Assembly (NCBI GenBank): GCA_947624955.1 | Contig: CANQMM010000007.1 | Span: 1-39,565 of the forward strand | Source: an uncultured Bacilli bacterium | Lineage (GTDB): Bacteria > Bacillota_I > Bacilli_A > RF39 > UBA660 | Direction of reading: 5' to 3' | Length of the DNA: 39,565 nucleotides | Shown here: positions 1-39,565 of the stretch, in pieces | How positions within the stretch are numbered: the first letter of the stretch is position 1 | How the letters are laid out: every line of letters begins with the position of its first letter | Translations under genes and position numbers: made by a program | The notes under the pieces: model-generated | Databases searched by the model: none | The model's input: the letters and a program-made list of their open reading frames with translations, nothing else | What the model was told of the DNA's origin: nothing

Positions 1-183
1 CCGGCGGGCTGGGGCCCACCTACGACGACCTGACCAAGAACGTGCTGGCGGAGCGCTTCGGCCGGAAGATGGAGTACCACCCCGAGGAGGGCGAGTTCCT
101 CAAGGCCTGGTTCGCCCGGAACGCCTCCAGCAGATACCGGTTGTAGAAGCCGATCTCCAGGGCCGCGTCCTTAATGCTTCTGT
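1..183. other. GC-rich foreign segment, probable chimeric contig end
   Basis: This stretch is GC-rich and uses codons such as ctg, gcg, gag and cgg, while everything after about 184 is AT-rich. It seems to hold at least two unrelated pieces. One is a plus-strand CinA-like reading up to about 120. The other is a minus-strand open stretch from about 183 down to 125 that reads DRSIKDAALEIGFYNRYLL and that I cannot identify. RarA coding sense begins abruptly near 184. No insertion-sequence end or target duplication is visible. I infer an assembly chimera from another, GC-richer gut bacterium rather than real transfer. Confidence 0.7.
3..122 (+). pseudogene. CinA-like N-terminal domain fragment
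   Basis: Frame 3 reads GGLGPTYDDLTKNVLAERFG and continues with RKMEYHPEEGEFLKAWF. The GGLGPTxDDLT motif is the molybdopterin-binding-like signature of the CinA (competence/damage-inducible) family. Both ends are missing: the window cuts the 5' side, and similarity is lost near position 120, with a stop at 144-146. Codon use is GC-rich and unlike the rest of the window. I read it as a piece of another genome joined in assembly, not as a working gene here. Confidence 0.6.
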
Positions 184-297
184 CAACAACAATATTTACC
201 GGATGCGATTAAAGATCGCGTATATTATCATCCCCGCCATAATAAATATGAGGATGGTCTTAATGAGGTTAATAAACGGATGAAAGGTGTAAAATGA
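184..297 (+). CDS. rarA: RarA (MgsA/YrvN) AAA ATPase, C-terminal tail only
   Basis: The reading QQQYLPDAIKDRVYYHP, followed by a charged tail and a TGA stop at 295-297, matches the conserved end of replication-associated recombination protein A, whose usual form is QQYLPxxLKxxxYYxP. Only about 37 codons of a ~420-residue protein remain; the rest is lost at the chimeric junction near 184. RarA is a clamp-loader-like AAA+ ATPase acting at stalled forks. Its stop overlaps the gpsA start (ATGA), so the two were probably cotranscribed. Finding rarA close to tcdA and 6S RNA fits the order in Bacilli. Confidence 0.75.
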   Translation, partial: QQQYLPDAIKDRVYYHPRHNKYEDGLNEVNKRMKGVK

Positions 298-1271
298 AAA
301 TAGGAATAGTGGGAACAGGGGCTTATGGTTTAGGAATGGCTACGGCTTTAGCCAAAAATAAAAATAATCAATTATATATGTGGAGTGAAGATGCGGCGAA
401 AGTCGAAGAATATAATAAAACGCAAAAGTTAGAGAAATTATTACCGGGAATAGTTTTACCAGAGATAGTTATGAGTACCAATATGGAAGAAGTCGTAAAG
501 GATATGGATATCGTGATGATTATGGTAGCGGCTCATTATTTAAGTAGTACAATGCCTTTAATTAGTAAATATTTAAAAAGAGGTCAAGTAGTTTGTATTG
601 GGACTAAAGGGATTGAAAATAATACGTGTTCTTTTCTTTATGATATAGTTAGAAAATATTTTGCTAGTAAAGATATTGCCGTCATTTCCGGGCCTTCTTT
701 TGCCATTGATATTGCTAGAGGGGAACCAATTGGGCTAAGTGTCGCATCCAAAAGTGCCAAAGCTATCGAAACGATTAGTACGGCTTATAAAAATTCCGGG
801 GTAAAGTTAAGAAGTACTTCCGATATTATCGGGGTACAAATTTGTGGCAGTATCAAGAATGTAATTGCCCTATCTTCTGGGATTATGGCCGGACTTGGAT
901 ATTCTGATTCAGCCCAAGCATTTTTAATAACTGAAGCTTTAAATGATATTAAGTGGTTGATTAAAGCATTAGGAGGCAATTCAAAAACTATCTTGAGTTT
1001 TGCGGGTGTTGGCGACTTATTACTCACTTGTACGAGTGTTAAAAGCCGAAATTTTACTTTTGGTAAGTTAGTAGGTAGTGGGGCGACTAAAGAAGAGATC
1101 GATGCTTATTTAAATAAGACGACAGTGGAAGGATATTATACTTTAAAATCGATTTATAAGTTAGTAAGAAAAAGAAAAATTAAAATGCCAATAGTTAATT
1201 TAATTAATGAAATTGTGATGAATGGTAAAGAACCTAAATTATTAGTGGAATTTCTATATAATAAAAAGTAA
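294..1271 (+). CDS. gpsA: NAD(P)-dependent glycerol-3-phosphate dehydrogenase
   Basis: This enzyme reduces dihydroxyacetone phosphate to sn-glycerol 3-phosphate, the backbone for phospholipids, in the cytosol. At 325 residues it has normal length. An N-terminal Rossmann motif GTGAYGLGMA lies at residues 7-16, followed by GTKGIE and SGPSFAIDIARGEP. The catalytic-Lys region QICGSIKNVIALSSG comes next, then FAGVGDLLLTCTS and SRNFTFG, all family signatures. The start ATG overlaps the rarA stop by four bases and is preceded by AAAGGTG. The gene ends in a hairpin shared with the convergent tcdA. Confidence 0.93.
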   Translation: MKIGIVGTGAYGLGMATALAKNKNNQLYMWSEDAAKVEEYNKTQKLEKLLPGIVLPEIVMSTNMEEVVKDMDIVMIMVAAHYLSSTMPLISKYLKRGQVVCIGTKGIENNTCSFLYDIVRKYFASKDIAVISGPSFAIDIARGEPIGLSVASKSAKAIETISTAYKNSGVKLRSTSDIIGVQICGSIKNVIALSSGIMAGLGYSDSAQAFLITEALNDIKWLIKALGGNSKTILSFAGVGDLLLTCTSVKSRNFTFGKLVGSGATKEEIDAYLNKTTVEGYYTLKSIYKLVRKRKIKMPIVNLINEIVMNGKEPKLLVEFLYNKK

Positions 1272-1291
1272 TCAATCAAGATTACTTTTTT
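1263..1291. terminator. bidirectional terminator between gpsA and tcdA
   Basis: The stem AAAAAGTAATC (1263-1273) pairs with GATTACTTTTT (1280-1290) around a six-base loop. Runs of A and T on the two sides let it work as an intrinsic terminator on both strands. It contains the stop codons of both convergent genes, which are separated by zero bases. Confidence 0.85.
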
Positions 1292-1958
1292 GGTTTTTAA
1301 TAACGTAGTAGGCACAATATATACCGGCAACAGACGGGACTAAAGATGTACTACCAGGTTTACGGGTATGGGTTTTAACAGGTAATTCATCACTAGTTAC
1401 AACGGGTATTTTTTTACTTATATGATTTTCTTTTAATAATTTCCGCATAGTTTTAGCTAAGGGATCATTATTTGTTTGCCAAATATTAGTAATTTTTAAC
1501 TTAGTAGGATCAAAACGATTACCGGTTCCCATACTACTGATGATAGGGATATTTTTTTGAATACTATATTTAATTAATAGTAATTTAGTTGTTACCGTAT
1601 CACAAGCATCGATAATATAATCATAATTATCGTCTATTTCATTAAAATTAGCTTCATTTAGAAATATTTCATAAGAATTTATATCAATTACTGGGTTAAT
1701 GCTTTTGGCTCTTAAAATGGCTTCTTTTACTTTAGAATTACCTATATTGTGATGATTAGTAATTATTTGACGATTCAGGTTAGTAATATCGATATTATCT
1801 TTATCAACGATGGTGATTTTTTGAATACCAAAACGGACTAGAGCTTCTAGAGCATAACCCCCTACTCCACCAATACCAACTATTAAAACGTGGATATTAG
1901 TTAACTTTTGAAATTCTTCATTATTAATTAATAGGAGAGTTCTTGTAAATTCTTCCAT
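1272..1958 (-). CDS. tcdA: tRNA threonylcarbamoyladenosine dehydratase (TcdA, E1/ThiF-like)
   Basis: This ATP-dependent enzyme cyclises t6A37 to ct6A37 in ANN-decoding tRNAs. The Rossmann nucleotide motif GIGGVGGYALEAL is followed by VDKDNIDITNLNRQI and the DACDTVTTKLLLI region, typical of the family. I place the start at the ATG ending at 1958, because a GGAGG five bases upstream decides for it; upstream in-frame TTG and ATG codons run into the 6S RNA terminator. The protein is then 228 residues and begins MEEFTRTLLLINNEEFQKL, as TcdA proteins do. It is convergent with gpsA, and the 6S RNA gene lies directly upstream on the same strand. Confidence 0.88.
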   Translation of the reverse strand: MEEFTRTLLLINNEEFQKLTNIHVLIVGIGGVGGYALEALVRFGIQKITIVDKDNIDITNLNRQIITNHHNIGNSKVKEAILRAKSINPVIDINSYEIFLNEANFNEIDDNYDYIIDACDTVTTKLLLIKYSIQKNIPIISSMGTGNRFDPTKLKITNIWQTNNDPLAKTMRKLLKENHISKKIPVVTSDELPVKTHTRKPGSTSLVPSVAGIYCAYYVIKNQKSNLD

Positions 1959-1971
1959 AAATGCCTCCATC

Positions 1972-2145
1972 AAAAAAGTCTAAAGGGACTTCTATGTGAT
2001 AAAAACCCGCTCACCGCAGGTGGTAAGCCACATATATGCTTCTGGATTCTGATTCACTTAATGGATCAGCCTTCAACTCCACATATAATTAGGCCCCCAA
2101 TAATCACTTACTCGGTTTTATGTAAATAGAAATCTATCTTTAGAC
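1972..2145 (-). ncRNA. ssrS: 6S RNA (SsrS), regulator of RNA polymerase
   Basis: The minus-strand transcript of about 174 nt folds into one long, interrupted hairpin. The termini GTCTAAAG (2138-2145) and CTTTAGAC (1978-1985) are perfectly complementary and are followed by six T. Next inward TTCTAT/ATAGAA and AAAACC/GGTTTT pair, then an open central region whose 3' side holds a small hairpin CACC-TGC-GGTG. The distal arm has TATATG/CATATA and an apical CTGAT/ATCAG stem. This terminal stem, central bubble and 3' bubble hairpin is the 6S RNA design. The position beside tcdA and near rarA agrees with the Bacilli 6S locus. Not confirmed with a covariance model. Confidence 0.8.
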
Positions 2146-2151
2146 AATTTA

Positions 2152-2180
2152 ATTTTAGCATATATAATAATTAAAGTAAA
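2152..2180 (-). promoter_or_regulatory. promoter of 6S RNA
   Basis: On the minus strand, TTTACT (2175-2180), a 17-base spacer and TAAAAT (2152-2157) place initiation at about 2145, exactly at the first base of the terminal helix of the 6S RNA. Confidence 0.6.
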
Positions 2181-2182
2181 TA

Positions 2183-2737
2183 TTAATCGCAAGTAAATAA
2201 TATACCATTCATATACCATTTATTGTCAATTTTAGAAGCGGTTATTACTTTTCCTTGGTAACGAATATTAATATCGGTATCACTTATTTTTTCATAAGTA
2301 ATATCTTTTATATCATAATCGGGAATATCACAAGTTTTCGTTCCCTTTTTTACATAGATTTGATTAGATGTCATCATATATTTATTATTACCTTCTCTAT
2401 TTATATAATTTAGGGAGGTATCAATAACTAAGTTCTCTTTTATTAAATCGTTGACAGTATTAATGGTAATTTCTCCGATATTCTGATCAGCATAGAGATG
2501 ATATTCTTCATTATTGGTAGTTATAAAGCCTTCTTCTACTTGAATATTGCCAAATAGTAATACAGCTAATTGATGATTGGTTGATATTAAAGTATTTAGT
2601 TCATCTTGACTGATAATTTCCTTTTCATTATTAACTTCCTCTTTATCTTCAGGAGAAAAGTAAAAATAAATACCTACGCCAAAACCAACAACTAATATAA
2701 TACATAATATAATAACAACTATTTGCTTTTTTTCCAT
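2183..2737 (-). CDS. membrane-anchored hypothetical protein
   Basis: I do not recognise this 184-residue protein. It has a lysine-flanked hydrophobic N-terminus (residues 6-28, VVIILCIILVVGFGVGIYFY) that should act as an uncleaved anchor. An acidic linker with many Glu/Asp follows, then an extracytoplasmic domain of about 120 residues that contains two Cys (the pair CDIPDYD and the C-terminal FTCD) which might form a disulfide. It starts six bases after the prepilin gene, and its GAGGT site lies inside the last codons of that gene, so the two are translated as a pair. It may assist display or assembly of the prepilin; that is only inference from position. Confidence 0.6.
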   Translation of the reverse strand: MEKKQIVVIILCIILVVGFGVGIYFYFSPEDKEEVNNEKEIISQDELNTLISTNHQLAVLLFGNIQVEEGFITTNNEEYHLYADQNIGEITINTVNDLIKENLVIDTSLNYINREGNNKYMMTSNQIYVKKGTKTCDIPDYDIKDITYEKISDTDINIRYQGKVITASKIDNKWYMNGILFTCD

Positions 2738-2743
2738 ATCTAA

Positions 2744-5068
2744 TTACCTCGATTCAATATAAGTTACAGTAGCTGAGTAAGACCAGTATGTATAACTATC
2801 ATATGATTCATAAACACAAGTTCCGTATTGATATGTACCAATATTACATACATTATAGCAAGTAGTACCTCTTAGGTCACCTTCATTACAATAATATTCC
2901 CAGCTATGGTGATTGCAACTAGCATTATAGTCGCCATTCCATATGCAAGTTCCTAGACCTCTAGTTGTAGTGGTGTAGTAACCATTATCTTTAGGATCAC
3001 AAGTTTGGCCTAGCATTTGATAAGTCCGTCTAGTTGTTTTAGTATAACCACTTGGACAAGGTGTTTCTGTACCGCCCCAACTCTCATATACTCCGTCTGA
3101 GGTGCAATGATATGTTTCTTTAAATGGATAACCATCAAAGTCATAGGTGCTACCAGTACAAGTATTATATGACGTTAAATTACCGCCTTTTGGACAAGTA
3201 TAGCTATCACAATATTGATAACTGCTTGCGGATTTAGTAGTTGGTGATGTGGTGTGAGTGAACCAGTCATAAGAAGTTCGTCTGGTGCCGCCACTAAATT
3301 GATATGATAAGGTATTGCCGCTAATGGATGTGCTGACATTACCATTATTGGATGTAGCACTGATAATTTTTTTAATTCCACTAACAGTACGAGACCCGTT
3401 AATTACGGAAGTTGATGTGCTATAGCCATCTACTGTAATGGTTTTAATGGTACCAATGTTATCAATGGTTATGGAAGCTTTGTCGACATTGCCGGCAGCA
3501 TCTTTTACCCAGAAATAATATGTACCATTTTGACTAATATTTTTAGACATATTAATAGAGGATAAATTACTTACTCTAGTCCAGCCACTTTGTGGTTCAC
3601 TACTACTTTGATTAAATTGGTATTCAACTAGACGAGATTTGTTATCAGTAGCACTACCAGTTAGGGTGATACTTGTTACCCAATCAGTGGTATTTTTCGT
3701 CAAGGTAACACTATCAATTTCTCGGTCGATATTATCAATGGTAATACTTTTACTACTGATATTACCAACGGCATCTTTTACCCAGAAATAGTAAGTTTTA
3801 TTAGCAGTTACAGTAAAGTCATAAGATATTTGTTGGTTAGTTGGTGCATTAGTAATTCTTTGCCATGTTGAAGGTGATGAATTATTTTCCGTAAAGGCAT
3901 ATTCCACTAAACCTGATTTGTGGTCAGTTGCTTTAGCATTAACCGTTAAGCTACGAACCCAATTAGATGTACTCTTCGTTAAGATAATGTCACTATCAAG
4001 TGCTCCTTCCCGGTCAATATTTACGGTATTAAACTCATATGGAGTGGTAATATTGCCAGCTTTATCGATAGCACAAGCATAGTAGGTTTTTTCTTCGGTA
4101 AATGTTTGACTAAGCTTTTCGGCAGTTTCCGTATAACTATCGCGGCTAATTGAACAGGTATTAGTTGTACTGACATAAATACCATATAGACCAGAGCCAT
4201 TACCATCACTAGCTTTAATATCTACTTGCTTTTCGCGAGCCCAAGCAGTATCTGGGGTTATATTATTAATAGTTGGCGATTGTTTATCGATGCGAATATC
4301 GATTGTCCCGTTTTTTACTCCATCATCGGTATATAATCCAACAGTATACTCATCGTGGTAATAAACACTAGCGGTAACGACGATAGTATTAGCATAGGCA
4401 TTAGCATCTACGGCTTGGTTATTATTAACTGTAGTCAGCATATTATTGTTAACGTTTTTAGTTACTGTGCTGCCACCTTTAGCGGAGAAACTTATCTTAT
4501 TAAATTGATAAACTTCGGATGATACAACTAATAAGACATCTTTATTAGTCCAATCGACAACATTTTCTTTCTTATTTAATTTAGTGATTACTTGACCATT
4601 TTCATAAGCATAAGCATCAATCTTAATATTTTGATTCATTTGACGTTGGAATTCAATTTCGCAATTTTCCCCAGCGTCCATATTCATTTTAGCGTTATAG
4701 GTATTGCCATCTTTATCGATGTCAATCGTATAACATAGTAATGAGGAATTATCTACGGGATTGTCATAAACGGGATTATCATTGACGTAATCATCGGCTT
4801 GAAGATAACCTTCATTGATTAACGTACTAACGTTAATAACCGTAGATGTATCGAGATTTTTCTCTTCGGCCCATTTAGTGGCACTAATTTCGACATAACT
4901 GATTTTATTGTCGAGTTGCTTTTCTAAGGCACTTTGATGAACTTGATTATAAGTGATAGTACCGATAGTTGTAAGCAAACCGAGGATGACTATGCCTACT
5001 AATAGTTCTACTAAAGTAAAGCCCTTTTCTTTTAATTTCTTTTGCATTTTTTTCATTGCTCTTTTCAT
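2744..5068 (-). CDS. type IV prepilin-like surface protein with Ig-like repeats and Cys-rich tip
   Basis: The N-terminus is a class III prepilin signal: a Lys-rich leader, then EKG|FTLVELLVGIVILGLL with cleavage expected after Gly16 and Glu at +5. Residues 40-150 resemble a pilin helix and head. Three related extracellular modules follow at about 262-350, 351-447 and 448-540. Each has ITL-type strands, a (S)GLVEY-like turn and a YYFWVKDAxGN motif, typical of Ig-like bacterial surface repeats. Residues 600-774 are rich in Tyr, Thr and Ser and hold 12 Cys between 620 and 751. At 774 residues it is several times larger than a normal pilin. No pilus ATPase, platform or prepilin peptidase gene lies in this window. 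A role in adhesion is inferred. Confidence 0.8.
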   Translation of the reverse strand: MKRAMKKMQKKLKEKGFTLVELLVGIVILGLLTTIGTITYNQVHQSALEKQLDNKISYVEISATKWAEEKNLDTSTVINVSTLINEGYLQADDYVNDNPVYDNPVDNSSLLCYTIDIDKDGNTYNAKMNMDAGENCEIEFQRQMNQNIKIDAYAYENGQVITKLNKKENVVDWTNKDVLLVVSSEVYQFNKISFSAKGGSTVTKNVNNNMLTTVNNNQAVDANAYANTIVVTASVYYHDEYTVGLYTDDGVKNGTIDIRIDKQSPTINNITPDTAWAREKQVDIKASDGNGSGLYGIYVSTTNTCSISRDSYTETAEKLSQTFTEEKTYYACAIDKAGNITTPYEFNTVNIDREGALDSDIILTKSTSNWVRSLTVNAKATDHKSGLVEYAFTENNSSPSTWQRITNAPTNQQISYDFTVTANKTYYFWVKDAVGNISSKSITIDNIDREIDSVTLTKNTTDWVTSITLTGSATDNKSRLVEYQFNQSSSEPQSGWTRVSNLSSINMSKNISQNGTYYFWVKDAAGNVDKASITIDNIGTIKTITVDGYSTSTSVINGSRTVSGIKKIISATSNNGNVSTSISGNTLSYQFSGGTRRTSYDWFTHTTSPTTKSASSYQYCDSYTCPKGGNLTSYNTCTGSTYDFDGYPFKETYHCTSDGVYESWGGTETPCPSGYTKTTRRTYQMLGQTCDPKDNGYYTTTTRGLGTCIWNGDYNASCNHHSWEYYCNEGDLRGTTCYNVCNIGTYQYGTCVYESYDSYTYWSYSATVTYIESR

Positions 5069-5093
5069 TATTACATATTTTCCTTTCCGATTT

Positions 5094-5109
5094 ATAGTGT
5101 TAACACTAT
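5094..5109. promoter_or_regulatory. 16-bp perfect palindrome upstream of the prepilin gene
   Basis: ATAGTGTTAACACTAT is a perfect dyad in the 45-bp gap between the HerA-like gene and the prepilin gene, about 26 bp upstream of the prepilin start. It has no U-run after it, so an operator is as likely as an RNA hairpin. Confidence 0.4.
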
Positions 5110-5113
5110 TTTG

Positions 5114-6889
5114 CTATTGATTTGCCGTTTGACTTGCCATAATTTTCCACCTTTCGTTGACATCACAACTACTAGAATTTGGAGCAGGATTTGGCATTTC
5201 CATCTTGATAATCATCGGTATTTTAAAAGCACTACCAAAGCCAACACAATTTCCCGGTTGTAAGGATTTTTGCTTTTCTATTACATCACTAGAGATATTA
5301 GGTAACATCTTTTCAATGTATTCAATATCTAATGGGTGGGTCATCTTAAAGATAAGAAAGTTGGAACATTGAGAAATAACGGTATCCGATAATTCAACTG
5401 GTCGTTGACTGATAATATTTAGGAGGACACCATATTTTCGACCTTCTTTAGCTATCCGATCAAAGATATTGTAACCGATTAGGAAGGTATCGGTATCTTT
5501 TTGAATATAACGATGGGCTTCTTCCAAAAATAAGTGAAATGGAATACTCGCTCTGGTGCCACGAGTTTTGGCAAATTCGAAGAAAAGTCTTGCGAATATT
5601 TTAACAATAACTTTAGCATAGGTATCATCGATATCTTCTAAATTGATATTGATTACTTGCGAACGGCGATTGTTTTTGGCTATCAAAGAGGCGATAAAGT
5701 TGGGCACATCGATATAGGAATTGCAAGTTAATATTGTACTCACTTTAGAATTAATTATGGCTTTTAAGCGGACCTTTAATAACATCGAATCATCATATAG
5801 TTGCTTATTATCTTGAAATCCTTCACTAATTAAAGTAAAGTCGAGAGCTTTTGCAAAGTCTTTAATATTATAGAAGGGATTTTGCGGTTCAATAGAAGTC
5901 TCCAAATCATCGTTAATATGTTTTAAAATATAATCAGTAATTAAAACACTTTCACCAAAGTTACCGTTGGAGTCAATTTCAAAGCATTCGCTGAAGGATC
6001 TTGTATAGCCCAAACCAGGAATAACTGTATCAAAGTCAAAATCAGGAGTTTTACAGGTCTCAATAATTTGGAAAATCTGATTTTTCTTTTGGGCAGTTGT
6101 ATTATTACTATACAAAATGGCAATTAAAGCTTTAGCTATCAAGTGATTTTTATATGGTTCTACTTTTTCACTTTCTTGAGAGAAAACCTTACATAGATGT
6201 AGAGCCCTTTCGATAATCGGTATTTGGCTATGACTAGATGCCTGAAGTAAAAGGGATAAGTCATCAAGATTTAATAGATGAAAAGGTAAACACAATTGTT
6301 GATCATCGGGGTCAGCAGGATTGGTCGTAATAAATTTGTAATTATAATTAGGATTAAAAGCATTTAACTGATTAAAAGCGGTTTTATATTCACCATAGGC
6401 ATCAAAGATAAATATATTGGCATTATATGAAATTAAATTGGGATTGGCAAAAACATTTTGAATAAGTCTAGCAACACCGCAAGATTTACCACTACCAGTG
6501 TTACCGAATATAGCCATATGATTAGCAAATAGGGAATTAATATTAGCATAGACAGTATAGTCTTTATAGATAGCACTCCACCCTATCTTGAGAGTTTGGG
6601 AATTATATTCGCCAACTAATTCTTTTAATTCTTCTTGATTGATTGTCCTAATAGTCGAATTTAAAGATGGCTTTCTAATAACCCCATTAACATATTTGCC
6701 ATTAGTATATTCCCCTAAAAATCTTATTTTAATAAGTTCGTCGTTAACTTCATCAACTTCGCCCAAAACTTTTTGCTCTCCCGATTCAAAAATAACGTGA
6801 GTATTCATTAAATCAGGGACTTGGGCAGCATTGGCATGGTTTTCAACGTGGGCGATATTTTCCCCAATATAAACTATTTTGCCAAACAT
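5114..6889 (-). CDS. HerA-type hexameric ATPase (HAS-barrel/DUF87)
   Basis: The 591-residue protein opens with a HAS-barrel-like beta domain (about 1-90) followed by a FtsK/HerA RecA-fold core. Walker A GNTGSGKS is at 129-136, Walker B with FHLFLEEAH at 451-459, and a sensor-like SQRP at 494-497. HerA proteins translocate DNA, usually with the NurA nuclease or, in defence systems, with SIR2 or other effectors. No such partner is present here, so its job is open; it could be a housekeeping DNA motor. The start is supported by AGAGGTG and a TATAAT box 15 nt upstream of the ATG. The prepilin gene follows on the same strand after 45 bp. Confidence 0.82.
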   Translation of the reverse strand: MFGKIVYIGENIAHVENHANAAQVPDLMNTHVIFESGEQKVLGEVDEVNDELIKIRFLGEYTNGKYVNGVIRKPSLNSTIRTINQEELKELVGEYNSQTLKIGWSAIYKDYTVYANINSLFANHMAIFGNTGSGKSCGVARLIQNVFANPNLISYNANIFIFDAYGEYKTAFNQLNAFNPNYNYKFITTNPADPDDQQLCLPFHLLNLDDLSLLLQASSHSQIPIIERALHLCKVFSQESEKVEPYKNHLIAKALIAILYSNNTTAQKKNQIFQIIETCKTPDFDFDTVIPGLGYTRSFSECFEIDSNGNFGESVLITDYILKHINDDLETSIEPQNPFYNIKDFAKALDFTLISEGFQDNKQLYDDSMLLKVRLKAIINSKVSTILTCNSYIDVPNFIASLIAKNNRRSQVININLEDIDDTYAKVIVKIFARLFFEFAKTRGTRASIPFHLFLEEAHRYIQKDTDTFLIGYNIFDRIAKEGRKYGVLLNIISQRPVELSDTVISQCSNFLIFKMTHPLDIEYIEKMLPNISSDVIEKQKSLQPGNCVGFGSAFKIPMIIKMEMPNPAPNSSSCDVNERWKIMASQTANQ

Positions 6890-6906
6890 ATTTAATACAC
6901 CTCTTT

Positions 6907-6912
6907 ATTATA
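6907..6912 (-). promoter_or_regulatory. -10 box of the HerA-like gene
   Basis: A perfect TATAAT on the minus strand ends 17 bases before the ATG (15-17 nt gap), giving a very short leader. The -35 region is poor. Confidence 0.45.
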
Positions 6913-6970
6913 TACATTATCATAACATATTTTAAAAAGTTTTTGTAGTTTTTTTAGTCAATTAAGATAA

Positions 6971-7000
6971 TAAAAAACTAGACTGATTATTTGTCTAGTT
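6971..7000 (-). terminator. terminator of the hisS-asnS-gatCAB operon
   Basis: On the minus strand AACTAGAC (6993-7000) pairs with GTCTAGTT (6976-6983), followed by a T-run. The hairpin loop carries the gatB stop codon region. Confidence 0.8.
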
Positions 7001-8438
7001 CTTGTTTTAAGATTTCTTTAGTCATTACAGGGTTGGCTTTGCCTTTCGTTTCTTTCATTACTTGGCCGACAAAGTAGTCAAATAAATTAGTGTGACCATT
7101 ATGATAATCGGCAATTTGCTCTTGATGAGTAGCTAAAATATTTTTAATGATGGTCGTTAATTCTTGCGTATCGGATATTTGACTATTAGCATTGATAAAT
7201 TCTTGAGGACTTTTCTTCTCTTCAAGTGATTTAGTAAATATTTCTTTGGCTTGTTTAGAAGATATTTTATTAGATTCTAAGGCGTCAGTAATGAGTTTTA
7301 ACTCTTTTGGTCGCAAGTAGAATTCATCGATACTGATAGAGTCTTTATTTAATTCACTGATGATATTGACTGTAACCCAGTTAGCGGCCCTTTTAGGGTC
7401 AATACCGATATTTACGCATTCTTCAAAGTAATCGGAAATAGCTTTTTCTTTAACTAAGACGGTGGCATCATAATTAGATAAACCGAGTTCATTAATGTAT
7501 TTATTCTTCCGGTCTAAGGCAAGCATCGGAATGGAATTTTTAATTTCTTTTAACCATTCGGGGTCAATTTTAAATTTAGGAATATTGGGTTCAACAAAGT
7601 ATTTGTAATCGATTTCATCAACTTTACTACGCATAAATTTGGTGGTACCGGATTCTTCGTCCCATCTTCTAGTTTGTTGCTCCATTTCAGCGTATTTACC
7701 GGTTTCTTTTAGTTCAATTTGGCGGTTTATTTCATAATTGATGGCATCCCGAACGCCCCCAAAGGAGTTAACGTTTTTCATCTCGACTTTAGTTCCCCAA
7801 TTGTCAGGATTATTTTCGTCTAAGGAGGCATCCATAATTGAAACGTTGACATCACATCTTATTTGGCCCTTTTTGCTATCGGCATCGGAGATATTGGCAT
7901 ACTGATAGATACTGCGCATGTGTTCTAAAAATGCTACTGCTTCATCGGCACTATGTAAGTCGGGTTCAGTTACTAATTCTAAAAGTGGAATGCCAGCTCG
8001 GTTATAATCGATATTACTTGTAGAATAGTAATGATCTAAACTAGCGGTGTCTTCTTCTAAGTGGATGTTATTAATCCGAACTTTATGTAATTCCCCATTA
8101 TATTCAAATTCGACATAGCCATCAGTTCCCACCGGAATGGGTTTGGTGTTTTGGGTAATTTGGTAACCTTTGGGTAAATCTGGATAGTAATAATTTTTTC
8201 TTTCAAAATACATATATTCTGGTTGTGTACAATGTAAAATCATACTAGCCATTAAACTTAAACGAACTGCTTCTTTATTGACAACAGGCAAAGTACCCGG
8301 GAAAGCCATATCGACAGGTCGGACATTACTATTTGGGGAACCACTAAAGGAATTTTTTGCACTCGAAAATACTTTAGATTTAGTTTTAGAAATTTCACAG
8401 TGCATTTCGAGTCCAATTTTCGCTAAGTATTTAGTCAT
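6987..8438 (-). CDS. gatB: Asp/Glu-tRNA amidotransferase subunit B
   Basis: GatB phosphorylates the mischarged Glu (or Asp) on tRNA and passes it ammonia, making Gln-tRNA(Gln) or Asn-tRNA(Asn). At 483 residues it is full length. Signatures include KIGLEMHCEI at the N-terminus, FPGTLPVVN, YYYPDLPKGYQITQ, RCDVNVSI and KVEMKNVNSFGGVRDAINYE. A helical/YqeY-like tail follows, ending in GKANP. It is last in the operon and overlaps the gatA end by eight bases, consistent with coupled translation of the complex. Because AsnRS is encoded in the same operon, the main product is presumably Gln-tRNA(Gln); whether a GlnRS exists elsewhere cannot be seen. Confidence 0.95.
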   Translation of the reverse strand: MTKYLAKIGLEMHCEISKTKSKVFSSAKNSFSGSPNSNVRPVDMAFPGTLPVVNKEAVRLSLMASMILHCTQPEYMYFERKNYYYPDLPKGYQITQNTKPIPVGTDGYVEFEYNGELHKVRINNIHLEEDTASLDHYYSTSNIDYNRAGIPLLELVTEPDLHSADEAVAFLEHMRSIYQYANISDADSKKGQIRCDVNVSIMDASLDENNPDNWGTKVEMKNVNSFGGVRDAINYEINRQIELKETGKYAEMEQQTRRWDEESGTTKFMRSKVDEIDYKYFVEPNIPKFKIDPEWLKEIKNSIPMLALDRKNKYINELGLSNYDATVLVKEKAISDYFEECVNIGIDPKRAANWVTVNIISELNKDSISIDEFYLRPKELKLITDALESNKISSKQAKEIFTKSLEEKKSPQEFINANSQISDTQELTTIIKNILATHQEQIADYHNGHTNLFDYFVGQVMKETKGKANPVMTKEILKQELDK

Positions 8439-9897
8439 GATTTGTCACCTCTTTAGCTATTTGATTGCGGTAATTCATAGTATTTTCAAGCGCATAGGCA
8501 ATATTTAAAACATTAGCATCATCGTAGCAGTTACCGGTAATATTGATACCTACTGGTAAGCCGCTTATAAAACCATTAGGAATGGTGATAGATGGGAAAC
8601 CGCCAAAGTTACCAATTTGTAAATGTTCTTCCAAAATTTCAGAATTGCTATCCAATTTAGTGTTGGAATTTTCTAACGGTTTAGCCGGACCACTCCCAAC
8701 CGGTAAAATGACCGCATCATAAGTAGCGAATAGTTCTTTCCAACGATCGACTAAAAGTCGGCGAACACGTTGGGCATTCTTGAAATAACGTTCTTGATTT
8801 TCTCTTTGTAAAATGTAAGAACCGATAACAAAACGTCTTTTAATAAGGGGTGAAAAACCTTTAGTACGGTGGTCTTTCATCATGGCAATATAATTTTCAC
8901 CCGCGCCCCGAGGCCCAAAGATAATCCCGGTTAGATTACTCATATTAGAAGTAGCTTCCGCACAAGATATGGTAACGTAAGTAGCCGGTTCCGCATTGAG
9001 CAAAGTCCGGTCGACGCTTACTTCTTCGACGGTAACTCCTAAGTTTTTAAGATTATCTAAAGTTCGGTGAAAATTAGCTAAGTGTTCTTTTAACTCGGCA
9101 TTAGCGTGCGGATAGTTCGCTATGTCACAAATTTCTTTGATGTAACAAACTTTCTTACCTTTAACTTGACCGTTTAAGGAAGCCCGTAAATGGATATTTT
9201 CAGAATCCCAACTCGTCATATCATTGGGGTCAATGCCTTTCATTGCATCAACGACAATGGCGGCATCTTGGACATTTCGCGTAAGAACACCACAGTGGTC
9301 TAAGCTCGAAGCAAAAGCAAATAAGCCGTAACGTGAAATCATCCCATAAGTTGGTTTATAGCCAACGATACCACAATAAGCAGCAGGTTTTCTAATTGAA
9401 TCTCCAGTATCACTACCTAAGGCATACGGATAGACGCCACTAGCTACCGCACAAGCACTTCCGGCTGAAGAACCGGCACACATTCTTGTTGGATTCCAAG
9501 GATTTTTGACTATCCCAGTATGGCCTGTAGTACCTGTTCCGCCCATACCAAATTCATCTAAGACGGTTTTATTAACGGGAACGGCACCGGCTTTTTCAAG
9601 ATTTAAAACGGCCGTTGCAGAAAAGAATGGCACATAATCTTTTAAAGTATTAGATGATCCCGTAGATAAGATACCTTTGGTTGAATAGTTATCTTTAATA
9701 CCATAGGGAATACCGGAAAGTAAATTATCAGTAATTTCCCTAGGTTTAGCATCATCTAAAATAGTAACAAAAGCATTATATTTTTCTTGAACTTTGTGAG
9801 ATAATTCCAAAGATTCTTGGATTAGTTCTTCACTCGTAACTTCGCCATTTTTTAGAAGTTCGTGAAGCTCTTCAATAGTTTTATGCATATATTTCAT
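8431..9897 (-). CDS. gatA: Asp/Glu-tRNA amidotransferase subunit A (amidase)
   Basis: GatA releases ammonia from glutamine or asparagine for GatB. The amidase-signature triad is visible: the Lys in GIKDN, the first Ser in CAGSSAGSACAVASG, and the nucleophile Ser in GSDTGDSIRKPAAYCG. In most relatives the last motif is DTGGS, so an Asp replaces the second Gly next to the nucleophile. The downstream VGYKPTYGMISRYGLFAFASSLDH motif is well conserved, so I expect an active enzyme. Length is normal (488). AGGTGA five bases before the ATG ending at 9897 supports that start. The end overlaps gatB. Confidence 0.94.
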   Translation of the reverse strand: MKYMHKTIEELHELLKNGEVTSEELIQESLELSHKVQEKYNAFVTILDDAKPREITDNLLSGIPYGIKDNYSTKGILSTGSSNTLKDYVPFFSATAVLNLEKAGAVPVNKTVLDEFGMGGTGTTGHTGIVKNPWNPTRMCAGSSAGSACAVASGVYPYALGSDTGDSIRKPAAYCGIVGYKPTYGMISRYGLFAFASSLDHCGVLTRNVQDAAIVVDAMKGIDPNDMTSWDSENIHLRASLNGQVKGKKVCYIKEICDIANYPHANAELKEHLANFHRTLDNLKNLGVTVEEVSVDRTLLNAEPATYVTISCAEATSNMSNLTGIIFGPRGAGENYIAMMKDHRTKGFSPLIKRRFVIGSYILQRENQERYFKNAQRVRRLLVDRWKELFATYDAVILPVGSGPAKPLENSNTKLDSNSEILEEHLQIGNFGGFPSITIPNGFISGLPVGINITGNCYDDANVLNIAYALENTMNYRNQIAKEVTNHD

Positions 9898-9905
9898 AAG
9901 TTCAC

Positions 9906-10202
9906 CTACCCGACGATCTTCGGAACAGTTATTTCACTGCCTTCGGTTTCGTCACAATTAGCTAAAAGTTCTTCAACAGGAATAGATTCTTCGACGATAT
10001 CCTCTCTTAGAGTATAAGTAAAATCATCGAGACAATGGGTCATCGGAGGAACTTTAGCAATATCTTTAATATCATTAACGGAATCAGCTGTGGCATCGAT
10101 TATTCCAAACTCATCTAAAACCATTTGATTTTCTTCGGGGGTTAGACCAATCAGTAATTTATCAGCTAATTCATCAACTAATTCACTTGTAAATTTCGTC
10201 AT
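9906..10202 (-). CDS. gatC: Asp/Glu-tRNA amidotransferase subunit C
   Basis: This 98-residue protein is the GatC chaperone that wraps around GatA and links it to GatB. Support comes from size, the order gatC-gatA-gatB, the N-terminal helix pattern with ELADKLLIGLTPEENQMVLDEF and the mid-protein VPPMTHCLD, which corresponds to the family's VxPTxHxxx region. A GAGGT site sits six bases before the ATG. The gap to gatA is eight bases. Confidence 0.88.
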   Translation of the reverse strand: MTKFTSELVDELADKLLIGLTPEENQMVLDEFGIIDATADSVNDIKDIAKVPPMTHCLDDFTYTLREDIVEESIPVEELLANCDETEGSEITVPKIVG

Positions 10203-10215
10203 AATTATACCTCAT

Positions 10216-11586
10216 CTAATAATCACAGTTACCAGGGGTTCTTGGGAATGGGATGACATCTCTAATATTTTCGACCCCTGTTAGATAAATAAGTAATCTT
10301 TCAAAGCCCATACCAAAGCCAGAATGATAACAACCACCATATTTTCTTAAATTAATAAACCAATCGACAGTATCGATATCGACGTGTAAGTCTTGACAAC
10401 GTTGCATTAACTTAGCGTAATCTTCTTCCCTTTGGGAACCACCCATTAGTTCACCAGCACCAGGAACTTCTAGGTCAACAGCTGCCACGGTCGTATTATC
10501 AGGATTTAATTTCATATACCAAGCTTTAATATCTTTAGGCCAATTAGTAATAAATACAGGACCATTATAATACTCAGTAAGATATTTTTCGTGTTCTTTA
10601 GCAATATCATCTTGGTATGATGGAGTAAATTCCCATTGAACAGGAGCATTTTTTAAAATATCGACGGCTTCGTGATGGGTAATTCTAACGAATTGGGAAT
10701 TAACCAATTTAGTTAGTTTTTCTTTTAATCCTTTTTCGACGAATTCATCACAGAAAGCGATTTCTTGTGGACAATGTTCAAGAACATAGTTAACGATGTA
10801 TTTAAGCATTTCTTCTTCGATGTTCATTAAGCCATCTAAATCACAAAAGGCAATTTCCGGTTCAATCATCCAAAATTCATTAGCGTGGGTTTTCGTGTTG
10901 GAGTTTTCCGTTCTAAAGGTTGGCCCAAAAGTATAGATCTTTTTAAAGGCCATGGCAAATGCTTCACCGTGTAATTGACCAGTACCGGTTACAAAAGCTT
11001 GCTTACCAAATAGATCTTTACTCATATCGACGTGTCCATCTTTCATTGGAAGCTTATCAAAATTTAGAGTGGTTATTTTAAACATTTGGTCAGAACCTTC
11101 GCAATCAGCGGTCGTAATTAGTGGTGTATGGACATAAACGTAGTTATGGCTTTGGAAATATTCGTGAATGGCCATAGCAGCTACACTGCGAATTTTAAAG
11201 ACCGCTTGAAATAAGTTAGTCCGAGGTCGGAGATAAGCGACATCTCGTAGAAATTCGCGAGTATGTCTTTTAGGTTGAATTGGATAATCAGCGGGACAAT
11301 CACCTTCGAGAGTTATACTTTCCGCCTTCAATTCAAATTCTTGGTTACCGCCGATAGAAGGCACGATCTGTCCTGCGACTTTAATGGCACAACCAACTAA
11401 TAGTTTTTGAATTTCGGCAAAATTACTGATTGTTTGGTCATAGACAATTTGTAAATGTTGGAATGTCGTGCCATCAGAAAAGTCGATAAAACCAAATTCT
11501 TTTTGCTTACGATGTTGTTTAATCCATCCTTCAACGACAACGTGGTCATTGATTTTACTTTTTTGAAATAAATCTTTTAAATCCAT
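10216..11586 (-). CDS. asnS: asparaginyl-tRNA synthetase (class II)
   Basis: This enzyme charges tRNA(Asn) directly. The N-terminal OB-fold anticodon-binding domain (about 1-105, VEGWIKQHRKQKEFGFIDFSDG) is followed by a class II core. PIQPKRHTREFLRDVAYLRPRTN, motif 2 GPTFRTENSNTKTHANEFWMIEPE and motif 3 GFGMGFERLLIYLTG with the terminal PRTPGNCDY are AsnRS rather than AspRS signatures. The length of 456 is typical. It sits directly behind hisS, where Bacillus has aspS, and five bases separate the two genes. The presence of AsnRS makes GatCAB dispensable for Asn-tRNA formation. Confidence 0.94.
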   Translation of the reverse strand: MDLKDLFQKSKINDHVVVEGWIKQHRKQKEFGFIDFSDGTTFQHLQIVYDQTISNFAEIQKLLVGCAIKVAGQIVPSIGGNQEFELKAESITLEGDCPADYPIQPKRHTREFLRDVAYLRPRTNLFQAVFKIRSVAAMAIHEYFQSHNYVYVHTPLITTADCEGSDQMFKITTLNFDKLPMKDGHVDMSKDLFGKQAFVTGTGQLHGEAFAMAFKKIYTFGPTFRTENSNTKTHANEFWMIEPEIAFCDLDGLMNIEEEMLKYIVNYVLEHCPQEIAFCDEFVEKGLKEKLTKLVNSQFVRITHHEAVDILKNAPVQWEFTPSYQDDIAKEHEKYLTEYYNGPVFITNWPKDIKAWYMKLNPDNTTVAAVDLEVPGAGELMGGSQREEDYAKLMQRCQDLHVDIDTVDWFINLRKYGGCYHSGFGMGFERLLIYLTGVENIRDVIPFPRTPGNCDY

Positions 11587-11591
11587 AATTT

Positions 11592-12911
11592 TTATTCTCC
11601 TTTAATTATCTTGATACATTTTTGAATATCAACGGTTTCTTGGGTACTATTTAGCATATCTTTGATGGTAAGAGTACCGGTATTCTGCTCATCTTCCCCA
11701 ATTAAAATGACATAAGGTATGCCACTACGGTCAGCAAATTTAATCTTTTGGGCAATCTTTTTATCTTGATAGTAAATATCAGTTGAGATATTGGCGTCTC
11801 TTAAGGCATTAGCTGTTTGCGTAGCGTAAGGTATTTGAGCGGCATCTAGCGGAATTAGCAAGCATTCTGTAAGATTATTTTTAAAATTAGGAAGAAGATT
11901 AACTTCTTTTAATTTAGCAAATAACCTTGTTAAGCCGATGGAAATACCGACACCCGGTAGGGTTTCATTAGAATAGTATGAGGTCAAATTCTCATAACGG
12001 CCACCGGAACAAACGCTACCTAAATCACGGTGGTCATCGATAATTGTTTCATAGACAGTTCCAGTATAGTAATCGAGGCCACGCGCAATAGTCAAATCGA
12101 TGTGGTAATATTCTTCCACAATGTTCGCGGATTCTAAATAATTTAAAACGGTTGTTAATTCTTCGATTCCTAAATTAAATAGATTATTCGAAATTGCCAT
12201 ATCTTTTAATTTAGTTAGAATCTCGGCATTAGTTCCCTTAGTAGTTATAAAACCAATTATTGTTTCAATTTGCTTTTGAGCAATGCCAATTTTTTGCAAT
12301 TCTTCAATGACGGCATTTGACCCGATTTTATCTAGTTTATCGATAATTCTTAAGATATCGGTAATTTGGCCCTCGAGGTTTAAAGACTCGAAGAAGCCAT
12401 TTAAAATCTTTCGGTTATTTAGATGAATAGTAAATTTACCAAAGCCAAGTTTTTGAAATATTTGATAGATGATAAGAGGCATTTCGGCATCATAAGCTAA
12501 ACTCAAGGTTTCTTGTCCAATTACATCGATATCACATTGGTAGAATTCGCGATAACGGCCGTGTTGTGGTCTTTCCCCACGGAAAACCTTCCCGATTTGG
12601 TAACGTTTAAAAGGAAAGATTAATTCATTACGGTGACTAGCAACATATCTAGCAAGAGGAACAGTGAGGTCAAAACGTAAGGCTAAGTCATTTTCCCCTT
12701 TCGTAAAACGATATATTTGTTTTTCAGTTTCCCCGCCGGCTTTAGCTAGTAAAACATTAGCATATTCAATAACCGGGGTATCAAGTGGGAGATAACCAAA
12801 TGCCTCATAGACATTTTGAATCGTATTTTTTATTTGATTAAAGACGATTTGGTCTTTAGGTAATAATTCCATAAAGCCGGGTAAGATTTTAGGTTCAATT
12901 GGATTTTTCAT
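11592..12911 (-). CDS. hisS: histidyl-tRNA synthetase
   Basis: HisRS charges tRNA(His) as a class II dimer. The 439 residues show motif 2 FRGERPQHGRYREFYQCDIDVIG, the HisA motif ARGLDYYTGTVYE, and VGISIGLTRLFAKL, followed by a C-terminal anticodon-binding domain (about 345-439). The start has a GGAAG site and lies about 21 bases after the T-box terminator. It is the first gene of the hisS-asnS-gatCAB operon. Confidence 0.95.
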   Translation of the reverse strand: MKNPIEPKILPGFMELLPKDQIVFNQIKNTIQNVYEAFGYLPLDTPVIEYANVLLAKAGGETEKQIYRFTKGENDLALRFDLTVPLARYVASHRNELIFPFKRYQIGKVFRGERPQHGRYREFYQCDIDVIGQETLSLAYDAEMPLIIYQIFQKLGFGKFTIHLNNRKILNGFFESLNLEGQITDILRIIDKLDKIGSNAVIEELQKIGIAQKQIETIIGFITTKGTNAEILTKLKDMAISNNLFNLGIEELTTVLNYLESANIVEEYYHIDLTIARGLDYYTGTVYETIIDDHRDLGSVCSGGRYENLTSYYSNETLPGVGISIGLTRLFAKLKEVNLLPNFKNNLTECLLIPLDAAQIPYATQTANALRDANISTDIYYQDKKIAQKIKFADRSGIPYVILIGEDEQNTGTLTIKDMLNSTQETVDIQKCIKIIKGE

Positions 12912-12931
12912 TTTTATACTTCCTTTCGATT

Positions 12932-12957
12932 AAAAAAGTACTTAGTCGTGTAAGGAC
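12932..12957 (-). terminator. T-box-controlled terminator
   Basis: GTCCTTA (12951-12957) can pair with TAAGTAC (12938-12944) immediately before a T-run (12932-12937). It shares the CCTTAC strand with the antiterminator, so the two folds exclude each other. A larger alternative uses AGTAC/GTACT further out. Confidence 0.7.
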
Positions 12958-13129
12958 GCTTTTTAGCGCGGTGCCACCTTACTTTACTAGGTACTCTCAT
13001 TATCTTTATCGCATATATGCGTTTCTAATTAGGGAAAGTGTTATTCGTTATAGTTTATAATCGGCATTTGCACCATCTAGCCTTCTCTTTATTATAAAGT
13101 TATAATTACTTCTCTTTCCTTAGAAAATC
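12932..13129 (-). promoter_or_regulatory. T-box leader, predicted tRNA(Asn)-responsive
   Basis: The minus-strand leader carries the T-box core AAGGTGGCACCGCG (12967-12980). Stem I closes with GGAAAG/CTTTCC and CTAA/TTAG; its internal loop has AGAAGTA on the 5' side and CGAATAACA on the 3' side, and the helix above is TTATAACTTTATAAT paired with ATTATAAACTATAA. The triplet at the canonical place, followed by A, is AAC (13040-13042), an Asn codon. The antiterminator is GTAAGG-[TGGCACC]-GCGC-loop-GCGT-CCTTAC. Its variable base C pairs with discriminator G73, which tRNA(Asn) has and bacterial tRNA(His) (C73) does not. A palindromic CGCATATATGCG stem III lies between. Uncharged tRNA(Asn) would permit transcription of hisS-asnS-gatCAB. 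Confidence 0.88.
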
Positions 13130-13135
13130 AATTTA

Positions 13136-13164
13136 ATTTTATCTTAGATTAAGGAAAATGTCAA
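13136..13164 (-). promoter_or_regulatory. promoter of the hisS operon T-box leader
   Basis: On the minus strand TTGACA (13159-13164), 17 bases and TAAAAT (13136-13141) form a near-consensus sigma-70/SigA promoter. The -35 box contains the TGA stop of the upstream gene. Confidence 0.85.
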
Positions 13165-14381
13165 TCAGTCTCGTTCTGGGGTTCTAGCTGATAAGTATTA
13201 GGATTTAAGTAGTAATAATCGATAATGGGATTATTTTCTCTTAAAATACTAATTACTATCTGATCATTTTCTTTAGATACTTGGAAAGGTATTTTATTAG
13301 TGATGGATGGGTCGATCTCGACTTGAATATCTTCGGAATTTAATTTTTGATCTTCAAGATTACGGATACTTAGTTTAAGATTAGAGTCAACGGTAAAGAA
13401 GACGCCTTCTTGGAAGGTAATATATAAGTAATGTTCTTTAAAGATGGCTAAAGGTGTACTATCTAAAACTCGGTAAGTAGTAATATCTTGTTCATTAACT
13501 GTCTCTCTTCGCGGACTTAAATAGTAATAATTATTATCTATTTGATAGACATCCGTAATTGGGGTATTAGATATATAGATGTTATCTTGAAAATTAGTCA
13601 CCATCCAGTATTTAGCTTTAGCTATATAAGTATGGGATTGCTCATTATATTTTATTAAGTCATAGGAAAATGGTACATCTTGGGAGATATTATTTCCAAC
13701 TTTGATGATTCCATACTTATTTTGGGCATTCATGACGATGTATTCATCATTAACCCCTAAACCTTTATTTTGGCTATCGATGAGGGAAGCCCTTACACCA
13801 CTTACTTGGTAAACTATTTTGTTATGTTCAATATCTACTAGATAAACGATTTTTTCTTTACTAGTTGAGTCATCGATAAATAAATAATTATTATATTGTT
13901 TGATAGGAATATCTTCTTGGTAATCGTATTCCGATAAGACAGAATAAGCGACATGACAAGAACTCTTACTATTGAGACAGCGATAATTATAGATTAAATT
14001 ACCATCATCATCGTAAAAGTAAAGAATTCCATCGACTTTAGCTAGCTTGTCCGGATTATCAGGGATAGGATAATCAGTAGGAATTTCAGGATAGGGATTA
14101 GAACTTTTAATAACTTGATATTTTATCCAAAAAGGCGTCATTTCAACTTTATGGTCACTCGTTAAATCATAAGTTCTAAAGACATAACCAAAACTTAAGT
14201 ATTCGGTGATAGTGCCATTATCTAATTCGATTACTTGCTTTTTTAAAGTAATAATTGGAGATTTGCCTTTTTCATAACGTATGTAATCGGTAAGGAAAAA
14301 ACCAATCCAAGTAATGAGTAATAAAAGGAAGAATACTTCCAAAACTCTTTTGAGTTTTTTTAATTTACGAAATATTAGCAT
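13161..14381 (-). CDS. membrane-anchored hypothetical protein, possible WG-like repeats
   Basis: The product has 406 residues, not assigned to a named family. A basic N-terminus (MLIFRKLKKLKR) is followed by a hydrophobic segment VFFLLLLITWIGFFLTDYI (about 15-34), giving an uncleaved anchor with the rest outside. The remainder is beta-rich with many Tyr, Asp and Asn. Segments such as KYGIIKVG...VPFSYDLIKY recall WG repeats, which would suggest a propeller-like sensor domain; this is weak. One Cys pair (residues near 137 and 144) could form a disulfide. The start codon overlaps the dtd stop (TAATG), with AAGGAGGT inside dtd, so translation is coupled to dtd. Confidence 0.6.
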   Translation of the reverse strand: MLIFRKLKKLKRVLEVFFLLLLITWIGFFLTDYIRYEKGKSPIITLKKQVIELDNGTITEYLSFGYVFRTYDLTSDHKVEMTPFWIKYQVIKSSNPYPEIPTDYPIPDNPDKLAKVDGILYFYDDDGNLIYNYRCLNSKSSCHVAYSVLSEYDYQEDIPIKQYNNYLFIDDSTSKEKIVYLVDIEHNKIVYQVSGVRASLIDSQNKGLGVNDEYIVMNAQNKYGIIKVGNNISQDVPFSYDLIKYNEQSHTYIAKAKYWMVTNFQDNIYISNTPITDVYQIDNNYYYLSPRRETVNEQDITTYRVLDSTPLAIFKEHYLYITFQEGVFFTVDSNLKLSIRNLEDQKLNSEDIQVEIDPSITNKIPFQVSKENDQIVISILRENNPIIDYYYLNPNTYQLEPQNETD

Positions 14382-14827
14382 TAGATACCTCCTTGGGAGT
14401 CAAGAATAATCGTGATGGGACCATCATTATGAATATTTACTTGCATATCGGCGCCAAAAATACCGGTAGCGGTTGGGACGAATGATTGCAATAACTCATT
14501 AAACTTTTGATAAAGGACGATAGCTTCATCCCGATTTAAAGCGGCGATATATGAAGGACGATGCCCTTTTTTAGTATCAGCATATAGAGTAAACTGACTT
14601 ATAGAAAGAATGCTACCGCCAATATCTAAAATACTCTTATTCATAATTCCCTTTTCATCATCAAAAATTCGCAGATGAATAATTTTATTGGCCATATACT
14701 TTAAATCCTCAAGCGTATCGCCTTGGGTAAAGCCGACGAGTAAAACGAGTCCATTATTTATTTTACCGACGACTTTTCCATCCACACTTACTTGACTTTC
14801 TTTACTTCTTTGAATAACAACGCGCAT
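14381..14827 (-). CDS. dtd: D-aminoacyl-tRNA deacylase
   Basis: Dtd hydrolyses D-Tyr and other D-aminoacyl-tRNAs (and Gly-tRNA(Ala)) so that they do not enter translation. The 148 residues start MRVVIQRSKESQVSVDG and show both family active-site motifs, ILSISQFTLYADT and the cross-subunit NIHNDGPITIILDS. It follows rel by two bases, the same rel-dtd order as in Bacillus. Start codon preceded by AGAGGT. Confidence 0.95.
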   Translation of the reverse strand: MRVVIQRSKESQVSVDGKVVGKINNGLVLLVGFTQGDTLEDLKYMANKIIHLRIFDDEKGIMNKSILDIGGSILSISQFTLYADTKKGHRPSYIAALNRDEAIVLYQKFNELLQSFVPTATGIFGADMQVNIHNDGPITIILDSQGGI

Positions 14828-14829
14828 AA

Positions 14830-16989
14830 TTAACCTCTTAGGACTTCTCTTACATAAGCAAGATGGTGGATTTCGTCGATAAAGTCATTAAGACTAGTGG
14901 CATTAGGGACTTTGACTAATATTTTGTATTTAGTTAGACCCTCTTGTTCTTCTACATCGACTTTTTCAATGTAGACATTTTTTAAACCGGCGAGCGTGAT
15001 TAAATCGGCGAGATGATTTTTGTTATTTTCGACGGTGATTTCAAGTTGGGCAGAATAAGTGTTATTAGTAGTACTATTCCACTCGACTTCAATTAATCTT
15101 TCACTATGATTTTGGATATTTGGACAATCTTTTTTATGAACTTTAACGCCTTCGCCTTTAGTGATATAACCGATTACCTTATCACCAAATACAGGATGAC
15201 AACAGTTAGCGATAGTCACAAGAATATCCCCTTCTCCGGCGACGATCAAGTCATTTTTGTAATTTTTCGGAGTCGTTTCCGGTTTATTATTCATAACTTT
15301 TTCGAGTAAGATATCTTGAACACTCTTTTTATTAGAGAAAATAACTTCTAAAATATAAGCAGCGGTAAACCTTAAAGAACCAATGGATAAATATAATTCT
15401 TCTTCAGTTGGGATTTTTAATTCTTTTAAAACTTTAGCAATATTTTCTTGAGACAAAGTGGCATTTAAACTAAGTTTTTGATGATGGATTTCTTTTTCAA
15501 GTAAAGTTTTACCTTTAGCAATATAAGTCTCGCGATCTTGCTTACTAAAGAAAGCTTTAATTTTATTCCGGGCTTGACTAGTTTTGACAATCTTTAGCCA
15601 TTCTTGTTTAGGTGTACTCGTAGAAAGGGTGTTAATTTTAATGATATCGCCATCGTTTAATTCATAATCGAGAGGAACGATGTTATCGTTAACAATCGCG
15701 CCAATAGTGGTATCCCCGATTTTAGAGTGAATACGGTAAGCAAAGTCGATAGGAGTTGCCCCTTTAGGGAGTTCGACAACATCACCTTTTGGGGTGAAGC
15801 AATAGATACTGTCATTTAATAACTCAGCTTCCATTGTGGTAGCAAATTGTTCATCATTTTCATTAGCGTTATGGGCATCAATTACATTACGGAACATCTC
15901 AAGTTTTTGTTCCATAATACTTTGAATTTTAACGGTGCCTTTTTCTTTGTAGGACCAATGGGAAGCGATACCGCGTTCTGCAATCTCATCCATTTCGTAT
16001 GTTCTAATTTGAATTTCAAATAGATAACCTTCAACCCCGAAGACGGTTGTATGTAAACTTTGGTACATATTGGCTTTGGGCATAGCAATATAATCTTTAA
16101 AACGTTTAGGAATAGGACGGAATTTGGAATGAATTAAGCCGACAGCTAGATAGCAATCACTTTCTTTTTCGACGTAAACTCTTAAAGCGAGAATGTCATA
16201 AATATCGGAAAATTTCTTACCATTATCCATCTTTTTATAGATACTATGAATCGATTTAACACGCCCTTTGATGGCAAAGTTCATACCGTGTTCAGTAAGG
16301 ATTTCACTAATATTGTCTTTCATTTCTTCGATGAGACTATTTAATTTTTCCCTTGTATCATCTAGGCGAGTTTCAATATCGTGATAGATTTCCGGCTTCG
16401 TATAACGCAAGCAGAGATCTTCTAATTCGCTTTTAAGGGAATTAATCCCTAGACGGTGAGCAATGGGGATTAAGACCTCCATCGTTTCGTTAGCTTTATT
16501 GCGTTGTTTTTCTGGCTCTAAAGCCCATACAGTCCGCATATTATGAAGGCGGTCGGCAAGTTTAATGAATAAAACGCGGACATCTTCCGCAAGACCTACT
16601 AGGACTTTTCTTAGGTGAGATGCCGTCGATACTTTGTCATCAGTTAATTCTAGACGATTAATGCGGCTGATACTCTCGACAATTTGGGCAATTTCACTCG
16701 AAAACTCGGTGGCAATTTCTTCTTTGGTCGCTCCGCCGTGGTTGATAGTTTCGTGGAGTAATGCCCCAATAATAGTGATATAGTCGACGTGTAAATCGGC
16801 TAAAATATAGGCGACATTCAAAGGGTGATTGATATAATCTTCCCCACTTAGCCTTTTTTTACCGGCATGTTTTTGACTAGCAAATTCATAAGCTTTTTTA
16901 ATTAAATTTAATTCATCCTGATTAGTTATGTGATTTTCTAATTTATTCATTAAATCGTCATAAGTGACAATAAAATTTTGTTTTTCCAT
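14830..16989 (-). CDS. rel: Rel/SpoT-family (p)ppGpp synthetase, hydrolase site degenerate
   Basis: A long RSH protein of 719 residues. Domains in order are an HD hydrolase (about 25-200), synthetase (240-345), TGS (395-455) and, after a linker and CC/zinc-like region, a C-terminal ACT domain (about 640-719). The synthetase looks intact: RFKDYIAMPKANMYQSLHTT (296-315) has the RxKD motif of Rel-type enzymes, and EIQIRT is at 325-330. In the hydrolase the family motif HDxxEDT reads H79-E-T-I-N-H-G, so the metal ligand Asp is Glu and the Glu-Asp pair is Asn-His. His55 and Asp146 remain. It is probably a synthetase with weak or no hydrolase activity. It follows the comN-like gene by 14 bases. Confidence 0.93.
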   Translation of the reverse strand: MEKQNFIVTYDDLMNKLENHITNQDELNLIKKAYEFASQKHAGKKRLSGEDYINHPLNVAYILADLHVDYITIIGALLHETINHGGATKEEIATEFSSEIAQIVESISRINRLELTDDKVSTASHLRKVLVGLAEDVRVLFIKLADRLHNMRTVWALEPEKQRNKANETMEVLIPIAHRLGINSLKSELEDLCLRYTKPEIYHDIETRLDDTREKLNSLIEEMKDNISEILTEHGMNFAIKGRVKSIHSIYKKMDNGKKFSDIYDILALRVYVEKESDCYLAVGLIHSKFRPIPKRFKDYIAMPKANMYQSLHTTVFGVEGYLFEIQIRTYEMDEIAERGIASHWSYKEKGTVKIQSIMEQKLEMFRNVIDAHNANENDEQFATTMEAELLNDSIYCFTPKGDVVELPKGATPIDFAYRIHSKIGDTTIGAIVNDNIVPLDYELNDGDIIKINTLSTSTPKQEWLKIVKTSQARNKIKAFFSKQDRETYIAKGKTLLEKEIHHQKLSLNATLSQENIAKVLKELKIPTEEELYLSIGSLRFTAAYILEVIFSNKKSVQDILLEKVMNNKPETTPKNYKNDLIVAGEGDILVTIANCCHPVFGDKVIGYITKGEGVKVHKKDCPNIQNHSERLIEVEWNSTTNNTYSAQLEITVENNKNHLADLITLAGLKNVYIEKVDVEEQEGLTKYKILVKVPNATSLNDFIDEIHHLAYVREVLRG

Positions 16990-17003
16990 GTAGTAAGACT
17001 CCT

Positions 17004-17255
17004 TTATATTTTTCTTAAGGTTTTATGGACATATTCATCGATTAAATCATTATCGGTATGTAAAATGTCATCGACAATATCGTATAAGGTTAAATTATTT
17101 TTATTCGGCCATTTTTGGTCTTTTAAGTAATTCCAAATATCTTCTTCGGTGATATAGGAATAGTGATGAGCGTGCAACTCCCTTTTTTTCGTGGACAAGG
17201 CCGGTAAAACGCGATGATATAATTCTTCGATATTAGTAAAACGTAATTCGTCCAT
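17004..17255 (-). CDS. comN: ComN-like post-transcriptional regulator
   Basis: This 83-residue protein has the pattern of the ComN/YrzD family: LYHRVLPALSTKKRELHAHHY, then ITEEDIWNYLKDQKW, then LYDIVDDILHTDNDLIDEYV. In B. subtilis ComN acts on comE operon mRNA and associates with DivIVA; that function is known for the family, not shown here. The neighbour is also right: comN lies next to spoVB in Bacillus, and here a SpoVB-like gene is divergent 76 bp away. The start is preceded by AAGGTGAT. It heads the comN-rel-dtd transcription unit. Confidence 0.72.
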   Translation of the reverse strand: MDELRFTNIEELYHRVLPALSTKKRELHAHHYSYITEEDIWNYLKDQKWPNKNNLTLYDIVDDILHTDNDLIDEYVHKTLRKI

Positions 17256-17331
17256 AAAATCACCTTAAATTCTATTTTTATACATATATTTAATTATATA
17301 ACAATTTTAAAATTTATAAAAGGGTGAATAT

Positions 17332-18621
17332 ATGAAGAATAAATTTGTAAAGGCGACGTTGATTTTAATTATTAGTGGTTTAGCAACGAAGATTTTAGGT
17401 ATGGTTACCCGAATTTTATATACGCAAGCATTAGGTGATGAGGGCATTGGAATCTATTCGTTAATTATGCCGACTTATTCATTACTACTAACTTTTGCTG
17501 TCTTAAGTATGCCATTTGCAATTAGTAAGTGTGTAGCAGAAAGCAAACGAAAAGCCAAGAATATTTTATCTTCGGCTTTGGTAATTATGTTAGGAGTCAA
17601 TGTCATTGTAATTAGTGTAATGTTTTTATTTAGCAAGTTTATTGCCATCTATTTACTCAAAGATATGAGAGTTTATTATCTACTCATAATTTGTAGTCTT
17701 ACTTTACCATTTATATCGATATCAAGTATTATTAAGGGATATTTTTTTGGTAAACAAGAAATGCTTCCCAATGCAATATCGAATATTATTGAACAGATTA
17801 TTAGAATTATTTTAATTATCTTTATTTTACCGGTATTTGTAAAAAGAGGAATAATGGAAGGGGTTAAATTTTTATTAATTATCAATATAGTTACGGAAAT
17901 TGCTTCGATATTAGTCTTAAGTTTTTTCTTACCGAAGAAGAATTTACTTGATTTAACTAAGATTAAACCGAAGTATGAGGTATCTAAAGAGTTAATGAGT
18001 ATTTCCATCCCTTCGGTATTTGGTAGATTAGTGGGAAACATTGGGTATTTTTTAGAACCGATAATTCTAACCAACATATTACTTTATGGCGGCTTTTCCC
18101 GTAACGAAATTGTTTTAGAGTATGGTTTTTATAATGCTTATAGTGTCTCTTTGTTGTTAATGCCTTCATTTTTTATCAATGCTCTATCGCAGACATTATT
18201 GCCGGAGATTACGCAATTTTATGCCATTAGAGACTATCAAATGGTGAAAAAACGGTTAAAACAAGGGATTATTTTTGCCTTATTAATCGGTTGTGGCTTT
18301 TCGATGGGGATTTGGTTTTTCCGAAGAGAATTACTGCAAATTTTATATCACACGAGCAATGGCATCAACTATATCAATGTTTTAGCTCCTTTCTTCGTGT
18401 TATTTTATTTAGAAGCTCCCCTATCGAGTGTGCTTGTAGCAACCGACCAAGTAAAAGTATCGACAAAAATCAGTATTTGGGGTGTCGTTATTAAACTCTT
18501 AAGTATGAGTATCCTAGCTTATATGGGTTTAGGAGTTATGGCTTTGTGTTATGCCGAGATTATCAATATAGTATTTATTGTTGTAAGTGATGCCTATGCC
18601 CTAAAAAAGCACCTAAAATAA
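17332..18621 (+). CDS. MOP-superfamily flippase, SpoVB/MurJ-like
   Basis: The 429 residues are almost wholly hydrophobic and form about 12 membrane helices. The beginning, with KATLILIISGLATKILGMVTRI, and the later PSVFGRLVGNIGYFLEPIIL are typical of the polysaccharide exporter/SpoVB branch of the MOP (MATE-related) superfamily. These proteins flip lipid-linked precursors such as lipid II across the membrane. It is shorter than SpoVB (about 520), mostly at the C-terminus. With ftsW in the same window, a role in peptidoglycan synthesis is plausible but not proven. AAGGGTGA precedes the ATG, and a TAAAAT box lies 18 nt upstream of it. Confidence 0.82.
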   Translation: MKNKFVKATLILIISGLATKILGMVTRILYTQALGDEGIGIYSLIMPTYSLLLTFAVLSMPFAISKCVAESKRKAKNILSSALVIMLGVNVIVISVMFLFSKFIAIYLLKDMRVYYLLIICSLTLPFISISSIIKGYFFGKQEMLPNAISNIIEQIIRIILIIFILPVFVKRGIMEGVKFLLIINIVTEIASILVLSFFLPKKNLLDLTKIKPKYEVSKELMSISIPSVFGRLVGNIGYFLEPIILTNILLYGGFSRNEIVLEYGFYNAYSVSLLLMPSFFINALSQTLLPEITQFYAIRDYQMVKKRLKQGIIFALLIGCGFSMGIWFFRRELLQILYHTSNGINYINVLAPFFVLFYLEAPLSSVLVATDQVKVSTKISIWGVVIKLLSMSILAYMGLGVMALCYAEIINIVFIVVSDAYALKKHLK

Positions 18622-18636
18622 ATATATGATGACTCT

Positions 18637-18657
18637 AAAAAAGCTCCTTTAGGGAGC
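18637..18657 (-). terminator. terminator of the DUF421 gene
   Basis: GCTCC (18643-18647) pairs with GGAGC (18653-18657), followed on the minus strand by six T. It lies ten bases beyond the stop of the DUF421 gene. Confidence 0.75.
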
Positions 18658-18666
18658 GAAGCAACT

Positions 18667-19320
18667 TTAATTAGTTATTAAATCTTTTTTCTTAATGATA
18701 AAAATTTTATGACCTTTATAGAAAGCGTAGAAGATATCATCGACTTTCAATCCTTGTTTACGTAAATTACTGATTAACCAAGTTTTAGTCTTTTTAATGG
18801 ACTTTAGGGTATTTAATTGGATATCACTATCGATGATGAGCGGCATAGGATAGTTCGTATTGATTTTTAGGAAATTATATTCAAATATCGATAATTTACC
18901 ATTAGGTTCTAGGATGGCGTATTCGACGTCTTCGATAGATTTAATCGATTTTTGCCTTAAAGATAGGAGTAAGTCATCCATACTATATCTTTGTTTAACC
19001 ATTTCTTGATAATTAATTTGTCCTTTTTTAATGATGACCGATGGTTTACCACTCAAGACGGAACGAACTTTTTTAGATTTGATAGAAATAAAGGCAAGAA
19101 CTAATTCAAGTAACACTAATGAAGCTATCGGTAAAATAGTATTAAATATCGAGTCATTAATGTTTTCAATACTAATAGCGACTAATTCTGCAATAAGGAT
19201 CGAGACGATTAAATCGATAATGCCTAATTGCCCGATTTCTCTTTTACCCATAATCCGGTAAGCGAAAGTAATAAAGAAATAGAAGAAGATTGTTCGATAG
19301 ACAATCGTAAATATTTGCAT
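18667..19320 (-). CDS. DUF421 (YetF/YkjA/YrbG-type) membrane protein
   Basis: Three N-terminal membrane helices (about 5-85) are followed by a cytoplasmic alpha/beta domain. Family motifs are RIMGKREIGQLGIIDLIVSILIAELVA, the KPSVIIKKGQINYQEM strand, RYSMDDLLLSLRQK and IEDVEYAILEPNGKLS. Function in the family is poorly known; some relatives affect spore germination or the cell surface. I choose the ATG ending at 19320 because AGGTGA lies just before it, rather than an ATG 33 bases upstream; this gives 217 residues. It is divergent from the YrzE-like gene. Confidence 0.85.
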   Translation of the reverse strand: MQIFTIVYRTIFFYFFITFAYRIMGKREIGQLGIIDLIVSILIAELVAISIENINDSIFNTILPIASLVLLELVLAFISIKSKKVRSVLSGKPSVIIKKGQINYQEMVKQRYSMDDLLLSLRQKSIKSIEDVEYAILEPNGKLSIFEYNFLKINTNYPMPLIIDSDIQLNTLKSIKKTKTWLISNLRKQGLKVDDIFYAFYKGHKIFIIKKKDLITN

Positions 19321-19393
19321 AAAATCACCTATTTTTATTATGGTCAGTTTCATATATTTTTAAACATTACCATAGAATTAATTAGGTGATAGA

Positions 19394-19753
19394 ATGAATA
19401 ATTGGAAATGGTATTTAAAAGATGTCTTACTATTTATGGGAATTGTTTTAGGAGTTACTTTATTAATTAGTACTTTAAGTTTTTTTACCAATATCAGTTC
19501 AAAAATAATTTCATTATTAATATTAATCGGGGTGATTGGAGCTTTCTTCTTCCTCGGTTATCAAGCAGGACGCAAAGCGAGTAGTAAAGGATATATAGTC
19601 GGTCTAGGTGTGGGGGCAGTAGCAGTTTTAGTAATGTTTATATTGAGTGCCATATTCTGGGGATTTCATCTTGGACTTAGTAAAATAATTTATTATGTTG
19701 TTCTAATCTTAAGTAGTACTATTGGTTCAATGGTGGGAATAAATAAAAAATAG
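19394..19753 (+). CDS. TIGR04086/YrzE-family membrane protein
   Basis: A 119-residue protein with four predicted membrane helices and little else. The layout, including the second-helix end YQAGRKASSKGYIVGLGVGA, fits the TIGR04086 (YrzE) family, which lies between spoVB and tgt-queA in Bacillus as it does here. Its function is unknown. AGGTGA precedes the start, and TAGAAT is 15 nt upstream of the ATG. Confidence 0.75.
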   Translation: MNNWKWYLKDVLLFMGIVLGVTLLISTLSFFTNISSKIISLLILIGVIGAFFFLGYQAGRKASSKGYIVGLGVGAVAVLVMFILSAIFWGFHLGLSKIIYYVVLILSSTIGSMVGINKK

Positions 19754-19764
19754 GATTTTCTTAT

Positions 19765-19775
<11 letters not shown>
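19745..19775. terminator. terminator between the YrzE-like gene and the tgt operon
   Basis: AAATAGGAT (19748-19756) pairs with ATCCTATTT (19767-19775). On the minus strand the stem is followed by six T, so it serves mainly the convergent minus-strand operon. Confidence 0.75.
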
Positions 19776-22251
<2,476 letters not shown>

Positions 22252-22286
22252 ATTAATCACGTCTTTCTTTAACTGTTAAATTATAA

Positions 22287-23159
22287 CTAAATTAGGGATG
22301 AATGTCTATATCTTCGCAATGTTTTGGATATTATTTTAGTAATAAACGGAGCGATGAAGATAACGATATAGACGCTTTCATAGACATTGAGGGTGCTAAC
22401 GAGTAGCGCGCTAGTAATGCCAATAAATAAGGAGTAAATTAAAGTATCTTGTTTGGTAATAGGACTATAGATTGGAATAGTAGCTAGAAAGATGCTACTA
22501 AAGATAATTGTACTATTTAGGAAATTATGAAGAATAGTTGTAAAGCCATAAAAAGGACTTAAAATTAAGGATGTCAGAATAAAACTCCCGATAATTAATG
22601 GCGGAATGGTCTTTTTATAGATGGCCGTATTAAATAAAAAGATATAACTAATTAGACATAAGATGGTGCTTGTTGCGGAAATTCCCCCAAAACTTCGGCC
22701 AAAGAATAAATCTAAGGGACTGTAATAAAGATTGGTACTCAATTCATAACTATTTTGATAGGTATAGGTAGCAAATAAGACAAGATATAAGGCGATGATG
22801 ATTTTCGGTAAGATGAATAGATTAATGGGCTGATGGATAAATTTATTAAGCAAAAGGGTACCAATTAAACAGATTAAATAAATGATTATAGGGGTGTTAA
22901 TTGGGATAATCATCGCGCTAATTAGACAAAGTAAAGGCGTAAAGGAATTACTTACATCGTGATGTTGGAAATATTCAAAAGCATAACCGAAGAAATAAGC
23001 GCCAATAGGGATAATTAAAGGTTTTAAAATTATCCATAAATTAGATTGATAATAAAGATAAGGAATTATCCCATTTTTGTAAACCCCATATAAAATTAAA
23101 GGAATAAGGCAAAGGGTATAATTAGTAATTATTTTATTAATGGAATTATTACTGTGCAC
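22287..23159 (-). CDS. RnfD/NqrB-like membrane protein
   Basis: The 290-residue hydrophobic protein has about nine to ten helices. Residues 146-176, SPLDLFFGRSFGGISATSTILCL, resemble the region of RnfD/NqrB that carries a covalent FMN on Thr in an S-G-A-T-like motif; here it is S161-A-T163-S. Conserved RnfD-like features also include the helix after it with KKTIPPLIIGSFILT. In Rnf/Nqr complexes this subunit passes electrons to flavin in the membrane. The start is GTG, set by GGAGG eight bases before it inside the end of the RnfC-like gene, which it overlaps by 11 bases. No rnfA, B, E or G neighbours are seen. Confidence 0.62.
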   Translation of the reverse strand: MHSNNSINKIITNYTLCLIPLILYGVYKNGIIPYLYYQSNLWIILKPLIIPIGAYFFGYAFEYFQHHDVSNSFTPLLCLISAMIIPINTPIIIYLICLIGTLLLNKFIHQPINLFILPKIIIALYLVLFATYTYQNSYELSTNLYYSPLDLFFGRSFGGISATSTILCLISYIFLFNTAIYKKTIPPLIIGSFILTSLILSPFYGFTTILHNFLNSTIIFSSIFLATIPIYSPITKQDTLIYSLFIGITSALLVSTLNVYESVYIVIFIAPFITKIISKTLRRYRHSSLI

Positions 23160-24246
23160 GAGAATCGCCTCCTAGACTAATATGGGCGGGACAGTTATAA
23201 GTACATAAGCCGCAACGGCGACATTTTTTTATTTCTTCAGGATCTAGAGGATTAATTTGGAAAGGACAAGACGTGTAGCAAATGCCACAATTGATGCACG
23301 GTAGAGGTTTATCTTCTTGTGGTGGCAGAATGTAAAGAGCTTTGGTTGTGTTATCGATCAGGTAATTAAAAGGGTCGATAGTTTGCTTTAATAAAAGATT
23401 ATTTAAATAATAAATTTGGTCTTTCGGAAGATTAAATTCGGTAATGATATCATTAAGGTTGGTATAGAGTTTGGTCTTTAAGATGAAAGACTTGCCACTT
23501 GGAATAATTATCGACAGATAGATTTCGGATAAGGGACGGAGTCTTTTAATTATTTCGTTAATCTCTAATAGTTCTTCGATGGTTATTAAAACCGTATTTG
23601 CCTCTTCTAAAGAAAGCTTATTACAGAGGATTTCTTTATAACCTAAAGGATACTCATCATTTAAGTAACGATATTGAATAAAGGGAAAACTACCAACGTG
23701 GTCATTATAGAATGCGATAGTTTCAGCATCAGTGTTTTTTAAAGTGAGAATAAATTCTTCGGGTTTTATAGTGGTATTTAATATTTCGCAAGTTTCTAAA
23801 ATTATTTCGCTTAAATTATTTAATAAATAAGTGCGGGTGTTAACATAGGGAACATCGTCGATACCATTAATGAGGATGGTGTGCGGAGATTTGGCTAGTT
23901 CTTCGATGATTTGCGGATTGGAAAAATGATAAGTCTGCAAGAGTTTAAAGATAATTTGGTCAGTATATTTAGCATATTTACTCGCTCTTTTCGGGGCTTC
24001 ATAGTTTTCCATAAAATCATTTTTGATGATTATTTGTTTTTCTTTAACGGCATAAATACTACCGGAAACGGAGGAAAAACAAACCGGGTCTTTAGTGACA
24101 ATCGAGTCTTTATATACCGAGCTTCCTTGAGTCAAATCATCTATTAAAGAACCATTTAAATAAATATAATTAGGATTTAAATATGTGGATATATTAGATT
24201 TGTAAGTAACATTTAAATCTTTGTTTAAACGACATGTTTGATACAT
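23149..24246 (-). CDS. RnfC-like iron-sulfur protein lacking the glycine-rich loop
   Basis: The 365-residue protein matches RnfC in its N-terminal barrel/lipoyl-like part (GSSVYKDSIV...FSSVSGSIYAV, about 35-65), then TILINGIDDVPYVNTRTYLL (123-142), which corresponds to the IINGxECEPYLxxDxRL region. Two ferredoxin clusters end it: C317-C320-C323-C327 and C342-C345-C348-C352. The GxGGAxFPTxxK loop that binds FMN/NADH in true RnfC is absent; the place before residue 123 is helical and has no glycines. It should bind two 4Fe-4S clusters but probably not NADH. It follows uvrC by 11 bases and overlaps the RnfD-like gene. Confidence 0.7.
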   Translation of the reverse strand: MYQTCRLNKDLNVTYKSNISTYLNPNYIYLNGSLIDDLTQGSSVYKDSIVTKDPVCFSSVSGSIYAVKEKQIIIKNDFMENYEAPKRASKYAKYTDQIIFKLLQTYHFSNPQIIEELAKSPHTILINGIDDVPYVNTRTYLLNNLSEIILETCEILNTTIKPEEFILTLKNTDAETIAFYNDHVGSFPFIQYRYLNDEYPLGYKEILCNKLSLEEANTVLITIEELLEINEIIKRLRPLSEIYLSIIIPSGKSFILKTKLYTNLNDIITEFNLPKDQIYYLNNLLLKQTIDPFNYLIDNTTKALYILPPQEDKPLPCINCGICYTSCPFQINPLDPEEIKKCRRCGLCTYNCPAHISLGGDSRAQ

Positions 24247-24257
24247 ACATACTACAC

Positions 24258-26021
24258 CTACTTCTTATAATTATTGAGATATTCTTGTAATAAAGTCGCA
24301 GTCTTTAGGGGAATTATTTGGGTTAATTCATCGAGAGAGGCTTCTTTCATTTTAGCAACACTACCAAAATGCTTAATTAATTCTTTTTTTCTTTTCGGGC
24401 CGATGCCTTCGATATTATCTAAGATACTAGCAATCGAACCTTTAGAACGGATGGTGCGGTGGTAGTTAATGGTATAACGGTGAACTTCATCTTGCATTCT
24501 AGTTAGATAATGGAAGACATCTTGGGAATGGTCAATGGCAATGACTGATAAATCACTATCGATTAATTCATTGGTACGGTGGTGGTTATCTTTTTTAAGA
24601 CCGACTACTTTAATTGGCAAACGAAGATTTTCAAGGACCTCACTCGCAGCTCTTATTTGGTTTTCTCCCCCATCGACAATGATTAGTTCGGGTAGTTCAC
24701 TTTTTTCGACCATCGCTCGGTAGTAACGGCGGTAAATAACCTCTTGCATCGTATGGTAATCATCGTTTTGGTCAACGGTTACTTTATATTTACGATATTC
24801 TTTTTTACAAGGGACACCATTTTTAAAAACAACCATACCACTAACGGAAAAACTACCAAAAAGATTGGAATTATCGAAGATATCGATACGATTGAGATTA
24901 GGAAGATGCAGTAAATTTTTTAAATCTTCATTAGCTTTAATACTCCTATTTTCATCTCTTTTAATGAGAGTCATTTCTCTTTCTAAATTATGTTTAGCAT
25001 TGGAAATGGCCATATCGAGGAGTTGTTTTTTATTGCCTCTTTGAGGGGTTAAGACTTTGGTATTCAAGATATTAGCTAAAATCTCTTGATTTATTTCGCT
25101 AGATACTAGAACTTCGGAAGGAACTTCGTTTTTTAAGTAAAATTTGGCAAGGTAATATTCGAATTCATCGACGGGTTCACCAATAATAGGGAATATTTTA
25201 CTTTGACTACCGACAAGTTTACCGTTGCGGATAAAGAAAAGTTCAATACTTAGATAGCCATTATCAAAATAATAAGCACAGATATCACGATTGACAAAGT
25301 CGTGGAGTTCAACTTTTTGCTTATTCATAATAATTTTAATATATTCGAGTTCATTTTTTAAATTGAGGGCCATTTCGTAATTCATAGCTTCGGAATACTC
25401 ATTAATTTTGGCTTTCAATTTATTGGTAATTATTTCGTCATTACCGCGAAGGAAGGAAAGAATATCTTTTTCCATTTCGACGAGTTTAGCACTATCGACT
25501 TTTTTAATACAATAACCGAGACATTCGCCAATATGATAATAAAGACAGACGTCTTTAGGCATACCTTCACATTTTTTTAAAGGATACAAGCGGTTTAAAA
25601 GACCAACTATGCGGCGAGCAGCATAACTATTGGGATATGGGCCGAAGATTTTCCGATCTTTATTTCTTTTTAACTTAGTATAACGAGCAACTTTTAAATG
25701 GGGAAAAGGATGGGAGTTATACTCGATATAGGGATAGGTTTTATCATCAGTAAGTAAGATATTATATTTAGGGTCATACTGTTTAATTAAATTGATTTCA
25801 ATGATGAAAGCTTCTAGTTCGCTACTAGCGACGATATAAGTAAAATCGGCGATCTCACTAATCATTTTAGCGGTCTTACCGGTATGCGTACGATTAAAGT
25901 AAGAGGACAAACGTTTATGGAGGTCTTTAGCTTTACCGACATAAATAATCGTGCCACTAGAATTTTTCATTTGGTAACTACCGGGTTTATGCGGTACTAA
26001 GGCTAATTTCTCTTTAAACAT
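24258..26021 (-). CDS. uvrC: UvrABC excinuclease subunit C
   Basis: UvrC makes both incisions in nucleotide excision repair. The domains are in normal order: GIY-YIG nuclease (PGSYQMKNSSGTIIYVGKAKDL, about 12-33), a Cys region (about 140-165), a UvrB-binding UVR motif near 190-225, the RNase H-like EndoV domain with IDIFDNSNLFGSFSVSGMVVF, and a C-terminal helix-hairpin-helix (NIEGIGPKRKKELIKHFGS). The length of 587 is typical. A TATAAT box 16 nt upstream and GGTGAT set the start. It lies close to trxA and cvpA, as in Bacillus. Confidence 0.96.
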   Translation of the reverse strand: MFKEKLALVPHKPGSYQMKNSSGTIIYVGKAKDLHKRLSSYFNRTHTGKTAKMISEIADFTYIVASSELEAFIIEINLIKQYDPKYNILLTDDKTYPYIEYNSHPFPHLKVARYTKLKRNKDRKIFGPYPNSYAARRIVGLLNRLYPLKKCEGMPKDVCLYYHIGECLGYCIKKVDSAKLVEMEKDILSFLRGNDEIITNKLKAKINEYSEAMNYEMALNLKNELEYIKIIMNKQKVELHDFVNRDICAYYFDNGYLSIELFFIRNGKLVGSQSKIFPIIGEPVDEFEYYLAKFYLKNEVPSEVLVSSEINQEILANILNTKVLTPQRGNKKQLLDMAISNAKHNLEREMTLIKRDENRSIKANEDLKNLLHLPNLNRIDIFDNSNLFGSFSVSGMVVFKNGVPCKKEYRKYKVTVDQNDDYHTMQEVIYRRYYRAMVEKSELPELIIVDGGENQIRAASEVLENLRLPIKVVGLKKDNHHRTNELIDSDLSVIAIDHSQDVFHYLTRMQDEVHRYTINYHRTIRSKGSIASILDNIEGIGPKRKKELIKHFGSVAKMKEASLDELTQIIPLKTATLLQEYLNNYKK

Positions 26022-26037
26022 AATATCACCATTAACA

Positions 26038-26043
26038 ATTATA
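26038..26043 (-). promoter_or_regulatory. -10 box of the uvrC operon
   Basis: TATAAT on the minus strand, 16 nt before the uvrC ATG; the -35 match is weak. Confidence 0.45.
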
Positions 26044-26067
26044 CTAAATTATCCGGTATTTTGCATT

Positions 26068-26090
26068 AAAAAAAGAGTAATTACTTACTC
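26068..26090 (-). terminator. terminator of the 26.1-26.6 kb hypothetical gene
   Basis: GAGTAA (26085-26090 read on minus) pairs with TTACTC (26075-26080), followed by seven T on the minus strand. The hairpin includes the stop codon. Confidence 0.8.
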
Positions 26091-26612
26091 CGGATTGGTT
26101 GGTAATTTAACACTAAGTGTTGCTTGAGAGCTCGTATCTTGCGGTTTAGCAATTTCTCTTTGCTCTACCGGTGCACCAACCAAAGGTACAGCTTGGAAGC
26201 TTCTAACGAAGGTGACCATTTGGTTGAAATAATCAAGACGATTTTTAATTAATTCACTAAAAGGCAGATCTTCAAAAATTTGGATTGTCGAATCGCTTTC
26301 AGGGGAAACGGTATATAAAATACCCGCATTCTTTAACATAAAGTAAGCATCTTCTAACTCTTCGGAATAGGAAAATACTCCATTACTTTTGAAATTTATA
26401 GCTTCCAAAAGTTCACTAAATTGGTTATTAGCTTTACACTCTTGAATATATTTAGCTAATTGGTCGCGATTAAATGCAAACGTTTTTTGTAATGCTAATA
26501 AGACGGTAAATAAGCATAAAAAATCATAAGCTGAGAATTTTATTTCATAAAATCGATTGATAAATTGGAGATTTACATCGTTATCAAAAATATAGGGATT
26601 TTCTTCTGGCAT
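26085..26612 (-). CDS. hypothetical cytoplasmic protein
   Basis: I do not recognise this protein of 175 residues. It has no signal or strong membrane segment. It seems helical, with a segment AYDFLCLFTVLLALQKTFAFNRDQLAKYIQE that might form a winged-helix-like or Panacea/GepA-type fold, and a disordered tail rich in Gln, Thr and Pro. The ATG ending at 26612 is chosen because AAGGAGG lies eight bases upstream and because the predicted transcription start (about 26629) excludes an in-frame ATG at 26645. It is a single-gene unit with its own promoter and terminator. Confidence 0.65.
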   Translation of the reverse strand: MPEENPYIFDNDVNLQFINRFYEIKFSAYDFLCLFTVLLALQKTFAFNRDQLAKYIQECKANNQFSELLEAINFKSNGVFSYSEELEDAYFMLKNAGILYTVSPESDSTIQIFEDLPFSELIKNRLDYFNQMVTFVRSFQAVPLVGAPVEQREIAKPQDTSSQATLSVKLPTNPE

Positions 26613-26635
26613 TATAAATTCCTCCTTTTGGGCAT

Positions 26636-26664
26636 AGTATAACAAAAATGCCTTCTAATGACAA
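26636..26664 (-). promoter_or_regulatory. promoter of the 26.1-26.6 kb hypothetical gene
   Basis: On the minus strand TTGTCA (26659-26664), 17 bases and TATACT (26636-26641). The transcription start is expected near 26629. Confidence 0.7.
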
Positions 26665-26692
26665 CTAAAAAATTAATATTAGTAGATAAAAT

Positions 26693-26711
26693 GCGAATAT
26701 TTCGCTATAAT
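26693..26711 (+). promoter_or_regulatory. -10 box with adjoining palindrome upstream of yigZ
   Basis: TATAAT (26706-26711) lies 15 nt before the yigZ ATG. A perfect inverted repeat GCGAA-TAT-TTCGC (26693-26705) touches it, in the spacer where a repressor would block polymerase. Confidence 0.45.
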
Positions 26712-26726
26712 TGAGGTGGTGGTTAT

Positions 26727-27074
26727 ATGGAACTTATTAAACAATGGGAAACAACGATTAAACATTCGCGGTTTATTGGCTTATATTATAGCGTCGATGA
26801 TGTTACAGAAATTAAACCGCTTTTGGAAGATTTAAAAAAAGAATATAAAAAAGCACGACATATTGCTTATGCCTATAAAATAGATAATATTGTCAAAAAA
26901 TCCGATGATAAAGAACCTGCTAATACAGCTGGGACCCCAATTTATAATATCATCGAAAAAAAGAACTTAAATAAAGTACTAATCGTTGTCGTTCGTTATT
27001 TTGGTGGGGTTAAACTCGGTGCCGGTGGTCTTATTCGGGCTTATGGCGGAGTAGCTAATGAGTTAACAAACTGA
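26727..27074 (+). CDS. yigZ: YigZ/IMPACT-family protein, N-terminal domain only
   Basis: The UPF0029/IMPACT N-terminal domain is clear: KHSRFIGLYYSVDDV, ARHIAYAYKI, KKSDDKEPANTAGTPIYN and VVVRYFGGVKLGAGGLIRAYGG. Family proteins are about 200-215 residues with a second ferredoxin-like DUF1949 domain. Here the protein stops at 115, right after the first domain, and only 24 bases separate its stop from the convergent trxA gene, so no remnant of the second domain exists. This is a real domain loss or a recent truncation. IMPACT proteins are tied to translation control in eukaryotes; the bacterial role is unclear. AGGTGG precedes the start. Confidence 0.85.
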   Translation: MELIKQWETTIKHSRFIGLYYSVDDVTEIKPLLEDLKKEYKKARHIAYAYKIDNIVKKSDDKEPANTAGTPIYNIIEKKNLNKVLIVVVRYFGGVKLGAGGLIRAYGGVANELTN

Positions 27075-27090
27075 TTTTTAAAAAATAACC

Positions 27091-27118
27091 ATAAAAAATT
27101 ATAGACTTGCTATAATTT
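27091..27118 (-). terminator. terminator of cvpA-trxA
   Basis: AAATTATAG (27110-27118 on minus) pairs with CTATAATTT (27096-27104), followed by T residues on the minus strand. It overlaps the last codons of trxA. Confidence 0.7.
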
Positions 27119-27395
27119 CATTGAGTTCTTCTTCGGTATGAAAACCGATTTCTCTTTTGATTTCTTGACCATTTCGGAAAAAGATAAGAGTGGGAACACT
27201 CATAATTCCATATTGAGTTGCTAATTGCATATGTAAGTCAGTGTCGACTTTGATAATGGGAATACTCGTGATATTTTCTAATACCGGGGCAAGCATTTTA
27301 CAAGGCCCACACCATTCAGCATAAAAATCTACTAAGTAAGCCCCTTCTTTAATTAAATCTAAAAGATTTTCTCCTTTTTCTAAATGTTTTACCAT
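27099..27395 (-). CDS. trxA: thioredoxin
   Basis: This small cytosolic dithiol reductase has 98 residues, with the active site FYAEWCGPCKMLAP at about 24-37 and the cis-Pro loop SVPTLIFFRNG. It is slightly shorter than typical TrxA (about 105) but complete. AAAGGAG precedes the start. It follows cvpA by 13 bases in a two-gene unit. Confidence 0.94.
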   Translation of the reverse strand: MVKHLEKGENLLDLIKEGAYLVDFYAEWCGPCKMLAPVLENITSIPIIKVDTDLHMQLATQYGIMSVPTLIFFRNGQEIKREIGFHTEEELNEIIASL

Positions 27396-27408
27396 AGTTT
27401 CATCTCCT

Positions 27409-28119
27409 TTAATATTTGTTCATGACTTCTTCAATGCCATCGATTTTTAATTTGCCTTTATCGATGAGTTTTTGGGTAGCATCTTTTGTAATTATCTTAT
27501 TTTTGAGTAAGATATCTAAGGCTTCTTTATTGTAGGCATTTTTATCTTGGACATCTTCGTATTTTTGGGCTAAAGATACTATTTCATCGACACTTTGATA
27601 AGCTTCGCCAACCATATTAGAAAGCAATGGAGTACTACTCAAGATTTTGTCTTGTAATATGGAAGGAACAGTCTTGTTATTAGCTAAGGCAATCTGATTG
27701 ATACAGAATAAAGCCATAAAAACGATGATAAAGCTTTCCGCTAAACCGAAGATGAAACCGAGGATTTTAGATGGAATACCTAAGACAATAGTCATCTTAA
27801 GGATTGTCTCTAAAATGCCGGTTAGAGCAATAACAACTCGTAAAGCCCCCCATAGAATGAGAGCAACTAAAAGAAAAGCTAAGACCTCATAAATAAGAAT
27901 ATTTAAAACCGTTACTCCTTCTAAAGCCCCGGAAAATTTAAAAAATGGTAGATTAGTAAACATCAGTTTAGCAATGGGATTTTTAAGAGTATAAGCTCCT
28001 ACTAGGACAAGAATTGTTCCCACAAATTCCGCAGCACTACGAATTACACCTTTTTTAAAGCCGAGTACAGCACCGGTTAAAAGGGCAAGTATTATAATTG
28101 CATCGACTATTGTGATCAT
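27409..28119 (-). CDS. cvpA: CvpA-family membrane protein
   Basis: The 236-residue protein starts with MITIVDAIIILALLTGAVLGFKKGVIRSAAEF, the CvpA signature, and has four to five helices with the GFIFGLAESFIIVFMAL segment later. A charged C-terminal tail of about 75 residues follows. CvpA is known for colicin V production and for envelope-stress tolerance; its molecular role is unknown. In Bacillus cvpA is followed by polX and mutS2; here trxA comes directly. Confidence 0.85.
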   Translation of the reverse strand: MITIVDAIIILALLTGAVLGFKKGVIRSAAEFVGTILVLVGAYTLKNPIAKLMFTNLPFFKFSGALEGVTVLNILIYEVLAFLLVALILWGALRVVIALTGILETILKMTIVLGIPSKILGFIFGLAESFIIVFMALFCINQIALANNKTVPSILQDKILSSTPLLSNMVGEAYQSVDEIVSLAQKYEDVQDKNAYNKEALDILLKNKIITKDATQKLIDKGKLKIDGIEEVMNKY

Positions 28120-28205
28120 TTAATCACGCTCCTCTATTTAAATTATATTACAAAGGCAATGAAAATTAAAGTAAAATATGGTATTATTAAAAAAGAGGTG
28201 AATTT

Positions 28206-29141
28206 ATGACTATTGTTTTTAAGGTTAGTGATAATGTTAAAAAGAAAATGATTAGTTACTATCAAGATAAAGCGGAAGCTAAAACCCCACCCTACGCTAT
28301 TTTTCAAGTAAAAGACTATGATTGTGTGACAACTTTATACGAATCAGGTAAGGTGATGTTCCAAGGAATTGGGGCGGATATTGAAGCTTCTATCTGGACT
28401 AGTATGGAATATAAATTAAATGGTCGAGTTATCAATACGGACGGTAAAGAGAAGAAAAAAACCCATAGCGAAGAAAAAGTTGTAATTAAGGAAAATACAG
28501 TCGGGTCCGATGAAGTAGGAACTGGCGATTTCTTCGGTCCAATAGTAGTATGTGCAAGTTTTGTAAAAATAGAAGATTTTGCCTTTTTAAGTGAACTAGG
28601 AGTTAGAGATTCGAAAAAGTTAACGGATAAACAAATTCTCACTATCGCCCCGCAATTGATTGCTAAAATACCTTTTAAAGCAATAGTATTAGATAATGCC
28701 ACTTATAACAAAAATTATTCAAAGACAATGAATATGAATAAAATAAAAGCTATTTTACATAATAAAATGTTACTCAGTTTAATTAAGAGTCAAGATTTAG
28801 ATTATCAGAAAATTATTATTGACCAATTTACCCCGGCGAAAAACTACTATGCTTATATAAAAGATGCTAAAGAAGTAGTTAAAAATATTACGTTTATTAC
28901 GAAAGCGGAAGATAAAGTGTTAAGTGTAGCTTGTAGTTCCATCATCGCTAGGTATTATTTTTTGCAAGAGATGGCGAAGATTAGCAAGATGGTCGGCATG
29001 GATATTCCTTTAGGAGCAAGTGATAGTGTTGACCAAGTCGGATATAAGATTGCTAAAGAAAAAGGAATGGACTATTTAACACAAATTGCCAAGATGAATT
29101 TTAAAAATGTTGATAAAATAAAAGCGCTTATGCGCTCTTAA
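28206..29141 (+). CDS. rnhC: ribonuclease HIII
   Basis: RNase HIII cleaves RNA in RNA/DNA hybrids. The N-terminal TBP-like substrate-binding domain (about 1-90, with YAIFQVKDYDCVTTLYESGKVMFQG) marks HIII rather than HII. The catalytic domain begins GSDEVGTGDFFGPIVVCASF, giving the first Asp and Glu, with further acidic residues in RDSKKLTD, IIDQF and the AEDKVLSVACSSIIARY segment. The length of 311 is typical. Divergent from cvpA, as in Bacillus but without zapA between them. Its end overlaps holA by 14 bases. Confidence 0.94.
   Translation: MTIVFKVSDNVKKKMISYYQDKAEAKTPPYAIFQVKDYDCVTTLYESGKVMFQGIGADIEASIWTSMEYKLNGRVINTDGKEKKKTHSEEKVVIKENTVGSDEVGTGDFFGPIVVCASFVKIEDFAFLSELGVRDSKKLTDKQILTIAPQLIAKIPFKAIVLDNATYNKNYSKTMNMNKIKAILHNKMLLSLIKSQDLDYQKIIIDQFTPAKNYYAYIKDAKEVVKNITFITKAEDKVLSVACSSIIARYYFLQEMAKISKMVGMDIPLGASDSVDQVGYKIAKEKGMDYLTQIAKMNFKNVDKIKALMRS
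29113..29136 (-). terminator. terminator of holA, inside the rnhC 3' end
   Basis: On the minus strand AGCGC (29132-29136) pairs with GCGCT (29123-29127) around ATAA, then TTTATTTT. The stem includes the holA stop. Confidence 0.6.
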
Positions 29142-30060
29142 GGATAAATACTTCCAAAGCGGAGTATTTATTTATTTGTCCGGTTTTTACTTGATAATCG
29201 ATGTTGGCTAGTTCTAAAAGATTACTTGCTAATTCCGAAGTACTATATTGATAACTTAAGGTGAGATATTTATTAACTTGCCAACTTTGGAGGTTTAGCT
29301 TTTTCGCAATCTCATATTCCGGGGTGTTTTTTAAACTTAACATTGCCACTAGATAAGTTAAACGGTATTCACGGGCTAGAAGATTGATGATGACAAAGGG
29401 TTCTACTTTTTGAACTTTTAAATCTTGATAGATTTTAAAGGCGGTAGTTAGGTCGTGCCCCATAATGGCATCGATCAGTTTAAAATTATTCGTTTCTAAT
29501 GATGGAGCGATAATTTCTTTGATGTCACTGAGTTTTAGAGGACAAGGTTTAGAATAATATAGGTCAATTTTAGCTATTTCACTATTTACGATGTCATAGT
29601 CGTTATTACAACTATTGACGATATAGTAAAGGATTTCATCAGTAACTTGGTAACCTTTTTGAGTTAGTTCTTCTCTAATAATCTTACAAATATCTTTGAT
29701 AGTTAAAGAAGGACAAATGATTAGACATCCCCTACTCTTCAAAGTTTTTGTAATTTTCTTTCTTTCATCAACTTTATCAGGCGTCGTGAAAATTAGATTG
29801 ACATCGGGATTTTCTTGATCAAGATATTGCTCGATTAGGGCTAGATTTTCTTTAGAGGTCTTACTTGTACCAAAATAGTCAACATTTTTAATTAGGATAT
29901 TTCTTTCACTACTAAATAAAGATGAATATGATAAATCCGCAATTATTTCGGATAAATCGGTAGTATTGGGAATAGATTCGTAAGGGACATCACCAATAAT
30001 TTGTTTAATCGCCGCATTTAACTGCGTAATTGTTGGACTACTAATGAGATATGTTGCCAT
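29128..30060 (-). CDS. holA: DNA polymerase III delta subunit
   Basis: HolA is the clamp-loader subunit that opens the beta clamp. The N-terminal AAA+-like fold lacks Walker A, as usual. Recognisable parts are the LFSSERNILIKNVDYFG segment, LIFTTPDKVDERKKITKTL, and the C-terminal AIMGHDLTTAFKIYQDL and PFVIINLLAREYRLTY regions. I place the start at the ATG ending at 30060 (310 residues), because GGTGAT precedes it and a TATAAT box lies 15 nt upstream; the in-frame codons farther upstream lie across the promoter. Confidence 0.85.
   Translation of the reverse strand: MATYLISSPTITQLNAAIKQIIGDVPYESIPNTTDLSEIIADLSYSSLFSSERNILIKNVDYFGTSKTSKENLALIEQYLDQENPDVNLIFTTPDKVDERKKITKTLKSRGCLIICPSLTIKDICKIIREELTQKGYQVTDEILYYIVNSCNNDYDIVNSEIAKIDLYYSKPCPLKLSDIKEIIAPSLETNNFKLIDAIMGHDLTTAFKIYQDLKVQKVEPFVIINLLAREYRLTYLVAMLSLKNTPEYEIAKKLNLQSWQVNKYLTLSYQYSTSELASNLLELANIDYQVKTGQINKYSALEVFILKSA
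29146..29177 (+). terminator. terminator of rnhC, inside the holA 3' end
   Basis: AAATACTTC (29146-29154) pairs with GGAGTATTT (29161-29169; one mismatch), followed by ATTTATTTG. It lies within the coding end of holA. Confidence 0.55.
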
Positions 30061-30075
30061 AGGATCACCAAGACC

Positions 30076-30081
30076 ATTATA
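30076..30081 (-). promoter_or_regulatory. -10 box of holA
   Basis: TATAAT preceded by TGTGG (extended -10 type) on the minus strand, 15 nt before the holA ATG. Confidence 0.5.
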
Positions 30082-30104
30082 CCACATCTTAAGGGAGTTT
30101 AAGC

Positions 30105-30134
30105 AAAAAAGGAAAAAGACCAAAAGACCTTTTT
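30105..30134 (-). terminator. possible terminator of comEC
   Basis: AAAAAG (30129-30134 on minus) can pair with CTTTTT (30113-30118) around a ten-base loop, followed by CC and six T. The stem is only A/U rich, so it is a weak call. Confidence 0.4.
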
Positions 30135-30145
30135 CTATATTTAAA

Positions 30146-30159
30146 GTTACTATAGTAAC
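30146..30159. promoter_or_regulatory. 14-bp perfect palindrome after comEC
   Basis: GTTACTATAGTAAC is a perfect dyad 11 bases beyond the comEC stop and 65 bp upstream of the holA -10 box. It could be a binding site or the base of a hairpin; no loop is available for a normal terminator. Confidence 0.3.
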
Positions 30160-30170
30160 GATACTATATA

Positions 30171-32216
30171 TTATGTTTTTAATGGGTAGATGGTGAAACC
30201 TTTTTTGCTGATTTTTACTTTGATGGTATGGTTAAAGGCGGTGTTATAGTAAGGAATGTTAAGTTCAGCAAGATTTTCAATAGTTTCTTTAGAGGGATGA
30301 TGATAACGATTATTTAAGCCGGAACTGATGATGGCATATTGAGGAGCAATGTTTTTTAAAAAGGAATAACTATTACTAGTATTGGAACCGTGATGAGCGA
30401 GTTTCAAAAAATGAATATGGGAAAATTGGTAGCGATTAAGGATATCTTCCTCTACCCGACTGCTGATATCACCGGTAAATAAGAAATTAGTATGGTAAAT
30501 CGTGATCAAATTGACATTACTGTTGTCATTTTCAGACTCATATAGTGGCGTCTTTAAATAGGTAATTTGTAAATTATGCGGGATGTATGTGGAAGAAGGT
30601 AACATATTTAATAGTTCGGCCTCACTAGCGGTATATTCACCGGGATTTAAAGTTATATTTTGAATGGCGATTAAATCAATTAAATATTTGGCAGTACCTA
30701 AATGGTCATTATCGCCGTGGGATATTATTAAGTTATCGATATGGGATATACCAATACTTTGGAAAAAAGTCACCATATTAGTAGCTAAACGAATATTGGG
30801 GTCGGTTTGGTCTTCATCGATGACATTTAAACCCCCGGTATCAAGTAAGATGACATCTTTTTGATAAGGCGAAATTATTAGGGCGCTATCACCTTGACCG
30901 ACATCGAGAAAATAGACATAACCGTGTGGGTCCAAATAAGGAGTTATTTTTACAAAGAAGATAAGCAAAATTAAGATAAAGTAACTACGATAATTAATAT
31001 TTTTCCTAGTGAGTAATAAAAGATAGTAAATGATTAGGTAGATAGGAGTAAACTTAGGTATTTGGATAATTAAGCACGTAATTTGACTAAATAGAAGACT
31101 TAGATTTTGAAATAGATAAAGGATAGGATCTAAAAAATAAGAAAGAAACGGAAAGATAAAAGCTAATAAGACTAAGGGATAGATAAGAAAACTGATAAGA
31201 GGTACAAAGATGATATTCAATAGTGGGGAAAGAAAATTAAGACGATAGAAATTATTGACCGTTAGCGGTAAACTAGCGAAGAAAGCTAACAAACTAATAG
31301 CAAGAGTTTGCTTAAGGAAATGCTCATTATTTAAAGAATATTTAGTTAGGAAAAAAGAGGTTATGACAGAATATTGAAAACTTAAATTAATAAGAAAATA
31401 AGGAAATAGAAGAAGACAAATTAAAATGGTAATGTTTAGACATTTATGCGATGAGAGTTTATGCAGGAAGGAAAACTCGACAATAAAGTAAAAGATACTA
31501 GCTCTAACAATGGAGGGCGTAAAATTAGTGAGAAATAGATAGAAAATAAGAAATAGATTAATGATTAGTTGTGGATAGCGAATTCGCCATTTTTTAAGTA
31601 ATTTAAGAAAAATAAGGCACAGTAGATTGATATGCATTCCGGAAATAGCTAGTAAGTGGGATACCCCATTTATTTGAAAACTATTAGCGACATCATCGGC
31701 AATATAATCGTTATTAGCAAATATCAAAGCATTAATGTATTGATTAGTAAGGCTCGACGAACGATTCATCAGGTGATTACGGAGACGATATAACCACCCT
31801 ACTTCTTCATCTAGCACGGTCATTTGAGAAATGGTAATTTGATAATGAATGTCATTACTCTGAAGATACTTTTGATAATTAAAGGTGTTAGGTAAACTAT
31901 TGCTTTTGGGTAGAGATAAGGTGCCTGTTAGATGGATATGATTACCTGGGACAACATTTATTTCTTCATTATCATCTAAGTAGTAAAAAGCCACATATTT
32001 TTCTTCCCCTTTTAAATTTAAAGTCAAGACATTACCACTTAATTTAACGGCGGTAACTAGGTAGTCTTGGTCGACGTTTTCATTTATATCAGGAGTTGGT
32101 TGAAAATAATTGTATAGACGAAAAGATGTTAAAATGAGTAAAATAACGATAATTACGTTATAAGGTGAGATAATCTTTGATGTTTTCATATGTAGATGGA
32201 CCAATGCCACTGACAT
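30171..32216 (-). CDS. comEC: ComEC/Rec2 DNA uptake channel
   Basis: ComEC carries single-stranded DNA through the membrane in natural transformation. The 681 residues contain an N-terminal helix pair and OB-like DUF4131 domain (about 15-150), the competence domain with INGVSHLLAISGMHINLL (about 180-200) and many helices to about 420, then a metallo-beta-lactamase-like domain. That domain has FLDVGQGDSALI, ISHGDNDHLG (the HxDxDH form usual in ComEC) and LAHHGSNTS. It overlaps comEA by up to 59 bases; the true start may be the ATG ending at 32189, as no clear ribosome site is seen. The short extra domain after the MBL fold is missing or minimal. Confidence 0.92.
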   Translation of the reverse strand: MSVALVHLHMKTSKIISPYNVIIVILLILTSFRLYNYFQPTPDINENVDQDYLVTAVKLSGNVLTLNLKGEEKYVAFYYLDDNEEINVVPGNHIHLTGTLSLPKSNSLPNTFNYQKYLQSNDIHYQITISQMTVLDEEVGWLYRLRNHLMNRSSSLTNQYINALIFANNDYIADDVANSFQINGVSHLLAISGMHINLLCLIFLKLLKKWRIRYPQLIINLFLIFYLFLTNFTPSIVRASIFYFIVEFSFLHKLSSHKCLNITILICLLLFPYFLINLSFQYSVITSFFLTKYSLNNEHFLKQTLAISLLAFFASLPLTVNNFYRLNFLSPLLNIIFVPLISFLIYPLVLLAFIFPFLSYFLDPILYLFQNLSLLFSQITCLIIQIPKFTPIYLIIYYLLLLTRKNINYRSYFILILLIFFVKITPYLDPHGYVYFLDVGQGDSALIISPYQKDVILLDTGGLNVIDEDQTDPNIRLATNMVTFFQSIGISHIDNLIISHGDNDHLGTAKYLIDLIAIQNITLNPGEYTASEAELLNMLPSSTYIPHNLQITYLKTPLYESENDNSNVNLITIYHTNFLFTGDISSRVEEDILNRYQFSHIHFLKLAHHGSNTSNSYSFLKNIAPQYAIISSGLNNRYHHPSKETIENLAELNIPYYNTAFNHTIKVKISKKGFTIYPLKT

Positions 32217-32721
32217 TTTGAATTTCGCTTATAGCTTTAAATGGACCATAAGTATTACGATAAGCGATAATCTTGGCTGCTTTAGAAGGACCAATTCCCG
32301 GAAGGGTTTGTAATTCATTAACGGTAGCATTGTTAAGGGATATTTTCGAACTCTCATTTCCACTTGCAGGGGTTGTATCCGCAGTTGCGGTTGATGGAAT
32401 AACTAACATTTCCCCATTTATCAGCGGCCTTGCTAAATTAATACGGGAAATATCGGCTTCTTCCGTTAACCCACCGGCAAGAGTGATGATATCTTGGACT
32501 AAAAGACCAGCATCAACGGTATATACGCCAGGATTTTTAACTTCACCTTTTAAATCGATGGTGATTTTGGTAATTTCTTCTTCAATTTCCGTAATACTAA
32601 TAGGTTCTTCAATAGTTGCATTCAGTGAAGAATCGTAGTATTTTCGTAAGATGATAAAACTGAATAAGAGGATTAAACCAAGAATTGTCAATGACTTATA
32701 ATGTATTTTTAAAAAATCCAT
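32158..32721 (-). CDS. comEA: ComEA DNA receptor
   Basis: ComEA binds incoming double-stranded DNA at the cell surface and delivers it to ComEC. It has 187 residues: a single N-terminal anchor (LTILGLILLFSFIILR, about 11-27), a SLBB/OB-like domain (KGEVKNPGVYTVDAGLLVQDIITLAGG, about 58-85), a low-complexity Thr/Ser linker, and two helix-hairpin-helix motifs (NELQTLPGIGPSKAAKIIAYR and ISEIQNVSGIGPSTYENIK). AAAGGAGG precedes the start and can be masked in a hairpin. Confidence 0.94.
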   Translation of the reverse strand: MDFLKIHYKSLTILGLILLFSFIILRKYYDSSLNATIEEPISITEIEEEITKITIDLKGEVKNPGVYTVDAGLLVQDIITLAGGLTEEADISRINLARPLINGEMLVIPSTATADTTPASGNESSKISLNNATVNELQTLPGIGPSKAAKIIAYRNTYGPFKAISEIQNVSGIGPSTYENIKDYLTL

Positions 32722-32755
32722 AAAAACCTCCTTTCACTATAATTATTAAAGGTTT
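32722..32755 (-). promoter_or_regulatory. hairpin covering the comEA ribosome-binding site
   Basis: On the minus strand AAACCTTT (32748-32755) can pair with AAAGGAGGTTT upstream of the comEA ATG, with one bulge. The stem hides the AAAGGAGG site and ends in five T. It could attenuate ftsW readthrough or repress comEA translation. Confidence 0.45.
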
Positions 32756-32770
32756 ACTATGGATTTTCCT

Positions 32771-33928
32771 TTATATTTTTGCAATTTCTTGATCATTTTC
32801 AGCTTTTTGGCTTTCGTAGGATACTCTTTCACATACAAATAGCATCGCTAAGATATTAATGGTAAATGAACCACCATAACTTAAGAATGGTAATGGGACC
32901 CCAGTTAAGGGGAGCAATGCGAGGATACCTAAGAGATTGACTAAGATGTGACTTAGTAAAAGAATAAAAGTGCCATAAGCCAAAATGGAATTGCGGATGT
33001 TGTTAGCTCTTCTTGCTAATTTATAAAGTCTTAAAAGAATAATTAAGTAACCTAAGAGAACGAGGATGCCGGTAACTAGTCCTAATTCTTCGACGATTAT
33101 CGGATAGATAAAGTCAGTATGCGACTCAGGTAAATAAAGATATTTTTGAGTAGAGTTGCCTAAACCGACACCAAATAATCCGCCATTGTGAAAAGCAATA
33201 AAACCATTACATACTTGATAACCCGTACTTTCGTAATAACGTTCACAAGGATTTTTAAAGTTAAAACGGCTGATTTGATGGGCACTTAATAGTTTACCTC
33301 CGGATAGAAAGATGGTAGCTCCTAGTAATAAAGCCCCGGCTAGTAAAATAAGGGTTACCTGGCTTTTTATTTTTCTCCCGATTGGGGCCGCAAGAAAGAT
33401 GAGATAAGTAATCCCGGCAATAATGATAGCTCCCCCGAGGTCTGGCTGCATCGCTACTAAAATAGCAATAAAGAAACCGATAATTAAGGGAATAACGGCC
33501 GTTTTGGGATTGGATTTTTTAACAGTACTATAATGGTTATAGTAAACGGCCATAAAGATGATGATGACCGACTTCGCAAACTCACTTGGTTGAAGACTAA
33601 AAAAACCTAAATTATACCAACTTTGAGCACCATTAGAAACAACACCATAGACGAATAAACCAATAAGTGCTGCAATGACCCCAAATAAAAGAAACGGACA
33701 AAACATTTTATACTTTTCTGTAGGCATTCTTAAAATTACAAAAATGCCAATAATAAACATAACCGTAACAAATAATACTTGACGTAAAAAGAAATGGTTA
33801 GATGAAACACGATATCTTAAAACAGCTGCTACTGAAGATGCTGAAAATACCATAATGCAACCAAAAATGCAGAATATGATTATTAAACCTAGTAATGGTA
33901 AATCTATTTGTTTAAATATCTTTTTCAT
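32771..33928 (-). CDS. ftsW: FtsW, SEDS peptidoglycan glycosyltransferase
   Basis: FtsW polymerises septal glycan from lipid II with its partner class B PBP. The 385 residues show ten helices with SEDS motifs: SSVAAVLRY near the start, WYNLGFFSLQPSEFAKSVII, MQPDLGGAIIIAGI, and the large loop ending GVGLGNSTQKYLYLPESHTD followed by FIYPIIVEELG. The last motif favours FtsW over RodA. PLPFLSYGGS near the end carries the usual C-terminal signature. The start has AAGGTGA upstream. comEA and comEC lie directly downstream on the same strand. Confidence 0.9.
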   Translation of the reverse strand: MKKIFKQIDLPLLGLIIIFCIFGCIMVFSASSVAAVLRYRVSSNHFFLRQVLFVTVMFIIGIFVILRMPTEKYKMFCPFLLFGVIAALIGLFVYGVVSNGAQSWYNLGFFSLQPSEFAKSVIIIFMAVYYNHYSTVKKSNPKTAVIPLIIGFFIAILVAMQPDLGGAIIIAGITYLIFLAAPIGRKIKSQVTLILLAGALLLGATIFLSGGKLLSAHQISRFNFKNPCERYYESTGYQVCNGFIAFHNGGLFGVGLGNSTQKYLYLPESHTDFIYPIIVEELGLVTGILVLLGYLIILLRLYKLARRANNIRNSILAYGTFILLLSHILVNLLGILALLPLTGVPLPFLSYGGSFTINILAMLFVCERVSYESQKAENDQEIAKI

Positions 33929-34061
33929 CTTTTCACCTTAAGTTTATCTTATCATAAATTTATTAGGGGGAAAACAGGAAAATAAATAAATTATAATTTT
34001 TTAATGTCAAAATACCGTCTAAATTAATAAACTATAATAGATACATTAAGGAGGTATACAT

Positions 34062-34238
34062 ATGTATTATTATGGAAATAACGGCTACTATGGAGGATAT
34101 GGCTGTAATGCTGCTCCTTATGGTGGCGGATACGCAGGATATTCTCAAGGTTCTGGCATAGGTGCTGCAATTTGGATTGTCTTATTTATTTTATTAGTTA
34201 TCATCATCGGTGCTGGCTGGAATTGGAATAATAATTAA
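34062..34238 (+). CDS. YjcZ-like small membrane peptide
   Basis: A 58-codon gene encodes MYYYGNNGYYGGYGCNAAPY, then a Gly/Tyr/Ser-rich stretch, one membrane helix (IGAAIWIVLFILLVIIIGAG, about 33-52) and a short WNWNNN end. This Gly/Tyr-rich head plus single C-terminal helix is the plan of the YjcZ/SscA-type small proteins of Bacilli, several of which are spore-associated. AAGGAGG lies seven bases before the ATG, a TATAAT box is at 34033-34038, and a strong terminator follows, so it is a single-gene unit. Function unknown. Orphan between ftsW (divergent) and def. Confidence 0.8.
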   Translation: MYYYGNNGYYGGYGCNAAPYGGGYAGYSQGSGIGAAIWIVLFILLVIIIGAGWNWNNN

Positions 34239-34260
34239 AAAGGAAAGAGGTTTCCTTTTT
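34237..34260 (+). terminator. terminator of the YjcZ-like gene
   Basis: AAAAAGGAAA (34237-34246) pairs perfectly with TTTCCTTTTT (34251-34260) around GAGG; the stem ends in five T. Confidence 0.85.
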
Positions 34261-34319
34261 AATTTGCTCTTTATATTTAGATGTTTTTTTGGTAAAATAA
34301 CTGCAGTTGGGGTGATACT

Positions 34320-34871
34320 ATGGAAGTGCCAAAAATTAATATATTAGATGAAAGTAATAAATTGTTACATCAAGTTAGTAAAGATGTCGAATTCCCACTT
34401 AGTGAAGAAGATAAAAAAAGAATTCAAGACATGCAAGACTACTTAGAATGCAGTCAGATAGAAGAAATCAGTCAAAAATATAATTTAAGGGCGGGTATGG
34501 GGCTAGCTTATCCGCAATTAGGAATTTTAAAAAGAATTTTTGTGGTAGTTAATGCTCGAGAAGACGGAACTTTTGAAAAACACGTCGTAATAAATCCGAA
34601 AATCTTAAGCTTTAGTGAAGAAATGATTTATGTTGGTGAGGGCGAAGGCTGTTTAAGCGTTAATCGGCCGGTAGAAGGTATTGTTCCAAGACACGCTAGA
34701 GTTACCGTAAAAGCTTATGATGTTGATGGCAATGAGTATCAAATAAGGGTTCGCGAAGAAATTGCTGTGGCCTTTCAACACGAAATCGATCATTTAGATG
34801 GTATTTTATTCGTCGACCGAATTAATAAAGAGTTTCCTTTTAAAGATGCTGATAAAATGCGGGAATTATAA
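34320..34871 (+). CDS. def: peptide deformylase
   Basis: Def removes the formyl group from nascent proteins. Three motifs are present: GMGLAYPQLG (usually GxGLAAPQ, so Tyr replaces the second Ala), EGCLSV with the metal Cys, and FQHEIDHLDG with HExxH. The 183-residue length fits the Gram-positive type 2 class, which has insertions before the first motif, as here. Start preceded by GGGGTGAT; a TAAAAT box is at 34293-34298. Confidence 0.95.
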   Translation: MEVPKINILDESNKLLHQVSKDVEFPLSEEDKKRIQDMQDYLECSQIEEISQKYNLRAGMGLAYPQLGILKRIFVVVNAREDGTFEKHVVINPKILSFSEEMIYVGEGEGCLSVNRPVEGIVPRHARVTVKAYDVDGNEYQIRVREEIAVAFQHEIDHLDGILFVDRINKEFPFKDADKMREL

Positions 34872-34894
34872 AAAGCCACGAGTTAGTGGCTTTT
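34871..34894. terminator. bidirectional terminator after def
   Basis: AAAAGCCAC (34871-34879) pairs with GTGGCTTTT (34886-34894). It overlaps the stop codons of def and of the convergent hypothetical gene. Confidence 0.85.
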
Positions 34895-35621
34895 ATAGTT
34901 TAACAGTTAGTTTAGGTTCGCCATCGGAAGATTTACTATAATGATATTGTAAGCTAGGGACACTTTCTAAAAGATCCCGATTTTTTAAAATTTCTGATAA
35001 GATGACTTGGAAAGCGTGACTTCTAATTAGTCTTCGACGAAGAAAACGATGAAATTTCTTTGGTAGTTCATTTTGACTAACCTCTAAATAGAAATCGTTA
35101 CTAGCTATTTTGCCGGTTTTATCTTTATCGTGGGCAACTAAACTAAAGGCGATATATTTGACACCATCACGAATTTCTTCGGTTTCAGTATATTCCCGAG
35201 TATTTAAAACATTATGTCGAGGAATAGCATAACTTTTAAATTTATATCTCTGACAAAAGGGAATGTCCACATTAGTTTTTCTCTTTTGCATAAGATAGAC
35301 TTGATTATGTTGAAAACCTAAACTGGCTTTTGATTGAGAAGTTTCCACTGCTATTTGCACACTTTCTCCATCTTCCTCAACACTAAATGGTGTTAGGATG
35401 TCTTCTCCATCAATATCGTTAGTCAAAAAACTTACAATATCAGATAAAATTGCGGACCCGTGTTTATCACTTAAAAGACCGGAATTAATATCAAGATTAA
35501 CTAACCAATTGTATACTTCTTCTTCAGGATCATTATATCGCTTTGCAAATGGGACATTATCTACTTCTAAAATCGCATTCTCCCGATCAATTACTTGTCT
35601 TAGATATTCTAACTTTTCCAT
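34893..35621 (-). CDS. hypothetical cytoplasmic protein
   Basis: Unrecognised, 242 residues, hydrophilic, with no signal or membrane helix. The N-terminal third is acidic (DPEEEVYNWLVNLDIN, DIDGEDILTPFSVEEDG); the C-terminal part is basic with FHRFLRRRLIRSHAFQVILSEIL. A central beta-rich region holds YKFKSYAIPRHNVLNTREYTETEEI. It is transcribed alone or ahead of nothing obvious: the gene downstream is convergent, and smc ends 50 bp upstream. A TGTGC-TATAAT promoter element and AGAGGTGA define the start. I assign no function. Confidence 0.65.
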   Translation of the reverse strand: MEKLEYLRQVIDRENAILEVDNVPFAKRYNDPEEEVYNWLVNLDINSGLLSDKHGSAILSDIVSFLTNDIDGEDILTPFSVEEDGESVQIAVETSQSKASLGFQHNQVYLMQKRKTNVDIPFCQRYKFKSYAIPRHNVLNTREYTETEEIRDGVKYIAFSLVAHDKDKTGKIASNDFYLEVSQNELPKKFHRFLRRRLIRSHAFQVILSEILKNRDLLESVPSLQYHYSKSSDGEPKLTVKL

Positions 35622-35643
35622 ATGAGTTCACCTCTGGTTTTGT

Positions 35644-35649
35644 ATTATA
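35644..35649 (-). promoter_or_regulatory. extended -10 promoter of the 34.9-35.6 kb gene
   Basis: TATAAT preceded by TGTGC on the minus strand, 22 nt before the ATG ending at 35621. It lies in the 50-bp gap after smc. Confidence 0.55.
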
Positions 35650-35671
35650 GCACAAATTAAAAAGAAAACAA

Positions 35672-38614
35672 CTAATTGTCTTCTAATTTAACGCTGACTA
35701 TTTTACTGACGCCTTTTTCTTGCATCGTAATACCATATAAAGTATCAGCATATTCCATAGTTTTCTTTTTATGGGTAATAACGATAAATTGACTTTGATT
35801 TTTAATACTTTGTAAGTATTTACCAAAAGTATCGATATTAGCTTCATCTAGAGCCGCTTCGACTTCATCTAATATGCAAAAAGGAACGGTTTTGATATTT
35901 AAGATGGCAAATAATAAGGCGATAGCGGTAAGACTTTGTTCCCCACCACTAAGAGTGATAGTCGAATGCTCTTTCTTTCCTGGGGGAACAGCAATAATCT
36001 CAATACCGGTATTTAAGAGGTCTTCTTCATTAGTTAACTTTAGATAACCACTGCCACCTTTAAATAATATCTTAAATACTTTGGCAAATTCTTGATTGAC
36101 GGCATCGAAAGTCTCTTTAAAGCGGGTTATCATGATATCATCCATTTCGGAAATGATACTCTTAATCTCCGCAATAGAAGTTTCTAATTCCGCTTTTTGA
36201 CTACTCAAGAATTGATAACGGGTATTAACACGATTATATTCTTCAGGAGCACCTAGATTAACTAAGCCTAAGTTATTGATTTGCGTTTTTAAACTACTGA
36301 CTTTTAATCTAGCGGTATCAATGTCGATATCGAGGAGATATTCGCTATTAGCTTTTTCATATGTAAGCGAATAGGTCTCATTTAAATTGATAAGTAAATT
36401 ATCTAATTTAACATCCATCTTGCTAATTTGAATTTCTTTATCTTTTATCTGTTGTTGCCATCGATTGTAATTAGCATTATTTTCCCGATTAGACTTCTCT
36501 AATTCCATAATTTCTGTGGCTAAATCAGATTTTTGACTACGTAATGCGGCTAGATGTTTCTGTTTCTTATCTTTTTCGGTATTTTTAGCATATAAATCTT
36601 CAAGTAATTGGTTTAAAGCTTTATCAAGTTGGTTAGTTAATATATCTTCATTACCCTTTAAATCATTGGCTGTACTATTAAATTGCTTTTCAATATTTTC
36701 TAACTCTTGTTCTTTACTATTTATTTGTTCTTTTAAAGTAGCTATTTCTAAAGTGTTCTTTTCGATTGCTTCTTTTAGTTTATCGATACTGTTTTGACTA
36801 GCTAGATATTCATTTTGACTCTTATTTAATTGGATTTCGGCCTTAGCTAAGGCAGATTTATATTCGATTAAATCTTGTTTATCTTTAAGAATACTATTAT
36901 TGTTTTTGATACTACCACCGGTAATGGAACCACCAGTATGTAAAATATCACCTTCTAGAGACACAATCCGGTAACGATGCGACGTTAATTTACCAAGTTC
37001 GTTTAACGATGGCAAACTATCGACAACGAGGACATTACCTAATTGGTTCTTGATAATATTAGTATATTGGGAATCATACTTTACTAGTTCGTCGGCTACT
37101 CCAATAAATCCTTTAAACCGCTTGGCGATATCTAGCGTTTGTCTATCGATGCTGCGACTTTCAATAACATTTAAGGGAAAGAATGTAGCTCTTCCTAGAC
37201 GATTTTCTTTAAGATATTCAATCGCTTTTTCAGCACATTTTTCGTTATCGACCACTACGACATTGGCGTTCATACCTAAAGCAATATCGATGGCGGTCAT
37301 ATAAGTGGCTTCGGTATCAATTAGATTAGCAATCGTTCCGTGAATACCTTTAAGACGTGGATTATTTAAGACATTACGTACGGAATATGGTAGACGGTCA
37401 CTATTTTCAATATTGGCAGTAAGAATGCTAATACTGTTTTGGAGTTGCTGGATATTTCGCGTTTGACTTGCACATTCATTACTTAGTTGATTATGTTTAG
37501 CTTGGGATTTGTCTAGCTCCGCTTGAGTATTTTGGAGAGTTTCTTCCTTATTTGCTAAGTTTTGTTTAACTACATCAAGATCACTATGAAGGAGTTCTAG
37601 GCGACTTTTAAGAGATAGACTACGTTCTTTTAATTCGATTATATTTTGATTGACGGTATCTTTAGCAGTTTGATATTTATTTCTTTCTTTTAGAACTTCG
37701 GATTGCGTTTCTAAATTAGCTATTGCATTTGTTAAACTTAAGATTTCTTCGTTGGCTTTATTAATTTCATCATCAAGTTTAAGACTCGTTAATTTACGCT
37801 TTTCTATTTGACTTATCTCTTCCGAATTTTGAACATTGAAACTGTTTTCTTGCTCTTTTAAAACTGCAAGATCATTCTTAGCTTGCTGATATTCTTCATT
37901 AATGGCCGTAATATCATGGGTAATTAGAGATATTTCAATGTTTTCTAATTCTTTTTTATAATCTTGATATTGGATAGCTTTAGCACTTTGCTCTTTTAAA
38001 GGAGCTAAAGAAACTTCTAATTCTTTGATTAATAAATCTACTTTTTCAAGATTATCTTGAGTTTGTTCAAGTTTTTTTAAACTATCTTCTTTGCGCTTTT
38101 TGTATTTTAGGACTCCGGCCGCTTCTTCAAATATGGGACGACGTTCTTCGGGTTTGCTATGAACGACACTAGTAACGGAACCTTGCGAAATGATATTAAA
38201 GGACTCTTTACCAGCCCCACTATCCGTAAGTAAGTCCGTAATATCTTTAAGACGAACTTTAACATTATTTAAATAATATTCATTTTCTCCGGTTTGGTAG
38301 ATGACTCTTTTAATTTCGATTTCATTAAATTCACTATTTAAATAGTGGTCTTGGTTATCGATTGTAAGACTAACTACCGCCCTATTTTGACCACTCCTAG
38401 AAGCACTACCATAAAAGATAACATCTTTCATCGATTCTGAACCCCGAAGATTTTTAACGGATTGTTCTCCTAAAACCCATTTGATGGCATCGACAACGTT
38501 ACTTTTACCTGAACCATTCGGACCGACAATGGCAGTAATTCCCTTTTCAAAAAGGAATTCCGTTTTATCTGCAAAGGACTTAAATCCATTGGCTTTAATA
38601 CTCTTTAAATGCAT
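35672..38614 (-). CDS. smc: chromosome condensation ATPase SMC, short-armed
   Basis: SMC dimers organise chromosomes with ScpA and ScpB. Visible parts are Walker [21 protein letters not shown] (31-50), Q-loop/D regions with DVIFYGS, N-terminal coiled coil (about 165-405), hinge (about 423-570, with [11 protein letters not shown] and the glycine-rich GGSITGGS end), second coiled coil (about 575-830), then LSGGEQ (888-893) and Walker B with [13 protein letters not shown]. The total of 980 residues is about 200 fewer than B. subtilis SMC; each arm seems roughly 80-100 residues shorter. It follows rnc by 11 bases, the common rnc-smc order. Confidence 0.94.
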
Positions 38615-38625
38615 AATATCACACC

Positions 38626-39273
38626 CTATTTTGCTTGCTTTTTAAAAGCATCAAATGCTGCTTGTTGCTCAGCTTCTTTCTTACTTTTACCAATCCCTCG
38701 ACCATAGACAATACCATCGATTACTACGGCAACCTCAAAAGTTTTATCGTGGGCCGGACCTTCTTCTTTAATTAATTGATATTCTAAAGACTTTTTGGTA
38801 GTTTGGACCATTTCTTGGAGAGCTGATTTATAATCATCGAGAAAGTGGCAATTCTGTTGAATATAAGGAACAACAACCTCATAAAGAAAATCTTTAACTT
38901 TGGCAAATCCTTGATCTAAATAGATAGTCCCAACAATGGCTTCAAAAGTATCAGCAATAATCGTCTTATTGACGTTACTTTCCTGTCCTTTACCTACGCG
39001 AATGTAAGGAATCGAACCAATTCTTTGCGAATATTCATAGAGAGCACTCTCACAAACAAAGCGAGCTCTTTTTTTGGACATTTGGCCTTCATCGAGATTT
39101 TCGTTTTGATATAGATAAGTACTAACGATGGCACTCATAACGGCATCACCTAAGAATTCTAATCTTTCATAGGATTCACAATTATGTTCATTAGAATAAG
39201 AAGTATGCGTTAGAGCGGTACTTAAAAGTTCTTGATTTTTAATATGGATTTGATACTTATCTAGGAATTTCAT
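38626..39273 (-). CDS. rnc: ribonuclease III
   Basis: RNase III cuts double-stranded RNA in rRNA and mRNA processing. The catalytic signature [12 protein letters not shown] is at about 37-48, with the second metal-ligand region [13 protein letters not shown] near 105-117. A dsRNA-binding domain (about 145-212) has [26 protein letters not shown] and the end [20 protein letters not shown]. The length of 215 is slightly short. AAAGGTGAT precedes the start, and a good promoter lies just upstream. Confidence 0.95.
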
Positions 39274-39288
39274 ACAATCACCTTTTTT

Positions 39289-39317
39289 ATTATACCAAAG
39301 TTTTGGTTTTCTGTTAA
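39289..39317 (-). promoter_or_regulatory. promoter of rnc-smc
   Basis: On the minus strand TTAACA (39312-39317), 17 bases and TATAAT (39289-39294), which is only 15 nt before the rnc ATG. The predicted leader is about 8-9 nt. Confidence 0.75.
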
Positions 39318-39323
39318 TCTTAT

Positions 39324-39352
39324 TTTACAAATATAAAAATTTATAGTAGAAT
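39324..39352 (+). promoter_or_regulatory. promoter of the YidD-like peptide gene
   Basis: TTTACA (39324-39329), 17 bases and TAGAAT (39347-39352); divergent from the rnc promoter. It is 17 nt upstream of the ATG, with AAGGTGG between. Confidence 0.65.
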
Positions 39353-39369
39353 TAATTAAGGTGGAACAA

Positions 39370-39447
39370 ATGAAATACATATTGATTGCTTTAATAAAGT
39401 TATATCAGTTACTACCCCCGAGTTTATCACATATTTATAAAAAATAG
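39370..39447 (+). CDS. 25-residue peptide resembling the start of YidD
   Basis: The peptide begins MKYILIALIKLYQLLPPSLS and ends in HIYKK. Its first 13 residues match the YidD (membrane insertion efficiency factor) N-terminus, which usually reads like (K)xLIxLIxxYQ, followed by I-S-P-L and the CRFxPTCSxY core. That Cys core is absent, and no other frame supplies it before the terminator. AAGGTGG precedes the ATG, and the gene has its own promoter and terminator. It may be a yidD remnant or a small amphipathic peptide of its own; I cannot decide. Confidence 0.5.
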   Translation: MKYILIALIKLYQLLPPSLSHIYKK

Positions 39448-39451
39448 TTCT

Positions 39452-39478
39452 TCAAGTAGCATAAATACTTGATTTTTT
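39452..39478 (+). terminator. terminator of the YidD-like peptide gene
   Basis: TCAAGTA (39452-39458) pairs with TACTTGA (39466-39472), followed by six T. Confidence 0.85.
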
Positions 39479-39491
39479 ATGGAGTTTTATC

Positions 39492-39521
39492 TTGCGTACC
39501 TACACGTACCTATGATATAAT
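39492..39521 (+). promoter_or_regulatory. promoter with 10-bp phased direct repeats
   Basis: TTGCGT (39492-39497), 18 bases and TATAAT (39516-39521). The spacer contains CGTACCTA twice (39495-39502 and 39505-39512), one helical turn apart, as expected of an operator. Confidence 0.55.
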
Positions 39522-39544
39522 ATTATTGTAGTGAGGTTATGAAT

Positions 39545-39565
39545 ATGGCGAGAATTAAAATTAGC
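39545..39565 (+). CDS. start of an unidentified gene, cut by the window end
   Basis: Seven codons (MARIKIS) follow TGAGGTT and the promoter above. An in-frame ATG six bases earlier is also possible. Too short to identify. Confidence 0.5.

Follow-up and report, generated by a model that had tools for sequence, protein, structure and literature searches.

The window (the whole 39,565-nt stretch of DNA analysed here, from an uncultured Bacilli bacterium) carries on its reverse strand the operon hisS-asnS-gatC-gatA-gatB behind a promoter and a leader with the features of a T-box (Table 1). A preliminary description made from the letters of the DNA had proposed this gene order, and NCBIfam models bear it out; gatC and gatA score under their cut-offs and were accepted because their context fits. 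Downstream of gatB lies a HerA-like gene, which is the follower in G001, G021 and G175 as well. Upstream are relA, dtd and, between dtd and the leader, a 406-aa ORF (13161-14381, reverse strand) that has no NCBIfam match; weakly similar ORFs (25-39%) occur in some relatives. The -35 box of the leader's promoter shares bases with the stop codon of the preceding ORF, and promoter-like matches numbered 3 in the stretch against 1.5 expected by chance. A weak T-box-like match antisense to gatB (7491-7667, forward strand, 10.9 bits) was taken as chance.

Table 1. Features of the hisS-asnS-gatCAB locus and its leader, in window coordinates.
Feature	Position	Strand	Detail
Promoter of leader	13136..13164	-	TTGACA (13164-13159), 17-nt spacer, TAAAAT (13141-13136); 11/12 consensus positions
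Lower Stem I helix, 5' strand UUUCUAAGGAAAG	13114..13126	-	MFE fold: pairs with CUUUCC-(CUAA)-UUAGAAA
Specifier loop, 5' side AGAAGUA (AGUA half of S-turn)	13107..13113	-	Rfam alignment
Distal Stem I: AAAGAGA bulge and UGGUGCAAA terminal loop (tRNA-elbow platform)	13067..13090	-	AGAGA/GGUG consensus in Rfam alignment
Specifier triplet AAC (Asn)	13040..13042	-	Next A = 13039; S-turn GAA = 13046-13044
Lower Stem I helix, 3' strand, with 4-nt 3' bulge	13022..13038	-	MFE fold, covariation
ACGCAUAUAUGCGAUAA, candidate Stem IIA/B element	13006..13022	-	Aligned to that RF00230 region
Short Stem III segment GUACCUAGUA, doubling as part of terminator 5' arm	12985..12994	-	
Antiterminator: A1 GUAAGG/UCCUUAC, 7-nt bulge UGGCACC, A2 GCGCUAAAAAGCG	12950..12984	-	UGGC = 12976-12973
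Terminator 3' arm ACUAAGUAC, then U6	12932..12946	-	
RBS-like AAAGGAAG before hisS	12926-12919	-	
hisS, histidine--tRNA ligase, first gene	11592..12911	-	TIGR00442 419 bits
asnS, asparagine--tRNA ligase, second gene	10216..11586	-	NF003037 582 bits, TIGR00457 537 bits
gatC	9906..10202	-	TIGR00135 40.1 bits, cut-off 47.1; position between asnS and gatA
gatA	8431..9897	-	TIGR00132 427 bits, cut-off 481
gatB	6987..8438	-	NF004012 553 bits

Among the operon's products, HisRS (11592-12911, reverse strand) is 67, 51 and 63% identical to the proteins of G001, G007 and G011, respectively. It is 54-60% identical to those of 80 genome contigs, most of them labelled Clostridia and with named Clostridium and Peptoniphilus among them. 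Compared with the other matches listed from the window's bacterial family it is only roughly 25-38% identical, and thus differs from the HisRS customary there. The window's genome has asnB, and no GlnRS over cut-off was found in it, the sole glnS-type match falling in gltX. GatCAB would thus be needed for Gln-tRNA(Gln), and the reading of it as an Asn-only enzyme was rejected.

The T-box model RF00230 aligns to the leader from end to end (12949-13125, reverse strand; model 1-219) at 85.1 bits and E 3.3e-19. Rfam's curated gathering score is 93, and a scan at that threshold therefore does not report the leader. Searching the whole genome returned 14 matches at E 2.6e-9 or better, the leader among them (E 2.2e-19). 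The hallmarks present are Stem I, the specifier loop, the S-turn AGUA/GAA, the distal AGAGA bulge and the GGUG loop, followed by an antiterminator, GUAAGG-UGGCACC-GCGC..GCG-UCCUUAC, with UGGN in a 7-nt bulge flanked by A1 and A2. The lower Stem I helix reads UUUCUAA-GGAAAG / CUUUCC-CUAA-UUAGAAA and covaries across 23 selected window-type leaders, the window included: arms pair with their own partners at a mean of -8.8 kcal/mol, compared with -5.2 kcal/mol for partners from other loci, and 0/10000 permutations did as well. These 23 loci are those whose two arms could be excised by motif, with L274 kept although its 5' arm was miscut. A chance match was rejected on the strength of this covariation, that of the terminator described below and the E value of 3.3e-19.

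Two usual parts of a T-box are missing from the leader (12932-13132, reverse strand). By eye, no GA-type K-turn signature is present in the window leader or the other leaders of the helix test, and no Stem II precedes ACGCAUAUAUGCGAUAA, most RF00230 Stem II columns being deleted in the alignment. We do not take a K-turn as T-box-defining, and the accessible part of one review gives S. aureus ileS as a proposed case without one (PMC7583486). Lacking both parts, the leader is a T-box of reduced form with putative tRNA handling.

The specifier loop is formed by AGAAGUA / GAAUAACA, and on its 3' strand, GAA-U-AAC-A, the triplet AAC and a following A stand directly before the closing helix CUUUCC. 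This is the frame that TBDB calls '+0', positions 2-4 counted from the 3' end of the bulge, in the passages of that source at hand (PMC7778990). We hand-read the specifiers of the 13 other T-boxes of the genome (E 2.6e-9 or better) and named their genes with NCBIfam; in all 13, the like place holds a codon of the synthetase in the T-box's own operon (GAC aspS, GUA valS, CUU leuS, GAA gltX, AUG metG, AUC ileS, UUC pheS, UCU serS, CCU proS, ACU thrS, UAC tyrS, GCU alaS and GGC glyS). Eleven of them have a long Stem I, of which nine fit frame +0 and two (alaS, pheS) are one base off; the tyrS and glyS T-boxes have a short Stem I. The serS T-box has a C, not a purine, after the codon, and in the leuS, proS, thrS and alaS operons the second ORF encodes the synthetase. 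Because these T-boxes show the like placement and the closing helix covaries, AAC at 13042-13040 is taken as the specifier, the lower-helix covariation supporting the placement of the loop as a whole. The call of AAC in the canonical specifier place with a purine next thus holds, the Rfam alignment and the fold both showing AAC there.

The same-genus genome G001 also has AAC, as part of AACAAC and with hisS-asnS behind it. Since G001 has AGC before GAA, only the AAC behind GAA is common to the two leaders, and the window's first AAC, directly 5' of the S-turn GAA, was rejected as specifier. A Thr specifier (ACA, in the +1 frame) was rejected too, the operon having no thrS and both tRNA-Thr genes seen having A73. 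As read from the sequence, the specifier is AAC, which marks the leader as an Asn-type T-box.

The acceptor bulge bears on the choice between tRNAs in a more limited way. According to ARAGORN, tRNA-Asn of the window's genome ends in GCCA and tRNA-His in CCCA; the discriminators are G73 for tRNA-Asn and tRNA-Asp and C73 for tRNA-His. The genome's own tRNA genes thereby confirm what had been said of the bulge TGGCACC, that it suits the G73 of tRNA-Asn and not the C73 of tRNA-His. UGGC speaks against His because of that C73, without excluding it, because TBDB leaves the discriminator of His out of account on the ground that tRNA-His can pair this base internally (accessible passages of PMC7778990). 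By itself the bulge is no pointer to Asn, because its C fits every G73 tRNA, which among the tRNA genes seen are those for Asn, Asp, two Ser, Trp, one Gln and one Arg. The preliminary description had counted specifier and bulge as two positions agreeing on tRNA-Asn; the specifier does so and the bulge argues against His, but the bulge does not single out Asn from Asp. Among the 14 T-boxes of the genome UGGC is unique to the hisS leader, and the aspS T-box has UGGU.

The terminator has an unusual design. The Stem III segment GUACCUAGU pairs with the distal ACUAAGUAC, followed by U6, and the hairpin GAGUACCUAGU..ACUAAGUACUUUUUU has a predicted fold of -21.2 kcal/mol. This hairpin surrounds the antiterminator and leaves it unbroken, and the two would therefore compete by way of the Stem III segment. 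The outer arms covary across 37 window-type leaders (mean -9.9 vs -6.6 kcal/mol, 0/10000 permutations as good; another run comprised 36 leaders). The remaining 38 family leaders follow the usual design, in which the better partner of the terminator arm is the T-box sequence itself; 35 of them are Asp-type, and the 3 Asn-type ones include G168 and G285, where the scan picked the wrong tail. These counts are approximate, as the automatic split sometimes confuses an inner T-run with the tail (at G192 and G285 in the 36-leader run, at G168 and G285 in the 37-leader run). A simple terminator scan of the stretch, whose 8-base loop limit cannot see a hairpin enclosing an antiterminator, returned none. 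By eye, the genome's own valS, ileS, metG and tyrS leaders (L002, L006, L005, L012) have similar terminator arms.

The leader is very probably a transcription-attenuating T-box riboswitch specific for tRNA-Asn and descended from an Asp-type (GAC) hisS leader. RNA polymerase would start at the promoter just 5' of the leader, and AAC in Stem I would be read by tRNA-Asn through its anticodon GUU. With tRNA-Asn uncharged, the UGGC bulge would pair with its free GCCA end, the antiterminator and Stem III would be held, and the outer terminator helix between the Stem III segment and the ACUAAGUAC arm would not form; hisS-asnS-gatC-gatA-gatB would then be transcribed, HisRS and GatCAB rising along with AsnRS. 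When it is charged, the terminator would form. We infer tRNA binding, the sensing of charging and the direction of regulation from the anatomy, and read-through of hisS, asnS and gatCAB upon uncharged tRNA-Asn appears the most likely outcome. With asnS as the second gene behind the leader, the predicted control would thus cover a gene for making Asn-tRNA(Asn).

The ancestry of the leader is seen in its closest counterparts, which are orthologous hisS leaders of relatives. The best 16 of the 74 other family hisS leaders are 70-77% identical to it (scores 143-208) and read AAC, GAAC, GACAAC or GAC. The GAC leaders of G021 and G175, whose operons run hisS-aspS-asnS-gatC-gatA-gatB, are 74-75% identical (scores 165 and 157). 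Scores against the 13 other T-boxes of the window's genome were only 25-64 (39 for the aspS T-box), and a copy of the genome's own aspS T-box or of any other was rejected. Because relatives' hisS leaders align far better, the leader most likely changed in place and was not borrowed from aspS; a GAC-to-AAC change in place is the best supported reading, with GAC the presumed older state.

Such a change had been proposed at the outset together with replacement of aspS by asnS, and the first part agrees with the 74-75% identity to GAC leaders while the second does not hold in its simple form. In relatives asnS is in the hisS operon already, before or behind the AspRS gene; G001, of the window's genus, has hisS-asnS-aspS-gatC-gatA-gatB under AAC. 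The window's operon has no AspRS gene; aspS lies on contig C23 under its own GAC T-box. The arrangement is probably better read as AspRS having gone from an operon that holds asnS in relatives as well. In the window lineage, then, AspRS would have moved out of the operon and the hisS leader would have come to read AAC, matching the asnS behind hisS. The hisS gene itself looks as if it had been swapped in place between the old leader and asnS. In the other genome of the genus, G002 (77% complete), neither hisS nor asnS was matched.

For a wider view, hisS loci were taken from 113 genomes of the window's family, picked from the HisRS matches listed and not a random sample. A text pattern applied within 900 nt 5' of hisS caught a T-box in 76/113 and none in 37/113, 4 of the 37 having less than 400 nt upstream; all counts below cover pattern-caught leaders. 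Specifiers were hand-read, and 3 of 78 rows were dropped (L020 and L021, which duplicate L227 and L228, and L297, which has no readable Stem I). The 75 called leaders comprise 51 GAC and 1 GAU, making 52 Asp-type, and 11 AAC, 11 GAAC and 1 GACAAC, making 23 Asn-type. All 23 Asn-type leaders have UGGC in the acceptor bulge, as do 46 of the 52 Asp-type ones, the other 6 having UGGU.

Operon content, read within the fetched stretch, was tabulated for 65 of the 75 leaders, 10 having too little downstream DNA. All five operons with asnS and no AspRS (window, G168, G198, G265, G272) are Asn-type. Operons with both asnS and AspRS divide into 14 Asn-type and 11 Asp-type among 25, and of the 35 with AspRS and no asnS, 32 are Asp-type and 3 Asn-type. 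For these three exceptions (G050, G110 and G186; 89-93% complete) the AsnRS search at E<=1e-60, which matched 212/291 genomes, was negative, and their Asn-tRNA would have to come from AspRS and GatCAB. The presence of asnS is associated with the specifier (Fisher p 3.7e-6, kinship ignored), and 11/30 asnS-containing operons keep GAC. Which of the two genes comes first behind hisS predicts the specifier less well than operon content does: over all 75 leaders, asnS comes first in 10 Asn-type and 5 Asp-type cases, and AspRS in 13 Asn-type and 47 Asp-type cases.

The two specifier types alternate repeatedly within the family. On the best HisRS tree, a quick one built without a mixture model from 72/75 loci, the type switches at least 8 times, and well-supported branches force 5 of these switches; the window, G001 and G007 were left off because their HisRS is of another type. 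When phylogeny was respected by comparing specifier with content on independent pairs, 4-5 pairs running in both directions were available and the association was not significant. Within genus g8, G168 has AAC with AspRS outside the operon, compared with GAC and AspRS inside it in G009 and G269; within genus g20, G272 has GAAC compared with GAC in G021 and G175. Of the five genomes with asnS but not AspRS in the operon, three (the window's genome G000, G168 and G265) have aspS elsewhere under its own GAC T-box; the displaced aspS of G198 has no T-box by the text pattern, and in G272 a contig end truncates the gene.

A tentative reading, which we would give a little less than even weight, is that a single substitution or insertion flips the T-box of the hisS operon, in its reduced form lacking K-turn and Stem II, between Asp and Asn, driven by the operon's synthetase, with AspRS leaving under its own GAC T-box. 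Present-day intermediates would be GACAAC (G176), which holds both codons, and GAAC (11 leaders), in which Asn and Glu codons overlap. That gene content drove the specifier change is the presumption here, and it is weakened because in 13/23 Asn-type cases the gene that follows hisS is the one for AspRS and not asnS.

Other readings of the window's leader differ in the tRNA that it would sense. The window does read AACAC, in which CAC follows AAC two bases on, and a leader of this kind could sense tRNA-Asn and tRNA-His together. The idea carries over from GACAC, which accessible passages describe as characteristic of hisS-aspS T-boxes (PMC5313534) and for which others suggest sensing of tRNA-His and tRNA-Asp (PMC4342826); TBDB, in the part at hand, demands no discriminator match for His (PMC7778990). 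We consider such double sensing very improbable in the window, as CAC lies two bases on in only 4/23 Asn-type leaders (CAU in 2 more), AACAAC stands in the sister genome G001, the closing helix begins with the C of CAC, and CAC occupies the specifier place in 0/75 hand-called leaders. Even for GACAC, the source cited in the accessible part of PMC5313534 favours tRNA-Asp. With CAC kept in so few leaders and UGGC mismatching tRNA-His at C73, it is unlikely that His controls hisS here.

That the leader still senses Asp as in Bacillus hisS-aspS, tolerating a mismatch at the first specifier base, would suit the G73 of tRNA-Asp and a leader family that is mostly Asp-type (52/75). It would also require the very mismatch that T-boxes tend to avoid, their preference at the specifier being strictly Watson-Crick according to the passages of PMC7778990 at hand, and it leaves aside that AAC is common to the window and G001 and that aspS has a separate GAC T-box in the same genome; we regard it as less probable still. 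Least probable of all is a vestigial leader that lost regulation along with K-turn, Stem II and the AspRS gene. Its score under the Rfam cut-off and its reduced architecture would fit, but the leader still has its promoter and specifier loop, the distal bulge and loop, the acceptor bulge, and both an antiterminator and a terminator; helices covary across relatives of the same reduced form, and relatives' specifiers are codons of their own operons' enzymes. A functional tRNA-Asn sensor remains the reading we prefer.

The leader resembles the hisS-aspS T-boxes of Bacillus, Lactobacillus and Staphylococcus in having one T-box, hisS first, a second synthetase behind and an A after the specifier. 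The window has relA and dtd upstream, as does the Bacillus hisS-aspS locus. It differs from the hisS-aspS T-boxes in having AAC and not GAC, asnS and not aspS second, gatCAB downstream, no K-turn or Stem II, and a terminator that uses the Stem III segment. Bacillus hisS-aspS was thus an apt comparison for the preliminary description to draw, but there was no need to reach so far, the alternation being found within the window's own family (23 Asn-type, 52 Asp-type). A two-codon T-box for tRNA-Asn and tRNA-Glu with overlapping codons, on a transamidation operon of Clostridium acetobutylicum, was reportedly described by Saad et al. in 2012 and 2013. The window likewise has an Asn-type T-box ahead of gatCAB, and the GAAC loops of 11/75 family leaders recall those overlapping codons; unlike that system, the window has plain AAC with GAA out of register, and its operon begins with hisS and includes asnS, giving an AsnRS route beside GatCAB.

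Several of these elements have precedents. In the passages accessible, Wels et al. 2008 find Asn-tRNA ligase genes often second in Firmicutes T-box operons, allow operons of two ligases under one T-box and report no T-box upstream of amidotransferase genes; these passages name neither hisS-asnS nor its specifier, and they cover T-box specifier changes (PMC2494555). The same family also has a separate asnS T-box with an AAC specifier (G003, L232), which stands directly before asnS, away from hisS, and has UGGU. In an alignment comparison that took in no G003 asnS T-box, the window leader fell in with those of hisS. Asn-type T-boxes, hisS-aspS T-boxes, an Asn T-box on a transamidation operon, operons with asnS second and specifier changes are therefore known. 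The literature searched, with few subscription papers within reach, contained neither hisS-asnS-gatCAB under AAC nor repeated Asp/Asn alternation, nor a paper joining T-box, hisS, aspS and asnS. The family allows one orthologous leader to be followed through at least 8 switches on the best tree between codons one base apart, alongside gain, loss and relocation of the corresponding synthetase genes. Its natural same-genus pairs (G168 vs G009/G269, G272 vs G021/G175) make riboswitch retargeting testable, and it raises the question of what purpose is served by coupling hisS to an Asp or Asn sensor.

Some individual loci of the family add further variety. The loop of G176 (L255) reads GACAAC, which puts an Asp codon as well as one for Asn ahead of the closing helix, and may be a dual or intermediate sensor. 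G013 (L204:3826, L327:1435; 69% complete) has an AAC T-box directly before aspS and no asnS match. G009 has a second AspRS gene under a GAAC (Asn-type) T-box (L337:1415), its own hisS-asnS-aspS operon having GAC. An archaeal-type AspRS, matching the aspartate--tRNA(Asn) ligase model, stands behind hisS in many relatives (L228, L248, L225 and others); that of L228, the sole one of these scanned, scores 490 bits to the model.

Follow-up and report, generated by a model that had tools for sequence, protein, structure and literature searches.

What can the RnfC and RnfD subunits of an Rnf complex do when the rest of the complex is gone? The question is raised by two adjoining genes in a stretch of 39,565 nucleotides (the window) from an uncultured Bacilli bacterium. 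The original prediction saw in them a reduced electron-transfer module, in which an RnfC-like protein that had lost its nucleotide-binding loop could pass electrons from a ferredoxin- or flavodoxin-like donor to a flavin, possibly carried on a Thr, in an RnfD-like membrane protein. Here the pair is examined by profile and structure comparison, in its own genome and across its family.

An orphan RnfC/RnfD pair

The two genes, predicted to overlap, do so by 11 bases, both as minus-strand open reading frames with the RnfC-like gene upstream and the RnfD-like gene downstream (Table 1). Only 11 bases separate the pair from its uvrC-like neighbour and 26 from its queA-like neighbour and, because all lie on one strand, the four genes probably form a single transcript.

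Table 1. Features of the RnfC/RnfD-like locus, in window coordinates
Feature	Position	Strand	Remarks
uvrC-like gene	24258-26021	same as pair	flanks the pair; named from sequence
RnfC-like gene	23149..24246	(-)	365 aa; two [4Fe-4S] sites; FMN/NADH loop absent
Deletion point of GxGGxxFPTxxKY FMN/NADH loop	23908..23913	(-)	RnfC-like residues about 112-113; from alignment
First [4Fe-4S] motif CINCGICYTSCP	23263..23298	(-)	RnfC-like residues 317-328
Second [4Fe-4S] motif CRRCGLCTYNCP	23188..23223	(-)	RnfC-like residues 342-353
RnfD-like membrane protein gene	22287..23159	(-)	290 aa; GTG start
N113	22821..22823	(-)	RnfD-like; counterpart of riboflavin-contacting Asn (A. woodii N123), kept
Extracytosolic loop without canonical ApbE-flavinylated Thr stretch	22719..22745	(-)	RnfD-like residues 139-147; from alignments
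T163	22671..22673	(-)	RnfD-like; aligns with T of GETS, about 30 residues past flavin-Thr stretch
I228	22476..22478	(-)	RnfD-like; replaces riboflavin-contacting Asp (A. woodii D249)
queA-like gene	21196-22260	same as pair	flanks the pair; named from sequence

Pfam, NCBIfam and PDB sequence searches all place the proteins as RnfC-like and RnfD-like, as proposed. The membrane protein matches Pfam NQR2_RnfD_RnfE (PF03116) over its cut-off (E 1.7e-20). Its partner has two Fer4 stretches with both [4Fe-4S] motifs intact, and matches NCBIfam rnfC (E 4.5e-11) and the Nuo51 FMN domain PF01512 (E 3e-6), each under the model's cut-off; the RnfD-like protein is likewise under its NCBIfam subfamily cut-off. 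AlphaFold models of the single chains, each built on an alignment of 70 rows, reach pLDDT 93 for the RnfC-like and 95 for the RnfD-like protein and resemble the expected subunits. The best PDB match of the first is RnfC (9eri_C, E 2.3e-20, TM 0.81), the remaining strong ones being further RnfC chains and the Nqr counterpart NqrA. That of the second is RnfD (9eri_D, E 3e-7, TM 0.76), followed by further RnfD chains and the Nqr counterpart NqrB. The orphan, reduced pair is real, far beyond chance.

The genes rnfA, rnfE and rnfG, said at first to be missing beside the pair, are missing from the whole of its assembly (1.17 Mb in 65 contigs, 93% complete). No match was found there to RnfA/E (PF02508), to an RnfG-type FMN_bind domain (PF04205), to ApbE (PF02424) or to [FeFe]-hydrogenase (PF02906), and there is no second RnfD in the assembly. 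The Fer4_7 matches include no poly-ferredoxin RnfB, in a search blind to a mini-RnfB lacking Fer4 domains. A complete rnf cluster elsewhere was looked for in this assembly and not found. The same genome does encode a single-chain PFOR and a small ferredoxin. Immediately following a NifS-like gene there is also a fusion of a 2[4Fe-4S] ferredoxin with a thioredoxin-like domain (L167:8026-8649); all these names come from the sequence.

Clusters kept and cofactor sites lost

The iron-sulphur domain is the best conserved region of the RnfC-like protein. Each of its eight cluster cysteines is invariant in 70/70 alignment rows, and both motifs are present in RnfC of 78/78 named loci. The FMN/NADH loop has fared otherwise. 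In the alignment the window protein has no GxGGxxFPT block, as the original prediction had it, and its F and P are gapped in 29 of 30 sampled deeply reduced rows. The GWE and NNVST stretches, which by analogy with NuoF we take to be FMN contacts, are eroded in the reduced clade (30 sampled relatives). Deletion of the loop supports the suggestion that NADH is an unlikely partner.

In the RnfD of A. woodii, FMN is attached covalently to T156, and D249 and N123 contact riboflavin (PMC11889175). Counted along the PDB alignment, these residues lie in TVTTATPL, MATD and INPA, respectively. The window protein has a deletion where TTATPL would be, and the flavin Thr is gapped in 32/32 reduced rows. 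T163, which lies in an S-A-T triplet and had been put forward as the flavin Thr, aligns instead with the Thr of GETS; the location of A. woodii T156 and the lack of ApbE rule it out as an ApbE target. The T163 position holds T or S in 68/70 relatives despite the absence of ApbE. Most members of the reduced clade have T, S or A in place of the GETS Glu. The position of I228 holds D in 20/70 relatives and that of N113 holds N in 60/70. Of the four ligand residues named for RnfD, only N113 is kept in the window protein. With ApbE absent, the stretch deleted and the riboflavin Asp an Ile, the proposed delivery of electrons to a covalent flavin on T163 finds no support.

A different set of residues is nearly invariant in the 70-row alignment, namely Y27-K28-N29, E139, D150, G154 and K182, with E139 invariant in 30/30 relatives and E or D in 68/70. 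Because of this conservation, the RnfD-like subunit appears to be more than a passive anchor. A reading of the topology places the polar K28, N29, E139 and D150 probably on the extracytosolic side. A non-covalent flavin in the subunit is possible; because the riboflavin Asp is altered, so is a flavin-free subunit. With both that Asp and the GETS Glu changed, the protein may bind no flavin, and there would then be no cofactor in the membrane.

Distribution and selection within the family

In a sample of 386 genomes from the same family of uncultured gut bacteria, an RnfD-like gene is found in 189. RnfA/E matches over the cut-off accompany it in 60 of these; one further weak RnfA/E match contains stops and was discounted. 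Neither gene is present in the other 197. Four states are distinguished. In the full one a D-G fusion is accompanied by C, E, A and a mini-RnfB, and 51/60 genomes have ApbE. Where C and the D-G fusion occur without A/E, ApbE is found in 10/11. It is present in 7/19 C-D intermediates without A/E, most of which, among those read, keep the RnfC loop while some do not. ApbE is present in only 2/87 genomes with the reduced C-D state (4/99 with weak matches counted). The Fisher test (p 1e-27) is descriptive only, as it ignores shared ancestry. The deeply reduced type thus occupies 87-99 genomes, about a quarter of the sample, the sequence-level reading covering 56 loci and the remaining class calls coming from genus, frame length and score, with a weak tail that is possibly misassigned.

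Several features of the other states may be recorded here. Even in the fuller clusters (seven loci in seven genomes), RnfD is fused to RnfG and, where the sequence was read, RnfB is a protein of 85-94 aa with a membrane helix and an FeS domain. It has no ferredoxin domains, so its ferredoxin-docking part is absent. The combination of C, D-G fusion and ApbE without RnfA/E (four loci in four genomes) is another reduced Rnf state. In two genomes (G264 and G338) the ApbE match lies inside an open frame of ~691 aa and so may be fused to another domain. [FeFe]-hydrogenase co-occurs with 31/87 reduced, 6/60 full genomes and 46/197 with neither gene, a pattern that is suggestive of different ferredoxin sinks but is confounded by ancestry.

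The pairing of the two genes recurs in many genomes, with C directly upstream of D in every locus read and the genes overlapping in most cases. Among 80 named loci, 75 are C-D pairs with a spacing of -74 to +9 bases; these loci belong to uncultured Bacilli and related MAGs, by their titles mostly from animal guts (rabbit, goat, sheep, deer, chicken and mouse among others). The neighbours look like housekeeping genes, with names inferred from sequence: uvrC-like in 18/56 loci, dnaG-like in 17/56 (dnaG-rpoD also occurs) and queA-like in 7/56. The neighbourhood was therefore dropped as a clue to function, and in these loci it suggests neither an electron acceptor nor an extracytosolic partner. 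Beyond the family, the sampled genomes show only lower-scoring RnfD matches, mostly in longer frames, and for the deeply reduced type none above 200 bits in the genomes of the class that were sampled.

A tree was built from 54 C+D pairs; it is unrooted, was made by a quick method and has long branches. A branch with SH-aLRT 100 sets the 30 reduced pairs apart from the rest. For the intermediates this tree requires several changes, so losses of A/E appear to have recurred. Comparison of close pairs of reduced genes (Nei-Gojobori) gives dN/dS of 0.11-0.26 for C and 0.14-0.43 for D, values that point to functional genes and not to decay; together with the invariant cysteines they rule out pseudogenes. 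The C-D pair is kept by purifying selection across dozens of genera.

A possible electron-transfer module

We tentatively favour, with somewhat less than even confidence, a selected two-subunit module derived from Rnf, in which electrons would enter from ferredoxin, and not from NADH, and pass into an RnfD that carries no covalent flavin. The module would have arisen by stepwise loss, an origin supported by the intermediates within the same family. As in Rnf, the RnfC-like protein would dock on the RnfD-like protein from the cytosolic side. In Rnf, electrons pass from the RnfD riboflavin to the proximal RnfC cluster, and on through FMN to NAD+ (PMC11889175, PMC12174285). Since the FMN/NADH end is gone and the clusters are strictly kept, the clusters themselves would be the cytosolic port.

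The likeliest partner of these clusters, judging by genome content, is reduced ferredoxin; the PFOR and ferredoxins of the organism make such a donor plausible. That part of the original ferredoxin-to-flavin scheme stands, while its covalent flavin does not. Ferredoxin reduced by PFOR may exchange electrons directly with the two exposed clusters of the RnfC-like protein, which would hand them to the RnfD-like subunit. There the receiver could be a flavin bound non-covalently, or some other small acceptor, at those membrane and extracytosolic sites that are still conserved. Such a module would neither reduce NAD+ nor pump Na+ by the RnfA/E mechanism.

It is conceivable, though on the whole unlikely, that the pair is a new, self-sufficient class of redox device in the membrane, in which an Fe-S protein fed by ferredoxin sits on an RnfD lacking covalent flavin. 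Electrons would then go to a small acceptor, either at the membrane or beyond it, or else the redox state of the clusters would gate transport through the RnfD fold.

Alternative explanations

The RnfC-like protein could instead be a di-cluster ferredoxin docked at the membrane and feeding some other protein, with the RnfD-like subunit mainly an anchor. The strong conservation of the Fe-S domain would fit, and NqrA provides a precedent for an RnfC relative retained on a membrane subunit after losing its own cofactors (PMC12174285). However, the conserved polar residues of the RnfD-like protein would be superfluous in a pure anchor and no constant neighbour points to a partner enzyme, making this arrangement improbable.

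Also improbable is an RnfD-like subunit that, stripped of redox cofactors, acts as a channel or transporter sensed or gated by the clusters. Retention of N113 alone among the named ligands and the conserved polar K28, N29, E139, D150 and K182 are what such a protein might show, and the fold belongs to the urea/ammonium-transporter type, the next matches after RnfD and NqrB being urea transporters and Rh proteins. These matches are weak (E above 0.05), however; the profile search found no transport family matching the sequence, and the canonical RnfD fold is itself transporter-like (PMC9588780).

A module still linked to NADH, in which RnfC binds FMN and NAD(P)H through other residues, is very doubtful. 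The RnfC fold is retained, the Nuo51-like domain can still be recognised, if only under the cut-off, and relatives have C-D pairs with the loop, but the reduced clade has lost the loop and shows erosion of the GWE and NNVST stretches. A decaying remnant on its way to loss, already disfavoured, is most unlikely: the losses in the family are graded and 197 of the 386 genomes have neither gene, but dN/dS of 0.1-0.4, eight cysteines invariant over a deep clade and a C-D pairing that is always kept speak against it. That the missing genes simply fell into gaps of a 65-contig draft MAG is scarcely credible, since many other genomes of the family lack them too and both proteins carry internal deletions that match the gene losses.

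Significance

No description of a C-D-only Rnf module was found in the literature searched, and the pair is real and widespread, a variant apparently not yet described. Its preserved clusters, with the flavin-binding parts gone, suggest a simpler membrane electron device. It shows how far Rnf can be dismantled with the remaining part still under selection, with intermediates within one bacterial family. Here the C-D half also occurs apart from the A/E half that does the pumping, which is relevant to the open dispute about the subunits that move Na+, RnfD or RnfA/E. A further question raised by the pair is how ferredoxin is re-oxidised in gut bacteria that use PFOR and have no hydrogenase.

Comparison with known systems

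The closest relative is Rnf itself (RnfABCDEG; A. woodii 9eri, C. tetanomorphum 7zc6), with which the pair shares the RnfC and RnfD folds, the gene order C then D, the two [4Fe-4S] clusters of RnfC and the Asn of the RnfD riboflavin site. However, its genome lacks the RnfA/E membrane pair, which carries the in-membrane cluster of Rnf, as well as RnfG and ApbE, its C lacks the FMN/NADH loop, and its D lacks the covalent FMN site and has the riboflavin Asp changed. With several of the defining features tested absent, the pair does not belong to the Rnf complex in a functional sense; with moderate confidence, we read it as acting in the manner of Rnf's C-D half, minus the NAD end.

The two-subunit Nqr/Rnf-like systems (Meheust 2021, PMC8238504; PMC10979944) are similar in having a reduced RnfD relative without the flavinylated Thr. 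Non-covalent flavin binding has been proposed for this relative (PMC10979944), and one-way electron flow for the systems as such (PMC8238504, PMC10979944). In contrast to the window protein, which has PF03116 only, their RnfD is fused to an NAD-binding PF00175 domain, and its partner is an RnfG-like flavoprotein, whereas here the partner is an RnfC with Fe-S clusters and there is no RnfG or ApbE. In Na+-NQR, the RnfC relative NqrA sits without redox cofactors of its own on the RnfD relative NqrB; the window C, unlike NqrA, keeps its eight cluster cysteines, and NqrC-F are absent (no PF02508 or PF04205). PrdC, a soluble RnfC relative, shares the RnfC-type domain with Fe-S, but the window C scores far under the cut-off of that family (35 of 490 bits) and, in contrast to PrdC, always occurs together with a membrane RnfD.
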